From positions 1-64,000 of the forward strand of contig NZ_MLHH01000014.1 of the NCBI RefSeq assembly GCF_002000125.1: a DNA stretch of 64,000 nucleotides, read 5' to 3'. Within the stretch, counting starts at the first letter, position 1, and each line of letters begins with the position of its first letter. Below are positions 1-64,000 of this stretch, piece after piece. The notes below the pieces were generated by a model. It searched no databases, was not told where the DNA came from, and worked only from the letters and a program-made list of their open reading frames with translations. Source of the DNA: Rodentibacter heidelbergensis (GTDB lineage: Bacteria > Pseudomonadota > Gammaproteobacteria > Enterobacterales > Pasteurellaceae). The position numbers and the translations under genes were made by a program.

Positions 1-48
1 CGAAAATTATTAAATAATTAACGTAAAAACATTAAGCATTATTTTTTG

Positions 49-83
49 AAGTGAGTACCTGTTAAGGTGCTCACTTTGTTTTT
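49..83 (+). terminator. Rho-independent terminator of a gene upstream of the window
   Basis: A 12-bp stem (49-60 with 65-76, one G-T pair) closes a GTTA loop and runs into a T-rich tract at 75-83. It lies well ahead of tatA, so it probably ends a gene located before base 1. Confidence 0.75.
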
Positions 84-379
84 GTGCTCCTCGAATTTTA
101 TTCTCCTCTAATTTTATTTTCTTCCCACATATTTATCCCTTACCTTTCTGTAATAAGAGTAGATTTTCTTTTAGTTTTCCTCGCATTAGAGAGACAATAA
201 AGTAAAGTGAAGCTATTTCACCCTAAGAATTTTCTGGGTCTAACTTGTCACAATATTCTCTATCAAAATTAACCGCACTTTTTAAGTGGGAAAAATAATT
301 CGCTTTAGCTATTGTTCAATGAGGTCAAAAAGAGTATAGTCAGCCCAAATTTTTATTTTTAGAAGAAGGGAATGTAATT
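84..379 (+). promoter_or_regulatory. Intergenic leader ahead of tatABC, no gene seen
   Basis: About 300 bases of AT-rich DNA without a credible coding region. It carries one DNA uptake sequence (ACCGCACTT near 272) and presumably the tatABC promoter; I could not pick a convincing -35/-10 pair. Confidence 0.4.
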
Positions 380-625
380 ATGTTTGGTTTATCTCCAGCA
401 CAAATGATTATCTTATTAGTGGTAATTTTATTGGTTTTTGGTACGAAAAAATTAAGAAATGCAGGGGCTGATCTAGGTGCAGCAGTTAAGGGTTTCAAAA
501 AAGCTATGCAAGATGGTGAGCCAAAAGCCAAAGACGCGGAATTTAAATCTATTGATAACCATACTGAAACTGTAAAAAACGAAACCGCAAAAACTGAAAC
601 CACAAAAGAGAAAGAACAGGCATAA
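380..625 (+). CDS. tatA: Sec-independent protein translocase subunit TatA
   Basis: Pore-forming subunit of the twin-arginine translocase, which moves folded proteins carrying an RR signal peptide across the inner membrane. The 81-residue protein has the family layout: one N-terminal hydrophobic helix (about residues 6-20), the FGTKKL hinge, an amphipathic helix ([13 protein letters not shown]) and a charged, disordered K/E/T-rich tail. The ATG at 380 follows a GAAGGGA ribosome binding site. It is the first gene of tatABC, three bases ahead of tatB. A TatE paralogue would look similar, but the tatB-tatC context decides for TatA. Confidence 0.96.
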
Positions 626-628
626 CCC

Positions 629-1180
629 GTGTTTGATATTGGTTTTTCTGAACTTGTTTTATTGATGATTGTCGGCCTAGTGGTGCTCGGCCCTAAACGT
701 TTACCGGTGGCAATTAGAACCGTCATGGGCTGGGTGAAAACCATTCGTGGGTTAGCGGCAAATGTTCAAAATGAATTAAAACAAGAACTGAAATTACAAG
801 AATTGCAGGATAGTATTAAGAAAGCAGAATCCTTGAATTTGCAAACCCTTTCTCCCGAGCTTAGTAAAACCGTGGAAGAATTAAAAGCGCAAGCAGATAA
901 AATGCGCACCGAATTAGAGGCAAAAGCGGCTGAGGCGGGCACAACGGTGGAAGAACAAATTCAAGAAATCAAACGTTCGGCTGAAGAGATTCAATCTGAC
1001 AACAGTGTGGTTTCAGAAGAGATATCAGAAACACCTGAAGTCTTAGAAACCGATGAAAAATCATCCTCAGATCTGAGCGCACTTGAACCTCACGAACAAG
1101 CCGAATTAACGGAGCGTTTATCCGATTATTATCCCCCGGATGATATGGACGTTGCACCGGCACCCAAATCCCAATCATAG
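629..1180 (+). CDS. tatB: Sec-independent protein translocase subunit TatB
   Basis: Substrate-receptor subunit that works with TatC to bind twin-arginine signal peptides. The N-terminus has the short membrane helix followed by [13 protein letters not shown], with the conserved Gly-Pro at the hinge typical of TatB. A long amphipathic coiled region and an acidic, Ser/Glu-rich C-terminal tail follow; 183 residues is in the normal range. The start is GTG at 629, just three bases after the tatA stop, so translation is probably linked. Middle gene of tatABC. Confidence 0.96.
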
Positions 1181-1189
1181 AGAGTTTTT

Positions 1190-1960
1190 ATGAATCAAGT
1201 GGATGAATCTCAACCTCTTATTAGCCATCTTGTTGAATTAAGAAACCGTTTATTACGTTGTGTAATTTGTGTTGCGGTTATCTTTGTCAGTTTGGTGTAT
1301 TTTTCTAATGATATTTATCATTTCGTTGCCTCCCCCCTCACGGAAGTCATGCCAAAAGGGGCAACGATGATTGCAACGAATATCCAAACCCCTTTTTTCA
1401 CCCCAATTAAATTAACCGCAATTGTTTCGATATTTATTTCTGTCCCTTATTTGCTTTATCAAATTTGGGCGTTTATTGCGCCGGCATTGTACCAACATGA
1501 AAAACGGATGATTTATCCTCTGCTCTTTTCCAGTACGATTTTATTTTATTGCGGTGTTGCCTTTGCCTACTATGTGGTTTTTCCCTTTGTTTTCGGCTTT
1601 TTCACACAAACCGCTCCGGAAGGCGTGGCGATTGCAACAGATATCAGTAGCTACCTTGATTTTGCCTTAGCACTATTTCTTGCCTTTGGTGTGTGTTTTG
1701 AAGTGCCGATTGCCATTATTTTGCTTTGCTGGACAGGGGTGACCACTGTAAAATCCCTTTCAGAAAAACGCCCTTATATTATTGTCGCCGCCTTTTTTAT
1801 CGGTATGATTCTTACACCACCTGATGTATTTTCTCAAACCCTACTGGCTGTTCCTATGTGGTTATTGTTTGAAGTGGGGTTATTAGTTGCCCGTTTCTAT
1901 CAACCAAAGGATGAAGTGGAAGAAAGTGCGGTGAAAAATTCGGAAGAAAAAACGGAATAA
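1190..1960 (+). CDS. tatC: Sec-independent protein translocase subunit TatC
   Basis: Core polytopic subunit of the Tat translocase and primary binding site for the RR signal peptide. The 256-residue protein shows the six expected membrane helices, the N-terminal signature [10 protein letters not shown] (residues about 14-23) and the conserved periplasmic FFTPIKL and PYLLYQIW segments. It starts 9 bases after tatB behind GAGAG. A DNA uptake sequence lies inside the 3' end of the gene (near 1924), in the poorly conserved charged tail. A terminator follows at 1966. Confidence 0.97.
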
Positions 1961-1965
1961 CAAAT

Positions 1966-1987
1966 GGGGGCATTGCCCCCTTTCTTG
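1966..1987 (+). terminator. Rho-independent terminator after tatC
   Basis: GGGGGCATTGCCCCC forms a GC-rich 6-bp stem with a tight loop, followed directly by TTTCTT. It closes the tatABC operon 5 bases past the tatC stop. Confidence 0.85.
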
Positions 1988-2004
1988 TCATAAATAATCA
2001 GTAA

Positions 2005-3039
<1,035 letters not shown>

Positions 3040-3091
3040 TTTTTATACCAAAAAGGTGATCTTTATCACGAAAATTAAATGTCATCTAATA

Positions 3092-3126
3092 AAAACGAGA
3101 AAATATTAAATATTTTCTCGTTTTTT
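3092..3126 (+). terminator. Rho-independent terminator after hemB
   Basis: A 14-bp stem (3092-3105 with 3111-3124) ends in a run of T residues from 3121. It closes the hemB transcript. Confidence 0.85.
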
Positions 3127-3264
3127 CTTTTTTACTCATTTTTTCCTTAAAAAAATCATTGCAATATTAAATTAGTCATTGCATATTGTGTCCCTACCGT
3201 TCGCAAACGGTTGCTCATAATAAAACAAACACATTAACATCAAAAATTAAGAAGGGAACACAGT

Positions 3265-4614
3265 ATGTCAACAGTCTCATCTTTAGAAGCATTTTTAGCA
3301 AAAGTCGCACAGCGTGATGGTCATCAACCTGAATTTTTACAAGCGGTTCGTGAAGTTTTTACCTCTATTTGGCCGTTTTTGGAAGCCAATCCAAAGTATC
3401 GTTCAGAGGCCTTATTAGAACGTTTAGTTGAGCCGGAGCGTGCTTTTCAATTCCGTGTCGCTTGGACAGACGATAAAGGTCAGGTTCAAGTAAACCGTGC
3501 GTTTCGAGTGCAATTTAATAGTGCCATTGGGCCTTACAAAGGCGGTATGCGCTTCCACCCTTCTGTTAATCTCTCAATTTTAAAATTCTTAGGCTTTGAG
3601 CAAATTTTCAAAAATGCTCTCACTACTTTACCAATGGGTGGTGGCAAAGGCGGTTCGGATTTTGACCCTAAAGGCAAATCGGATGCAGAGGTGATGCGTT
3701 TTTGCCAAGCATTAATGGCGGAATTATATCGTCATATCGGTGCAGATACGGATGTTCCTGCCGGTGATATCGGTGTAGGAGGGCGTGAAGTAGGTTACCT
3801 TGCGGGCTATATGAAAAAATTATCAAACCAAGCAGCCTGTGTTTTCACCGGACGTGGCTTATCTTTTGGTGGGAGTTTAATTCGTCCGGAAGCAACCGGC
3901 TACGGATTAGTTTATTTTGCTCAAGCGATGTTAGCCGAAAAAGGGGATAGCTTTGCGGGCAAAGTGGTGTCGGTTTCAGGTTCTGGAAATGTGGCACAAT
4001 ATGCCATTGAAAAAGCCTTAGCTTTAGGGGCAAAAGTGGTGACCTGTTCAGATTCTTCCGGCTATGTGTATGATCCTGAAGGTTTTACTACTGAAAAATT
4101 GAGCGCTCTTTTCGAAATTAAAAACGTTAAACGTGGCCGTGTAAAAGATTATGCTGCGCAGTTTGGCTTGCAATATGTGGAAGGCAAACGCCCTTGGGAA
4201 GTGAAAGTGGATATTGCGCTGCCTTGTGCTACCCAAAATGAACTTGAAATTGCCGATGCAAAAGCATTGATCGCAAATGGTGTGAAATTAGTAGCAGAAG
4301 GGGCGAATATGCCAACTTCTATTGAAGCAACCGATGCATTTTTAGAGGCGGGTGTATTATTTGGGCCGGGTAAAGCGGCTAACGCAGGTGGGGTGGCTAC
4401 CTCCGGTTTAGAAATGGCACAAAGCTCACAACGTCTTTATTGGACAGCAGAGGAAGTGGATGCCAAATTACACCGCATTATGTTAGATATTCATGCAAAC
4501 TGTAAAAAATACGGTACGCTTGAAGGTCAAGAAAACATTAATTATGTGGTAGGAGCGAATGTCGCAGGTTTTGTGAAAGTGGCTGATGCCATGTTGGCAC
4601 AAGGCGTTTATTAA
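3265..4614 (+). CDS. gdhA: NADP-specific glutamate dehydrogenase
   Basis: Reductive amination of 2-oxoglutarate to glutamate, an ammonia-assimilation route. The 449-residue length and the block GPYKGGMRFHP followed by LTTLPMGGGKGGSDFDPKGK are those of the hexameric NADP enzymes (E. coli GdhA is 447 residues). A Rossmann nucleotide-binding motif SGSGNVAQYA lies near residue 240. The ATG at 3265 follows GAAGGGAAC. It stands alone, with 225 bases of upstream DNA and a terminator on each side. Confidence 0.97.
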   Translation: MSTVSSLEAFLAKVAQRDGHQPEFLQAVREVFTSIWPFLEANPKYRSEALLERLVEPERAFQFRVAWTDDKGQVQVNRAFRVQFNSAIGPYKGGMRFHPSVNLSILKFLGFEQIFKNALTTLPMGGGKGGSDFDPKGKSDAEVMRFCQALMAELYRHIGADTDVPAGDIGVGGREVGYLAGYMKKLSNQAACVFTGRGLSFGGSLIRPEATGYGLVYFAQAMLAEKGDSFAGKVVSVSGSGNVAQYAIEKALALGAKVVTCSDSSGYVYDPEGFTTEKLSALFEIKNVKRGRVKDYAAQFGLQYVEGKRPWEVKVDIALPCATQNELEIADAKALIANGVKLVAEGANMPTSIEATDAFLEAGVLFGPGKAANAGGVATSGLEMAQSSQRLYWTAEEVDAKLHRIMLDIHANCKKYGTLEGQENINYVVGANVAGFVKVADAMLAQGVY

Positions 4615-4650
4615 TTGCTAACACTGAGCAGTTAAAATAACCATAGGTTA

Positions 4651-4701
4651 ATCTGCATCTCAAAAGTGGGGTAACTCACTGATTAGGGTGCAGATTTTTT
4701 T
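4651..4701 (+). terminator. Rho-independent terminator after gdhA
   Basis: ATCTGCATC at 4651 pairs with GGTGCAGAT at 4687-4695, and a run of seven T residues follows. The loop contains a second small AGTG/CACT stem. Confidence 0.75.
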
Positions 4702-4784
4702 ATTGTGTCGTATGACACAGTGAACAAAATAGCTTCAAATGATGGATTAAGAATAGCCAAAGATGAAAACATCAAGAGCGAGGT

Positions 4785-4831
4785 AAGCATAGCATTATTC
4801 CGTTTTTCCAACGAAAAATGCTATGCTTTTT
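4785..4831 (-). terminator. Stem-loop between convergent gdhA and the DASS transporter
   Basis: AAGCATAGCAT (4785-4795) and ATGCTATGCTT (4818-4828) form a perfect 11-bp inverted repeat, with an inner TTTTTC/GAAAAA stem. It lies 10 bases past the transporter stop. It is followed by T residues only on the plus strand, so it may work as a transcript end or as a 3' stabilising hairpin. Confidence 0.55.
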
Positions 4832-4838
4832 TAGGCCA

Positions 4839-6299
4839 TTACCACCATCCTAATAGTTTCATCCAAAGTCCACCGACGACAAACCAGATAAGCAATGAGA
4901 AAATAGAGGCAATAAAACTGATCCCCCACCACTGACCGGTTGTGTTATAACCCGAACCGAATAATGCAGGCCCCGGCCCACCGGCATATTGAGTTAAACT
5001 CATTGAAAGTGTAGAAGTGTATCCTAAACCAATTGCAGCAATGATTGGTGGCGTTCCCACAGCAATCGCCGCAGCTAAAAATGCCAAATACATGGCTGAA
5101 ATATGCGCCATGGCAGAGGCAAAGAAATAACGCGTGTAAAAATACACCAACACTAAAATGGTAAAGGCAATCGGCCAATCAAATACACCCACATAATTAG
5201 AAATATGCGTTGAGATCCAACTAATCGTGCCATACTTGTTTAGTGCATTGGCCATCATTACCAGCACCGCAAACCAAAACATGGTATCCCAAGCAATGGT
5301 TTCCGAAACGATGTTTTTCCAACTCATAATATTGGTTAATAAGAGGATCAACAATCCAACAAAGGCAGAGGTTGTTGCAGAAATACCAAACACAAGATCG
5401 CCTGCTGTCCAAAGCACAAGTAATAGTACGAAATCAAGGGCAAGAATAATTTCTGCCGTAGACATAGGCCCCATGGCTTTTAATTCATTTTTCGCCATTT
5501 CAGCCATTTTAGGTGTGTCTTTCAGTTCCGGTGGATAGAATAAATACACCAAATAAGGTAAGAGGATCAAACTCACAATACCCGGTACAATCGCCCCGAT
5601 AAACCAAGTCATCCAAGTAATTTCAACGCCTTGTCCTTTTGCTAATTCCGCAATTAACGGGTTTCCTGCCATCGCAGTTAAAAACATCGTACAAACAATG
5701 GTATCAATCTGTGAAACCGCTATGGCTAAAAATGCACCGGCACGGCGTGCTGTTGGCCCCGGTTTGGAATCATAAGCATCGGCAATAGATTGCATAATTG
5801 GGTACATAATGCCACCGCCACGGGCGGAAGCAGAGGGAATGCCCGGGCCGATAACCAGATCCGCCAATGCCATACCATAAGCCACGCCCATCATACGCTT
5901 ACCAAATTTTGCAACAAAGTAAAGGGCAATACGTTTTCCTAAACCGGTTTTAATCACTGCACGGGATAGAAACATCGCAATACCGATTAACCAAATTGTC
6001 GCATTTGAAAAACCAGATAGCATTGCTACTTCGTCTTTACCTGCTTTGATTGGGGTGAGGCCGGTTAATCCACTAATGACTAACGCCACTAAGGTTGCAG
6101 CCCCCATTGGCATCGCTTTGGCAATGATTGCCACAATCGTTGCCACAAATAGGGCAAGCATTCCCCAAGCACGAGGTGTTAAGCCTTCAGGTGTTGGGAT
6201 CAAATAGATTCCGACACCCACTAAAATTGAAATCAACAACCCTTGCCATTGGAAGCCTAATTTTACTTCCACCGCAGAGGGTATTTTTACATCCGACAT
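4839..6299 (-). CDS. DASS-family anion (dicarboxylate/citrate-type) symporter or antiporter
   Basis: Inner-membrane carrier of the divalent anion:Na+ symporter family (SLC13-like; relatives are CitT, TtdT and 2-oxoglutarate/malate translocators). The 486-residue protein has about 12 hydrophobic segments and the family motifs GIPSASARGGGIMYPI near the first half and the repeat region SMSLTQYAGGPGPALFGSGY near the C-terminus. I use the ATG at 6299 (MSDVKIPS) because it follows GGAGAAAG; an in-frame start at 6344 is possible but lacks one. The substrate cannot be read from the sequence, hence no gene symbol. Confidence 0.88.
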   Translation of the reverse strand: MSDVKIPSAVEVKLGFQWQGLLISILVGVGIYLIPTPEGLTPRAWGMLALFVATIVAIIAKAMPMGAATLVALVISGLTGLTPIKAGKDEVAMLSGFSNATIWLIGIAMFLSRAVIKTGLGKRIALYFVAKFGKRMMGVAYGMALADLVIGPGIPSASARGGGIMYPIMQSIADAYDSKPGPTARRAGAFLAIAVSQIDTIVCTMFLTAMAGNPLIAELAKGQGVEITWMTWFIGAIVPGIVSLILLPYLVYLFYPPELKDTPKMAEMAKNELKAMGPMSTAEIILALDFVLLLVLWTAGDLVFGISATTSAFVGLLILLLTNIMSWKNIVSETIAWDTMFWFAVLVMMANALNKYGTISWISTHISNYVGVFDWPIAFTILVLVYFYTRYFFASAMAHISAMYLAFLAAAIAVGTPPIIAAIGLGYTSTLSMSLTQYAGGPGPALFGSGYNTTGQWWGISFIASIFSLLIWFVVGGLWMKLLGWW

Positions 6300-6393
6300 A
6301 TTTGCTTTCTCCAAATAACAAAAATGAGTAAAGAAAATCTTCACCCATTGTGATTATACCCGCTAAAACACATTTGAAATTTGTTCTAAAACA

Positions 6394-6421
6394 AAAGTGC
6401 GGTGAAAAATCACCGCACTTT
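6394..6421 (-). terminator. Terminator built from an inverted pair of DNA uptake sequences
   Basis: AAAGTGCGGTGA (6394-6405) and TCACCGCACTTT (6410-6421) form a perfect 12-bp stem with a four-base loop. Read on the minus strand it continues into TTTTGTTTT, so it probably terminates the DUF3298 lipoprotein gene. It is also a double uptake signal. Confidence 0.8.
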
Positions 6422-6462
6422 CCAGTTTTCTTCATTCTGAATACCACTTAAGAACTCTCAAC

Positions 6463-7368
6463 CTAGTCCTTATCGAGATCAAAATTCACATAGTTTTGTT
6501 GTTTAAACTCAGTTTTTAACAAATCCTTTAATTGCCACCAGTTTAATGTTAAATCCGGCTCACCGGCAGCATAAGGGGCGATAGCATAAGCGCTGTAAAT
6601 AAAATGTACCCCTTCAGAATCGACATAAATGTTATCAGAGACATTAAAATCGGCTTTTGGTGTAAAGGTATCCTCATCTTTTATCGTACCCTGTTGCGTA
6701 TAATTATCCCAAAGTAGTGCTTTCACCTTAGGCAAGCTGTTCTCATCGAATAAATCCTTGAGTTTTAAGATTTTGTGAGAAGTGAGATCAACCGTTAAAT
6801 AACGTGTTTCCCCCATTCCGTGAGCGCCCCCGGTAAAATCATAAGTCCCGATGGAAAAGGTGGCTAATTTTTCTTTCTGCCCAATAAAATTCACCCAACT
6901 GTTGGTTTCAAACGCCAAACTCGGCTCTTCCAACATGGCTCGGCGGGTTTCATCAAATCCTTTTTGATAATATTGAATGATCTGTTCACGGGTAGGCACG
7001 TTGTTGCCATCTCGAGTGAGTTCTTCCCATAATAGGGTATTTAACCAATCAATATTGGTTTTTAATGTGGAAATCCCATAGTCAATTCGGCCTTCTTCCG
7101 GCCAATAGTCTTCTCCCGCTTTTGGTTTCGGGAATTTGAGGGTTTCTGATTTTTTAAATACCACATCTTCTTGCGTAAAAATGGCTGGAATAATGTTTGA
7201 TGCCCGTTCTTTTTCTGCGTTTAAATCTGCTTTTAATTGCGTATTTTCAGCGGTGATTTGGGCGACTGTTTGATTAAGTTGCTCAATTTTTGCTTGCGCT
7301 TCTTTATCCTGACAGCCGGTGGTGAAAAGTGCGGTTAAAATTACGACTGAAATCAATGTTTTTTTCAT
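6463..7368 (-). CDS. Lipoprotein with DUF4163/DUF3298 (RsiV-like) domains
   Basis: Predicted lipoprotein: signal peptide MKKTLISVVILTALFTTGC with the lipobox cysteine at residue 19. A short coiled coil follows (about residues 24-56), then a globular region with the GTYDFTGGAHGMG motif seen in DUF3298 proteins and a C-terminal segment ending in WWQLKDLLK. Proteins of this type include periplasmic or surface lipoproteins related to RsiV and PdaC, but no activity can be assigned here. It sits 9 bases downstream of selB on the same strand, so it may be co-transcribed with selAB; nothing ties it to selenium. A uptake sequence (near 7326) lies within the signal peptide region. Confidence 0.8.
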   Translation of the reverse strand: MKKTLISVVILTALFTTGCQDKEAQAKIEQLNQTVAQITAENTQLKADLNAEKERASNIIPAIFTQEDVVFKKSETLKFPKPKAGEDYWPEEGRIDYGISTLKTNIDWLNTLLWEELTRDGNNVPTREQIIQYYQKGFDETRRAMLEEPSLAFETNSWVNFIGQKEKLATFSIGTYDFTGGAHGMGETRYLTVDLTSHKILKLKDLFDENSLPKVKALLWDNYTQQGTIKDEDTFTPKADFNVSDNIYVDSEGVHFIYSAYAIAPYAAGEPDLTLNWWQLKDLLKTEFKQQNYVNFDLDKD

Positions 7369-7377
7369 ACTGTATCC

Positions 7378-9243
7378 TTATAGATCAAAGGTATGGTCGT
7401 CACGCAAAATATGCTCATTGCCTTTTCTGCGTAAAAACCCTGTACGGTCAAAATATTCCATAAGCTGTACCGTCAGTTTTCGGCCAAAATTTAATTGGTC
7501 GCGAACTTCATTTACAGAAACTTTGCCCTTTTGTTTGACAATTTCTTTTACTAAACGTGCGTAAGCGTAGATATTTTCTGTTAAGAAAAAGCGATCTTTC
7601 ACAACCGGGGTTAAATAGCCCAATTTCCCAGCTTTATACATGAAATTACGCATTGTATTTTCATCAAGCCCCAGTGCTTTTGCCATATCACGCACCCAAA
7701 TCGCTTGTCCGTTGGCTTGTTCAAATTCCGCCAAGATCACTTGCCATTGGGCTTGTTCTTGCTCCGTAAAACGGATTTTATGCTCAGGCAAATGAATCCA
7801 GCCTCGGGTTTGTTGAACAGCCCCCCTCTCTAGCATTTCATCTATAAAGTAATAGATCAGATTTTCCGGTTGGTTGAGCGCCGCCATACGATAAAGACGG
7901 GCTTTGCTCACCCCTAACTGATCGTTATGTTGTTCATGGTAGGTGGAAAGTGCGGTCAAAATTTGCTGCGTTTTTTCTTTCTGATAAGCCGCATTAAAGC
8001 AGATATCTTGATAACGCATTGCGCCACATTCTGCCAAGGCGTTATCTAACTGGCTGATGTTGAGTTGTTCGCTCCACATTAACTGAGAGGTAGCAACAGC
8101 CGTTTGTTGTAAGGTAAGCGCAATGCGTTGTGAGGCACTTTTCGCTTGCGCTAAATTTGCCAAGAAATTCAACCGCACTTCTGTTCTTTTATGGCGTTTG
8201 GGTGAATGAATTTCTAAAACATTTGCCCCTGCCACAAGGGTTTTCGCATCACCACTACGCAAAATAAGTTTATCGCCAAAGGCTAAAAAGAGCGGCGTAT
8301 CCAACATAATTTCTGCCAAAGTGCGGTCATTTTTTGCCACGTTTTTATCTTGTAGCAGCACCAGTTTACCCGTTGTGCGGCTGGCAGCGTGATAAATATG
8401 CACAGGTTGGCTTTCATTTAATGGCATCTCTGCCAAAATCTCTACGCTGATGCGTGAGGTTGGCGAAGGGGGGGAAGTTTGTAATAACCAGTCTCCCCGT
8501 TTTATCGAAATGCGATCTAAATCTACATTGAGGTTGAGTGCCAAACGTTGTCCAGCCACACCCTGTTCGCTTGGTGTATTTTGTGCATGAATGGCTTTCA
8601 CCCGAACTTTTTGTCCGGTAGAAAGAAAAAGTTCATCTTCCACTTGCACCACGCCGGCAAAAGCCGTACCAGTGACGACGGTTCCCGCCCCTTTAACACT
8701 AAAAACCCGGTCAATGGCATAACGGAATGGTTTTTGGGTTTCCGCCCGCTCCGGAAGCTGTTGTAAATAATCACGCAACGCCTCAATACCTTGCCCGGTT
8801 TCGGCTGAGGTGATGAAATATTTTGCTTGGCTCAAAAACGGATAATCTTGCTTAATTTGTCGGATTAATGTGTCAATTTGCTCAGAATTCGTGCGATCCG
8901 CTTTGGTGATCACCACCATAATTTCATGGAACTGTAATTGACGTAAAATCGCTAAATGTTCTTTGGTTTGTGCGGCAATGCCTTCATCTGCAGCCACGAT
9001 CAGCATGGCATAATGAACGCCACCTAAGCCTGCCAGCATATTTGATAGGAATTTCTCATGCCCCGGTACATCAATAAACCCGAGTGTTTTCTTCCCCTCA
9101 CCGAGTGGCAAATAGGCATAACCCAGATCGATCGTCATACCTCGTTTTTTTTCTTCCGGTAAATGCGCAGTATGTGTGCCGGTGAGGGCTTTAAGTAATG
9201 CGGTTTTGCCGTGATCAACGTGCCCTGATGTGACAATAATCAT
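7378..9243 (-). CDS. selB: Selenocysteine-specific translation elongation factor SelB
   Basis: GTPase that brings Sec-tRNA(Sec) to UGA codons by also binding the SECIS hairpin of the mRNA. The N-terminal G domain shows [10 protein letters not shown] (residues 7-16), DVPGHEKF and TKAD; EF-Tu-like barrel domains follow, then a C-terminal half made of repeated winged helices that bind SECIS RNA. The 621-residue length fits SelB. Its ATG overlaps the selA stop in an ATGA, so the two are translationally coupled. Several DNA uptake sequences lie in its coding sequence. Confidence 0.97.
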
Positions 9244-10625
9244 AATTCATCCACCACTTGTAATAACATTTCTATTGTCGCCACACTGCGAACATCCAAC
9301 CATAATTTGCCGTTTTCCATTCGCCCGATAATGGGTTGAGAGCGTTTTTTGAAACGTTCGGAAAGTGCGGTTAATTTCATATTCGTTTTTTCCGCAATGG
9401 TGACGGCAAGGGAAGGAATGCGTGCCATGGGTTGTGAGCCACTGCCGATCTGAGCCTGACTTTCTTCAATTTGAATGTCGAACTGTGAATTTAACCGTTT
9501 TTCCAACCGCACTTTAAGGCGTTCTGCTTTATCCTGTAATGTTTCAAGGGATTGAGTGAGCAAATGTAATGTCGGCAGAGTTTCCGTTAATTTTTCCCTA
9601 TTCAAATATAAACGCAAGGTGGCTTCTAACCCGGCAAGGGTAACTTTATCGCAACGTAATACCCGTTTTAACGGATGAGCCTGCAGTTGTGCGATCCATT
9701 CTTTTTTCCCCACAATAATACCCGCCTGCACGCCTCCTAATAATTTATCGCCGGAGAAGCTGATTAAATCCACCCCTTGAGCCACTTTTTCTTGCACAGT
9801 CGGCTCTTTTGGTAAACCGTATTGGCTTAAATCAATGAGGGCGCCACTGCCGAGATCCGTCACTACCGGTACATTCATCTCTTTCCCCAGCTCAACCAAT
9901 GCTTGCTCTGAAACCGATGAAGTAAAACCTAAAATTTGATAATTACTGCTATGCACTTTCATTAACAATGCCGTGTTTTCAGTGATGGCTTGGCGATAAT
10001 CCTTTAAATGCGTGCGATTGGTTGTACCCACTTCCACTAAATGACACCCCGCCTGAACCATAATATCCGGAATACGAAAGGCCCCGCCGATTTCAATAAG
10101 TTCACCACGAGAAATAACCACTTCTTTACCTTGGGCAAAGGTTGCTAACATTAAAAGCACCGCCGCTGCATTATTATTTACCACACAAGCTGCTTCTGCC
10201 CCGGTTAAATGGGATAACAGCACACTAATTTGCTGATCACGATGACCTCGTTTGCCTTCTTCCAAATCATATTCCAAGGCAACATTTCCCTGCATGGCAG
10301 ATAATGCGGCTTGTTGTGCGGCTTCCGACCATATTGCCCGGCCCAAATTGGTGTGTAATATAGTGCCGGTCAAATTATGTACGGTTTTAATTTGTACGGT
10401 ATTTTGCTGATGTAAACGCACTTGAAGTTCAGCAAAGGTGCGTTCAATATCATTGAAATAGTCAGGAAGTTGATGATTTTTTTGAATGGATTGGCGTGCC
10501 TGTGTTAATAATTCTCGACACATCGCCACCACGGCGGAATGGCCAAATTCGGCGATAAGTTGTTCACCCTGTGGCATTTTGAGAAGTTTATCAACGGCAG
10601 GTAGCTGTTGAAAAAGTGCGGTCAT
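9240..10625 (-). CDS. selA: L-seryl-tRNA(Sec) selenium transferase SelA
   Basis: PLP enzyme that converts seryl-tRNA(Sec) into selenocysteyl-tRNA(Sec) using selenophosphate. The 461-residue protein contains the PLP lysine region [18 protein letters not shown] and the N-terminal [14 protein letters not shown] block typical of the family. The start codon is embedded in a DNA uptake sequence (ATGACCGCACTT, read on the minus strand). It heads selA-selB and is transcribed away from selC, 70 bases upstream. selD and a selenoprotein gene are not in this window. Confidence 0.97.
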
Positions 10626-10695
10626 TTTTGAACCCGTTTAAAATAACGTTGAATTGGCGGCTAATTTACGCTAAAGTACCGCCAATTTCAACCTT

Positions 10696-10790
10696 GGAAG
10701 GTCGTCATCTCCGGTGAGGTGGCAGGACTTCAAATCCTGTTGAGGACGCCAGCGTTCTCGGGTGGGTTCGACTCCCATGACTTTCCGCCA
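10696..10790 (+). tRNA. selC: tRNA-Sec (anticodon TCA)
   Basis: A 95-base selenocysteine tRNA closely similar to E. coli selC. The acceptor stem has 8 bp (GGAAGGTC with GACTTTCC, one G-T pair). The anticodon stem CAGGA/TCCTG encloses CTTCAAA with anticodon TCA at 10730-10732. There is a long variable arm (GACGCCAGCGTTCTC region), a GGTTCGACTCC T-arm and an encoded CCGCCA 3' end. It is divergent from selA. selC is a classical island insertion site in other enterics, but the repeat described at 10859 is not part of this tRNA. Confidence 0.98.
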
Positions 10791-10858
10791 CTCTCTTTGC
10801 TTTCCCCACTGCGATTGAAATCCCTGCGCTATATTATGTTTCCTCCCATTAAAAAATA

Positions 10859-10894
10859 TTAAGGTTTAATATCCCTCAAAATAGGATGTTGATG
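10859..10894. repeat. Displaced copy of the asnC 3' end (left direct repeat of the accessory block)
   Basis: These 36 bases match 20208-20244, the last 37 bases of asnC, with two substitutions and one 1-base gap outside or inside the core; the core 10859-10887 has a single mismatch in 29. Read on the minus strand it still spells PILRDIKP-stop, and the core difference (AAA for AAG, both Lys) is silent. It is therefore a remnant of a real asnC terminus, not a random match. The same bases contain ATATTAA-ACC-TTAATAT followed by T residues on the minus strand, and could act as a weak porin terminator. Confidence 0.85.
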
Positions 10895-10901
10895 TATCTA
10901 T

Positions 10902-11987
10902 TTAAAAATGAATTCTTAATCCTGCACTAACAACATAATCTGAATGATTAACAAAATGTTGTTTTGCTGATTTTCCTCCGTTATAGCGGTATTTTGCCCC
11001 CTCAAGAAATGCGACGACTTGGCGATGTAATTTGTAATCTACGCCTAAAATAATTCCTTTTAATTTTCGTGTAGTGAAGTTTTCTTTACCATTTTTGATT
11101 GGTGATTGCGCTTTCCCCCACAAATAGCCGGCATAAATTTTACTTTTCGGATTAAATTGATATTTGGCAGCAGCGAGCCATTCTTCCACTTGGTGGAATT
11201 GGGCATTGCTTTGTTTGTTTTTTACTTCGACTTTTTGTCCTCGCCAACCAAAACCATATTGTTGATGATAGCGGCGGCGACCGTAATCCAAGCCCACAGA
11301 AAAATCGTGATAGGTTAATCCTAACCCCAATCCTAATGCCCGTTCTATATTGGTTTCTGATTTCCGTTGACGGCTAACACCCACTTTCGCATCAACTTTC
11401 CAATCTTGAAAAGTATTATTGAAAAATAGTGCTAAAACATAACCATTGGTGTTCGGTAACATTTTTACTTGTCCGCTTTTATCTACGGTTTGTTTACCGC
11501 TTTCACCAAAAATATAATCTGCTCCGACTTTAAAACCGTAGAACTCTCTTGATGTGAAATGAATGACCTGATCTGCCCGTTTAATCACTTTTTTCACATC
11601 GGTTAGGTTATAGCTGTAATCTGCTGCACTGAGTAAATCACCATTAGTGATTTGTTTACCAAAAGTGAAAGTGCCCAGTGGTTTATATTGAAAACCGGCG
11701 TAAAGATAGCGAGTGTAGAGTGAACTCCCTGTTTTTTTATCGGTAAAACGCATTTCGACATTACCAAGTGCAGTTAAATTTTCACTAATTTTATGGTTTA
11801 TCCGCAAACGAATGCGTGAGCCATTATCGTCTAAATCGGTGCGTTCGCCTTGTTTATGGTGTATTTGGAAGCGGAGTGAACCCCCTAAATCGATTCGAGA
11901 GCCCCCTTCTTGATAGATTGATGCGGCAAAAGAGTAGTAAGGGACAAGAGCTGAAGTTAATAAAAATAAGCCTAATTTTTTCATCAT
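10902..11987 (-). CDS. Gram-negative porin (OmpP2/OmpC-like)
   Basis: Outer-membrane beta-barrel general porin. The 361-residue protein has a signal peptide (cleavage after ...YYSFA), alternating amphipathic strands throughout and the terminal phenylalanine of outer-membrane porins (SAGLRIHF). Family features include GSLRFQIHHKQ, FGKQ and YKLHRQVVAFLEGAKYRY segments. Lys and Arg are unusually frequent, which would favour anionic solutes (inference). It is the last gene of the minus-strand block that carries a PTS and two phosphatases, and it is separated from the upstream lipoprotein gene by a stem-loop. The ATG at 11987 follows AAGGTAAAT. Confidence 0.9.
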   Translation of the reverse strand: MMKKLGLFLLTSALVPYYSFAASIYQEGGSRIDLGGSLRFQIHHKQGERTDLDDNGSRIRLRINHKISENLTALGNVEMRFTDKKTGSSLYTRYLYAGFQYKPLGTFTFGKQITNGDLLSAADYSYNLTDVKKVIKRADQVIHFTSREFYGFKVGADYIFGESGKQTVDKSGQVKMLPNTNGYVLALFFNNTFQDWKVDAKVGVSRQRKSETNIERALGLGLGLTYHDFSVGLDYGRRRYHQQYGFGWRGQKVEVKNKQSNAQFHQVEEWLAAAKYQFNPKSKIYAGYLWGKAQSPIKNGKENFTTRKLKGIILGVDYKLHRQVVAFLEGAKYRYNGGKSAKQHFVNHSDYVVSAGLRIHF

Positions 11988-12017
11988 ATTTACCTTATAA
12001 AAAACGTACCAAATCCC

Positions 12018-12043
12018 TTCCCCGTTTGTTTTTAAACGGGGAG
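12018..12043 (-). other. Stem-loop in the leader of the porin gene
   Basis: CCCCGTTT (12020-12027) pairs with AAACGGGG (12034-12041), extendable by one or two pairs. It lies between the DUF218 lipoprotein stop and the porin start and lacks an adjacent T tract on either strand, so it may be an mRNA processing or attenuation element rather than a simple terminator. Confidence 0.5.
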
Positions 12044-12074
12044 AGATGATTGAGAAATTGTAGAGTTTTAATGA

Positions 12075-13181
12075 TTATTGGAAACGTTGAAAATCACTGA
12101 GCGTGAATAATCCCATTGAGCGGGCAACATTGACATAGGTATAAAGCGCTTCAATCTGTTTTTTCTCAGCACTTGGTGCGCTCCCACCGCCAACGCCGTC
12201 AATTTTGAGCGGATAGCCCACATAATCAGCGTAACCTTTTAATACAGCGGTGGCTCTTGGGATATGAAGTTGTGTTCCGACACCAAGAATAGTATGCAGG
12301 TTATGGTGTTTAAACAGTTTTACCATACCAATTGCATTTCCCGGGGTATCTCGGGCAATCGGATCAAATAAGAAACGATTTGGATTTACGCCATTTTCTT
12401 TCAGCCATTTTGCCATCACATCGGATTCTGCGTAAGGCGTTTTGACTGGCCCTCCACTTAGTACCAATTTTGCATTTGGATATTTTTCCGCCATTTCTTT
12501 GGTTTTTTCTAAGCGTTGTAATAAGCCCTTTGATGGTGAACCGTCCGGATTGGGTGATTGCCCGAATACGGCAATAGCATCAAATTTCAATTGGGTTTGA
12601 GGTTGAGCGGAAAATGGCTGTTGTAGAATTTTTTCGGTGAAACGGAAAAAATTACGCATCGTCTGTGCCGCTTGTGGTGAACGTTTTTCTAAGGCATTGA
12701 AACGTTGATTGACTTGTTTTTCATCTTCTAAGGTTCTTGCTACCAAAATACTGACTGCAAGGGCATGTAGATCATCTGGTTTACGGCGTAAAATTTGATC
12801 TAACTGAGAAAGGGCTTGGCGATAGTCTTTATTAATGAGATAGGCTTCAACTTGAAGTCGGTATGTATTGAGATAATCAGGTTTTTCTTTCACTTTTTGA
12901 TCTAAAGAGCGATAAAGCTTTTGCCATTCCCAGCGACGGAAAGCTTTCACATCATCTTTCAAATAAGGATCGTTTTCATAATCTTGAGCATAAGTTACAA
13001 CGAGATGTTCAATCGCCTCTCCACGTCCGCTTTCTTTACCCTTTGGTGCTTCAACGACACTTGATAAAGTAAAACCAAGCGGTGATATATCTTGGGTATT
13101 TTGTACGCATCCTGAAAGGGAAAGTGCCCCTATTCCTAATAAAAGTGCGGTAAAAAGTCGGTGGGTTTTAAACATTTTCAT
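12075..13181 (-). CDS. DUF218 (YdcF/SanA/ElyC-like) lipoprotein with helical N-terminal repeats
   Basis: The mature start is a lipobox, MKMFKTHRLFTALLLGIGAL then LSGC, so this is an exported lipoprotein. I place the start at 13181 because GGAG precedes it; the longer in-frame start would overlap the regulator gene and lacks a signal peptide. Residues about 85-180 look like TPR-type helices. Residues about 190-350 form a DUF218 domain: AIAVFGQSPNPDGSPS, then LVLSGGPVKTPYAESDVM, then DTPGNA. E. coli relatives act in envelope integrity, but the enzymatic role of the domain is unsettled. It follows the regulator gene by 73 bases in the accessory block. Confidence 0.8.
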   Translation of the reverse strand: MKMFKTHRLFTALLLGIGALSLSGCVQNTQDISPLGFTLSSVVEAPKGKESGRGEAIEHLVVTYAQDYENDPYLKDDVKAFRRWEWQKLYRSLDQKVKEKPDYLNTYRLQVEAYLINKDYRQALSQLDQILRRKPDDLHALAVSILVARTLEDEKQVNQRFNALEKRSPQAAQTMRNFFRFTEKILQQPFSAQPQTQLKFDAIAVFGQSPNPDGSPSKGLLQRLEKTKEMAEKYPNAKLVLSGGPVKTPYAESDVMAKWLKENGVNPNRFLFDPIARDTPGNAIGMVKLFKHHNLHTILGVGTQLHIPRATAVLKGYADYVGYPLKIDGVGGGSAPSAEKKQIEALYTYVNVARSMGLFTLSDFQRFQ

Positions 13182-13254
13182 TGATGTCTCCTTAACGATA
13201 TCAAATTTCAGTGATAATGAAAGGTTATGGTTTAATCTTCCATTAACTATAGCT

Positions 13255-15207
13255 TTAAATGTTGTAATAATCCGGCATAAAAAAGAATTGATAATTAGGA
13301 TTTTCACTTAAACAAAGTTGGCGTAAATCAAGTTGATGACCTACAATTTGTTTAATAATATTCATCAACATTTTTAGCTTCTGAGTATTCTGGTTAATAT
13401 TAAGATTAATTACCATAAAGATAATTTCACTATGTAAAGTGAAATCTTCACTATCTGAGAAATGATAGATATCAAATTTTTCTTCTTTCGCAGATAAATT
13501 GCAGTAAATACCTATTTTCTGTTTTTTAGATAAAATATCTAAGTAGAGATAGTTTTTGCCTTGTTCTAAGTGATTTTGGATAGGGAATATATTGAGTTTA
13601 TATTCTTTTGGAATAAGTTTAGGTGTGATTTTAGGTAAGGTTTTATCATATTGATAGGTATGGTAGAAAATAGAGGAAAGTGAGCTCACATATTCATTCT
13701 CTTGCATGTTGTCATCAGCATAATAGATAGGAGAATAAGGAATATCCATATTTTGGCCATAGCTATTACATAGGTAGTAATCATAATCAAGATTTTTATT
13801 TAATTCCAATTCATAGAGCATTTTGGTATCAATTTTGAGTATTTCATTACTAAAATAGTTTTTTAAATTGAATTTGATTTGTTGGGTGCTTAACCTACCA
13901 TTAATTGAGATGATCGCTAATTTCAGTTTCTTTTTACTCAATTCTATTCGATTGAAAATGCCGGAGAGTATATCAAAAATAAAGTAATTCTCTCGTTGTG
14001 AAAATTGATAGTAATATTTTTGTTTAAATACCTTGTTTAAACGTTCAACAACTTTAAGTAGCAAAGGGTTAGATTGAATAGTATTCGTATTGTAAAAACC
14101 AAGATCTACATCATCTGATACGCCAAGTGAAATTTTTACTGTAATTGGAATGAGTAATTTAAACAGATCCTTGAAACCTGTGTGATCTGTTGAAATATCT
14201 ACATATAAAATAGCGGCGATTTCATTAAAAATAAATTGATGAATTTCTGTCGTTTGCTTGATGAGATTATTATAGTTTTCTTTACTACAATCTGCATAGC
14301 GATAAAGATCATTGCTCATTATGAGAATGTAAGTGAGAAAACGCATTATTTCCGGAGAGAATAAAAGGGCATTTTTTTCCTGTTGTAGGTTTTCACTCAA
14401 TTGAGTTAAAAATAAATATTCTTTTGTCTTTTTATAGTGGAACGGCAAAACGGGGAGCTCAATATGATAATCTTTTTGGCGATCGTATTGATGATAAAAA
14501 TAAATCAGATATAACAAAAATCGTTCTGCATAGATGTCAGAAAGCACAATTTCAGATTGAATTAATGTTTTATTTAATATAAGACGAATTTTTTCTTTTT
14601 TAGGATGATTAAAAAGTTGATTGAATTGAGGTATGAAAAAATTTGGTTTCGTTTTATAGTTAAAATATTTATACATTCTCACCGTAAGCATGATTTTCTT
14701 AAAGGTTGCACCTTCAATTTTTATACCATAATAAGGTTTGCTCACTAATTTTAGATCATATTTTTCGAGTGTTTTTCTTACTTGATAGAGTTCTTTGCTT
14801 AACGAGCTGTTAAAACTTAAAAAGAGAGCTTCTTGTAATTGCTCAATTTTAATATAGTGCTCACTAGAAAGTAATTGGCGTAGAATATAGTTAACTCTAT
14901 GTTCAAATTTATTATTGATATTAGAAAGTTGTGAGATTTGAAAGTGGGAAAGTAAGGCGTTGGCTAATTCATCTTGTTCGATATGCAATTTATAACCATA
15001 AGCAGCTTTAGAAAAAATAGAAATTTGATATTTTTCTAATGCTTCTTTTAAATATTTGATATCATTTTTTATTGTTCGGCTACTTACTTGTATTTCACTT
15101 GATAACTTTTCACTGTTGATATGTTGGTTATTTCTTAATAACAGTAGAAAAATCGCTTTATACCGTTTATTTTTATCTAATATCCTTAAAATTTGACTAA
15201 TATCCAT
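13255..15207 (-). CDS. AT-rich transcriptional regulator, Mga/PRD-type with two N-terminal HTH regions
   Basis: A 650-residue regulator of the DeoR-HTH/Mga/PRD architecture. A first HTH lies at about residues 18-65 (SEKLSSEIQVSSRTIKNDI), a second Mga-like winged helix at about 95-165, then helical PRD-like regions (about 200-390) and a C-terminal EIIB/EIIA-like part. In PRDs a histidine normally begins the segment that reads LLIPITVKISLGV here, and I do not see it, so control by PTS phosphorylation may be lost or altered (inference). Codon use is strikingly rich in AAT, TTT and ATT compared with flanking genes, suggesting transfer. It is placed between the phosphatase and the DUF218 lipoprotein and is the obvious candidate regulator of the PTS operon. 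Confidence 0.75.
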   Translation of the reverse strand: MDISQILRILDKNKRYKAIFLLLLRNNQHINSEKLSSEIQVSSRTIKNDIKYLKEALEKYQISIFSKAAYGYKLHIEQDELANALLSHFQISQLSNINNKFEHRVNYILRQLLSSEHYIKIEQLQEALFLSFNSSLSKELYQVRKTLEKYDLKLVSKPYYGIKIEGATFKKIMLTVRMYKYFNYKTKPNFFIPQFNQLFNHPKKEKIRLILNKTLIQSEIVLSDIYAERFLLYLIYFYHQYDRQKDYHIELPVLPFHYKKTKEYLFLTQLSENLQQEKNALLFSPEIMRFLTYILIMSNDLYRYADCSKENYNNLIKQTTEIHQFIFNEIAAILYVDISTDHTGFKDLFKLLIPITVKISLGVSDDVDLGFYNTNTIQSNPLLLKVVERLNKVFKQKYYYQFSQRENYFIFDILSGIFNRIELSKKKLKLAIISINGRLSTQQIKFNLKNYFSNEILKIDTKMLYELELNKNLDYDYYLCNSYGQNMDIPYSPIYYADDNMQENEYVSSLSSIFYHTYQYDKTLPKITPKLIPKEYKLNIFPIQNHLEQGKNYLYLDILSKKQKIGIYCNLSAKEEKFDIYHFSDSEDFTLHSEIIFMVINLNINQNTQKLKMLMNIIKQIVGHQLDLRQLCLSENPNYQFFFMPDYYNI

Positions 15208-15232
15208 TTAATTCCCTTTCTTTTAATGTATT

Positions 15233-15256
15233 AAGGCTGTTCGAAATAACAGCCTT
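15233..15256 (-). terminator. Stem-loop between the acid phosphatase and the regulator gene
   Basis: AAGGCTGTT (15233-15241) and AACAGCCTT (15248-15256) form a perfect 9-bp stem with a CGAAAT loop. It lies 9 bases past the phosphatase stop on the minus strand; the following bases are only partly T-rich, so termination may be incomplete and allow some read-through into the regulator. Confidence 0.6.
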
Positions 15257-15264
15257 TATTTAAT

Positions 15265-16509
15265 CTAATCGAATGATTGATTTATAATTTCAGTCAATTT
15301 TGTTTCAATATCCGAATATGCACAAAATCCTAGTTCATTTTCTTTGCATTGTTCAAAATGAAGTTGAACGGACTGTGGTGGAGTGGCCAGTGTTAATGCT
15401 TGATCTTGCTGAATTTGTTCAATACTTTGATAAACATATTGTGTATTTACCCATTTTGTATTGTTCTTTTTATCCCGCCATATTTCAAAAAAGACTTTCC
15501 CTCCGATTGGTGTCGATTCATACTGATTTGGCAAGCGGTATGATTTTACCCCTAATGCACCGAGTAGGGTAATAATATTAGTATCATGTCCGACCAATAA
15601 ACTCATTGTTCGTTGGGAATTGTTCAATTCTTGCTGCATAAATGTAGCTAAGGGTTGGGCAAGGTGGCTTGCGATGAATTTTTCGCCTCGTAACACGGTG
15701 AAATATTCATTTTTAATTTGATTGATGATTTCCCATTTTTCCGGTGTTAATCGGCTGAGAATTTTTGATGAAAGCGGATTAGCATAAAGCTCAATCAACA
15801 AATTATCCACAATCGTTTTACCCAAACGTAATGAACCGGATACTCCCACCTCTTTTCCTTTTTCAATTTTCAGTGTTCCTTCTTCGGAGAAAAAAGCGCA
15901 GTCGGTTTTGCCTTTGCAATGCGGGGATTGGGCATAATCAATCACCTCACCAAGCACTTGATATGCTGTTTGTAATTTTTGATGAGTTTGTTTTAACGGA
16001 ATCCGGGAAATGACCGCTTGTTTGAAGGTTTCGCTATCATTACGCACAATCGGATTAAATACCGGATCCATTGTGCCAAGGGCTCTATTGTTTACCGGCT
16101 GAATGCCACAGCCGGGGAAGAGCCCCAATGTTAATGCCTGGCCTGTTGCTAAGGTTCGTTGAAGGCTATTGGTATAAATCAACACTTGTTCAGGTGGTAA
16201 ACATTGGTTGATTTTTGTTAAACCTTGTTGATTGAGGTAATCTCGAATATAACGCCCGAATTTAACCTCCAAGTCAGCGCCTTTAGACATTAATTCTCCC
16301 GGGGCTTCTTGCCAAGCCGTCCATTGATAGGGGGTAACTTGTGTGAGTTGACTATCCGATTTGATAATCGGCGTTCTGACACCGTGTCGGCTAAAAATAA
16401 AGATTTTTTCCAGCTGATAGTCGGTTGTTGGCGTAGTATATACAGCGCTTACGGCATAATTTGATAAAAAGTTCATAGCGCAGAGTAGCAAAAGGCATGA
16501 TTTTTTCAT
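15265..16509 (-). CDS. Periplasmic histidine acid phosphatase (AppA/Agp-like)
   Basis: Hydrolyses phosphomonoesters in the periplasm; family members include glucose-1-phosphatase and phytase. The catalytic signature RHGVRTP is at residues 41-47, right after an N-terminal signal peptide (MKKSCLLLLCAMNF, cleavage near ...AVSA), and the second signature GHDTN lies in the C-terminal third (LLVGHDTNIITLLGALG). Several cysteines could form the disulfides known in the family. I use the ATG at 16509, which follows TTGAGG. It lies downstream of the PTS and tyrosine phosphatase genes, 82 bases after the latter. Its substrate is unknown; inositol phosphates or sugar phosphates are both possible. Confidence 0.88.
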   Translation of the reverse strand: MKKSCLLLLCAMNFLSNYAVSAVYTTPTTDYQLEKIFIFSRHGVRTPIIKSDSQLTQVTPYQWTAWQEAPGELMSKGADLEVKFGRYIRDYLNQQGLTKINQCLPPEQVLIYTNSLQRTLATGQALTLGLFPGCGIQPVNNRALGTMDPVFNPIVRNDSETFKQAVISRIPLKQTHQKLQTAYQVLGEVIDYAQSPHCKGKTDCAFFSEEGTLKIEKGKEVGVSGSLRLGKTIVDNLLIELYANPLSSKILSRLTPEKWEIINQIKNEYFTVLRGEKFIASHLAQPLATFMQQELNNSQRTMSLLVGHDTNIITLLGALGVKSYRLPNQYESTPIGGKVFFEIWRDKKNNTKWVNTQYVYQSIEQIQQDQALTLATPPQSVQLHFEQCKENELGFCAYSDIETKLTEIINQSFD

Positions 16510-16591
16510 GTTAGACCTCAATTATTGAGTAGTGCGGTATAACGCAAAAATATCGGCAAAATTGACCGCACTTTGAGAAGATATGACCTGA

Positions 16592-17434
16592 TTATTCAAG
16601 ATAATCTGCTTGTAATTGAAGGATTTCAGCCTTACTGATACCAAGTTGTTGTTCAGTATAGCGTTGAATTGAACCATATTTCTGTTCAATGGTATCAATC
16701 GACATTTCAATGAATTCGGGTTTGGTATCAATAAGTGAATAAAGATAGTTCAATACTTCTTGATCTTGGGTGAGTTGACGATAAATTGCCATTTTTTGAC
16801 GATTACGTTCCAAGCGATTGATATGGGTCAGCATGTAATCATTAATAATTTGATTTTTATCGACCCCTAAAACCCCTAGCAATAACATAGCGCCAAAACC
16901 GGTGCGATCTTTTCCCCCTCGACAATGTTGTATAAATGCCTCCCCTTTCAGATTTGCAGCAACTTTTAACATTGAAGCAAAAGCTTTTTGACATTCTGGT
17001 TTTTCCACAAAATTTTTGTATTGTTTCATCACAATATCATCATAATGTATCAAACAACCGTTTTGTTTCTGCTCAATAATTTTATTCACCAGATTTTCAT
17101 CTTCATTTTCCTTTGATGAAGTGAATTGTGCAGCCAATTCTGCCGTGTGAGCGTTGGGGTCAAATTGGTAAATTTTCTCAGCACTTATCACCTTATTGGG
17201 ATATTTAGCAATTTCATTTGGGCTGCGATAGTCGATCACTGCCTGAATATTCAGAGGTTTTAACATTGCTATCCCATTTTCAGTCGCATTGTATAAATGA
17301 TCGGAACGATAAAGTCGTTGCCATTTGACTTTTCGGTAATCTTGGGTGAGATAGCCCCCCATATCACGAAAGTTATTCATTCCTTCTATGGGGAGGGTTC
17401 GTAATTGGGCTTGTTGTTGTAAATTTGCCGTCAT
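16592..17434 (-). CDS. LipA/PtpB-type tyrosine (or phospholipid/sugar) phosphatase
   Basis: Cysteine phosphatase with the P-loop HCRGGKDRTG at residues 170-179 (nucleophile C171, arginine R177) and the N-terminal NFRDMGG block (residues 21-27) of the Y_phosphatase3 family. Members dephosphorylate phosphotyrosine, and some act on phosphoinositides or other small phosphates. No signal peptide is visible, so it should be cytosolic. Its ATG overlaps the EIID stop in an ATGA, so it is translationally coupled to the PTS permease, which is unusual and argues that it acts on the imported phosphorylated substrate or on a PTS protein (inference). Confidence 0.85.
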   Translation of the reverse strand: MTANLQQQAQLRTLPIEGMNNFRDMGGYLTQDYRKVKWQRLYRSDHLYNATENGIAMLKPLNIQAVIDYRSPNEIAKYPNKVISAEKIYQFDPNAHTAELAAQFTSSKENEDENLVNKIIEQKQNGCLIHYDDIVMKQYKNFVEKPECQKAFASMLKVAANLKGEAFIQHCRGGKDRTGFGAMLLLGVLGVDKNQIINDYMLTHINRLERNRQKMAIYRQLTQDQEVLNYLYSLIDTKPEFIEMSIDTIEQKYGSIQRYTEQQLGISKAEILQLQADYLE

Positions 17435-18249
17435 TTTACTAATACTCCCAAATAGACAAGTGCAATACAGAGGAGCATTGTGCCAATAATCAGTGTGGCG
17501 GCATATTTACCATTGGTTTTCTTCAGTATTGAATAAATACCGACCGTGACTAATAGGCTGAACAAACCGGGCATCACTTTATCAAACATTTCTTGCAGTT
17601 TGATCGTATTTTCACCCACACTAAATTCGACACCGAATTTTACCCTCACAACAGAAGCGATTAATGCGCCGATAACCATTAGCCCCACAACGTTCGCCAT
17701 ATTGCTGACACGTTGTAAAATATTGCTGTTACCGTTAATCATATCCATCCCTTTATGGTAACCATAATGGATACCATAATATTTGGAGGCAACATTGACA
17801 ATGTTGTAGAGCAAGAACATTAAAATGGGGCCTAACAGGCTACCATTTAGTGAGAGTGCTGCACCGATACTGCCACAGATAGGTAACCAAGTGAATTTCA
17901 AAATACTATCACCCAATCCTGCTAGCGGCCCCATTAAACCGGTTTTTATTGCGGTGACGGTTTCTTTTTCATTTTCTTGGGTGGATTCTTCCACCGCTGC
18001 CGTAATACCTAGAATTAAGGCATCTGAATTGACGTGGCTATTAAAGAATTTTAAATGACGTTTCATTGCCTCGACTTTCTGTTCTTTAGGTTTATCTTGA
18101 TAAAGTCGTTTTAAAACAGGGATAAAACTGGATAGAAAACCGATTGCCTGCATAGATTGATAATTATTGGTGACATTAAGTAACTGCATTCGCCAAAAGA
18201 CTTTATTTAAATCCTGTTTAGTAATTTTGTGTGAAGTTTGCTGGGTCAT
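17431..18249 (-). CDS. PTS mannose-family permease subunit EIID
   Basis: Membrane component of a mannose-family PTS permease; it forms the sugar channel with EIIC. The 272-residue protein shows the EIID landmarks: an N-terminal soluble helix with FWRMQLLNVTNNYQSMQAIGF, the TAAVEE region, GLMGPLAGLGDSILKFTWLPI, and C-terminal membrane segments. It overlaps EIIC upstream and the tyrosine phosphatase downstream by four bases each. The sugar cannot be predicted from the sequence. Confidence 0.93.
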   Translation of the reverse strand: MTQQTSHKITKQDLNKVFWRMQLLNVTNNYQSMQAIGFLSSFIPVLKRLYQDKPKEQKVEAMKRHLKFFNSHVNSDALILGITAAVEESTQENEKETVTAIKTGLMGPLAGLGDSILKFTWLPICGSIGAALSLNGSLLGPILMFLLYNIVNVASKYYGIHYGYHKGMDMINGNSNILQRVSNMANVVGLMVIGALIASVVRVKFGVEFSVGENTIKLQEMFDKVMPGLFSLLVTVGIYSILKKTNGKYAATLIIGTMLLCIALVYLGVLVK

Positions 18250-19016
18250 AGGTCATAGTCCTCATCATTCGTATTTTGATTGGAAGCTACCGCTTGAGTA
18301 TTTTTATGAATTGCCAAGTCATAAATTAGGGCTAACGGTAAGGCAATTAGGGTAATCGGTAAGACGGATAATTTAAGATAAACAGCGAGCGTGAAACCTG
18401 CGACTAAGAAGAGCCAGAGTTCTGCTTTTTTCAACATCATTAACATAAGTAAACCAATACCGATAGCGGGAATGATTTTGCCGGCAACATTTAAACCGGT
18501 AATCATTTTACCCGGTAATTGTGCCACGATTTGTGCGATTAAATCCGCACCGAAATAGACAGCTAAAAAGGTAGGCACAGCACGAATTAAGAAAGCGATT
18601 GTCATCGGAATATATTGGATCCGAAAAATTTTATCGAAATTTCCTTCTTCGGCCCAACGCTCTGCAATTGGGTTTAGGGCTACAATGCCCGAACGGTATA
18701 AAATCAAAAGTTGCTGAGCAAGTAATGAGGTTGGAACAGCAAGGGCAATCGCTGCTTCAGTACCTCCTGCGGCAATACCTAATGCTGTGCCAATTGCGGT
18801 ACCTGAAATCATATCCGGTGCGGAATAGGCACCAACATTCCCTACGCCCATCCACATCACCTCTAAGGTTGCCCCAATTAAAAGTGCGGTCTGTAAGTCA
18901 CCCATAATTAAGCCGACAACTGTTGCGATCAAGAGTGGTCGTCTAATCATTTGCGTACCGATATCATCAATCGCACAAATACCCGCCCATAATGCAACGA
19001 AAAGTGCAGTTATCAT
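18246..19016 (-). CDS. PTS mannose-family permease subunit EIIC
   Basis: Membrane-embedded transport subunit of a mannose-family PTS. The 256-residue protein is almost wholly hydrophobic with the family blocks WAGICAIDDIGTQMIRRPL, LIMGDLQTALLIGATLEVMWMG and VGNVGAYSAPDM. Translation overlaps EIIB by four bases and EIID by four. The start region carries a near-uptake sequence (ATAACTGCACTTTTC), and one complete uptake sequence lies inside at about 18884. Confidence 0.93.
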   Translation of the reverse strand: MITALFVALWAGICAIDDIGTQMIRRPLLIATVVGLIMGDLQTALLIGATLEVMWMGVGNVGAYSAPDMISGTAIGTALGIAAGGTEAAIALAVPTSLLAQQLLILYRSGIVALNPIAERWAEEGNFDKIFRIQYIPMTIAFLIRAVPTFLAVYFGADLIAQIVAQLPGKMITGLNVAGKIIPAIGIGLLMLMMLKKAELWLFLVAGFTLAVYLKLSVLPITLIALPLALIYDLAIHKNTQAVASNQNTNDEDYDL

Positions 19017-19483
19017 TTAATCACCTCCGTTAAGTTTACTTTTTCATCATTGGGTACCATTTGAATGGTCACCGTCACCCCTTTATCCAAAAGTTGTTGA
19101 AAAGCCGAACGCTCTTCGTTAGTCACAGATAAAGCTTTCGTTAATTGGGTTCTCCCCTCTTGAAAACGCATTCCGCCAACATTTAGCTCATTAATAGGAA
19201 CGCCTGCATTGACGGTTGATAACACATCAATACTGTTGGTAAACAGTAACATTGTGCGTCTGCTGAGTCCTTTGGTTCGATAAATTTCTGCAAATTTTTC
19301 AATTGTCAGTACGACAACTTTGATGTCTTGTGGAGCAGCCATAGCTAAAATATTTTTTTGAGTTTGATCGGTCGCTAATTTATCGTTTAGCACCACAATT
19401 TGTTCTACTTTGAATAGATTGACCCAAGTGGTAACGACTTGTCCGTGAATTAAGCGATCATCAATGCGACTAAAGCAAATCAT
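19013..19483 (-). CDS. PTS mannose-family phosphotransfer subunit EIIB
   Basis: Cytosolic domain that takes phosphate from EIIA and gives it to the incoming sugar. The active-site histidine is H13 in SRIDDRLIHGQVVTTW. The 156-residue length is typical. I use the ATG at 19483 because it follows AGGAGG; a longer frame starting at 19510 would add residues that no EIIB has. The start lies inside the 3' end of the EIIA gene, a 14-base overlap. Confidence 0.93.
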   Translation of the reverse strand: MICFSRIDDRLIHGQVVTTWVNLFKVEQIVVLNDKLATDQTQKNILAMAAPQDIKVVVLTIEKFAEIYRTKGLSRRTMLLFTNSIDVLSTVNAGVPINELNVGGMRFQEGRTQLTKALSVTNEERSAFQQLLDKGVTVTIQMVPNDEKVNLTEVIK

Positions 19484-19901
19484 CTTCGTCCTCCTGTTTT
19501 TGTAAATCATTGAAATCTCGAATGGTTAATCCGTTTTGATAGGCTGTTTGAATAAGCGATTTCATTTCATCAAATGGTAAATCACGATTCATTAGTACAT
19601 CGAGTAATAGGGGTAAATTCAATCCGCAACAGACTAAAATATTTTCTTTTGTGAGTAAGTGAGAGGCCAAATTCATCGGTGTGCCACCGAGAATATCAGT
19701 TAAAAAAATCAACCCTGATTGTGTATCTAATGAGGCGATTTTCTCTTGTAATTCTTGTTTTAAGTGAGAAACGTTATCTACGGTAAATATTGATAAGGTT
19801 TCAAAGTTTGTTTGTTTTCCCACAATTAATTCCGCACTTTCTATTGCCGCTTTAGCAAAGTTTCCGTGGCTCATTAACATGAGGGCAATTTCTTTTGACA
19901 T
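19470..19901 (-). CDS. PTS mannose-family phosphotransfer subunit EIIA
   Basis: First sugar-specific phosphocarrier of the operon; it receives phosphate from HPr. The active histidine is H12 in MSKEIALMLMSHGNFAKA, and the DILGGTPMNLA block is typical of EIIA(Man). I use the ATG at 19901, which has GGAG nine bases upstream, rather than the in-frame ATG at 19964, which would begin at the expected transcription start. It is a separate 143-residue protein, not the EIIAB fusion (ManX) of enterics. First gene of the EIIA-B-C-D-phosphatase-phosphatase operon. Confidence 0.93.
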   Translation of the reverse strand: MSKEIALMLMSHGNFAKAAIESAELIVGKQTNFETLSIFTVDNVSHLKQELQEKIASLDTQSGLIFLTDILGGTPMNLASHLLTKENILVCCGLNLPLLLDVLMNRDLPFDEMKSLIQTAYQNGLTIRDFNDLQKQEDEDDLL

Positions 19902-19973
19902 TGTGTTTTTCTCCATTGACTTAAGTATTGATGACAATGTAGGAGAAAGTGGTGATTGACTCAATTTTTAGAA

Positions 19974-19993
19974 TTGCACGATATATCGTGCAA
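19974..19993. promoter_or_regulatory. 20-bp perfect palindrome overlapping the PTS promoter (operator candidate)
   Basis: TTGCACGATATATCGTGCAA is its own reverse complement over all 20 bases. On the minus strand its first six bases (TTGCAC) could serve as a -35 element, with TAAAAA 17 bases downstream as -10, about 55 bases before the EIIA start. A dimeric repressor or activator bound here would control the PTS operon; the regulator encoded at 13255-15207 is the natural candidate (inference). I see no second copy in the block. Confidence 0.6.
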
Positions 19994-20083
19994 ACTAAAT
20001 TTTGTTAACAGGAAGAGAATGAATAAATTGAGGGGGGAATTGGGCTTAAATTTGTGTAAATTTCCCAATTAAGAGAGCTTGAG

Positions 20084-20192
20084 GGAATTTACCTCATATC
20101 ATATCCATTGGCTAAATTGTTTTAGAGTTCAGTCATTTTTCCCTATGAATAGAAGATATTCACTGCTCGCCATTGTCGTAGAGGTAAATTCC
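20084..20192. repeat. 12-bp inverted repeat enclosing 85 bases
   Basis: GGAATTTACCTC at 20084-20095 and GAGGTAAATTCC at 20181-20192 are exact reverse complements. The 109-base unit lies next to the right border of the accessory block. It resembles a very short MITE or a relic end of a mobile element, but no transposase or target duplication is evident, so this is only a sequence observation. Confidence 0.45.
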
Positions 20193-20207
20193 ATCAAAGA
20201 AACATTT

Positions 20208-20244
20208 TTAAGGCTTAATATCCCTCAAAATAGGATTTTGCATG
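20208..20244. repeat. Right direct repeat: 3' end of asnC
   Basis: The last 37 bases of asnC, matched by 10859-10894 in the same orientation (29-base core with one mismatch). Together they bound 9.3 kb of accessory genes. This copy is in frame with asnC and codes the native-looking end [10 protein letters not shown]. Confidence 0.85.
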
Positions 20245-20660
20245 GAAATCAGTGTTTCGGTGGATTGAATTTCATCAATTAATTGAATTTTGGTGGCCAA
20301 AACCGAATGTAGTTCGGCTATGGTGTGGGTCATTACTTTGATGAAAATCGAGTAATTGCCTGTGGTGTAATAGGCTTCTACCACTTCATCAAAGGTTTCC
20401 AGTTTTTTTATCACTTTTTCGTAATCTTTTGCACTTTTTAAAATGATGCCGATAAAACAGCAAACATCATAGCCAAGTTTACGTTCGTCAATAATCACTT
20501 TTGTGCCTTCAATCACACCGGATTGGCGCATTTTTTCTACCCGAACGTGAATTGTGCCGGGGCTAACGCCAAAATTTTTTGCCATTTCAGCATAAGGTGT
20601 GCGTGCATCTTTGGTGAGAACACGGAGAATTTGTTGATCGAGATTATCAATATTATGCAT
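20208..20660 (-). CDS. asnC: Asparagine-responsive Lrp/AsnC-family regulator
   Basis: Activator of asnA that senses asparagine. The 150-residue protein has the Lrp/AsnC layout: an N-terminal HTH (residues about 5-60, LDQQILRVLTKDARTPYAEMAKNFGVSPGTIHVRVEKM) and a C-terminal RAM ligand-binding domain. Length and the ending ...NPILRDIKP match E. coli AsnC. It is divergent from asnA with 153 bases between them, the classical arrangement. Its 3' end is the direct-repeat target of the accessory block. Confidence 0.95.
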   Translation of the reverse strand: MHNIDNLDQQILRVLTKDARTPYAEMAKNFGVSPGTIHVRVEKMRQSGVIEGTKVIIDERKLGYDVCCFIGIILKSAKDYEKVIKKLETFDEVVEAYYTTGNYSIFIKVMTHTIAELHSVLATKIQLIDEIQSTETLISMQNPILRDIKP

Positions 20661-20813
20661 AAAAGCCTCCTTTAGAAAAAATTTAATAAATCACCATTTA
20701 ATTGAATAATATTTAAAATTATTTTAAATGTAAATAAATCACTTGAAAGAAAGTGATGGTTTGTTAAATAATACGCAAAACTTTACTTGTTCCTTTAGAA
20801 ATAGGCGGAAAAT

Positions 20814-21806
20814 ATGAAAAAAACATTTATTTTACAGCAGCAAGAGATCAGTTTTGTTAAGAACACGTTCACTCAAAACTTAATCGAACAGTTAGGTATT
20901 ATTGAAGTGCAAGGCCCTATCCTAAGTGAAGTGGGCAATGGTATGCAAGACAACTTATCCGGTATTGAGAAAGCCGTTCAAGTGCATGTGAAGTGTATTC
21001 CAAATGCGGTGTATGAAGTGGTGCACTCTTTGGCAAAATGGAAACGTCATACCCTTGCCCGTTTTCACTTTAAAGAGGGAGAAGGGCTTTTTGTTCATAT
21101 GAAGGCTTTACGTCCTGATGAAGATTCTTTAGATCCGACCCATTCCATTTATGTGGATCAATGGGATTGGGAAAAAGTCATTCCTGCCGGTCGCCGTAAC
21201 TTTGCGTATTTAAAAGAAACCGTTAATGCAATTTATCGTGCTATTCGTTTGACAGAACTTGCGGTGGAGGCGCGTTTTGATATTCCTTCCGTGTTGCCAA
21301 AACAAATTACTTTTGTGCACAGTGAAGATTTGGTGAAACGCTATCCTGATCTTTCCAGTAAAGAGCGGGAAAACGCCATCTGTAAAGAATATGGTGCGGT
21401 ATTTTTAATTGGTATCGGCGGCAAACTATCCGATGGTAAACCTCACGATGGACGTGCACCGGACTACGATGACTGGACAACAGAATCGGAGAATGGCTAC
21501 AAAGGTTTAAATGGTGATATTCTCGTTTGGAACGAACAGCTCAATAGTGCATTTGAGTTATCTTCTATGGGGATCCGTGTGGATGAAGCAGCACTTCGTT
21601 TACAGGTGGGATTAACCGGTAAAGAAGAGTGCTTAAAAATGGATTGGCATCAAGAATTGCTAAGTGGGAAATTACCACTTTCCATTGGTGGCGGTATTGG
21701 TCAATCACGCATGGCGATGTTCTTATTGCGTAAAAAACATATCGGTGAGGTACAATCCAGTGTGTGGCCGAAAGCAATGTTGGAACAATATGAGCATATT
21801 CTCTAA
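20814..21806 (+). CDS. asnA: Aspartate--ammonia ligase (asparagine synthetase A)
   Basis: Makes asparagine from aspartate, ammonia and ATP. The 330-residue length is identical to the E. coli enzyme's, and the class II tRNA-synthetase-like motifs are present: [17 protein letters not shown] near the start, [10 protein letters not shown] in the middle and [16 protein letters not shown] at the end. The ATG at 20814 follows AGGCGGAAAAT. Divergent from its regulator asnC; a terminator follows. Confidence 0.97.
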
Positions 21807-21841
21807 GTCATCAATGCTTATCATAGCACAGTGAGAGCGAT

Positions 21842-21878
21842 AATCCCCTTATCTACCTTTCGGATAGGGGGATTTTTA
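21842..21878 (+). terminator. Rho-independent terminator after asnA
   Basis: AATCCCCTTATC (21842-21853) pairs with GATAGGGGGATT (21863-21874) apart from one wobble, followed by TTTTT. Confidence 0.85.
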
Positions 21879-22078
21879 GGTGCAGAGTAATCCTTGTTCT
21901 GTTATTAAAATCACACCAAAAACTGACCGCACTTTTTGATACAGATCATCAAATCCCTCCAAAAAATTCAAAATAATCATCAATTTTCAAAAATGAGATC
22001 TACTTAACATTTTTTTTAATTCACTTTATTTAGAATAAACATAGGTTAAATTTTAGACTTTTTCCATAGAGGTGAGTT

Positions 22079-23695
22079 ATGACAGATGTAAACAAAGTAA
22101 TCAAACAACTTGAGACATTAGGCATTTATGATGTAAAAGAGGTTGTCTATAATCCAAGCTATGAGCAATTATTCGAAGAAGAAACCAAACCGGGTTTAGA
22201 GGGCTTTGAAAAAGGTACATTAACCACAACCGGTGCGGTGGCAGTGGATACCGGCATTTTTACCGGCCGTTCGCCAAAAGATAAATACATTGTATTAGAT
22301 GAAAAAACCAAAGATACCGTTTGGTGGACGTCGGATGCGGCAAAAAATGATAATAAACCGATGAATCAGGCAACTTGGCAAAGCTTGAAAGATTTAGTCA
22401 CCAATCAACTTTCCCGTAAACGCTTGTTTGTGATTGACGGTTTCTGTGGCGCAAGCGAACAAGATCGCATTGCTGTGCGTATTGTGACTGAAGTGGCATG
22501 GCAAGCGCACTTTGTAAAAAATATGTTTATCCGCCCAACAGAAGAACAATTGAAAAATTTTGAACCTGATTTTGTGGTGATGAATGGTTCTAAAGTCACC
22601 AATCCAAACTGGAAAGAACAGGGATTAAATTCTGAAAACTTTGTGGCATTCAATTTAACAGAGCGAATTCAGTTAATCGGCGGGACTTGGTATGGCGGTG
22701 AAATGAAAAAAGGGATGTTCTCTATTATGAACTATTTCCTACCGCTTAAAGGTGTCGCTTCCATGCACTGTTCTGCGAATGTGGGCAAAGAAGGTGATGT
22801 TGCGGTCTTCTTCGGTTTATCCGGCACAGGTAAAACCACCCTTTCAACCGATCCAAAACGTGAGTTAATCGGTGATGATGAGCATGGTTGGGATGATGTC
22901 GGTGTCTTCAACTTCGAAGGCGGCTGCTATGCGAAAACCATTCACCTTTCCGAAGAAAACGAACCGGATATTTATCGTGCCATTCGCCGTGATGCCTTGT
23001 TAGAAAACGTGGTGGTTCGTGCTGATGGTTCTGTGGATTTTGATGACGGTTCAAAAACTGAAAATACCCGTGTGTCTTACCCAATTTATCACATTGATAA
23101 TATTGTTAAGCCGATTTCCCGTGCAGGTCATGCCACCAAAGTGATTTTCCTCACTGCCGATGCCTTTGGGGTGTTACCACCGGTTTCTAAATTAACGCCG
23201 GAACAAACCAAATATTATTTCTTATCCGGTTTCACTGCAAAATTGGCAGGGACGGAGAGGGGTATCACTGAACCAACACCAACGTTCTCTGCTTGTTTTG
23301 GTGCGGCATTCTTAACGCTTCACCCAACACAATATGCGGAAGTGTTAGTAAAACGTATGCAAGCGGCAGGGGCAGAAGCGTATTTGGTGAATACCGGTTG
23401 GAACGGTACAGGCAAACGTATTTCAATCAAAGATACCCGTGGCATCATTGATGCGATTTTAGACGGTTCTATTGAACAAGCTGAAATGCGTGAATTACCA
23501 ATCTTCAACTTAGCGATTCCAAACGCATTGCCGGGGGTCGATCCTGCTATCTTAGATCCTCGTGATACTTATGCAGATAAAGCCCAATGGCAAGCGAAAG
23601 CGGAAGATTTAGCCGGTCGTTTCGTCAAAAACTTTGAGAAATATGCGACCAATGCAGAAGGAAAAGCGTTAATCGCCGCAGGCCCTAAAGCCTAA
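22079..23695 (+). CDS. pckA: Phosphoenolpyruvate carboxykinase (ATP)
   Basis: Interconverts oxaloacetate and phosphoenolpyruvate with ATP; in Pasteurellaceae it often runs toward oxaloacetate to fix CO2 for succinate formation. The 538-residue protein carries the kinase-1a/P-loop [11 protein letters not shown] at residues 246-256, the metal site region GDDEHGWDD and the ATP-type [11 protein letters not shown] block. The ATG at 22079 follows AGAGGTGAGTT. A 272-base upstream region with one uptake sequence carries its promoter. Confidence 0.97.
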
Positions 23696-23713
23696 TGGTA
23701 AATCAATGAAAAA

Positions 23714-23747
23714 AGAACCCGCACTTTCTATGTGTGGGTTCTCTTTT
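23714..23747 (+). terminator. Rho-independent terminator after pckA
   Basis: AGAACCCGCAC (23714-23724) pairs with GTGTGGGTTCT (23732-23742) with one G-T pair and runs into CTTTT. It also lies just past the end of the convergent greB. Confidence 0.8.
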
Positions 23748-23765
23748 ATCAAAATGATGAAAAAT

Positions 23766-24245
23766 TTAGATATTTTCGTACCAGATACGATTAACATAAA
23801 GTGTAATCCGCCCCGAAGGGGTTTCCACCATCACTTCATCATCAACACTTTTTCCAATCAAAGCCCGGGCAACCGGAGAGTCAATCGAAATCCAATTTTT
23901 TGCCGGATCAAACTCATCGCAACCTACAAGGCGATATTGCTTCACTTCTCCATTTTCATCTTCTAATTCCACCCAAGCGCCAAAAAACACTTTGCCTTCT
24001 TGTTTGGGGTTGTAATCCACAATTTGTAAAACTTCCAAACGTTTTGTGAGAAAACGCACACGGCAATCAATTTCTCTTAATCGGCGTTTGCCGTAAATAT
24101 ATTCCGCATTTTCACTGCGATCCCCTAAAGCGGCGGCATCAGAAACCGCTTGGGTGACTTTGGGGCGTTCTTCTTTCCACAAGAATTTCAGTTCTTTGTC
24201 CAAGGCGTTCCAGCCTTGGCGTGTAATGTAATTGGATTTTGCCAT
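23766..24245 (-). CDS. greB: Transcription elongation factor GreB
   Basis: Rescues backtracked RNA polymerase by stimulating its intrinsic transcript cleavage. The protein has the N-terminal coiled-coil hairpin (MAKSNYITRQGWNALDKELKFLWKEERP to about residue 75) with the acidic tip and the C-terminal FKBP-like domain ending in ITLYVNRIWYEN. The GreB-type length of 159 residues and the YIYGKRRLREID segment separate it from GreA. I use the ATG at 24245; the longer frame adds a non-conserved leader. Divergent from tex, a common pairing in gammaproteobacteria. Confidence 0.95.
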   Translation of the reverse strand: MAKSNYITRQGWNALDKELKFLWKEERPKVTQAVSDAAALGDRSENAEYIYGKRRLREIDCRVRFLTKRLEVLQIVDYNPKQEGKVFFGAWVELEDENGEVKQYRLVGCDEFDPAKNWISIDSPVARALIGKSVDDEVMVETPSGRITLYVNRIWYENI

Positions 24246-24346
24246 TTCTTTTGTAAAGGTTGGAAAATTTATTGAATTATATTTGAGCCAAGGTATCAAA
24301 ACCAGTATTCTATGCCCGATTTTATTTTCAACAAAGACGTATACCG

Positions 24347-26662
24347 ATGTTAAATCAACAAATTAGTCAAATTATCGCAGCAGAACTTAATGTTGCTTCT
24401 CATCAAATTCTCGCCGCCATTCAATTGCTAGATGACGGTAACACTATTCCATTTATTGCACGTTATCGTAAAGAAGCGACAGGTGGGTTGGATGACACCC
24501 AACTTCGCCATTTTGAAAGCCGCTTAGGCTATTTGCGTGAACTTGAAGATCGCCGCCAAAGTATTTTGAAATCCATTGAAGAACAAGGCAAGCTCACCGA
24601 TGAATTGCGTACGCAAATTGAAGCGACACAAAGTAAAACCGAACTTGAAGATCTCTATTTGCCTTACAAACCGAAACGCCGTACCAAAGGACAAATTGCC
24701 ATTGAAGCGGGGCTTGAGCCACTTGCCGAGTTACTTTGGAACGAACCAAAAAATGATCCGGAAACGACCGCACTTTCTTTCGTAGATGAAGAAAAAGATG
24801 TTGCAGATACCAAAACGGCATTAGATGGCGCTCGCTATATTTTAATGGAGCGCTTTGCTGAAGATGCCCAATTATTGGCAAAAGTGCGTCAATATTTACA
24901 GCAAAATGCACAAATTGAAGCAAAAGTAGCAGAAGGGAAAGAACAAGAGGGAGCAAAATTCCAAGATTATTTCGATCATCAGGAATTATTGAAAAATGTG
25001 CCGTCACACCGTGCTTTAGCCATGTTCAGAGGACGTAATGAAGGCATTTTACAGCTGACCTTAAATGCCGATCCCGATGCGGAAGAAGGGGCTCGTCACA
25101 GTTATTGTGAAGACATTATTCAAGAACATTTGGGCGTCCGTTTAAGCGGTCAGCCGGCAGATAAATGGCGTGAGCAAGTGATTGCTTGGACGTGGAAGAT
25201 TAAAGTTTCTCTCCATTTAGAAACGGAATTAATGAGCGCTCTGCGTGAAAAAGCGGAAGAAGAAGCCATTGATGTTTTTGCCCGAAATTTGACCGCACTT
25301 TTAATGGCGGCACCTGCCGGCTCAAAAAATACTATGGGGCTTGACCCGGGCTTACGCACCGGGGTGAAAGTGGCAGTGGTGGATAACACCGGAAAATTAT
25401 TGGATACGGCAACCATTTATCCTCATACCGGCCGTGAAAGCGAAGCACAAATGACTTTATTTAGCTTAATCCGCCAACATAATGTCGAGTTGATAGCCAT
25501 TGGTAATGGTACAGCCTCTCGTGAAACAGAACGTTTTGCGAAAGAAGTGATTAAAGAAATCAAAGAAAATAAACCACAAACGGTGGTGGTGAGTGAAGCG
25601 GGGGCTTCGGTCTATTCTGCTTCCGAATTTGCCGCTAATGAGTTTCCACATTTAGATGTATCCTTGCGTGGTGCGGTTTCTATTGCCCGCCGATTACAAG
25701 ACCCATTGGCGGAACTGGTGAAAATTGAGCCTAAAGCCATTGGTGTAGGGCAATATCAGCATGATGTTAATCAATCCCAGTTAGCGCGTAAATTAGATGC
25801 GGTGGTGGAAGATTGTGTGAATGCCGTTGGGGTCGATTTAAACACGGCTTCCGCCCCATTACTCGCCCGTGTTGCAGGGATGACAAAAACCTTAGCACAA
25901 AATATTGTGGCTTATCGTGATGAAAACGGTCGTTTTGACAGCCGTGAACAATTGAAAAATGTGCCTCGTTTAGGGCCAAAAGCCTTTGAACAATGTGCCG
26001 GTTTTATGCGTATTGCCGGAGGTAAAAATCCGCTCGATGCGTCAGGCGTTCACCCTGAGGCTTATGAATTAGTGGAAAAAATCTTGCAGGCGACCCAACA
26101 ATCTATTCAAGAATTAATGGGAAGCAGTACAGTTCGTCAGCTTAATGCCGCACAGTTTACTGATGAGCGTTTTGGTTTACCGACCGTACAAGATATTTTC
26201 AAAGAATTGGAAAAGCCGGGGCGTGACCCTCGTGGTGAATTTAAAACCGCTACCTTTATTGAAGGGGTAGAAGAAATTACCGATTTAAAAGCCGGGATGA
26301 TTTTAGAAGGCACGATTACGAATGTGACCAATTTCGGTGCCTTTGTGGATATTGGGGTTCACCAAGACGGGTTGGTGCATATTTCATCACTTAGTGATAA
26401 ATTTGTTGAAGATCCGCATCAAGTGGTGAAAACCGGGGATATCGTTAAAGTTAAAGTATTAGAGGTGGATATTCCCCGTAAACGTATTGCCTTGACGATG
26501 CGGTTAGAAGAAAGCGCGGTGAAAAACAGCGATAAATCTGACCGCACTTTATCGGCGAAACCACGATCTCACCATACACGACAAGATCGGACCTCACGTT
26601 CCCAAAACAATAGTGCTATGGGCAATGCCTTTGCCGATGCCTTAAAAAACTGGAAAAAATAA
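24347..26662 (+). CDS. tex: Tex-family S1 RNA-binding protein (YhgF)
   Basis: Conserved RNA-binding factor linked to transcription. The 771-residue protein shows the full Tex order: N-terminal HTH-like helices, a YqgF/RNase H-like domain ([16 protein letters not shown] at about residue 330), helix-hairpin-helix repeats ([19 protein letters not shown]) and a C-terminal S1 domain ([21 protein letters not shown]). The last 50 residues are a basic tail. Three DNA uptake sequences lie in the gene, one encoding part of the tail. Confidence 0.96.
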
Positions 26663-26672
26663 AGCTATCGCT

Positions 26673-26696
26673 CTTCCGTGGATTTTCTCACGGAAG
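26673..26696. terminator. Stem-loop between convergent tex and comM
   Basis: CTTCCGTG (26673-26680) and CACGGAAG (26689-26696) form a perfect 8-bp stem. Neither side has a strong T tract directly adjacent, so termination from either direction is plausible but not certain. Confidence 0.55.
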
Positions 26697-26813
26697 GGCA
26701 ATGTTTATTTATGCGTCATCCTGAAACCCTCACCTATGTTGGGGAATACTTTTGTTACAACCTATATTCATCGCTCTATCAACCAACATCAATTTATTGT
26801 TGGCTCACAATCG

Positions 26814-28343
26814 TCATAGGTTAACGAGTTTTTGCAATAACCTATCCATTGCCCGATAGCCCAAGGCTTCTGCCAAATGGGCTTGGGAGATATGTTTTTC
26901 CCCATTTAAATCGGCAATAGTGCGTGAAACTTTTAAAATACGGTGGTAGGCACGCACGGAAAGCCCCAATTTATTCAATGCCTTTTCAAGAAATAACGCC
27001 TCTTTTTCTTTTAATTTACAATCACGTTCAATTTCTTTGCCGGTTAGATAAGCATTGATTTTACCGGCTCGGGCTAATTGAATTTCCCTTACTTTTAATA
27101 CTTTTTCCCGCACTTGTGCACTGCTTTCACCTCGATCCCCTGAATGTTGTAAGCTTCCTTGTGGCAGAAGCGGCACTTCAATGGATAAATCAAATCGATC
27201 CAAAAACGGCCCGGATAAACGATTGAGATAACGCATAATTTGTTGTGGTGAGGTGCGATTATGAGTGCCCGTATAATGCCCTGTCGGGCTGGGGTTCATT
27301 GCCGCCACTAATTGAAAACGGGCGGGAAATTGAATTTTGGCATTGGCTCTTGAGATAACAATTTCGCCACTTTCCAGCGGTTGACGTAAGGCATCTAATA
27401 CTTTTCGTTCAAACTCCGGTAATTCATCTAAAAAAAGCACGCCATTATGCGCCAAAGAAATTTCGCCCGGTTTTGGGATTGTTCCTCCGCCCACGAGTGC
27501 CGGTAACGAGGCACTGTGATGTGGAGAACGAAAAGGGCGTTGCTTCCAATTGTAGAGATTGAGTTCATTTTGCACAAGGCTTGTCACTGAGGCAGTTTCA
27601 ATGGCTTCTTGATCGGTCATTTCCGGTAACAGGGCGGTTAAACGGCTTGCCAGCATGGTTTTTCCCGTTCCCGGTGGGCCAAGGAAAAGGAGATTGTGTT
27701 GCCCGGCTGCAGCAATGGTTAGCGCCCGTTTAGCATGCTGTTGACCAATGATATCCGTTAAATCTAAGTGATGTTGAGGGAGAAAATTGACCGCACTTTC
27801 TTGGGTTAATTCAGTGGTGCTGGGTAATTTTTCCTGATTATTGAGAAATTGCACCACATCAAGTAGCGTTTGCGCAAAATAAGTATCTTGCCCAGACACT
27901 AACGAGGCTTCGTTGGCATTTTGCTTGGCAATGATAAGCTCCCGTTTCGCTTTTTGTGCTGCAATAATTGCAGGGATCACACCATGGACACCTCTCAAAT
28001 GTCCGGTTAATGCAAGTTCGCCCACAAATTCAAAACCTTTTAATCTTGAGGCATCTAATTGATCGGAAGCCGCTAAAATGCCAATGGCAATAGGGAGATC
28101 AAATCGCCCTCCTTCTTTCGGTAAATCTGCCGGTGCTAGATTGACTGTGATACGTTTTGCCGGATATTTAAATTGTGCGTTCATCAATGCACTACGCACG
28201 CGATCTTGTGCTTCTTTCACCGTTTTTTCAGGTAAGCCCACAAGAGTAAATCCCGGTTTTCCGTTACTTAAATGGACTTCAATGGTAACAAGTGGGGCTT
28301 GAACGCCCATAGAGGCTCGGCTATAAACAATGGCAAGGGACAT
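26814..28343 (-). CDS. comM: Competence-related AAA+ branch-migration helicase ComM
   Basis: Hexameric helicase that extends recombination of incoming DNA during natural transformation. The 509-residue protein has the N-terminal ChlI-like domain (VYSRASMGVQAPLVTIEVHLSNG), then the Mg-chelatase/AAA+ core with Walker A GPPGTGKTM near residue 220, LFLDELPEF (Walker B) and a C-terminal helical lid. It fits the transformable lifestyle implied by the uptake sequences and comEA in the same window. One uptake sequence lies inside the gene and one immediately upstream of its start. Confidence 0.96.
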   Translation of the reverse strand: MSLAIVYSRASMGVQAPLVTIEVHLSNGKPGFTLVGLPEKTVKEAQDRVRSALMNAQFKYPAKRITVNLAPADLPKEGGRFDLPIAIGILAASDQLDASRLKGFEFVGELALTGHLRGVHGVIPAIIAAQKAKRELIIAKQNANEASLVSGQDTYFAQTLLDVVQFLNNQEKLPSTTELTQESAVNFLPQHHLDLTDIIGQQHAKRALTIAAAGQHNLLFLGPPGTGKTMLASRLTALLPEMTDQEAIETASVTSLVQNELNLYNWKQRPFRSPHHSASLPALVGGGTIPKPGEISLAHNGVLFLDELPEFERKVLDALRQPLESGEIVISRANAKIQFPARFQLVAAMNPSPTGHYTGTHNRTSPQQIMRYLNRLSGPFLDRFDLSIEVPLLPQGSLQHSGDRGESSAQVREKVLKVREIQLARAGKINAYLTGKEIERDCKLKEKEALFLEKALNKLGLSVRAYHRILKVSRTIADLNGEKHISQAHLAEALGYRAMDRLLQKLVNL

Positions 28344-28386
28344 AGGTTTAAAAAGTGCGGTTAAAATTGAAAAGATTTTCGTACTA

Positions 28387-28428
28387 TAAAAAAGCCTGTG
28401 ATGAAATCACTCACCACAGGCTTTTTTT
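28387..28428 (-). terminator. Terminator between yihA and comM
   Basis: AAGCCTGTG (28392-28400) pairs with CACAGGCTT (28415-28423), flanked by A residues on the left and T residues on the right, so it would work on both strands. On the minus strand it ends the yihA transcript ahead of comM. Confidence 0.85.
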
Positions 28429-28454
28429 ACGATCTTAACCGCAAAATTCATATT

Positions 28455-29072
28455 TTACTTTGCAAAAACCGGAGAAAACCAATCATCTAATTTTGCCGCC
28501 AATTTATCAATACCGATTTTATTTTGTGCTGAAAAGGCTTCCACTTGAATATCGCCTTGGAAAGGAAGAATCGCCTCCCGCACCATTTTTACCTGTTTAC
28601 TCCGTGCGCTTTGGCTTAATTTGTCGGCTTTAGTGAGTAACAGTAAAACCGGTAAATTGGCAGAAACTGCCCATTCAATCATTTGTTGATCAAGATCTTT
28701 TAACGGGTGACGAATATCCATCAACACAACCAGTCCTGCTAAACATTCACGTTTTTGTAAATATTCCCCTAAGGATTTTTGCCACTGAATTTTCATTTGC
28801 TCCGGTACGGCGGCATAGCCGTAACCCGGTAAATCCACCAATTTGCAATGTGGTTCGACCTCAAATAAGTTAATGAGTTGAGTACGCCCCGGTGTTTTAG
28901 AGGTGCGGGCAAGATTTTTTTGATTGGTTAACGCATTGAGTGCTGTGGATTTTCCTGCATTTGAGCGCCCTGCAAAAGCGATTTCAATACCACTATCTTC
29001 CGGAATGGCACGGATATTCGGTGCACTCGTAAGAAAATGGGTTTTGTGATAATTCAGTTTAATTTCAGCCAT
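28455..29072 (-). CDS. engB: Ribosome biogenesis GTPase YihA/YsxC
   Basis: Essential GTPase for assembly of the 50S subunit. The 205-residue protein shows the Ras-like G motifs: [14 protein letters not shown] (G1, about residues 35-48), TPGRTQLI (G2), DLPGYGYA (G3) and LTKADKL (G4). I use the ATG at 29072 ([13 protein letters not shown]), preceded by AAAGGA; an upstream in-frame ATG adds five residues. It stands alone between two intergenic regions. Confidence 0.95.
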
Positions 29073-29185
29073 AATTTTTCCTTTCATCTGTTGCGACTAA
29101 GCATAGCACAGTTCGACAATTTGCTGAAATGATGTAGAGGTGTAGAATAGCCTTTCCCTAAGGAATTATTTATACAAACAATAAA

Positions 29186-30055
29186 ATGAAAACACCACAA
29201 TACACTTGGGTAAAAGCCAATGTGATTCATCCCGACCGCCCCGGTCGTTCCGATCATTTAAAACGCTTGCGTTATCAATTGCGTAGTTTTTTACACCGCC
29301 ATTGGATCAAAAAATTTGAACATTTTGTTAATCAACATCCCTTTCTTATTGAGCTATTGAATGAACGTGTCAATTATAGTTACCCTTTGGTTTGTCGCTT
29401 TTTAGATAAACGTTTCACCGCATCACAACGTTTTGTCGCCATTTGCGATAACCTATTATTTTTACCTGAAAAATTGACCGCACTTTCAATCCCATTGTGG
29501 AAACAGCCACTCAGTTTTGGTGAGATTATCCCTGATTTTGAAATGACATTGAGTATGACCACGCATCAACCGATGGAGGGGTATTGGGTATTGGAATTGT
29601 GGCACAAACCACAAAATGAATTGGTGTATTTGCTCACCTTTGCCAAACTGGGGGATGCCTTGTTGATTGCCGTTGTGCAAGGCCCTAATTTTAACGGGGC
29701 AAAAGAGATGGTGAAACAATTAACTAAAGCCTGTCACGGGCTACGTCCGGCTTATTTGATGGTGGAAACGATGAAAGCCCTCACTAGGATTTTAGGGTTT
29801 AAAACATTACTGGGTATTCCTCAAAAATACCAAAATAAATCCCGTTTTATTCAGTCTAAACACTATAGCGTGGATTATGATGCTATTTTTTCAGAATCAG
29901 GCGGACAGCGAAAAGATTATTGGATACTCCCTTTGGAAGAGAAGAAAAGCCTTGATGATATCCCAAGTAAAAAACGTTCTATGTATCGAAAACGCTATAG
30001 GATGCTTAATGAATTTGCCGCTGTGATGGCTGAGAAGTTAAACATTAAAGGATAA
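29186..30055 (+). CDS. DUF535 (VirK/YbjX family) protein
   Basis: A 289-residue member of the DUF535 family that includes VirK of Salmonella/Shigella and E. coli YbjX. No signal peptide or membrane helix is seen. Typical blocks are YPLVCRFLDKRFTASQRF, GEIIPDFEMTLSM, GYWVLELWH and, near the end, KDYWILPLEEKKSLDDIPSKKRSMYRKRYRML. Relatives have been connected with envelope and antimicrobial-peptide phenotypes, but the biochemical role is unknown. It stands alone, divergent from yihA. Confidence 0.85.
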   Translation: MKTPQYTWVKANVIHPDRPGRSDHLKRLRYQLRSFLHRHWIKKFEHFVNQHPFLIELLNERVNYSYPLVCRFLDKRFTASQRFVAICDNLLFLPEKLTALSIPLWKQPLSFGEIIPDFEMTLSMTTHQPMEGYWVLELWHKPQNELVYLLTFAKLGDALLIAVVQGPNFNGAKEMVKQLTKACHGLRPAYLMVETMKALTRILGFKTLLGIPQKYQNKSRFIQSKHYSVDYDAIFSESGGQRKDYWILPLEEKKSLDDIPSKKRSMYRKRYRMLNEFAAVMAEKLNIKG

Positions 30056-30107
30056 TTCAATCCTATTACAAGTTTTCCGAGTAAAATAGGGGAAAAATAA
30101 TAGGGCT

Positions 30108-31001
30108 TTACCCCCTCGGATGAAATCTTTCATGCAAGCGTTTTAAGCGTTCTTTTGCCACATGGGTATAGATTTGTGTGGTGGATAAATCGCTGTGTCC
30201 AAGAAGCATTTGTACCACCCGTAAATCGGCCCCATGATTGACTAAATGAGTAGCAAAGGCGTGGCGGAGCACATGGGGGGAGAGGGTATCAGTGTCAATA
30301 TTGGCTAAGATCGCATAGTGTTTTACCCGGTGCCAAAAGGTTTGTCGGGTCATTTGTTGGGCGCGTTGGCTGGGAAATACAATATCCGAACTTTGCCCAT
30401 TCAATAACAGAGGGCGACCATAAAGCATAAATTGACGGATCCAATAGGCGGCTTCTTCGCCCATGGGTACAATCCGTTCTTTATTGCCTTTACCAATCAC
30501 CCGCACCACACCTTGTTGTACGCTCATATTTTCAATGGTGAGTGAAACCAATTCCGTCACACGCAAACCTGTGGCATAAAGTAATTCCAACATGGCTTTA
30601 TCCCGCAGTTCTAAAGGGATATCCACATCAGGGGTATTTAATAGATCACTTACCTGTTGTTCACTGAGGTATTTGGGTAAGCGAGTCGGTAATTTCGGTG
30701 AGCTGAGGATAGCCGTGGGATCATCTGTGCGATATTTTTCTCGGTATAAATATTGAAAGAGTTTTCGCATTGCACTGAGCATTCGAGCCGTACTCGTTGC
30801 CTTATAGCCCTGTTCCACACGCTCACCAAGAAACCCTTGTAAATCTATTGCATCGAGGGTTTCCAAAGAAAGATTGTTTTTATCTAACCAATCGCAAAGT
30901 GCGGTCAGATCTAAGCGGTAAGATTGCACCGTGTTTTCTGAAAGCCCTTTTTCAATCCAATATTCATTGAGGAATAAATCAACTAATGCAGTGTTTTTCA
31001 T
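30108..31001 (-). CDS. xerD: Site-specific tyrosine recombinase XerD
   Basis: Partner of XerC in resolving chromosome dimers at dif under FtsK control. All six tyrosine-recombinase residues are present: R147 (ATGLRVTEL), K171, H243 and R246 (HVLRHAFATHL), H269 (LLGHSDLSTTQ) and Y278, at the spacing known for XerD. The 297-residue length fits. It is the housekeeping recombinase, not a mobile-element integrase. Downstream of the MFS gene on the same strand. Confidence 0.95.
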   Translation of the reverse strand: MKNTALVDLFLNEYWIEKGLSENTVQSYRLDLTALCDWLDKNNLSLETLDAIDLQGFLGERVEQGYKATSTARMLSAMRKLFQYLYREKYRTDDPTAILSSPKLPTRLPKYLSEQQVSDLLNTPDVDIPLELRDKAMLELLYATGLRVTELVSLTIENMSVQQGVVRVIGKGNKERIVPMGEEAAYWIRQFMLYGRPLLLNGQSSDIVFPSQRAQQMTRQTFWHRVKHYAILANIDTDTLSPHVLRHAFATHLVNHGADLRVVQMLLGHSDLSTTQIYTHVAKERLKRLHERFHPRG

Positions 31002-31019
31002 TGCGTCCTCTTGCGATGA

Positions 31020-32183
31020 TTAATTTGTTTTCACCAAAAAAGCATTCAATTTGCGTGGAATAACGAAAAATGATACCGCGCCAATACCGCTCATTAGCAA
31101 GAATGTCATCGTAGGTGAAATAGGGTAAATGAGACCTGAAATTGCTGTAAAGAGGGCGATCAGTGCGCCATTAGATAAACCGTTATACAGACCTTGTAAT
31201 TTCGCAATATGGCTTTGTGGTTGTGTGCTGATATAACGCACCATAGCATAATGACAAGCCGCATAAGTGAGGCTATGTGCCAGTTGAAGGGGTAAAATCT
31301 GCCAAAAGGTGTTGGCATAAGCCAAACCGGCCCAACGTAAAACCGCCACGAACCCGGATAAAAAGAAAATACGGCTTACCGACCAATTTTGGAATAAACG
31401 CCGTGAAAAGAAAAACAAGAGGATTTCTGCGAGTACGCCAATGCCCCAAAGCAAGCTGGTTTGGGGCACGGAAATACCGATGCCCGTCCAATAGATGGTG
31501 CTATAGACATAATAAGCAGCATGGGATCCTTGGATTAGCCCGCCTGCCAGCATAATGCGTAAGGTGATGGGATTTTTTAATAGGGCTAAAAAACGGATTT
31601 GCTTTGTCGCCCCTTCTTCTAAAGGTTCATCTTTCGGGGCAATGGTCGGTTTGAATAACTGAATGATAGTATAAAACAACAAAAGTGCGGTCAAAATCCA
31701 CACGGTATTTTGTTCGCCCAGCCAACCGATCATGCCACCAAACACCACCACCCCTAAAATAAAGGCGATAGAACCAATCAGCCTAACTTTGCCATAATCC
31801 AATCCAATTTGGCGTTGCCAGGTGGAAGCCAAGGAATCCCCAATGGGCATACCGGCGGAATTCACCATAGCAAAAAGCCCAATCGCCGAAAACAGCAACC
31901 AGAAATTGTGGGCAACCAAGCTCATTGTCGCCATAATTAGGGCGGAAGCTAACGCCAGTAAACGCAGTGCATTGATGAGGTGATCGGCTTTTTTAATTAA
32001 TGAAGAGAAAAATAATCCTCCAATGAAACGGAAAATATAGGCACTACCAATGACAAGGCCGATCATTTCTTCGCCATATTGTTGTGATTTCAACCATGCC
32101 GGAAAAAACGGTAAAAAGACACCATAAGCACAATAGTAGCCAAGAAAGCTCAAGGCGAGCCAGTAAAAGGGACGAATTTGCAT
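31020..32183 (-). CDS. MFS transporter, HcaT-like (3-phenylpropionate transporter family)
   Basis: Twelve-helix major facilitator permease of 387 residues. The N-terminus [31 protein letters not shown] and the position of the repeats match the HcaT/LacY-like (MFS_1_like) group. A role in aromatic-acid uptake would be an extrapolation, because no degradation genes are nearby. It starts at the proC stop (overlapping TAATG) and is therefore coupled to proC, which gives no clear functional clue. A uptake sequence lies inside at about 31682. Confidence 0.8.
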
Positions 32184-33001
32184 TAGAATAAGGTTTCCAT
32201 TTCTTGTGAACGTGCCACACAGGCTTGCATGGCTTCCGCCACAATGTGATTAAATTGTTGGCGATGAAATACCTCTAACGCCGCAGCGGTCGTTCCCCCT
32301 TTTGAGGTCACGTTTTCTCTTAGGGTAGAAAGTGCGGTTTGCGGGTTTTCCACCACCATTTTGGCCGCCCCTAACATGGTTTGTTGCACAAACTGACGGG
32401 CAGTGTCGGCCTCCATATTCATTTCAACCAATGCCTGTTGCATAGCTTCCAGCATTAAAAAGAAATAGGCCGGGCTACTGCCGGATGCGGCTGTGACGGC
32501 ATGCATTTGATTTTCCTCTTTCACCCACTGCGTTTTACCCACTGCATTTAACAAAGCTTGCGCAAAAGTGCGGTCAGTTTTCGGCGTATTTTCAGGGGCA
32601 AATAATCCCGCCATTCCTTCTCCCACCAAGGCGGGGGTATTCGGCATTACTCGTACAACGGATTTTGCACTTGGGATCAGGGCTTGTAATCGGGCGGTGG
32701 AAATGCCTGCGGCAATAGAAATCAGTAATTTATCGGAAAAATCCACCGCACTTAATGGCGCACAAACATCTGCTATGATTTGTGGTTTTACCGCCAATAC
32801 CACCACTTCTGCTCGAGCGGCACTTTCTGCATTATTTTCTGCTGTTTGCACCCCCAGTTTGGCAAAATAGGCTCGTTTTTCTTCATTGGGGTCATTCACA
32901 AGAATTTGTGCTGCGGGATAACCCTGTTTTAATAACCCAAATACGATCGCTTGTGCCATATTGCCACCGCCAATAAAGGCGATTAATTTTTGCTGCATCA
33001 T
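32183..33001 (-). CDS. proC: Pyrroline-5-carboxylate reductase
   Basis: Final step of proline synthesis, NAD(P)H reduction of pyrroline-5-carboxylate. The 272-residue protein begins with the Rossmann motif [17 protein letters not shown] and contains the signature near the C-terminus ([20 protein letters not shown] and [13 protein letters not shown] regions). Three DNA uptake sequences fall inside. It is divergent from rdgC and coupled to the MFS gene downstream. Confidence 0.97.
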
Positions 33002-33065
33002 TTTTTCCCTTGAGTTTATCGGCTACAATGTTGCCCATTTTACCCGATTATGAAGGATCTGTACG

Positions 33066-33974
33066 ATGTGGTTTAAAAATTTAATGAGTTATAGACTCAC
33101 CAAGCCTTTGGAATGGGAGCGCAATCAGCTTCAAACTCAGCTTGAAAGTTGCCAATTTCATCCCTGTGGGGCTCAAGATCAAAGTAAATTTGGTTGGAGC
33201 TATCCGTTGCAAGGCTCGGATTTACTTTATTTTTCTGTGGGCAATCACATTTTACTCGTGGCAAAAAAGGAAGAAAAAATCCTGCCGGCAAATGTGGTAA
33301 AACGTGAATTGGATGAACGCATTGAGAGTTTGGAGCAAAAAGAAAATCGAAAATTGAAAAAGGTGGAAAAGCAAACCTTAAAAGATGATGTGGTGATGAA
33401 TCTCTTACCTCGTGCTTTTAGTAAAAATCAACATACCGCATTATGGATTGATACGGAAAATCAGCTTATTCATGTGGATGCCTCCTCAAGCAAACGAGCA
33501 GAAGATGCCCTGGCTTTATTGCGAAAATCCCTCGGCTCTTTGCCTGTCGTACCGCTTGCTTTTGCCCATGAGCCTAGCACCGTGATGACAAATTGGATCA
33601 CGCAAGAAAGTTTGCCACATTGGCTGATAGCCCTTGAAGAAGCCGAACTGCGTGGTAGCCAAGAAGACAGTGTAATTCGTTGCAAAAAACAACCCCTTGA
33701 AAACGAAGAAATACTCGCCCTTTTACAAGAAGGCGAAAAAGTGGTCAGCAAATTGGCATTGGAATGGGAAGATACCCTCACTTTCATTTTGAACGAGGAT
33801 TGCACACTCAAACGGTTAAAATTTGCTGATACGGTTCGTGAAAAAAATGACGATATTTTAAAAGAAGATTTCGCTCAGCGGTTTGATGCAGACTTTGTTT
33901 TAATGACAGGTATTCTTAGCAAACTCATTGAAAATTTATTAGACGAATTTGGTGGAGAAAAAGCACGGCTTTAA
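33066..33974 (+). CDS. rdgC: Recombination-associated protein RdgC
   Basis: Ring-shaped DNA-binding protein that restrains RecA filaments. The 302-residue protein has the family N-terminus MWFKNLMSYRLT, the middle LLPRAFSKNQHTALWID and the RGSQEDSVIRCKKQPLENEEI segment. The ATG at 33066 follows AAGGATCTGTACG. Divergent from proC across 64 bases. A 249-base gap separates it from the DUF969 gene. Confidence 0.95.
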   Translation: MWFKNLMSYRLTKPLEWERNQLQTQLESCQFHPCGAQDQSKFGWSYPLQGSDLLYFSVGNHILLVAKKEEKILPANVVKRELDERIESLEQKENRKLKKVEKQTLKDDVVMNLLPRAFSKNQHTALWIDTENQLIHVDASSSKRAEDALALLRKSLGSLPVVPLAFAHEPSTVMTNWITQESLPHWLIALEEAELRGSQEDSVIRCKKQPLENEEILALLQEGEKVVSKLALEWEDTLTFILNEDCTLKRLKFADTVREKNDDILKEDFAQRFDADFVLMTGILSKLIENLLDEFGGEKARL

Positions 33975-34081
33975 AGTTATATTCTAATACTGGGATACAT
34001 AGTGTGCCTCATTGTAAAGGTTGAATTGCCACCGTTTTTTGTATAAAGTCTGTACGAATGTGAATCTTAGGTGTTTTGTTG

Positions 34082-34201
34082 GTGAGAATCTCACATCTTT
34101 ATCTGTATCAATGCCTAAAGCATGATAAACAGCGTTTAATAATACGAAATTAACCTAAGTTATTTTGAGATGTTCAGGCCGTTTTTCATAAATCACTTAG
34201 G
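34082..34201 (+). promoter_or_regulatory. Leader of the DUF969-DUF979-pcp operon with inverted repeats
   Basis: A small GTGAG-AAT-CTCAC palindrome lies at 34082-34094. A perfect 7-bp repeat CCTAAGT/ACTTAGG spans 34154-34160 and 34195-34201, just ahead of the AGGAGG ribosome binding site. These could be an operator and a leader stem-loop; no known riboswitch consensus is recognised. Confidence 0.4.
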
Positions 34202-34223
34202 GGTAACCATATAGGAGGTGATT

Positions 34224-34922
34224 ATGATTAATCTATGGCCATTAATTGGGATTGTCATTGTGACAGTGGGGCTGGCATTAAGGCTCAATACACTACTGGT
34301 GATTTTAGTCGCCGGTGTGACAACCGGGCTGGTTGCAGGCATGCCGGTATTGGATATTTTGTCTAATTTAGGGCAATCTTTTACTCAAAACCGTTATATG
34401 TCCCTCTTTATTCTTATCCTTCCTATGATTGGTATGCTTGAACGCTATGGTTTGCGTCAACATGCTGAAAATCTGATTAATTCAATGAAAAAAGCCTCTG
34501 TAAGTAAAATTATTATGACTTATGTCGTATTGCGTAAGATCACAAATAGTATGGGATTACATATCGGAGGACACCCTTCAATGATTCGCCCTTTAATTGC
34601 GCCGATGGCAGAGGCTGCCGCTGAAAAATCCTCCCCTCATCTTGCTGATGATAAACGTCAAAGTATTCGAGCTTTATCAGCGGCAAGCGAAAATTTTGCG
34701 AATTTTTTTAGTCAGCTCTTATTTATTGGCGCAAGTGGTTTGCTGCTTATCAAAGGTGTCATGACAGAAAATAAACTTGATGTTTCATTAGAAACCATGG
34801 CGCTATGGGCATTACCAACTGCAGTTGCCTCTCTTGTGGTATTCGGTATTTATACAAAACTGGTTAGTGCCGGAGTAAATGCCTCTGTCTCCTCAGTATC
34901 TATCGAAAAAGAGGGGAAATAA
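34224..34922 (+). CDS. DUF969 membrane protein (putative transporter subunit)
   Basis: Hydrophobic 232-residue protein of the DUF969 family with about five membrane segments and the conserved TNSMGLHIGGHPSMIRPLIAPMAEAAAE stretch, broken here by charged residues as in transporter cores. I use the ATG at 34224, six bases after a strong AGGAGG; the in-frame GTG at 34218 lies within that site. It always occurs with DUF979, which begins 3 bases after its stop, and in this genome is followed by pcp, suggesting a two-subunit carrier for pyroglutamate or related compounds (inference). Confidence 0.8.
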   Translation: MINLWPLIGIVIVTVGLALRLNTLLVILVAGVTTGLVAGMPVLDILSNLGQSFTQNRYMSLFILILPMIGMLERYGLRQHAENLINSMKKASVSKIIMTYVVLRKITNSMGLHIGGHPSMIRPLIAPMAEAAAEKSSPHLADDKRQSIRALSAASENFANFFSQLLFIGASGLLLIKGVMTENKLDVSLETMALWALPTAVASLVVFGIYTKLVSAGVNASVSSVSIEKEGK

Positions 34923-34925
34923 GCC

Positions 34926-35831
34926 ATGTTAGAATATATCTATCAAGCCACAGGGCTATTATTGCTCGCATTCGCTGTACAAACATTTTTAGATAAGGAT
35001 AACCCTAAACGGATCGGAAGCGGATTGTTTTGGTTAATTTATGGAATGACCTTTATTTTAGGAAAAGTTGTGCCGAACTGGTTAATTGGTGCGATGGTAT
35101 TAATTCTCACCGTGCTTGCAGCCGGTGGTTTCATGGGGCAGGGAAATTATGGTACCACCACCGATAAAGAGCGTAAGGAAAAAGCCTCTCTATTGAAAAA
35201 TAAACTGTTTATTCCTGCCCTTATTGTTCCTCTTGGTACCATATTAATTAGCCAGTTTACCAAACTAGGGGTATTGGTTGGGCTTGGGTTAAGCTCGGTG
35301 GTTTCTATTATCATAGCCCTTTTGATAACAAAAGGTAAAACCGTACAAAGCTTACATGAAGGTCGTAGACTGCTTGATTCTATCGGATGGGCGGCGATTT
35401 TATCACAATTTTTAGCCGCACTTGGTTATCTCTTTAATCAAGCCGGTGTAGGGGATACCGTGGCAGGTATCGTGAAAATGATGATCCCAGAGAATATTCT
35501 ATTGATTAAGGTGATTGCTTATTGTGTAGGGATGATGCTATTCACCATTGTAATGGGAAACGCTTTTGCAGCTTTTGCTGTGATGACAACCGGTATTGGT
35601 ATTCCACTACTTGTTATTGAAAATGGCGGAAATCCGGCAATTATCGGTGTACTTGGTATGTTATCAGGGTATTGTGGTACGTTAATGACACCAATGGCAG
35701 CCAATTTCAATATTGTTCCTGCCGCATTGCTTGAACTCAAAAATAAACATCATGTTATTTCAATGCAGGTTATACCTGGGTTTATACTGCTTATTTTTAA
35801 TATTCTCATCATGTATCGGTTTGCCTTTTAA
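34926..35831 (+). CDS. DUF979 membrane protein (putative transporter subunit)
   Basis: Hydrophobic 301-residue DUF979 protein with about nine membrane segments, including FAVMTTGIGIPLLVIENGGNPA and YCGTLMTPMAANFNIVPAALLEL near the end, regions that look like re-entrant transport loops. It follows DUF969 after 3 bases and precedes pcp by 12 bases, so the three form one operon. DUF969/DUF979 pairs recur next to pyroglutamate-related genes in other bacteria; the substrate has not been shown here. Confidence 0.8.
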   Translation: MLEYIYQATGLLLLAFAVQTFLDKDNPKRIGSGLFWLIYGMTFILGKVVPNWLIGAMVLILTVLAAGGFMGQGNYGTTTDKERKEKASLLKNKLFIPALIVPLGTILISQFTKLGVLVGLGLSSVVSIIIALLITKGKTVQSLHEGRRLLDSIGWAAILSQFLAALGYLFNQAGVGDTVAGIVKMMIPENILLIKVIAYCVGMMLFTIVMGNAFAAFAVMTTGIGIPLLVIENGGNPAIIGVLGMLSGYCGTLMTPMAANFNIVPAALLELKNKHHVISMQVIPGFILLIFNILIMYRFAF

Positions 35832-35843
35832 TGGAGGGATAGA

Positions 35844-36482
35844 ATGAAAAAAATCTTAATCACCGGTTTTGAGCCTTTTGGTGGCGCAACAATTAATCCC
35901 GCCCTTGAAGCGGTTAATCAGTTAGCCCATGTTAAATTAGATGGGGGAGAGATTGTGACTTGTGAAGTCCCTGTTACGCGATATAAAGCACTTGATACGA
36001 TCATTGCGGCGATTGAGCAATATCAGCCCGATTATGTGATGACAATAGGCCAAGCAGCGGGACGCATAGGCATTACACCAGAGCGTATTGCTATTAATGT
36101 CGATGATTTTCGTATTCCTGATAACGGGGGAAATCAGCCTATCGATGAACCTATTGTAGCTGATGGTCCCGATGCTTATTTCACTACATTACCGATCAAA
36201 GCGATTATTCGTACATTACGAGAGAACGGGATTCCCTGTCAGGTTTCAAATACCGCAGGCACATTTGTTTGTAACCATGTATTTTACGGTATTCAGCATT
36301 ATTTACGGGATAAAGGCGTTAAGCATGGCTTCATCCATATCCCATTATTACCGGAACAAGACACGCTAGGCACGCAACCGACGATGGCTTTAGATGTGAT
36401 TGTAAAAGGTTTACGTCTGGCAGCTCAAGCTGTACTGGATAATGAAAAAGATATCCTTATCACCGCAGGCCATATTTGCTAG
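35844..36482 (+). CDS. pcp: Pyrrolidone-carboxylate peptidase (pyroglutamyl peptidase I)
   Basis: Cytosolic cysteine peptidase that removes N-terminal pyroglutamate. The catalytic triad is visible as E80 (ITPERIAIN), C143 ([15 protein letters not shown]) and H165 (GFIHIPLLP), with the N-terminal TGFEPFGG motif. The 212-residue length fits. The ATG at 35844 follows GGAGGGATAG. Third gene after DUF969-DUF979; a terminator follows, so the operon most likely handles pyroglutamyl peptides or free 5-oxoproline. Confidence 0.96.
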
Positions 36483-36506
36483 TCGTATTTTTTCGTAGAA
36501 ATAAAT

Positions 36507-36534
36507 AAGGATGCTTTATGTGGCATCCTTTTTT
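36507..36534 (+). terminator. Rho-independent terminator after pcp
   Basis: AAGGATGC (36507-36514) pairs with GCATCCTT (36523-36530) around an 8-base loop, followed by TTTTTT. Confidence 0.85.
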
Positions 36535-36724
36535 ATCAAATGATATTCAATCATTTCGTATTTTATAAATATAGTGTGTCAGCCTAGCGAGTTGAGAAAA
36601 TTGCTGAGCAATACTTTTATAAACGATGACATTGAATTTCAGTGGAAGAACATCTTTTTTCATCGCCTTTCACGTTATTTCAAGATAAACTATAAGCCTT
36701 TTATTATTAGTCAGACGAAATTTT

Positions 36725-37003
36725 ATGCGGATATTTATTGCTATCCTTGTGGGGATTCTTGCACTTTTCCAATACGATCTTTGGTTTGGTAAGAATGGTT
36801 ATTTTGATTACAAAGCAGTGTCAGCACAAATTATTGAAAATAAAGCGGAAAATGAAAAATTGGTGCAGAGAAATCAAATGATTTCAGCTGAAATTCAGGG
36901 GCTAACAAAAGGGTTTGAATCCATTGAGGAACGGGCGAGAATGCAGCACGATCTCGTAAAAGAAAACGAAACTTTTTACCATATTGTGAAAGAGCATAAA
37001 TAA
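36725..37003 (+). CDS. ftsB: Cell division protein FtsB
   Basis: Bitopic divisome protein that joins FtsL and FtsQ. The 92-residue protein has a single N-terminal membrane helix (residues about 2-20), then a periplasmic coiled coil ([22 protein letters not shown] region) and the conserved C-terminal [20 protein letters not shown]. The stop overlaps the ispD start (TAATG), giving the conserved ftsB-ispD-ispF order. Confidence 0.94.
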
Positions 37004-37683
37004 TGTCACGAAAAATCATTGCCGTGATTCCTGCTGCCGGAGTGGGAAGCCGAATGAAAGCGGATAAGCCCAAACAATATTTAACGGTGTTAGGCAAAAC
37101 GATTTTGGAGCATACGTTAAATATTATGCTAACTCATCGTTCCATTGATCGAATTATCGTGGCATTAGGTAAAAAAGATCCCTATTTTGCTGAACTTCAC
37201 TTCCTTTCCCATGAAAAAATCCAACTTGTTGAAGGGGGAGAAACTCGGGCGAATTCTGTCCTCAATGCACTTAATGTGATTGAGGAAAAAAATGCTTGGG
37301 CATTGGTGCATGATGCGGCAAGACCTTGTTTAACAGAAGCCGATTTAAATAAGTTATTAGAAATCCATGATGAAAATGGCGCGATTCTTGCGATTCCGGT
37401 GACAGATACCATCAAGCGTAGTGATGAAAATAGCAAGATTATCACCACAGAAGATCGCTCACAACTTTGGCAGGCTCAGACGCCCCAATTTTTCCGAGTC
37501 GATTTGTTACAAAATGCGCTTGAAAATGGATTAAAACAGAAGAAGATGATTACGGACGAAGCTTCAGCTATGGAACTTGCCGGATTTCGACCGCACTTGG
37601 TGGCAGGAAGAAGTGATAATATTAAAGTGACCCGCCCAGAAGATTTAGCCTTGGCGGAATTTTACTTAACAAGGAAAAAATGA
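37003..37683 (+). CDS. ispD: 2-C-methyl-D-erythritol 4-phosphate cytidylyltransferase
   Basis: Third step of the MEP isoprenoid pathway, making CDP-ME from MEP and CTP. The 226-residue protein begins with the nucleotidyltransferase signature [20 protein letters not shown] and has VHDAARPCL and [11 protein letters not shown]. Overlaps ftsB by one base and ispF by four. A uptake sequence lies near 37590. Confidence 0.97.
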
Positions 37684-38156
37684 TGATAAGAATTGGACAC
37701 GGTTTTGATGTACATGCCTTTGGGGAAAACAGACCTTTAATTATTGGCGGTGTTAACATTCCTTACCACACGGGATTTATCGCCCATTCCGATGGAGATG
37801 TTGCTCTGCATGCATTAACTGATGCACTGTTAGGGGCAGCTGCCTTGGGCGATATTGGAAAACTTTTCCCTGATACGGATATGCAATATAAAAATGCCGA
37901 TAGCCGGGGATTGTTAAGAGAAGCCTTTCGTCAAGTTCAAGAAAAAGGTTATAAGATTGGGAATGTAGATATCACTATTATTGCCCAAGCCCCCAAAATG
38001 CGCCCTTATATTGATGAAATGCGTGTTGTGATTGCCGCTGATTTATCCTGCGATACTGAACAAGTCAACGTGAAGGCAACAACAACAGAAAAATTAGGTT
38101 TCACAGGAAGAGGTGAAGGGATCGCCTGCGAAGCTGTGGCGTTGCTGATGAAATAA
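37680..38156 (+). CDS. ispF: 2-C-methyl-D-erythritol 2,4-cyclodiphosphate synthase
   Basis: Forms the cyclic diphosphate from CDP-ME 2-phosphate. The 158-residue protein carries the metal-site motif GHGFDVHAF at the start and the conserved [18 protein letters not shown] and [14 protein letters not shown] blocks. The stop of ispD overlaps the start (ATGATGA), and either of two adjacent ATG codons could be used. Confidence 0.97.
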
Positions 38157-38172
38157 ATCTTCTGAGAAAAAC

Positions 38173-38200
38173 AAAGGCACAATTGGTATTGTGCCTTTTT
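38173..38200 (+). terminator. Rho-independent terminator after ispF
   Basis: AAAGGCACAAT (38173-38183) pairs with ATTGTGCCTTT (38188-38198), followed by TT and GTTT. On the minus strand it lies just beyond the hemY stop and may serve both transcripts. Confidence 0.85.
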
Positions 38201-38219
38201 GTTTGGGGATGTTATCCGT

Positions 38220-39491
38220 CTAAGCTTGTTTTTCCAAAAGTGCGGTTGGATTTTCCTCGGTTTTTTCTGTCTCTTCAGGGTGGAGAGACATCGCATGGCG
38301 TAGGCTTTCTTGGCGGATTTGTTCTGCCGTTGTGTTATCGCCTGCTTGTTCAAAGACATAAATAGCCATCATGGTATCGTTAGATTCAAGCTGTTTTGGA
38401 CAAGCGATGACTTTTTTAAATGCTTCAGCCGCTTTGGTAAATTCGTTATTGCGAACATACAAATAACCTAAGGCTCGGTTGATTCCACATTGCTGATCTT
38501 CATCTGCACGTTTGGCCCGTTTTTCGATCATTTTGATTAATTTGGTATTATCAACCGGTTGTAGGCGGGTTATTTGGGTGCAAAGTGTTGGGCTTAATGG
38601 GGTGTTTTCTCCCCATTTTTTCAACACTTCGAGGGTAAATTCATAAGCGGATTCATGATCATTACAATCAATTAAACGCTCAATCAATGCCACTTTTAAA
38701 TCTAAGTCTTGGCGACGGCGACGAGGCTGTTCTTCCCACCAAGCAAGCAAACCATCCACGCCTTCTTCATTCATTTTTTCATCAAGTAGGCCATTTTCGG
38801 TTTTAACCTGTATCGCTTTAAATTCTTCTTCATTGTATATGCCGGCACGTTGAATTAAATCCAAAATGTTATCAAGAGCCTGGTAGGCTTTGGATTGGGT
38901 ATAAATTTCAACAGCAAGTTTTAATACTTCTTTATTGCGATCTGTCATTTCCAACAAGCTATCTACCGAGCTTCTGGCGGCCGGTAATTTGTTTTGTTGT
39001 AATAGAATGCGGGTGCGGGCAATTTCCACCAACAAATTGTCAGAACCAGCAAGCTCTGTGGCTTCAATTAAATAGCGGTTTGCACTAAATTCATCACCAC
39101 GTTGTTGGGCGGCTTCTGCGGCAGTGATTAAATTCAAAATCGGTTCATCGGAATGTTTGGCATTTTTACCGATAAGTTTCTCCGCTTTGGCATAATCGCC
39201 CTCGTTCATTTTCATTAAACCTTGAAGGGTTTGTTTTTGTGCTTTCACCCGTTTGCGGCGGGAAAACCAACTGTAAGTATTATTACTTAAACGAAGAAAA
39301 CGGCTGATACCCCATTCAACAAAATAAATGATCGCAAGGGTAGCCACAAATAAGATCACGAGGGTCGTGATGGACATTTCATAAATATTGTTCGCCGTTT
39401 CAATACGCACATAACCTTGCTGACCGGAAAGATGAGGGCCTGCAATAAGTCCGGCGAGTAAAGCCAGCATTAAAAATAGTGTTCTAAACAT
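38220..39491 (-). CDS. hemY: HemY protein (TPR-containing heme-operon protein)
   Basis: Inner-membrane protein of the enteric hem operon with two N-terminal membrane helices (about residues 1-20 and 40-62) and a long TPR-like helical C-terminal part. The E. coli counterpart is the same type of protein (not the Gram-positive protoporphyrinogen oxidase of the same name). The precise role in heme synthesis is not known. Last gene of hemC-hemD-hemX-hemY on the minus strand, nine bases after hemX. The last 15 residues are encoded by an uptake sequence and flanking bases. Confidence 0.93.
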
Positions 39492-39500
39492 AGTCTATCC

Positions 39501-40757
39501 TTATTGTTGTGGCTCAGTGGTTGGTTTGGTTTGCGGAGAAACGCTTTCCGGATGATTGGTTGGATTTTCCGATACCGCTTCCGATTTAGCCGGTTCATTG
39601 AGGGCTTTTTCTGCCTCAATTTCGATTTTTTGCACCTCTGCCGGTACGCGGTTGAGATATTTATCCAACAAGTTCAAACTTTGTAATTGGGTTGGAACAT
39701 CTACATAAACGGATAATTCTGCCAATTCATCAATAGATTTTAAGAAATTTTGGGTGACTTCCGCATCAGTATCAAAATAGCTACGCACCCAAGTTGCCAC
39801 GGCATCCAAAGATTGTTTGTACAGATCATTTTGTTGGCGTGGAACGGCCATAATCGCTAATTGCAAACGCAGACGGATATTTTCACGCAAATAAATATCT
39901 TGATTTGGAGCAAGCAGCTCTTTTTTATCCGCACCTTGTTTTGGGCTGATACGAATAAAATGATTTAGAAAAGAGACCGCACTTTTTTCTGCATTTGCCT
40001 GCCAATCATCTAACGAATCGGACAATTTTTCCGAATTAGGATCATCACCAAAATTCACATTAAGCACCGGCAATTCATCCACCGAATTGGCGAGCTGAGA
40101 AAGGCGTTGCATCACGGCATTTTGATCAATACTGTCAACGGAAAGGAGTTGTTTGAGATCTTGGTTGATGGCAGAACGAACGGCCATCGCCTCCGTGTTG
40201 TTGACTTTGGCTAGTGTCTCATCAGCAAGTTTGAGCAAGGACACCCCGGTATCCACATCGTTGTCTAACACTAATTTGCGCAAGGCATTGTTTAATAAGA
40301 AATCGGCTTCAGAAAATAACCAATCGTTAGGTTGTTGAGCAACCGCTTGTTTGCTGACATAGTCAAGCTGTTGGCGTAGGGTGCTAAAAGCTTGTTCTTT
40401 TGCTGCAAGTTGTTGTTCAAGTTGGGTGATTTTGCTTTGTGTTTCACTGTTGGCTTTTTCAAGCTGAACAAATTGTTCGGTTTGGTTATTGTGGCTGGAA
40501 ACGGTAGCAGTTTGCCCAATCTGTCCTTCAAGTGCGGTCAATTTTTGTTGAATTTCACCCACTTGTTGTTGCCCGAAATAATAACCGGCTGCACCCACAC
40601 CTAAGGCAATTAAAATAGCCAGTAAGCTTAATCCTGTACCACTTTTTTTAACAATAGTTTGAGCGGGTTGGGATGCGATTTCTGCTTGATTTTCAACCGC
40701 ACTTTGTACGCTTTCATCAAGGTTTTCTATCACTTCATTTGATTGATCTTTCGCCAT
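39501..40757 (-). CDS. hemX: HemX protein (heme-operon membrane protein)
   Basis: The 418-residue protein has a short cytosolic N-terminus, one membrane helix at about residues 45-65 (GTGLSLLAILIALGVGAAGYYFG), a Gln-rich coiled coil (TALEGQIGQTATVSSH to TLRQQLDYV) and a periplasmic globular domain, ending in a Pro/Thr/Gln tail. Formerly called a uroporphyrinogen methyltransferase, but the sequence has no methyltransferase motifs. I use the second ATG (40757) because AAGGA is six bases from it. Third gene of the hem operon. Confidence 0.9.
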   Translation of the reverse strand: MAKDQSNEVIENLDESVQSAVENQAEIASQPAQTIVKKSGTGLSLLAILIALGVGAAGYYFGQQQVGEIQQKLTALEGQIGQTATVSSHNNQTEQFVQLEKANSETQSKITQLEQQLAAKEQAFSTLRQQLDYVSKQAVAQQPNDWLFSEADFLLNNALRKLVLDNDVDTGVSLLKLADETLAKVNNTEAMAVRSAINQDLKQLLSVDSIDQNAVMQRLSQLANSVDELPVLNVNFGDDPNSEKLSDSLDDWQANAEKSAVSFLNHFIRISPKQGADKKELLAPNQDIYLRENIRLRLQLAIMAVPRQQNDLYKQSLDAVATWVRSYFDTDAEVTQNFLKSIDELAELSVYVDVPTQLQSLNLLDKYLNRVPAEVQKIEIEAEKALNEPAKSEAVSENPTNHPESVSPQTKPTTEPQQ

Positions 40758-40769
40758 ATTCATTCCTTA

Positions 40770-41519
40770 TTAGGTCATTGAGCTAAGTAATGTGTTCAAC
40801 AAACTTGGGTTGTCCGCCTTTGGAGACAAGGTAACGCTTTGCCAGCCTTGCTGTTGCGCTGCTTCTGCAATACGAGGGCTGACTGTCACTAAGCGGCAAC
40901 TTTTCAGCCAATTTTGCTCATTTTCCGGTACAAATTCAATGAGTGCTTGCAGAATTTCGAGGCTGGTTACCACTAAAGTATCAACACCGGCACGTTTACA
41001 AATACTGGTTTGTTCTTCCTTATTATAGAGGATTGGCACTCTGCGGTAACATTCTAAAATATCAACACTCGCCCCTCGCTGTATTGCTTGTTCGGCAAAA
41101 TATTCCCGTCCCCCGTTGCCACGGAGAATTAAAACCTGTTTTCCGTTGAGCTGTTGCATTTGGGGGAGTGCAAGTAAGGCCTCGCTGTTTTCTTGGCTAA
41201 TTGGGTATCGCACAACCTGTCCGCTTTGACAGGTGAAATACTGTGAGGTTCTTTGTCCGACTGTAAAGTATTGTAAATCTTCACGCCAACAGAAGCCGGT
41301 TTCTTTGAGGGTTTTTACGGAAAAATCGACTGCACTTTGGGAAACGAGGAAGACATAATCGGCAGGGTTGAGTTGATTGAGTTTTTTTGGGAGGTCTTCT
41401 AAATCCCCTCCGCTTTCAAAGGTGAATAAAGGAAGATGCAGTGCCACAATACCCGATTGATTGAGTCGCTCAACCAATTGTTTTCCTCGTTCGTCAGGGC
41501 GGGTGACAAGAACGGCCAT
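40770..41519 (-). CDS. hemD: Uroporphyrinogen-III synthase
   Basis: Closes hydroxymethylbilane to uroporphyrinogen III. HemD sequences are poorly conserved; the 249-residue protein starts with VLVTRPDERGKQLVERLNQ, has the ILRGNGGREYFAEQAIQRGA motif and the DTLVVTSLEILQAL loop typical of the two-domain fold. Its start overlaps the hemC stop by one base. Strong operon context with hemC, hemX and hemY supports the call. Confidence 0.92.
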   Translation of the reverse strand: MAVLVTRPDERGKQLVERLNQSGIVALHLPLFTFESGGDLEDLPKKLNQLNPADYVFLVSQSAVDFSVKTLKETGFCWREDLQYFTVGQRTSQYFTCQSGQVVRYPISQENSEALLALPQMQQLNGKQVLILRGNGGREYFAEQAIQRGASVDILECYRRVPILYNKEEQTSICKRAGVDTLVVTSLEILQALIEFVPENEQNWLKSCRLVTVSPRIAEAAQQQGWQSVTLSPKADNPSLLNTLLSSMT

Positions 41520-42457
41520 TATTGCTTCTCTCCTTGTGAATAAACCTTGCTCAGAATACGATCCGCACCTTGGGCAAGTAGCTGTTCGGCGATTTGTATC
41601 CCCAATTCTTCTGCATTTTTGACCGCACTTTTTCCTTCTGCACGAATAATCGCCGAGCCGTCAAGTTCTCCCACCAAGGCCTGTAAATAAATTTGATTGT
41701 TGTCTAACACCGCATAGCCGCCAATAGGTACTTGGCAACCGCCCTGTAAGCGAGTATTCATTGCCCTTTCAGCCAAGACACAAGCGGTCGTTTCTTCATC
41801 GGCAAGCGGTGCCAGCAAGGATTGAACCTCTAGATCATCGGTGCGACATTCTATTCCCACTGCACCTTGACCGGCTGCCGGTAAAGAAAGGGAGGTTTCA
41901 ATAAAGGAAGCGATGCGTTCTTTCATTCCTAAACGAATTAACCCCGCTGCCGCAAGAATAATGGCATCGTATTCGCCTTTATCTAATTTGCTTAAACGGG
42001 TGCCGACATTGCCTCGTAACGAGCGAATATCTAAATCCGGGCGTAATTGTTTGAGCTGACATTGGCGACGTAAACTTGAAGTGCCAACAATCGCCCCTTG
42101 AGGTAAATCATCCAGTGAAGTATAGCGATTGGAAACAAAGGCATCACGAGGATCTTCCCGTTTGCAGATAACACTTAATCCCAATCCTTCGGGGAATTGC
42201 ATTGGCACATCTTTCATGGAATGTACCGCAATATCCGCCCGTTTTTCCAATAGGGCATTTTCTAACTCTTTGACAAATAGCCCTTTTCCACCAATTTTTG
42301 CCAAAGGCGTATCAAGAATGACATCACCTTTCGTGACCATTGGAACAAGCTCGACAGTCAGTGTAGGATGAAGGGTTTCTAAACGATTTTTAACAAAATT
42401 TGCCTGCCAAAGTGCAAGAGGGCTTTGGCGGGTGGCAATTCTTAAAATAGCTGGCAT
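41519..42457 (-). CDS. hemC: Porphobilinogen deaminase (hydroxymethylbilane synthase)
   Basis: Polymerises four porphobilinogens to hydroxymethylbilane. The 312-residue protein has the N-terminal [17 protein letters not shown], the dipyrromethane cofactor cysteine in [20 protein letters not shown], and the [26 protein letters not shown] signature. First gene of the hem operon, divergent from a small lipoprotein gene across 158 bases that must hold both promoters. Confidence 0.97.
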
Positions 42458-42621
42458 AGTTGTGTTTATTGGATTGGGTTGCTCTAAAATTCCGCCTATC
42501 CTATCACTGTTGCGGGAAAAAGTCAGTTTTCATTTCATTTTCTCCTTGATATTTCCTACGCTTGCACAATTTGCCATTTCCGCTATGATAAGTCGCTTCA
42601 TTTCTTATCGATTTTATGACA

Positions 42622-43086
42622 ATGAACAAATTCAAACTGATTTTTTTGGGTGTAGCGATGTCAATGCTTTTTGCTTGTAGTACACCGGTGTCGAAAAAAA
42701 CGGCAAAACCCCGTTTCTTAAAAGAGAATATTAGCCAAGCAGAACTCAATAATCCGACCGCTTATAAACGTTATTATTATCGTTGTAAAAATGCTGAAAC
42801 GCAGGACATCGATGATTTAACAACCTACTTTCCGCTTTCAAGAGAAAGCCGTTTAAAAGAGAACTTTGGCATTTATTTTCAGCTAAATGGGGGAAAACCT
42901 ATTCCCTTTGATCATATTGAAAACCGAGCTTTAAATGCGAGAGGGGCGAGATTTGAAGTGATTTATCGCTCTTATCAACCAATTAATGGCTATTTTGTGG
43001 ATTTAGTGGCACGACAAAATGGTTCGACCTATTATAAAAATGCGCAAGGTAGGCAAATCCCTTGGCTGGTGTGTCGAGAAAATTAG
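42622..43086 (+). CDS. Small lipoprotein, unknown function
   Basis: Signal peptide with lipobox (MNKFKLIFLGVAMSMLFAC, cysteine 19), then a basic, Tyr-rich mature domain of about 135 residues. Two further cysteines flank the mature region (YYRCKNAE and WLVCREN) and could form a disulfide. The ATG at 42622 is used; an in-frame ATG at 42616 adds MT. It has its own promoter region, divergent from hemC, and no partner gene. I do not recognise a family beyond a plausible Pasteurellaceae-restricted envelope protein. Confidence 0.7.
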   Translation: MNKFKLIFLGVAMSMLFACSTPVSKKTAKPRFLKENISQAELNNPTAYKRYYYRCKNAETQDIDDLTTYFPLSRESRLKENFGIYFQLNGGKPIPFDHIENRALNARGARFEVIYRSYQPINGYFVDLVARQNGSTYYKNAQGRQIPWLVCREN

Positions 43087-43148
43087 CATTCAGCGTGAGT
43101 TTTCATTGAAGACTTACGCTGAATTTTTTGAAGTAAAAATGAGGCCAC

Positions 43149-43892
43149 TTAGGCTTTTAATTTCGTTATACCCCAGATTTCCTTTTTCTCTTGGTTAAAT
43201 TCCGCACGCACCTGAAAGGCTTTAGCAAGATTGTCTGAATTGAGTACGGTTTGCGTTTCACCATAGGCAATGACCTTGCCTTTATCCAGTAAAATCACCT
43301 CATCACAAAATTTGTAGGCCAGTGATAAATGATGAATGGCTACGACACAGGTCTGTTTCGGGGTGAGGGATTTCAGTTGTTCCATCATGTCGATTTGATA
43401 GTAGGGATCAAGTGGTGCAATGGGTTCATCAGCAAGGAGTAAGGGCGTATTTTTAATACAACAGCGTGCCAGTTGTACCCGTGCTTTTTCACCACCGGAA
43501 AGCTGTTGAAAGGGCTTGTCCAAGAGATTAGAAACAGAAAACTGTGCTGAAACCGACCGCACTTTTTCTTGTTCTTTCGCGCTGTTAAGAGAATGGGGGA
43601 GGCCCAAGGCAATCACTTCATAGACAGAGAGATCCCAATGAATGGCTGTGGTTTGAGCAAGGTAGGCCAGTTGTTCGCTTTTTTGACTTGCCGTCATTTC
43701 ACTTAATTTGCGCTGATTAAGCCAAATTTCCCCCTTTGAGAGAGGTAAAATGCCCGCTATGGTTTTTAACAAGGTGGATTTGCCTGCCCCATTTGCCCCC
43801 ATAATGCCCACTAATTTTCCTTGAGGAATGGTACAGCTGATGCGCGTTAAGCCGTAAGGTTGGCTAACCTTTTCGATATTAATCACGGGCAA
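43149..43892 (-). CDS. ABC transporter ATP-binding protein (FecE/BtuD-like)
   Basis: ATPase of an iron-siderophore/heme/cobalamin-type importer. The 247-residue protein shows Walker A GANGAGKSTLL (about residues 33-43), signature LSGGEKARVQLAR, Walker B PLLLADEPIAPLD and the switch histidine (VVAIHH). It is the third gene of an SBP-permease-ATPase operon and overlaps the permease by 14 bases. A uptake sequence lies at about 43556. Confidence 0.93.
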   Translation of the reverse strand: MPVINIEKVSQPYGLTRISCTIPQGKLVGIMGANGAGKSTLLKTIAGILPLSKGEIWLNQRKLSEMTASQKSEQLAYLAQTTAIHWDLSVYEVIALGLPHSLNSAKEQEKVRSVSAQFSVSNLLDKPFQQLSGGEKARVQLARCCIKNTPLLLADEPIAPLDPYYQIDMMEQLKSLTPKQTCVVAIHHLSLAYKFCDEVILLDKGKVIAYGETQTVLNSDNLAKAFQVRAEFNQEKKEIWGITKLKA

Positions 43893-44868
43893 GCCTCCGT
43901 TGTTGTGTGAGTAAAATCCAAATTAATACAGGGGCACCGATGATAGCGGTAAGCGTGCCGATATAAATCGATGAAAATAGTGGCAGATATTGCACACTGA
44001 GATCGGCGATGAGCAACAATAAAGCCCCCATTAATGCACTGCTTATATAAAGCTGGGAGGGGCGTTTTTTGAGTAATAAACGGGCAAAATGAGGGGCGAT
44101 TAAGCCGATAAAACCGATCGTACCTGTTTGTGGAATGGTTGCGCCCACCAGTAATGCGACACCGAATGAGGTAATAAAAAAGTGCCGTTTAGGATCAATG
44201 CCCATGGTGGCGGCGGTTTCTTCTCCAAAAGTGAGGAAGTCAATATAACGCCGAGTGTAAAACAGGCAAAATGCCCCGAATATGATGATCGGAAGTGAGA
44301 ATAGGAGCGTTTCCATTTTTGCCCATACTAGCGAACCTTGTAGCCAACGATAAAGTTCTGCCAACGCCCACGGGCTTTCCGCATTGGAAAGTAAAAGGGC
44401 GATTGCCGAAGCAAGTAGTGTATTGACGGCTACACCGCTTAAAATCATCACCGTCGTGCCTTGTTTATGCGCAATGAGATAGACCAACGCAAAAGCGGTT
44501 AATGCACCCAATACGCCCCCTAATAGCAACAGACCGGTTGGAAGGGAAAAATAGTAGAGTAAAAAGACGCTGACAGTAGTAGCACCATTGGCACTGCCGA
44601 GCAATCCGGGGCTGGCGAGGGGATTTTGGAACACCGCCTGCATCGCATTGCCGGCTAAAGCTAATGCAGCGCCGGTCAGTACCGCTAAAAATAGTCGGGG
44701 TAGGCGAATATCCCATATTACAAGAGAACGCATATCCGTCATTATCCCTTTTGCATTGTTGAGATGGGAGAAATGATCAAGCTGATAACAAAGTGCCCCG
44801 CTTATCATCAATCCTAAAAGGAGAAAAAGTATTGGGTTAAGGTATTTTTTTACCAAAAGTGCGGTCAT
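43879..44868 (-). CDS. ABC transporter permease, FecCD/BtuC family
   Basis: Membrane domain of a FecCD-family importer with about ten membrane helices; signature blocks include IWDIRLPRLFLAVLTGAALALAG, NPLASPGLLG and GTIGFIGLIAPHFARLL. I use the ATG at 44868, which begins MTALLVKK; there the start codon lies inside an uptake sequence (minus-strand ATGACCGCACTTTT). Only one permease gene exists, so it would act as a homodimer. Middle gene between the binding protein and the ATPase. Confidence 0.93.
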   Translation of the reverse strand: MTALLVKKYLNPILFLLLGLMISGALCYQLDHFSHLNNAKGIMTDMRSLVIWDIRLPRLFLAVLTGAALALAGNAMQAVFQNPLASPGLLGSANGATTVSVFLLYYFSLPTGLLLLGGVLGALTAFALVYLIAHKQGTTVMILSGVAVNTLLASAIALLLSNAESPWALAELYRWLQGSLVWAKMETLLFSLPIIIFGAFCLFYTRRYIDFLTFGEETAATMGIDPKRHFFITSFGVALLVGATIPQTGTIGFIGLIAPHFARLLLKKRPSQLYISSALMGALLLLIADLSVQYLPLFSSIYIGTLTAIIGAPVLIWILLTQQRRLARD

Positions 44869-44907
44869 TTTTCTTTCCATTTATCGGCGAAAGCTCATAG
44901 CTCAGGT

Positions 44908-45699
44908 TTAATTGTCTGTATGCTGTTGTTGATAAATCAGTGCCGCCCCTTGCCATACGCCCTGATCGAAACAGTAAGTGTATTTCATTGGAATACGAAA
45001 GTGCGGTTGGTTTTTAAAAAGTTTTTGTAAAATCGGGTGATTGAGTAACTCAGCCTGCTCGTTATAGCTTTGTTTATCTGAGATTTCAATTAATACCTGA
45101 GGTTGGGCGAGCAATATTTTTTCAAGGGAAAAAGATTGTGTGGTAAGTGGCATGTTTAATGGTGTTAATCCCAGCAAATTAAGCAACGTGGCATATTGTG
45201 GAAAATCGCTTTCCACGATGCCCGTATCTGAAAGCATCAAGGTTTCTGTGAGAGAGGGATTGAGTGTGAAATGTTGCGATTTTAATGTATTCACTAAATC
45301 TACGGAATGGCTTTCATTACCTGTGAGCTTGCCTAATTCCAGCATTAACGCAAAGAGTTCATCAGGGGTTTGTGGGGCATCATTAATCGGGATCACCTTT
45401 GCCCCCAGTTTTTTTAGCGCTTTTACAAGCTCTGGATAGAAGGTTTCATTGATGAGAAAGGTTTTATCTAAATAAGGTAATAAGGCGCTAAGTTGTGGCT
45501 CTAGTGTGGGTTTATCCCTGTTGACCTTATCTAACATCATCAGCGGATTTTTGGAATAAGTGGATTGGGCTGCAATTTGCTCGGGACGGGCGAATTCAGC
45601 CAAGAGCCTGTCGCTGCATAAAGTCAGCGAAACAAACTGCATGCTATAAGCGGAAAAGGAAAGAAAAAGTGCGGTCAAAAAAATAAAAAGTTTAAACAT
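44908..45699 (-). CDS. ABC transporter periplasmic substrate-binding protein (BtuF/FecB-like)
   Basis: Periplasmic binding protein with a signal peptide (MFKLFIFLTALFLSFSAYS) and the helical-backbone binding-protein fold suggested by FVSLTLCSDRLLAEFARPEQIAA, LLPYLDKTFLINETFYPELVKAL and LLNLLGLTPLNM. Such proteins bind heme, ferric siderophores, cobalamin or molybdate; the sequence does not show which. No TonB-dependent receptor or riboswitch is next to it. First gene of the importer operon, divergent from comEA. A weak Shine-Dalgarno precedes the start. Confidence 0.85.
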   Translation of the reverse strand: MFKLFIFLTALFLSFSAYSMQFVSLTLCSDRLLAEFARPEQIAAQSTYSKNPLMMLDKVNRDKPTLEPQLSALLPYLDKTFLINETFYPELVKALKKLGAKVIPINDAPQTPDELFALMLELGKLTGNESHSVDLVNTLKSQHFTLNPSLTETLMLSDTGIVESDFPQYATLLNLLGLTPLNMPLTTQSFSLEKILLAQPQVLIEISDKQSYNEQAELLNHPILQKLFKNQPHFRIPMKYTYCFDQGVWQGAALIYQQQHTDN

Positions 45700-45716
45700 A
45701 GCTGACTAATTTTAAT

Positions 45717-45733
45717 ACCACCTCAACGGTGGT
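45717..45733 (-). other. Leader hairpin of the ABC importer operon
   Basis: ACCACC and GGTGGT (45717-45722, 45728-45733) form a 6-bp stem just upstream of the binding-protein start on the minus strand. It does not match a cobalamin riboswitch; a small control or stabilising hairpin is possible. Confidence 0.35.
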
Positions 45734-45771
45734 TGCTTCATCCCTTCCATTTTTACTTCACAAAAGGTAAA

Positions 45772-45793
45772 TTTTTCGAGTGAGATCGCAAAA
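45772..45793 (+). promoter_or_regulatory. CRP-S-like (Sxy-dependent) competence site upstream of comEA
   Basis: The 22-base site is centred about 100 bases before comEA. Its right half GATCGCAAAA is perfect for the H. influenzae competence CRP site, and the left half TTTTTCGAG keeps the core CGA (consensus TGCGA-N6-TCGCA, here TTCGA-N6-TCGCA). Such sites need both CRP and Sxy. Confidence 0.6.
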
Positions 45794-45882
45794 GCTGGGT
45801 GGGTTTCTTGTTTATTTTCATAGAAATAGAAAAATGTTGAAGTTGATTTTATCAACATTCTCACTATTAACAAGGAAACACT

Positions 45883-46221
45883 ATGAAATTAATGAAAACC
45901 TTAATCAGTTCAGTTATTTTGAGCTGTACTTTATTGAGTGCCAATACATTGGCAAAAGAAAAAGCGGCAGAACCGATGCCGACTCAAATGGCGATGGCTG
46001 AAAATACCTCTTCAACCAATATAGAGGGGAAACTTAATATCAATACGGCAACGGCAAGTGAAATTCAAAAATTCTTAACCGGTATTGGCGCAAAAAAAGC
46101 GGAGGTGATTGTGCAATATCGTGAAAAACACGGTAAGTTCACCAGTGCCGAGCAATTACTTGAAGTTCAAGGCATTGGCAAGGCTACTCTTGAGAAAAAT
46201 CGTGATCGCCTTATCTTTTAA
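45883..46221 (+). CDS. comEA: Competence DNA-binding protein ComEA (ComE1-like)
   Basis: Periplasmic DNA receptor for natural transformation. The 112-residue protein has a signal peptide (to about residue 24), a low-complexity linker (AEPMPTQMAMAENTSSTN) and a C-terminal double helix-hairpin-helix domain, LNINTATASEIQKFLTGIGAKKAEVIVQYREKHGKF then LLEVQGIGKATLEKNRDRL. Size and layout match H. influenzae ComE1. The upstream CRP-S-like site suggests competence regulation. Divergent from the ABC importer operon; a terminator follows. Confidence 0.93.
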   Translation: MKLMKTLISSVILSCTLLSANTLAKEKAAEPMPTQMAMAENTSSTNIEGKLNINTATASEIQKFLTGIGAKKAEVIVQYREKHGKFTSAEQLLEVQGIGKATLEKNRDRLIF

Positions 46222-46235
46222 TGGTTGAAATTGAT

Positions 46236-46260
46236 AAAGGTCGCCATAGGCGACCTTTTG
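46236..46260 (+). terminator. Rho-independent terminator after comEA
   Basis: AAAGGTCGCC (46236-46245) pairs perfectly with GGCGACCTTT (46249-46258) across an ATA loop, ending in TTTTG. It lies between convergent comEA and the protein E homologue. Confidence 0.85.
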
Positions 46261-46273
46261 TATGCTAAATCAA

Positions 46274-46741
46274 TTATTTACTGTAATTGACACAAAGTAT
46301 CTGTGCAGCATGATACAGTGTGGTCTTCGGTGTTAAACGAATACTGTATTTTTCCTGTTTTTTCGGCGCTGCGCGCAATCCCTCACCCCAGAATTCATCA
46401 TAAAAATCCGTGCGTACTTGCGTTAAACGATAGTTTTTACAATTGAGAATTTTATATTGGCGAACGGAACGGGCATAGCGTTTCGCTTCTTTTGGATAAA
46501 CATACAATCCTTGGTCTAAATTGATGACCGCATCAAAATGAACCTCTTGAGGCTCTTCGTTATCAATCCAAATGGAATCCGTATCAATATAATAATTCAC
46601 CTCTTTGACCAAGCGGGCATAGCCTTGGCGATCTTTTGTAGGTGGCGTAAGCTTAACATTTTGGCTTTCAATCGAATGTTGAGGTTGAACGCTACAAGCT
46701 GCAAGCAGTGCGACAGGGAAAATTAACATCAGTTTTTTCAT
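46274..46741 (-). CDS. pe: Surface adhesin protein E homologue (lipoprotein)
   Basis: Signal peptide with lipobox MKKLMLIFPVALLAAC (Cys16), then a mature domain very similar to H. influenzae protein E (HI0178): GYARLVKEVNYYIDTDSIWIDNEEPQ, FDAVINLDQGLYVYP, KRYARSVRQYKILNC and TQVRTDFYDEFWGEGLRAAPKKQ all align. Protein E is an outer-membrane lipoprotein that binds vitronectin, laminin, plasminogen and hemin. This copy is 155 residues and ends shortly after CVNYSK, slightly shorter than the 160-residue H. influenzae form. As in H. influenzae, pflA is the neighbour. Confidence 0.9.
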   Translation of the reverse strand: MKKLMLIFPVALLAACSVQPQHSIESQNVKLTPPTKDRQGYARLVKEVNYYIDTDSIWIDNEEPQEVHFDAVINLDQGLYVYPKEAKRYARSVRQYKILNCKNYRLTQVRTDFYDEFWGEGLRAAPKKQEKYSIRLTPKTTLYHAAQILCVNYSK

Positions 46742-46770
46742 TATTTACTCCTTAGACGAAACCGATAACG

Positions 46771-47511
46771 CTAGAATTTCACGGTATGTCCGTAGCCTTC
46801 CAAAATGGATTTGATATGTTCTAATGATTCTCGTGTTGGGGGCATCACGTCTTCCAGTTCATAATCAAAGCCAAGGGTTTTCCATTTATGTGCGCCAAGG
46901 CGGTGATAAGGCAGCAATTCGACTTTTTCGATATTTTCCATGCCTTCAATAAATTGGCCAAGTAAGTGAACGTCATGATCATTATCCGTATAACCGGGCA
47001 CGACCACATAGCGAATCCACGTTCTTTGATGACGTTTTTGTAGGTATTTGGCAAATTCCAATGTGCGTTTATTGGGCACGCCGATCAAATTTTGGTGCAC
47101 TTGATCATTTAATTCTTTTAGATCAAGTAACACGAGATCGGTCACATCGAGCAATTCATCAATAATATGATCGTAGTGACGGACAAAACCATTGGTATCA
47201 AGGCAAGTATTAATCCCTTCTTTTTTACAAGCACGGAACCAATCACGCACAAATTCCGCTTGAAGAATGGCTTCACCCCCCGATGCTGTCACGCCACCTC
47301 CGGTAGCATTCATAAAATGGCGATAACTCACCACTTCTTTCATTAATTCTTCAACACTAATTTCTCTGCCACCGTCTAAATCCCAGGTATCACGGTTATG
47401 GCAGTATTTGCAACGCATTAAACAGCCTTGCATAAATAAAATGAAACGAATACCCGGCCCATCAACCGTACCGCAGGATTCAAAGGAATGAATTTTTCCT
47501 AAAACAGACAT
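46771..47511 (-). CDS. pflA: Pyruvate formate-lyase activating enzyme
   Basis: Radical SAM protein that installs the glycyl radical in PflB. The CxxxCxxC iron-sulfur motif is seen in [18 protein letters not shown] near residue 30, and [11 protein letters not shown] plus [13 protein letters not shown] follow the family pattern. I use the ATG at 47511 ([10 protein letters not shown]); an upstream TTG frame is less likely. It is downstream of pflB, with a terminator-like hairpin between, so it may be transcribed partly from its own promoter. Confidence 0.96.
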
Positions 47512-47564
47512 AATCAACTCGCAATCAAATAAGATAGCTCAATTTTATCAGAATATGACAACAT

Positions 47565-47595
47565 AAAAAATGAGCCTGAATAAAATCAGGCCCAT
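47565..47595 (-). terminator. Terminator-like hairpin between pflB and pflA
   Basis: On the minus strand ATGGGCCTGA pairs with TCAGGCTCAT (47586-47595 with 47570-47579, one wobble) and runs into TTTTTT. It would reduce read-through from pflB into pflA. Confidence 0.75.
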
Positions 47596-47638
47596 CATTG
47601 TGATTGCCGCTAAAGAGCGGTCAATTTTTTTAATGTTT

Positions 47639-49951
47639 TTACATTGATTCCGTGAAAGTACGGGTGATCACGTCTTGTTGTTGCTCTTTGGTTAAAGAGT
47701 TAAAACGCACGGCGTAACCGGAGACACGAATGGTTAATTGTGGATATTTATCCGGATTTTCCATGGCATCTAACAACATTTCACGGTTTAACACGTTAAC
47801 ATTTAAGTGTTGGCCGCCTTCAACAGTGGCTTCGTGATGGAAATAACCATCCATTAAACCTGCAAGGTTACGGCGTTGTGCTTCCGGATCTTTACCTAAC
47901 GCATTTGGTACGATTGAGAAAGTGTAAGAAATCCCGTCTTTTGCATAGGCAAACGGCAGTTTCGCTACGGAAGTTAATGAGGCAACCGCACCTTTTTGGT
48001 CACGGCCATGCATTGGGTTCGCGCCCGGGCCAAATGGTGCACCGGCACGACGACCATCCGGGGTATTTCCGGTTTTCTTACCGTATACAACATTAGAAGT
48101 AATAGTAAGTACAGATTGGGTTGGTACAGCATTGCGATAAGTTTTAAGTTTTTGAATTTTCTTCATAAAACGTTCAACTAAATCACAGGCAATGTCATCA
48201 ACACGGTTATCGTTGTTACCATATTGTGGATATTCACCTTCGATTTCAAAGTCGATCGCCACGTTAGAGGCGACTACATTGCCGTCTTTATCTTTAATAT
48301 CACCACGAATTGGTTTTACTTTCGCGTATTTGATCGCAGAAAGTGAGTCTGCCGCTACAGAAAGACCAGCGATACCGCATGCCATGGTACGGAATACATC
48401 ACGATCATGTAACGCCATTAATGCCGCTTCATATGAATATTTATCATGCATATAGTGGATAATGTTTAGGGCAGTAACATATTGTTTTGCCAACCAATCC
48501 ATAAAGCTATCCATGCGGGTCATTACTGTGTCGAAGTCTAATACTTCATCTGTAATTGGTGCGGTTTTAGGGCCTACTTGCATACCTAATTTTTCATCAA
48601 TACCGCCATTGATTGCATATAACAAGGTTTTCGCTAAGTTTGCACGAGCACCGAAGAATTGCATTTGTTTACCCACGATCATTGGTGAAACACAACAAGC
48701 GATTGCGTAGTCATCGTTGTTAAAATCTGGGCGCATTAAATCATCGTTTTCATATTGCACGGAAGAGGTATCGATAGACACTTTCGCACAGAAACGTTTG
48801 AAGTTTTCCGGTAACTGCTCAGACCAAAGAATAGTGAGGTTTGGTTCCGGAGATGTACCCATATTGTAAAGGGTGTGCAAAATACGGAAAGTGTTTTTGG
48901 TCACTAATGTACGACCGTCTAACCCCATACCGGCGATAGTTTCGGTTGCCCACATTGGGTCACCGGAGAATAATTGATCGTATTCAGGAGTACGCAAGAA
49001 ACGAACCATACGCAGTTTCATCACTAAGTGGTCGACCAACTCTTGGGCTTCTACTTCGGTGATTTTGCCTGCTTTTAAGTCACGCTCGATATAAATATCG
49101 ATGAAGGTTGCAGTACGACCAAAGGACATTGCCGCACCATTTTGTGATTTGATCGCCGCTAAATAAGCGAAATACATCCATTGGATCGCTTCTTGGGCGT
49201 TGGTAGCTGGATTAGAAATATCGTAACCGTAACTTGCTGCCATTTGTTTCATTTGAGCAAGTGCACGATGTTGTTCTGCGATTTCTTCGCGTAAGCGAAT
49301 AGTGGCTTCAAGATCGATACCGTTTTCAAGGTTGTCTTGTAAAGAGGAGAATTGTGCGTATTTATCTTTCATTAAGAAATCAACACCATAGAGTGCAACA
49401 CGGCGATAATCCCCAATGATACGACCACGGCCATAAGCATCCGGTAAACCGGTTAATACGCCTGATTTACGGCAACGTAAAATATCCGGTGTATAAACAT
49501 CGAACACCCCTTGGTTGTGGGTTTTACGATATTCAGTAAAAATTTTCTTCACTTCAGGGTTGAGCTCACGACCATAGACTTTACATGAGCCTTCCACCAT
49601 TTTAATACCACCGAACGGCATAATGGCACGTTTGAGTGGCGCATCGGTTTGAAGACCAACGATTTTTTCTAAATCTTTGTTGATATAACCCGGTGCATGA
49701 GAAGTAATGGTTGATGGAGTATGCTCATCAAAATCCAATGGGGCATGAGTACGGTTTTCAATTTTAATGCCTTCCATGACCGATTCCCAAAGTTTTGTGG
49801 TCGCTTCGGTTGGCCCTGCTAAGAAAGAATCATCACCTTCATACGGCGTATAGTTTTTTTGAATAAAGTCGCGTACATTGACATTTTCTTGCCAATCACC
49901 ACCGGTGAAACCGGCCCAAGCCACTTTTTGCGCTTCATTAAGTTCTGACAT
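47639..49951 (-). CDS. pflB: Pyruvate formate-lyase
   Basis: Anaerobic glycyl-radical enzyme that splits pyruvate and CoA into acetyl-CoA and formate. The catalytic cysteine pair is in [12 protein letters not shown], and the C-terminal radical site is the glycine in RVSGYAVRF (about residue 745). The 770-residue length is near E. coli's 760. I use the ATG at 49951 (MSELNEAQ), correctly spaced from AAGGA; an ATG six bases upstream overlaps it. It is downstream of focA and upstream of pflA, the conserved focA-pflB-pflA order. Confidence 0.98.
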
Positions 49952-49996
49952 AGTCATTTCCTTTGTTAATTAATAAAAATAATTTGTTTCAACTGA

Positions 49997-50848
49997 TTAG
50001 TGGGATTTTGTGAGGTAACGTTGAAATAAACCAATGCAAATTGCACCACCCACTATATTTCCCAACGTTACCGGGATTAAATTCTTTACAATAAAATGAT
50101 AGACATCTAAATCGGTATATTGACTCGCTTCAATACCTAATTGTTGCCAAAATTCCGGACTGCTGTAATGAGCCGTAAGAATACCCATTGGAATCATAAA
50201 CATATTCGCAACACAGTGCTCAAAGCCTGCTGATACAAATAACGCAATTGGTAAAATCATAATAAAGGCTTTATCGACAACGGTTTTACCGGAATAAGAT
50301 AACCAAACGGCCAAACACACCATGATGTTACACAAAATACCCAAATTAAAGGCTTCAAACCAGCTGTGGTGGATCTTATGTTGTGCCGTATTAAGAATTG
50401 TCAAGCCCCATTGCCCGTTTGCCGCCATGGTTTGGCCGCCAAACCAAATCAGTGCGGCAATAATCAAGCCACCGGCAAAATTCCCAAAATAGACAACAAT
50501 CCAGTTGCGAAGCATTTGCCAAGTGGTAATTTTTCCCTCTACTCGAGCAATGAATGTGAGGGTTGATGAAGTAAAAAGTTCAGTGCCTAATAGCACCACC
50601 ATAATGACGCCGATAGAGAAAACCAAACCACCAACTAATTTTGTTAACCCCCATGGTGCACCGGCTGATGCCGTTTGTGTTGTGGTATAAAAAACAAAAG
50701 CTAAGGCAATGCAAGCGCCGGCACTAATACCGGACATAAAAGAGAGAAAAGGACGCTTTTGAGCTTTATAAGCTGCAGCGTTTTCTGCGAAATCTGTCAC
50801 TTCAGCGGGGCTTAATGCTACCGTAGAAGCCTGTTTAACATCTGACAT
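49997..50848 (-). CDS. focA: Formate channel FocA
   Basis: Pentameric formate/nitrite-family channel in the inner membrane that exports or imports the formate made by PflB. The 283-residue protein has about six membrane segments, the FNT motifs GNFAGGLIIAALIWFGG and GILCNIMVCLAVWLSYSGKT, and AGFEHCVANMFMIPMGI. It precedes pflB by 45 bases. I saw no clear FNR box upstream. Confidence 0.96.
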   Translation of the reverse strand: MSDVKQASTVALSPAEVTDFAENAAAYKAQKRPFLSFMSGISAGACIALAFVFYTTTQTASAGAPWGLTKLVGGLVFSIGVIMVVLLGTELFTSSTLTFIARVEGKITTWQMLRNWIVVYFGNFAGGLIIAALIWFGGQTMAANGQWGLTILNTAQHKIHHSWFEAFNLGILCNIMVCLAVWLSYSGKTVVDKAFIMILPIALFVSAGFEHCVANMFMIPMGILTAHYSSPEFWQQLGIEASQYTDLDVYHFIVKNLIPVTLGNIVGGAICIGLFQRYLTKSH

Positions 50849-50988
50849 CGATAATGCGCTCTTTTTGATATTATAATCGTGGCTATTCTACTCTCTTAGG
50901 GGGGCTTTTCAAGGGATGCACTATGTTATTTAAAAAAAATTTGATATTTTGCAAGTTTTGTTAAGTTTTTATGATTTTGATAAGAAAA

Positions 50989-51011
50989 AAGGCTTGGACA
51001 TGCCAAGCCTT
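50989..51011 (-). terminator. Rho-independent terminator after rplS
   Basis: AAGGCTTGG (50989-50997) pairs with CCAAGCCTT (51003-51011); on the minus strand the stem is followed by TTTTTTC. It ends the rpsP-rimM-trmD-rplS operon. Confidence 0.85.
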
Positions 51012-51033
51012 ATCATTTTCTTTATTTGCGAAA

Positions 51034-52168
<1,135 letters not shown>

Positions 52169-52223
52169 AAGTCAGCCTTATTTTGTTTAAAACAGACAAG
52201 ATTACGTTTGAGCATACCTGAGA

Positions 52224-52751
52224 TTAGAAACCAGCGTCCCAATCCACTTCAATCGTTTTTGTGGTGAGATCGACTCTTTTAACTACTTGTTCATACAAAA
52301 ACGGAATTAACCGTTCTTGTTTTCCAAAAGCATCTTTACTATTGGCTTTGACGACCAACACATCATTTGAACCGGTTTCCATCATTTCTGTGACTGTTCC
52401 CATGGTATAACCTTGAAGATTGATAACTGAGCAACCGATTAAATCGTGCCAGTAATAATCACCTTCTTCCAATTTAGGGAACACAGAAAGATCTACCCCA
52501 ATTTCAACATTCGCTAAAAGCTGAGCCGTTTCACGATCATCGGTGCCTTTCAGTTTCACAATCAGTTCGTGATTATGATGACGCCAATTTTCAAGCTCTG
52601 TGGGTTGCCATTGTCCCTTAATTTTTAAAAACCAAGGTTGATAGTCAAAAATGCTTTCGGCATATTCTGTTGATGAATAAATACGCAACCACCCACGGAT
52701 ACCATAGGTTGAGCCTAATTTGCCCACAACTTCAATACGTTGTTGTTCCAT
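52224..52751 (-). CDS. rimM: Ribosome maturation factor RimM
   Basis: Assembly factor for the head of the 30S subunit; binds S19. The 175-residue protein has the N-terminal beta-barrel with [18 protein letters not shown] and a C-terminal PRC-like domain ([17 protein letters not shown] and [15 protein letters not shown]). I use the ATG at 52751, which follows AGGTG; a GTG start at 52760 is also in frame. Second gene of the operon. Confidence 0.96.
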
Positions 52752-52781
52752 ATTTTTCACCTATCTCCACTCAAAAGCGAA

Positions 52782-53030
52782 TTAAGCGGCTTTTTGAGCT
52801 TCTTTTACCAAGCAGGCAACACGATCGGATAATGATGCGCCTTGACCTACCCAGTGGTTTACACGGTCTAAGTCAATGCGAAGACGTTCTGCATTACCTT
52901 GTGCAATTGGATTGAAGAAGCCAACACGTTCGATGAAACGACCGTCACGAGGTGAACGGCTGTCTGCAACAACGATTTGATAAAAAGGGCGTTTTTTAGC
53001 TCCGCCACGAGATAAACGAATGGTTACCAT
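52782..53030 (-). CDS. rpsP: 30S ribosomal protein S16
   Basis: Small-subunit assembly protein. The 82-residue protein [21 protein letters not shown] is the S16 signature, with [14 protein letters not shown] later. It is the first gene of the rpsP-rimM-trmD-rplS operon and starts after AGGAAGGTT. Confidence 0.98.
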
Positions 53031-53206
53031 AACCTTCCTCTCACTATTTGATGATTAAAAGAATATTTCTAAGCTCGAAAGATACCTAGAAATATAGCTT
53101 ACTTTTTTCTCTGTATATATAGACAAAAAGTCCGAGAATTCTACACCTTTTAAAGGAAAAGGCAAGTTAAAATCGTAGGGAAAGGGGAATAATTTAGCAT
53201 AAAAAA

Positions 53207-53275
53207 TGACCGCACTTTGCACACTAACTGGTGGTTTTGTCCATTGTTTTTTGAGTGCAGAGCAAAGTGCGGTCA
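53207..53275 (-). terminator. Inverted pair of uptake sequences after tyrP
   Basis: TGACCGCACTTTGC (53207-53220) and GCAAAGTGCGGTCA (53262-53275) are perfect 14-bp inverted repeats, separated by 41 bases. On the minus strand the stem continues into TTTTTT, so it could terminate tyrP while serving as two uptake signals. Confidence 0.65.
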
Positions 53276-53289
53276 ATTTTCAAGTGATT

Positions 53290-54495
53290 TTAGCCTACGA
53301 CAAAAGGGAGGTAGCCGGCACGGATAGCAAATGGAATAGAGGTGATCACTACGCCAAGTATTAATACGATAAGTAAGGTGACATTGCCTCCCCATACTCG
53401 ATATGGGAGATTAGGGTGAAGACGGCGTGCTTTCCAAACCAGACTGACCGGCAATACGACCGCATAGAAAGCAAACATTTGACCGGCATAACCTAACGCT
53501 AAAATGAATCCCTCCGGATAAAACAGTGCAAAAGCTAAAGGCGGAATAAAGGTTAATAAGCCAAGGGAAATGCGCCCCGCTGAAACATTAAATGAACGTT
53601 TTAGCAAGTCTTCAATACATTCCAATAACCCTAATCCTACTCCTAAAAAAGAGGTGACAAGCGCTAACGTAGAAAATAACTTCACAGCACCGGCAATCAT
53701 CGTACTGCCTGTAATGGCAAGGGTTGCTTTGACTAAACCATTTAACGTGGCATCTTCTTTTAGAATTTGTAAAAACTCATTTTGAGTGAGCAAACCATGG
53801 GTAGAAAGTTGCCATAAAATATAGGCACCAAGTGTAATGGCTGAGCCGATTAAAATAGAAATCCGCAGGGCTTTAACATTCCCCTCTAAATATTTATTCA
53901 AACTCGGAATCGAACCATGGAAGCCAAAGGCCGTAAAAAAAACCGGGCTGGCAGAAATAATTAATGCATTATCGATAGGGATTGCCAGCAGGTTGTCCAT
54001 TTTGATTTCAGGCAACATTAAACCCAATACCACGGCAAAAGCGGCGAGCATGACGAAAAACAGAAGACGATTAATGCGATCGACACTATGAGTTCCTATT
54101 ACAATGAAGACACCAAAAATTAAGGTAAATAAGACAATGCTTGATTTGTTACCCAGTCCTTCCGGTAATAAACTGCTTAATAAAGACCCACCCCCGCTGA
54201 TATAAGCGGCGATTAAGGCATATAAGAAAACAATGAGAACGGCAGTGGCAACAACACGCCCGAATTGACCAAAATATTGTTCGGCAAGCGTACCAATACC
54301 CGCATCGCTTTCTGCGGTTTGGTAAAGTTCTACAAATAATAATGCGGTAAATGTAAGCAACGCCCAAAGCCCTAATAATAAAACGAGGGTAAAGCCAAAG
54401 CCGATGCCTGCGGATGTGAGTGGCATTGCCAGCATCCCTGCCCCGATCATGGTGCCGGAAACCAGTAAGGTACTACCAACAGTTTTGTTCATCAT
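53290..54495 (-). CDS. tyrP: Tyrosine-specific transport protein TyrP (HAAAP family)
   Basis: Aromatic amino-acid/H+ symporter with about 11 membrane helices. The N-terminus VGSTLLVSGTMIGAGMLAMPLTSAGIGF is the hydroxy/aromatic amino acid permease signature. The two TyrR boxes upstream favour a tyrosine transporter over TnaB or Mtr. The length of 401 residues fits. Divergent from yicC; the intergenic DNA holds both promoters. Confidence 0.85.
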   Translation of the reverse strand: MMNKTVGSTLLVSGTMIGAGMLAMPLTSAGIGFGFTLVLLLGLWALLTFTALLFVELYQTAESDAGIGTLAEQYFGQFGRVVATAVLIVFLYALIAAYISGGGSLLSSLLPEGLGNKSSIVLFTLIFGVFIVIGTHSVDRINRLLFFVMLAAFAVVLGLMLPEIKMDNLLAIPIDNALIISASPVFFTAFGFHGSIPSLNKYLEGNVKALRISILIGSAITLGAYILWQLSTHGLLTQNEFLQILKEDATLNGLVKATLAITGSTMIAGAVKLFSTLALVTSFLGVGLGLLECIEDLLKRSFNVSAGRISLGLLTFIPPLAFALFYPEGFILALGYAGQMFAFYAVVLPVSLVWKARRLHPNLPYRVWGGNVTLLIVLILGVVITSIPFAIRAGYLPFVVG

Positions 54496-54511
54496 ATGTT
54501 CCTTATTTTTT

Positions 54512-54529
54512 TGTAATATAAAATTTACA
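54512..54529 (-). promoter_or_regulatory. TyrR box 1 upstream of tyrP
   Basis: TGTAATATAAAATTTACA matches the TyrR consensus TGTAAA-N6-TTTACA with one mismatch. It lies 17 bases upstream of the tyrP start codon, overlapping the likely promoter. Confidence 0.75.
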
Positions 54530-54534
54530 CGGAT

Positions 54535-54552
54535 TGTATTTTAAAATTTACA
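54535..54552 (-). promoter_or_regulatory. TyrR box 2 upstream of tyrP
   Basis: TGTATTTTAAAATTTACA keeps the TGTA-N10-TACA core of a TyrR box. Its centre is 23 bases from that of box 1, about two helical turns, as needed for cooperative binding by hexameric TyrR. Confidence 0.65.
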
Positions 54553-54648
54553 AAGTGTAAACAAAGCATATGAAAATATCTTTAGAATTCACCGCACTTT
54601 CTCGTTACAATAGCCGACAAATCAACTAAGACAAAAATGGGAGATCTT

Positions 54649-55512
54649 ATGATTTACAGTATGACAGCCTTTGCTCGCCTCGAAGTAAAAAAAGACTGGG
54701 GCGATGCGGTATGGGAGATCCGCTCCGTTAACCAACGTTATTTGGAAACTTTCTTTCGCCTACCTGAGCAATTTAGAGGGTTGGAAAACGGTTTGCGTGA
54801 AAAACTTCGCCAAACACTTGCCCGTGGTAAAGTGGAATGTAGCTTACGGATTGATCTAAAAAAACAAGTCAATGGTGAGCTTAATCTCAATAAAGAATTG
54901 GCAAACCAAGTCATTCAATCTTTACAGTGGATTAAAATCCAAGCGGGTGAGGGAGAAATTAATTTAACGGATGTATTACGTTATCCGGGAGTGGTGGAAG
55001 CCCAAGAGCAGGATTTAGATGCCATTAGCCAAGATTTATTGAGCGCCTTTGATGGATTGCTGACAGACTTTATTGCGATGCGTGGACGGGAAGGGGAGAA
55101 ATTGCAAGATATTATCCAACAACGTTTAGACGCCATTATGGTTGAGGCCGATAAAGTGCGCTCACAAATGCCCGAGGTTTTACAGTGGCAACGTGAGCGG
55201 TTGTTGCAACGCTTTGAAGAAGCGCAAATTAGTCTTGATCCGCAACGGGTAGAACAAGAAATGATTTTACTTGCACAGCGTGTGGATGTGGCAGAAGAGC
55301 TTGATCGTTTACAAATGCATGTCAAAGAAACCCAAAATATTTTGAAAAAAGGGGGCGCAGTTGGGCGTAAATTGGATTTTATGATGCAAGAACTTAACCG
55401 TGAGTCCAATACTTTGGCATCAAAATCCATCAATACAGAGATCACCGCTTCAGCCGTAGAATTGAAGGTATTAATTGAACAAATGCGTGAGCAAATTCAG
55501 AATTTAGAATAG
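54649..55512 (+). CDS. yicC: YicC-family endoribonuclease
   Basis: Conserved protein now described as an endoribonuclease in E. coli. The 287-residue length is exactly that of E. coli YicC; MIYSMTAFARLEVKKDWGDAVWEIRSVNQRYLE and VGRKLDFMMQELNRESNTLASKS are the family ends. I use the ATG at 54649, which follows GGGAG; the longer frame at 54637 would start inside that site. Followed closely by ygfZ on the same strand. Confidence 0.94.
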   Translation: MIYSMTAFARLEVKKDWGDAVWEIRSVNQRYLETFFRLPEQFRGLENGLREKLRQTLARGKVECSLRIDLKKQVNGELNLNKELANQVIQSLQWIKIQAGEGEINLTDVLRYPGVVEAQEQDLDAISQDLLSAFDGLLTDFIAMRGREGEKLQDIIQQRLDAIMVEADKVRSQMPEVLQWQRERLLQRFEEAQISLDPQRVEQEMILLAQRVDVAEELDRLQMHVKETQNILKKGGAVGRKLDFMMQELNRESNTLASKSINTEITASAVELKVLIEQMREQIQNLE

Positions 55513-55521
55513 GAGAAAAGA

Positions 55522-56361
55522 ATGACTCAATTTATTCCACTGAATCAGTATCAGATTATTGAGGCGCAAGGTATAGATGCCGAAACCTATCTACAAGGAC
55601 AGCTTACCAGCGATGTGGTGGCCTTGGCGAATGGGGATTCAACGCTGACCGCACACTGCGATCCTAAAGGAAAAATGAATGCGATCTTTCGGGTATACAA
55701 ACTCAGTTCCACACAATTTCTTTTATTAGTGAAAAAAGCGTTGTTGCCGAGTGCGTTAGAGGCCTTAAAAAAATATGCCGTCTTCTCCAAGGTGAGTTTT
55801 GAGTTGCGTGATTGGCAAATTGTGGGATTGATAGGGGAAAAATGCGGAAAAATTCAACCGCACTTCTCAATCGAGATCGATGAACAACGCTCGATTTTGA
55901 TTAATGAAACCCCATTACCAATCACCTTTAATGCAGAGGAAGCGCTGTGGGAAGCGGCGGATATTCAAGTCGGGTTGCCGAATTTAACGGCCAAAACACA
56001 AAATGAATTTATTCCACAAGCGTTGAATTTACAAGCTATTGAACAAGCGATTTCGTTCACTAAAGGCTGCTACCTTGGGCAAGAAATTGTCGCTCGGGCC
56101 AAATACCGTGGTGCTAATAAGCGGGCGATGTTTATCCTAAAAGGTGAAACCGCATCAACGCCTGAAGTGGGGGAATCCATTGAAATGCAAATTGAAGGTC
56201 ATTGGCGTAAAACCGGTACGATTATCCGTGCGGTCAATATTGAGGGAATATTGTGGTTACAGGTTGTGATGAATAATGATGTGGAAATCGACCAATCCTT
56301 CCGTTTGGCAGAAGAGGCAAGCCTGCTCACCATTCAGCCTTTACCTTATATAGTAGAGTAA
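55522..56361 (+). CDS. ygfZ: tRNA-modifying / Fe-S repair protein YgfZ (folate-binding)
   Basis: GcvT-like folate-binding protein needed for maintenance of certain Fe-S enzymes, including MiaB. The signature [17 protein letters not shown], with the catalytic cysteine, is at about residues 181-197. The 279-residue length is slightly shorter than E. coli's. It is nine bases after yicC and one base before anmK, so it belongs to a plus-strand run yicC-ygfZ-anmK-murQ. Confidence 0.93.
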
Positions 56362-56362
56362 A

Positions 56363-57487
56363 ATGCGCGCACAATATTATATCGGGATGATGTCCGGAAC
56401 AAGTCTGGACGGGGTGGATGTGGCGTTGGTGGATTTTTCCACCAGCCCACCTCAATTAGTGGCGACTGATTTTACCCCGATGCCCCAATATTTACGAGAG
56501 AACATCACGGCTCTCGTGCAATCAGGTGAAACCACTTTACATAGGCTGGGTGAATTAGATCATCAATTGGGGCGACTTTATGCCGATTGTGTCAATATTT
56601 TTTTACACAAACACCTTATTTCACCTAAAAAAATTCAAGCCATCGGCTGCCATGGGCAAACTATCTGGCACTCACCAAAAGGGCAATATCCCTTTACTCT
56701 GCAAATTGGTGATATGAATTTAGTGGCCGCCCTCACCGGGATCACCACGCTTGGTGATTTTCGGCGTAAAGATATGGCATTGGGCGGACAAGGTGCTCCT
56801 CTTGTGCCGGCTTTTCACCAAGCGGTCTTTTTTGATCCTCAATCGGTTACTGTGGTATTAAATATTGGCGGGATAAGCAATGTGTCTGTATTAATACCGA
56901 ACCAACCTGTTGTTGGCTTTGACACCGGCCCGGGCAATACCTTACTGGATCAATGGATCGAAAAACATAAAGGGGTAGCCTATGATAAAAATGGTGAGTG
57001 GGCGGCAAGTGGGCAGATAAATGACACATTACTCGATGCTTTATTAGACGAGCCGTTTTTTCAACTCTCCCCTCCAAAAAGCACGGGAAGGGAATTATTC
57101 AATTTGGCTTGGTTGGAACAAAAAATTCAACAGGTGGCGCAACACTCCACCGAACCTCTCCCACAAGATGTACAAGCCACCTTGGTAGAATTGACGGTGC
57201 GTAGCGTTGCAGAAAGTTTAAAAACCATTTATTCCCCTCTCCCTAAACGGCTCCTTGTTTGTGGTGGCGGGGCAAAGAACAGCTTAATGATGCAACGTTT
57301 GGCTAACCTGTTGCCCCAATGGAATATTCATACCACCAATGAATTTGGAATGGATTTAGATTATGTTGAAGCGGCAGCTTTTGCTTGGTTAGCCTATCGC
57401 CGATTACATAATCAATCCGGTAATTTACCTGAAGTGACCGGTGCTAAAAGTGCGGTTAGTTTAGGGGCGATTTTTCCCATGCCTTAA
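56363..57487 (+). CDS. anmK: Anhydro-N-acetylmuramic acid kinase
   Basis: Phosphorylates and opens 1,6-anhydro-MurNAc released from peptidoglycan turnover to MurNAc-6-phosphate. The 374-residue protein begins [20 protein letters not shown], has [22 protein letters not shown] and [14 protein letters not shown], and VCGGGAKN near the end, all of the AnmK/hexokinase-like family. murQ follows 44 bases later. A uptake sequence sits near the 3' end. Confidence 0.97.
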
Positions 57488-57522
57488 CGTGAGGATTGTT
57501 AAGGTTTTCAGCCGATATTTAA

Positions 57523-58461
<939 letters not shown>

Positions 58462-58499
58462 TGTTGCCCTAATAATAGGGCGGTATCATTGAGATGATA

Positions 58500-58527
58500 A
58501 AAGTGCGGCCAATTTTGACCGCACTTT
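58500..58527. terminator. Inverted pair of uptake sequences between murQ and gor
   Basis: AAAGTGCGG (58500-58508) and CCGCACTTT (58519-58527) pair over nine bases; the left copy has one off-consensus base (AAGTGCGGC). The genes murQ and gor converge on it. The loop contains TTTT but no long T tract follows. Confidence 0.5.
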
Positions 58528-58540
58528 GTGCTAACTGAGA

Positions 58541-59914
58541 TTATCTCATGGTGACAAATTCTTCCGAACCGGTTGGGTGAATGGCGACGGTATTGTCGAA
58601 ATCGGCTTTCGTTGCGCCCATTTTAATGGCAACCGCAAAACCTTGGATCATTTCATCTACCCCAAAGCCAATGCCGTGTAACCCCACAATTTTTTCCTCT
58701 TTGCCGACGCAAACTAATTTCATTCGGCAAGGTTGGCGATGTTGGGTAACCGCAGTGTACATTGCGGTAAAAGAGGATTTATACACTTTCACATTGTCTT
58801 CGCCATATTGTTCGATAGCTTGTGGCTCGGTTAAACCAATAGTGCCGATCGGTGGATGGCTAAACACAACGGTAGGCACAAGGTTATAGTCTAAATGCTC
58901 GTTCGGTTTGTTATTGAATAAACGCTCGGATAAACGGCGGCCTGCTGCAACCGCAACAGGGGTTAATTCAATCCCGCCTTCAATAATATCACCTACGGCA
59001 TAAATGCCTTTCACATTGGTGTTTTGGAATTTATCAACTTTGATATACCCCCGCTCATTGGTTTCCACACCGGCATTTTCCAAACCAATTTTATCGGTAG
59101 CCGGCTCACGACCTGCCGCCCAAATGACGCAATCTACCGTGACATGGCGTTCGTGGTCAAATTTTGCGGTAAGCGATCCATCTTCATTTTTAATGATTTC
59201 TTGAATGGTGGTGTGTTTATGTAACACAATGCCGTCTTGTTCTAACACTTCCAATAAGGTTTCAACGATCAACGGATCTTGATTACGCATTGGCGCATGG
59301 CGGCGCACCACTAAATGGGTTTCTGCTCCAAGGCTGTTGAGTACGCCGGCAAGTTCCACCGCAATATAGCCTGCACCAATAATGGCAACCCGTTTTGGCA
59401 ATTCGGTTAAGGCAAAGAAGCCATCAGAATCAATGCCATATTCTTGTCCTTTAACAGAATGTGGACGGAAAGGTCTTCCACCGGTGGCAATTAAAATATG
59501 ATCTGCTGTGACACGCTCTGTTGAACCATCTGCAAAGCTCACTTCAATGGTATGGGCATCAATGAATTTACCAAAGCCATTAATCACATCAACGTTGTTT
59601 TTGGCTAACACATTATTGTAAGAGGTGTGAATTCGGCTAATGTAAGCTTGGCGACTTTCAATGAGTTTTTCAAAATTAAATTTTTTCACGTCCACATCAA
59701 AGCCATAATCCGGTGCATAATGGTTGATGGCTTCTGCAATTTGAGCGCCATAGAACATCACTTTTTTAGGTACACAACCCACATTGACACAGGTTCCGCC
59801 TAAATATTTGGCCTCGATAATGGCACATTTTTTACCATAGCTTGCGGCACGATTAATGGATGCAATTCCGCCACTGCCGCCACCGATAGCGATATAATCA
59901 TAATGTTTAGTCAT
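58541..59914 (-). CDS. gor: Glutathione reductase
   Basis: NADPH-dependent reduction of glutathione disulfide. The 457-residue flavoprotein shows the FAD motif [16 protein letters not shown], the redox disulfide [16 protein letters not shown], the NADPH-binding [11 protein letters not shown] and the C-terminal [10 protein letters not shown] with the catalytic histidine. The C-terminal and central blocks ([14 protein letters not shown]) are Gor-like rather than lipoamide dehydrogenase-like. Confidence 0.95.
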
Positions 59915-59965
59915 TGTTTTACCTTTTGATTTAATAGAAAAATTTTTGTCGTATTTTGCCTAAAT

Positions 59966-59995
59966 TTGAACCATAAAGCTATAAATTAGTTTAAT
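59966..59995 (+). promoter_or_regulatory. Putative yhhQ promoter
   Basis: TTGAAC (59966-59971) and TTTAAT (59990-59995) are separated by 18 bases and would start a transcript at about 60001-60003, at the first base of the structured leader. Confidence 0.45.
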
Positions 59996-60000
59996 CGGAT

Positions 60001-60103
60001 AGGGCTATTTAGTCTGGGAAATTCTCTTAAATATTGTCGGATGAGTGGGTATCAGCAAGCTATGCCTTGCAATCTGACGAAATCTGCGTATGATCCCAGC
60101 CCT
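60001..60103 (+). ncRNA. Structured mRNA leader of unknown type upstream of the preQ1 aptamer
   Basis: Nested inverted repeats: AGGGCT (60001-60006) with AGCCCT (60098-60103), alternatively CTGGGA (60014-60019) with TCCCAG (60094-60099); inside, GTCGGAT (60036-60042) with ATCTGAC (60072-60078, one G-T); innermost GCAAG with CTTGC (60055-60070). The two outer stems share bases and exclude each other. I do not recognise the family. Confidence 0.5.
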
Positions 60104-60112
60104 GTTTTCAAC

Positions 60113-60148
60113 TCGGGTTCCCTCACCCCGATTTTTCATTCAAAAAGG
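60113..60148 (+). promoter_or_regulatory. preQ1-I riboswitch candidate controlling yhhQ translation
   Basis: Stem TCGGG/CCCGA (60113-60117 with 60127-60131) encloses the loop TTCCCTCAC, whose last C occupies the position of the ligand-pairing cytosine. The tail ends in CAAAAAGG. Loop bases CCT (60121-60123) can pair with AGG (60146-60148), making the H-type pseudoknot and masking the Shine-Dalgarno seven bases before the yhhQ ATG. The start UUC and the CACCC before the 3' stem parallel the B. subtilis aptamer. The gene regulated is a queuosine-precursor transporter, the expected partner. Confidence 0.7.
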
Positions 60149-60154
60149 TTAAAT

Positions 60155-60847
60155 ATGAATATTCATTCCCCTCTTTTTAATCCAAAGCAAAAGCGTTATG
60201 CCCTCATTTGGCTAAGTTTTTTCCACATTTTGATCATTGCAGCCAGTAATTATTTCGTCCAAATTCCCTTTGAAATATCGCTAAAACTCACTGCACTGGG
60301 AGCGACGCAAGATTTTTCCTTTCACAGCACTTGGGGAACGCTCACGTTTCCGTTTATTTTTCTTGCCACCGATTTAACGGTGCGAGTTTTTGGGGCAAAA
60401 GAAGCCCGTTGGATTATTTTTATTGTGATGATCCCTGCACTGATTATCAGTTATGTTATTTCGGTGTTGTTTTCTCAGGCGGAGTATCAGGGCATTGAAG
60501 CCTTAGGACAATTTGATCTGTTTGTCTTCCGTATTGCATTGGCAAGCTTTTTGGCTTATGTGGTGGGGCAGTTATTAGATGTCACGGTTTTTAATCGCTT
60601 AAGACAACTAAAAACTTGGTGGATTGCGCCAACGAGTTCTATGACATTGGGATCGATGGCGGATACTTTCGTTTTCTTTAGTGTTGCCTTCTATCAAAGT
60701 GCCGATCCTTTTATGGCAGAACATTGGGCAGAATTGGGGTTGGTGGACTATTTATTTAAATTATTGATTGGTATTTTATTGTTTGTACCGGCTTATGGCG
60801 TGGTATTAAATCTCATTTTGCGTAAACTTCAAAAGTTAACTTTTTAA
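60155..60847 (+). CDS. yhhQ: Queuosine precursor transporter YhhQ
   Basis: Imports preQ0/preQ1-type 7-deazaguanines for queuosine modification of tRNA. The 230-residue protein has about six membrane helices and the conserved block TFPFIFLATDLTVRVFGAKEARW plus GSMADTFVFFSVAFY. I use the ATG at 60155 (MNIHSPLFNPKQKRY), which follows AAAAAGG; the longer frame from 60041 would translate the riboswitch leader. Divergent from gor; queH, another queuosine gene, lies 650 bases downstream. Confidence 0.93.
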   Translation: MNIHSPLFNPKQKRYALIWLSFFHILIIAASNYFVQIPFEISLKLTALGATQDFSFHSTWGTLTFPFIFLATDLTVRVFGAKEARWIIFIVMIPALIISYVISVLFSQAEYQGIEALGQFDLFVFRIALASFLAYVVGQLLDVTVFNRLRQLKTWWIAPTSSMTLGSMADTFVFFSVAFYQSADPFMAEHWAELGLVDYLFKLLIGILLFVPAYGVVLNLILRKLQKLTF

Positions 60848-60940
60848 TTTATTGTGATGGCTTATCCCGATAGGTTTGCCATTCCATCAGTTAAAAGGCA
60901 AAAGTGCGGTCAAAAGTAAAGATATTACCAAGATAAAATA

Positions 60941-60976
60941 TTGCCCCGAACATAGGTTTGAGCCGTGGCGGGGCAA
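60941..60976 (-). terminator. Stem-loop downstream of psiE
   Basis: TTGCCCCG (60941-60948) pairs perfectly with CGGGGCAA (60969-60976) across a 20-base loop. On the minus strand TATTTTATC follows, so it likely terminates psiE. An uptake sequence lies just to its left at about 60902. Confidence 0.65.
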
Positions 60977-60989
60977 TGATTTATTGGTT

Positions 60990-61406
60990 TTAGATATTTC
61001 TGAGTTTGTTGGAATAAAGTAGTAAACAGAGTGCAATTACCATAATTAAAATCGCACCGGCAAATAAAATCGTATCCACGGCATTTTCATGGCTGACGAT
61101 AATTAATCGGAGCATCGCCGTGATACCGGCATAAATGAAATAGCGTAGTGGGAAGTGATAGCCACTTTTAAAATATTGGACGATTAAGCCAATAAAACCG
61201 AAATATAAGAAAAACATCACCGCTTGCTCAGCCAACGCATAAGGGACGGTTGTGGAGGGGGTAAGCACCATCAGAGCGAGAGAATAAGTGATTTTTGCCA
61301 ATGCAATAATCAGCACAATGGCAAGGGCAATCAGTGATGTGCTAAGAACATATTTGAGTGTGCCGGTGATCAATAACGGAAATTTATCCACTTGATTTTC
61401 TTTCAT
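60990..61406 (-). CDS. psiE: Phosphate-starvation-inducible protein PsiE homologue
   Basis: Small inner-membrane protein of the PsiE family with four membrane segments (about residues 15-38, 55-75, 80-100 and 112-135). Family blocks visible include ALMVLTPSTTVPYALAEQAVMFFLYF and YHFPLRYFIYAGITAMLRLIIV. E. coli psiE is under PhoB and CRP control; function is unknown. It sits between yhhQ and queH on the minus strand with no obvious functional link. Confidence 0.88.
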   Translation of the reverse strand: MKENQVDKFPLLITGTLKYVLSTSLIALAIVLIIALAKITYSLALMVLTPSTTVPYALAEQAVMFFLYFGFIGLIVQYFKSGYHFPLRYFIYAGITAMLRLIIVSHENAVDTILFAGAILIMVIALCLLLYSNKLRNI

Positions 61407-61504
61407 TTTTCTTCTTGCTCCTTCATTCTTTCCTTTTCTTCTGCGAAATCTTTGATGACTGCACTTTGTTGTGAAAAAGTGCGGTCATTTTTTTCTTGTC
61501 TTTT

Positions 61505-62230
61505 TTAGTCTGGGGAATAATAAAGTTTTCCGATTTCAATTTTCTGGCGTCCGGTTTCTTCACGCCATTTATTGCTATCTCTCAATGAATAAACACAACC
61601 ACAGTATTCTTGTTGGTAAAAGCGTTCACGTTTGCTGATTTCAATCATTCGTTGAGAGCCGCCTTCTTTACGCCAGTTGTAATCCCAGTAAATGACATCG
61701 TCGTATTTTTCTGCCGCTCGGTGGCCACAACCGTTAATTTGGTTCATATCCTTCCAACGGGAAATCCCCAAGCAGCTAGTGAATACCGGAAAACCGTGTT
61801 CGTGAGCATATTCCGCCGCTTTTTCAAAACGCATATCAAAACACATGGTACAGCGAATGCCCCGCTCTGGTTCCCATTCCATTCCTTTGGCTCGGTCGAA
61901 CCAGTTTTGTCGGTCGTAGTCGGCATCAATAAAGGGGATACCAAATTTTTTAGCAAAACGAATATTTTCTTCTTTTCGAATTAAATATTCTTTTAATGGA
62001 TGAATATTGGGATTATAGAAATAAATCGTAAATTCAATTCCTGAGGCCAAAATAGCTTCCATTACTTCTCCTGAACAAGGCGCACAACAAGAGTGAAGTA
62101 GTAATCTGTTATGTCCATTGGGGAGTTCCAGTTTTTTACGAATAAAAGGCGCATTGGGATCTTTACACCCTTTTTTACTGTGAGAACGCGGTATCGGTTG
62201 GATATCCGCGAGAGATTGATCGTTATTCAT
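61505..62230 (-). CDS. queH: Epoxyqueuosine reductase QueH
   Basis: Last step of queuosine formation in bacteria lacking QueG: reduces epoxyqueuosine in tRNA. The 241-residue protein carries all the expected metal and cluster cysteines: CCAPC (C48, C49, C52), CTMC (C127, C130) and the C-terminal EYCGC (C210, C212), plus [12 protein letters not shown]. An uptake pair (TGACTGCACTTT and AAAGTGCGGTCA) lies just upstream. With yhhQ it makes a small queuosine cluster in this window. Confidence 0.94.
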
Positions 62231-62254
62231 AAAGTGATTTCAAATTGTAAGTGG

Positions 62255-63244
62255 TTAGTAATTTCTATCAACAGATAAATAAGCTAAAGAAATTAATGCT
62301 TGTTTGTATTCACTTTCCGGCAGGACAGAAAGAGCATCAACGGCTTTTTGCGCCTCTTGTTTTGCCCGTGCCATGGCATAGTCTAGGGATTGATATTCCG
62401 CCATGATAGCTAATACATCATCAATAATTTCACGTTTTCCGCCTTGTTCAATGGCATCACGAATGAGGGCGGCTTGTTGCGCATTGCCGTGACGCATCGC
62501 ATGTAATAAAGGCAATGTCGGTTTGCCTTCGGCTAAATCATCCCCCACATTTTTACCAAGGGCTTGGGCATTGGCACTGTAATCTAATACATCATCCACC
62601 AGTTGGAATGCGGTGCCAAGATAACGACCATAGTCCTGCAAGGCCTTTTCTTGCGCCTCTGTTGCCCCGGCAACAATTGCAGCAGCTTGTCCTGCCACTT
62701 CAAATAAACGGGCAGTTTTGCTGTAAATTACCCGCATATAATTCGCTTCGCTGGTTTCCGGATCGTTGACATTCATTAACTGTTGCACTTCCCCTTCCGC
62801 CAGCACATTTGTAGCATCCGCCATAATGCGGAGAATTTTCAACGATTCAAGCTGTGCAACAAGCTGGAAGGCACGGGTATAAATGAAATCCCCCACTAAT
62901 ACACTTGCCGCATTGCCAAATTCGGCATTCGCTGTGGCACGCCCTCGGCGCATATCGGATTCGTCAACCACATCATCATGTAATAAAGAAGCGGTATGGA
63001 TAAATTCAACAAAGGTCGCACAAGTGATCGCTTGCGATCCTTCAAATCCTAAAGCACGGGCAGCAAGCACGGCGATCAACGGACGGATCCTTTTTCCGCC
63101 ACCTTGAACAATATAAAAACCAAGCTGATTAATTAACGCCACGTCAGAATTGAGTTGGGCAAGAATGTGCTGATTGACTTTTTGCATATCCGGATCAGCT
63201 AATTGCTGAATGGTATGCATCGTCATGAGATCTTGTTTTTCCAT
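62255..63244 (-). CDS. ispB: Octaprenyl diphosphate synthase
   Basis: Adds isopentenyl units to make the side chain of ubiquinone/menaquinone. Both aspartate-rich motifs are present: LLHDDVVDESDMRRG and LVDDVLDY. GGGKRIRPL near residue 50 and KTARLFEVAGQAA are further family blocks. The ATG at 63244 gives 329 residues; an in-frame ATG at 63226 (MTMHTIQQL) would give 323, the same as E. coli IspB, and may be the true start. Divergent from rplU, as in E. coli. Confidence 0.96.
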   Translation of the reverse strand: MEKQDLMTMHTIQQLADPDMQKVNQHILAQLNSDVALINQLGFYIVQGGGKRIRPLIAVLAARALGFEGSQAITCATFVEFIHTASLLHDDVVDESDMRRGRATANAEFGNAASVLVGDFIYTRAFQLVAQLESLKILRIMADATNVLAEGEVQQLMNVNDPETSEANYMRVIYSKTARLFEVAGQAAAIVAGATEAQEKALQDYGRYLGTAFQLVDDVLDYSANAQALGKNVGDDLAEGKPTLPLLHAMRHGNAQQAALIRDAIEQGGKREIIDDVLAIMAEYQSLDYAMARAKQEAQKAVDALSVLPESEYKQALISLAYLSVDRNY

Positions 63245-63422
63245 TGTTTATCGTTGATTATCAAAGAGAGAATGCGGTGCATTTTACCTGAATTTTTGTA
63301 CTTTCTAAAATTAATCAATCAGAAAAGGGAATTTTTTTGTTTTATTTTAAATAAATTCTTGCCATGGGATCGTTTTTTCCGTAGAATTTGCGACCTATTT
63401 TATATGAATTTTGAAGTGCATA

Positions 63423-63436
63423 CTGCCTAAAGGCAG
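63423..63436 (+). other. Leader hairpin ahead of rplU
   Basis: CTGCC-TAAA-GGCAG forms a short hairpin 25 bases before the rplU start. Ribosomal protein mRNA leaders often carry such elements; nothing more specific can be shown. Confidence 0.4.
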
Positions 63437-63460
63437 AGAACACAGTTAAGCGGAGTATTT

Positions 63461-63772
63461 ATGTACGCAGTTTTTCAAAGTGGCGGTAAACAACACCGTG
63501 TAAGCGAAGGTCAAGTGGTTCGTTTAGAGAAACTTGAGCTTGCAACCGGCGAAAAAGTTGAGTTCGATTCGGTGTTGATGGTCGTTAACGGTGAAGATGT
63601 TAAAATCGGTGCACCGGTTGTTGCTGGTGCGAAAGTTGTTGCCGAAGTGGTAGCGCAAGGTCGTGGCGAGAAAGTTAAAATCGTTAAATTCCGTCGTCGT
63701 AAACACAGTCGTAAACAACAAGGTCATCGCCAGTGGTTCACTGAAGTGAAAATCACTGGGATTCAAGCATAA
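63461..63772 (+). CDS. rplU: 50S ribosomal protein L21
   Basis: Large-subunit protein that binds 23S rRNA. The 103-residue protein [20 protein letters not shown] with [27 protein letters not shown] is the L21 signature. The ATG at 63461 follows GCGGAG. rpmA follows 19 bases downstream, the standard order. Confidence 0.98.
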
Positions 63773-63791
63773 TTCAGAGGAGAGCAAGTAG

Positions 63792-64000
<209 letters not shown>

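Follow-up and report, generated by a model that had tools for sequence, protein, structure and literature searches.

A 3' end that occurs twice

Within the 64,000-nucleotide stretch of Rodentibacter heidelbergensis DNA that was analysed (here, the window), the terminal 33–36 bases of asnC are present twice, in direct orientation and 9.35 kb apart, with nine minus-strand genes lying between the copies and the tRNA gene selC close to the outer one (Table 1). Integrase-borne islands insert at the 3' ends of genes or tRNA genes, leaving att direct repeats, and the enterobacterial islands at selC are among them. The locus raises the question of whether the block is an island inserted at asnC, and by which route it came there. 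We found no paper joining asnC with genomic islands in the Pasteurellaceae, nor one describing the operon carried by the block.

Table 1. Coordinates of the features at the asnC–selC locus, in positions of the window.
Feature	Position	Strand	Evidence or remark
selC (tRNA-Sec)	10695..10790	+	ARAGORN, Rfam RF01852
68-bp orphan spacer, selC to displaced repeat	10791..10858		matched in its own genome only
Displaced asnC 3' end copy (last 8 codons, stop and few bases)	10859..10894	-	sequence matches
Porin	10902..11987	-	PF13609, E 4e-26
Lipoprotein with DUF218 domain	12075..13184	-	PF02698, E 4.2e-15; 51–55% identity to Streptococcus proteins
HTH_11/Mga-type regulator	13255..15207	-	PF08279, PF05043; markedly AT-rich (~29–30% GC)
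Histidine acid phosphatase, nearest glucose-1-phosphatase Agp	15265..16509	-	PF00328
Tyrosine-phosphatase-family protein	16592..17434	-	PF13350, E 1.7e-60
Mannose-family PTS IID	17431..18249	-	PF03613
Mannose-family PTS IIC	18246..19016	-	PF03609
Mannose-family PTS IIB	19013..19510	-	PF03830
Mannose-family PTS IIA	19470..19964	-	PF03610
Perfect 20-bp palindrome TTGCACGATATATCGTGCAA, 5' of IIA	19974..19993		conservation among carriers
3' end of intact asnC, other repeat copy	20208..20244	-	sequence matches
asnC regulator, intact	20208..20660	-	NF008384, 279 bits (cut-off 227)

Sequence comparison confirmed the repeat as the initial annotation had described it. The 29-base core (10859–10887 against 20208–20236) has a single mismatch, a T/C difference that is silent in a lysine codon (AAA/AAG), and the displaced copy, read on the minus strand, still encodes PILRDIKP followed by a stop. 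Over the longer repeat (10859–10891 against 20208–20240) 31 of 33 positions are identical, with two mismatches, and the similarity extends to about position 10895 with one deleted base. A search of the whole window retrieved no match beyond the two copies and shuffled windows retrieved none at all. When 140 Pasteurellaceae genomes were scanned, allowing up to three mismatches, only the R. heidelbergensis genome had two copies. A chance repeat was rejected, since the shuffles gave none and no other genome of the 140 holds a second copy; nor is the repeat present at many loci, a case that the initial annotation had set against the island idea, as the window has two matches and the other genomes no more than one copy each.

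Gene content and predicted function of the block

Family profiles agreed with the gene content first proposed (a porin, a DUF218 lipoprotein, a regulator, two phosphatases and a PTS). The acid phosphatase scored 392.9 bits against NF007553, under the cut-off of 425. The reported lack of an integrase was also borne out, no recombinase being found among the nine block proteins by family profile search; R. heidelbergensis has integrase-family genes in the window, where the gene is XerD, and on contigs C2 and C28. A phage origin was rejected, as no phage hallmark families were found and the phage genomes gave no near match. Carriage on a plasmid was rejected as well, because the DUF218 protein has only distant plasmid matches, none above 31% protein identity.

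Judging from the gene families, a small sugar, phosphorylated or free, would enter through the porin, the Agp-like phosphatase, presumably periplasmic, would release it, and the mannose-type PTS would take it in, with the Mga-like regulator controlling the operon, perhaps through the palindrome upstream of IIA. We infer that the block may be a sugar scavenging operon. The palindrome is identical in four other carriers of the block and has one mismatch in R. rarus, so that it is kept in every carrier read upstream of IIA; the streptococcal clusters described below gave no copy of it. It is a probable operator.

Occupied and empty sites among Rodentibacter species

R. heidelbergensis (G000) was compared with 14 congeners (G001–G014). 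Seven of the 15 species carry the block, namely R. heidelbergensis, R. mrazii, R. trehalosifermentans, R. caecimuris, R. rarus, genomosp. 1 and sp. Ppn85. Relatives lacking the block do exist: in six congeners (G001, G006, G007, G008, G010 and G013) the site is empty and a single asnC end is followed by a convergent FAD-oxidoreductase gene, here c8. This end is joined to c8 and never to selC, and the predicted empty junction of asnC with selC was found in none of the 14 congeners. In R. mrazii, R. caecimuris, genomosp. 1 and sp. Ppn85 the block lies on the 3' side of asnC and reaches c8, the continuity from asnC to c8 crossing contig breaks inside the block in R. mrazii and sp. Ppn85. In R. 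trehalosifermentans the block adjoins c8, a contig end cuts it off within IIA, and asnC lies among different genes. Different genes occupy the asnC site in G012 and G014.

R. rarus has the block elsewhere, between a dihydrouridine-synthase gene (dus) and rpsL, an interval that is empty in R. heidelbergensis, and there roughly 100 bp of spacer were replaced. An IS-end-like repeat of ~80 bp lies beside its porin gene (L092:5830–5928), with further copies on R. rarus contigs C99 and C114 and on R. trehalosifermentans contig C75; the R. rarus repeat showed no transposase frame. The porin end abutting a repeat that recurs in the same genome would be in line with IS-mediated movement of the block, but neither block end in the window has such a repeat, and we consider this route very improbable.

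The R. rarus assembly has a contig break 70 bp from asnC. Near the asnC end and near the c8 end of R. rarus (L174, L091), repeats of the GTGTGTCC type were observed, and a galactitol-type PTS with a class II aldolase cluster now adjoins c8 in this species.

Exchange of the block between species

The concatenated block genes are 99.0–99.6% identical among R. mrazii, R. caecimuris and genomosp. 1, against 82.9–87.4% for the backbone genes (selA, selB, oadA and oadB). The corresponding values are 98.2% against 91.9% between R. heidelbergensis and R. rarus, its sister species in the backbone gene tree, and 95.7% against 86.5% between R. heidelbergensis and R. trehalosifermentans. Between R. caecimuris and genomosp. 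1, near-identity runs from the c8 end to a point ~54 bp within asnC, and the flanks are ~90% identical. The tract that R. caecimuris has in common with both R. mrazii and genomosp. 1 takes in these last ~54 bp of asnC, and thus donors bring their own gene end. Block identity is well over that of the backbone and drops abruptly at the asnC end as well as at the c8 end, as expected for homologous exchange. These comparisons of genomes show the block to be a horizontally exchanged cassette of Rodentibacter, of putative metabolic function. Taken together, the empty sites, the identity of the block far above the backbone, its sharp edges and the alternative site in R. rarus indicate that the island idea was right. 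What held of the first reading is the mobile accessory DNA, the empty sites at asnC and the displacement of the old gene end; its placing of the island at selC and the repeat as an attachment site did not hold. A whole operon, predicted to serve sugar uptake, spreads between species without any mobility gene.

The second asnC end is missing from all six other carriers, and no terminal direct repeats were found in the three of them examined for this feature (R. caecimuris, R. rarus and genomosp. 1). The repeat pair therefore does not behave as the attL/attR of a site-specific element. Most plausibly, it is an insertion scar of this single genome, and the displaced copy is the old asnC end pushed aside. 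Site-specific integration at the asnC 3' end, by an integrase-type element bearing a copy of that end whose integrase was lost or acted in trans, would account for a direct repeat of a gene 3' end bounding accessory DNA and for several species having the block exactly at this gene end; integrase-borne islands, too, show patchy distributions and empty sites. However, the observations are less easily reconciled with an integrase, as none of the other carriers, those occupied at the same site included, has the repeat pair; moreover, the block holds no recombinase, the window's integrase-family gene is XerD, no phage is a near match and in the sister species the block sits at an unrelated position, where about 100 bp of spacer were replaced. 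We regard this integration as improbable.

The same 3' end might instead be the preferred target of a recombinase-free cassette, entering repeatedly in different species through a host-supplied or unrecognised reaction and sometimes leaving the old end behind, a proposal to which we give little credence.

The selC junction

The block had been noted to end about 70 bases past selC, taken as a classical island site. The distance was accurate (68 bases), but selC adjoins the block in R. heidelbergensis only, and searches of other genomes gave no match to the 68-bp spacer between them. Apart from G012 and G014, all congeners read have oadGAB after selC, separated from it by a few additional genes in G008, G010 and G013. 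In R. heidelbergensis oadGAB lies 85 kb off on the same contig, and c8 is found on another contig beside an unrelated ATPase gene. Given the selC–oadGAB and asnC–c8 order of the congeners, the selC–block junction and the flanks of c8 and oadG are products of rearrangement in the R. heidelbergensis lineage. The chromosome rearrangement that created the selC junction is peculiar to this one genome; selC itself is a bystander. As an integration target selC was rejected, on account of its oadGAB neighbours in congeners and of its 3' end, which has a single match in the window and no duplicate at the far boundary of the block. A gene-end repeat near a tRNA gene does not necessarily denote an integrase island.

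A second rearrangement scar was seen in the window at 36661–36750, where the congener sequence 3' of gene c36 continues, genes c31–c36 being on contig C2.

Origin of the block in R. heidelbergensis

How the scar, which one genome seems to keep from the entry of the block, was formed can be addressed through the two asnC ends. They are different alleles: the nearest allele to the displaced copy is that of R. trehalosifermentans, with one mismatch in 33, and one of the two differences in 33 between the copies is a T allele also present in other species. This supports the coexistence of a donor end and an old recipient end. The reading that we favour, and to which we give about an even chance, is that R. 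heidelbergensis acquired the block by DNA uptake, with a homologous joint at asnC and a non-homologous one at the far side. Linear DNA would have been taken up from a relative in which asnC adjoined the block. One end would have recombined homologously inside asnC (or asnA–asnC), the donor supplying the present gene end, whereas the other, just past the porin, would have been joined without real homology inside the recipient asnC, ~36 bp from its 3' end, so that the recipient's old end would remain beyond the porin as the displaced copy. The rearranged flank is observed; the recipient asnC end may have faced selC beforehand or been brought there in the same episode.

Homology-facilitated illegitimate recombination (HFIR) in other competent bacteria combines one homologous end with one illegitimate joint, the latter usually at 3–10 bp of microhomology, with inserts of ~1 kb (PMC3240628). 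The Rodentibacter block resembles blocks passed on by natural transformation via homologous flanks, HFIR among the routes, in having no integrase, high identity only within the block, conserved flanks as the place of crossover and competence-family genes in the host, predicted ComEC- and DprA-family genes being present in R. heidelbergensis. It differs in its size, 9.3 kb, which counts against the uptake model, and in that its illegitimate joint is presumed.

The divergence between R. heidelbergensis and R. rarus is ~9% over asnC–asnA and 3–4% from pckA on, a two- to threefold difference that sets in abruptly near 22,000. Such a step is expected from an imported homology arm and thus counts for uptake; it is equally explicable as an import into R. 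rarus, which counts against, as does the asnC–asnA tree, still pairing R. heidelbergensis with R. rarus (support 0.67). The block holds three uptake signals, in favour of the model, but at 0.32/kb against 0.69/kb for the window, to its detriment. Also weighing against it are the absence of the asnC–selC junction from the congeners and the fact that we know of no demonstration of HFIR in Rodentibacter.

The main rival, rather unlikely in our judgement, is that the block already lay beside asnC, as in R. caecimuris, and that the rearrangement exchanging the c8 flank for selC copied a short asnC stretch as filler DNA into the porin–selC junction, by template switching or repair synthesis. The spacer between asnC and the block in R. 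heidelbergensis is indeed homologous to that of R. caecimuris, so that their linkage is old, a point that also counts for uptake, the second copy occurs only in the rearranged genome, and the orphan spacer sits at the same joint. Filler would, however, have no reason to end at the gene's stop codon, where the strong similarity breaks off on one side, and the displaced copy departs from today's asnC at the two positions mentioned, one of which has the T allele of other species.

A Campbell-type insertion, in which a circularised block with ~36 bp of the asnC end recombined homologously within asnC, would yield exactly a full asnC, the block and a truncated asnC end, and permits small differences between the copies. 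It requires a circle and recombination through ~33 bp, and the DUF218 protein has no plasmid relative beyond the distant ones given above; we hold it to be quite unlikely.

A related operon in Streptococcus

Clusters in S. ovuberis (L121:4196–11518), S. suis and S. danieliae (L122, L123) contain seven of the genes in the same order as the block (IIA-IIB-IIC-IID-phosphatase-regulator-DUF218). Across the three Streptococcus genomes the seven genes have 38–76% protein identity with those of Rodentibacter, the regulator being 38–40% identical. The streptococcal clusters are without the porin and the acid phosphatase, and their neighbourhood is different. A search of 321 genomes from across the Gammaproteobacteria turned up the DUF218 protein in one, that of R. 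heidelbergensis itself, and among relatives close copies of the protein are in Rodentibacter only. For an operon common to two phyla, the simplest reading is a transfer between phyla, in either direction, with Gram-negative additions. The Gram-negative genus has a porin and a periplasmic-type phosphatase alongside the genes in common with Streptococcus.

Within Rodentibacter, the regulator gene is mosaic with respect to R. rarus, with 86% identity around 14000–15000 and 97% on either side. The block of genomosp. 1 (L096:4496–7432) has no acid phosphatase, the rest being 99% identical to R. caecimuris, which indicates that this gene was recently lost or gained.
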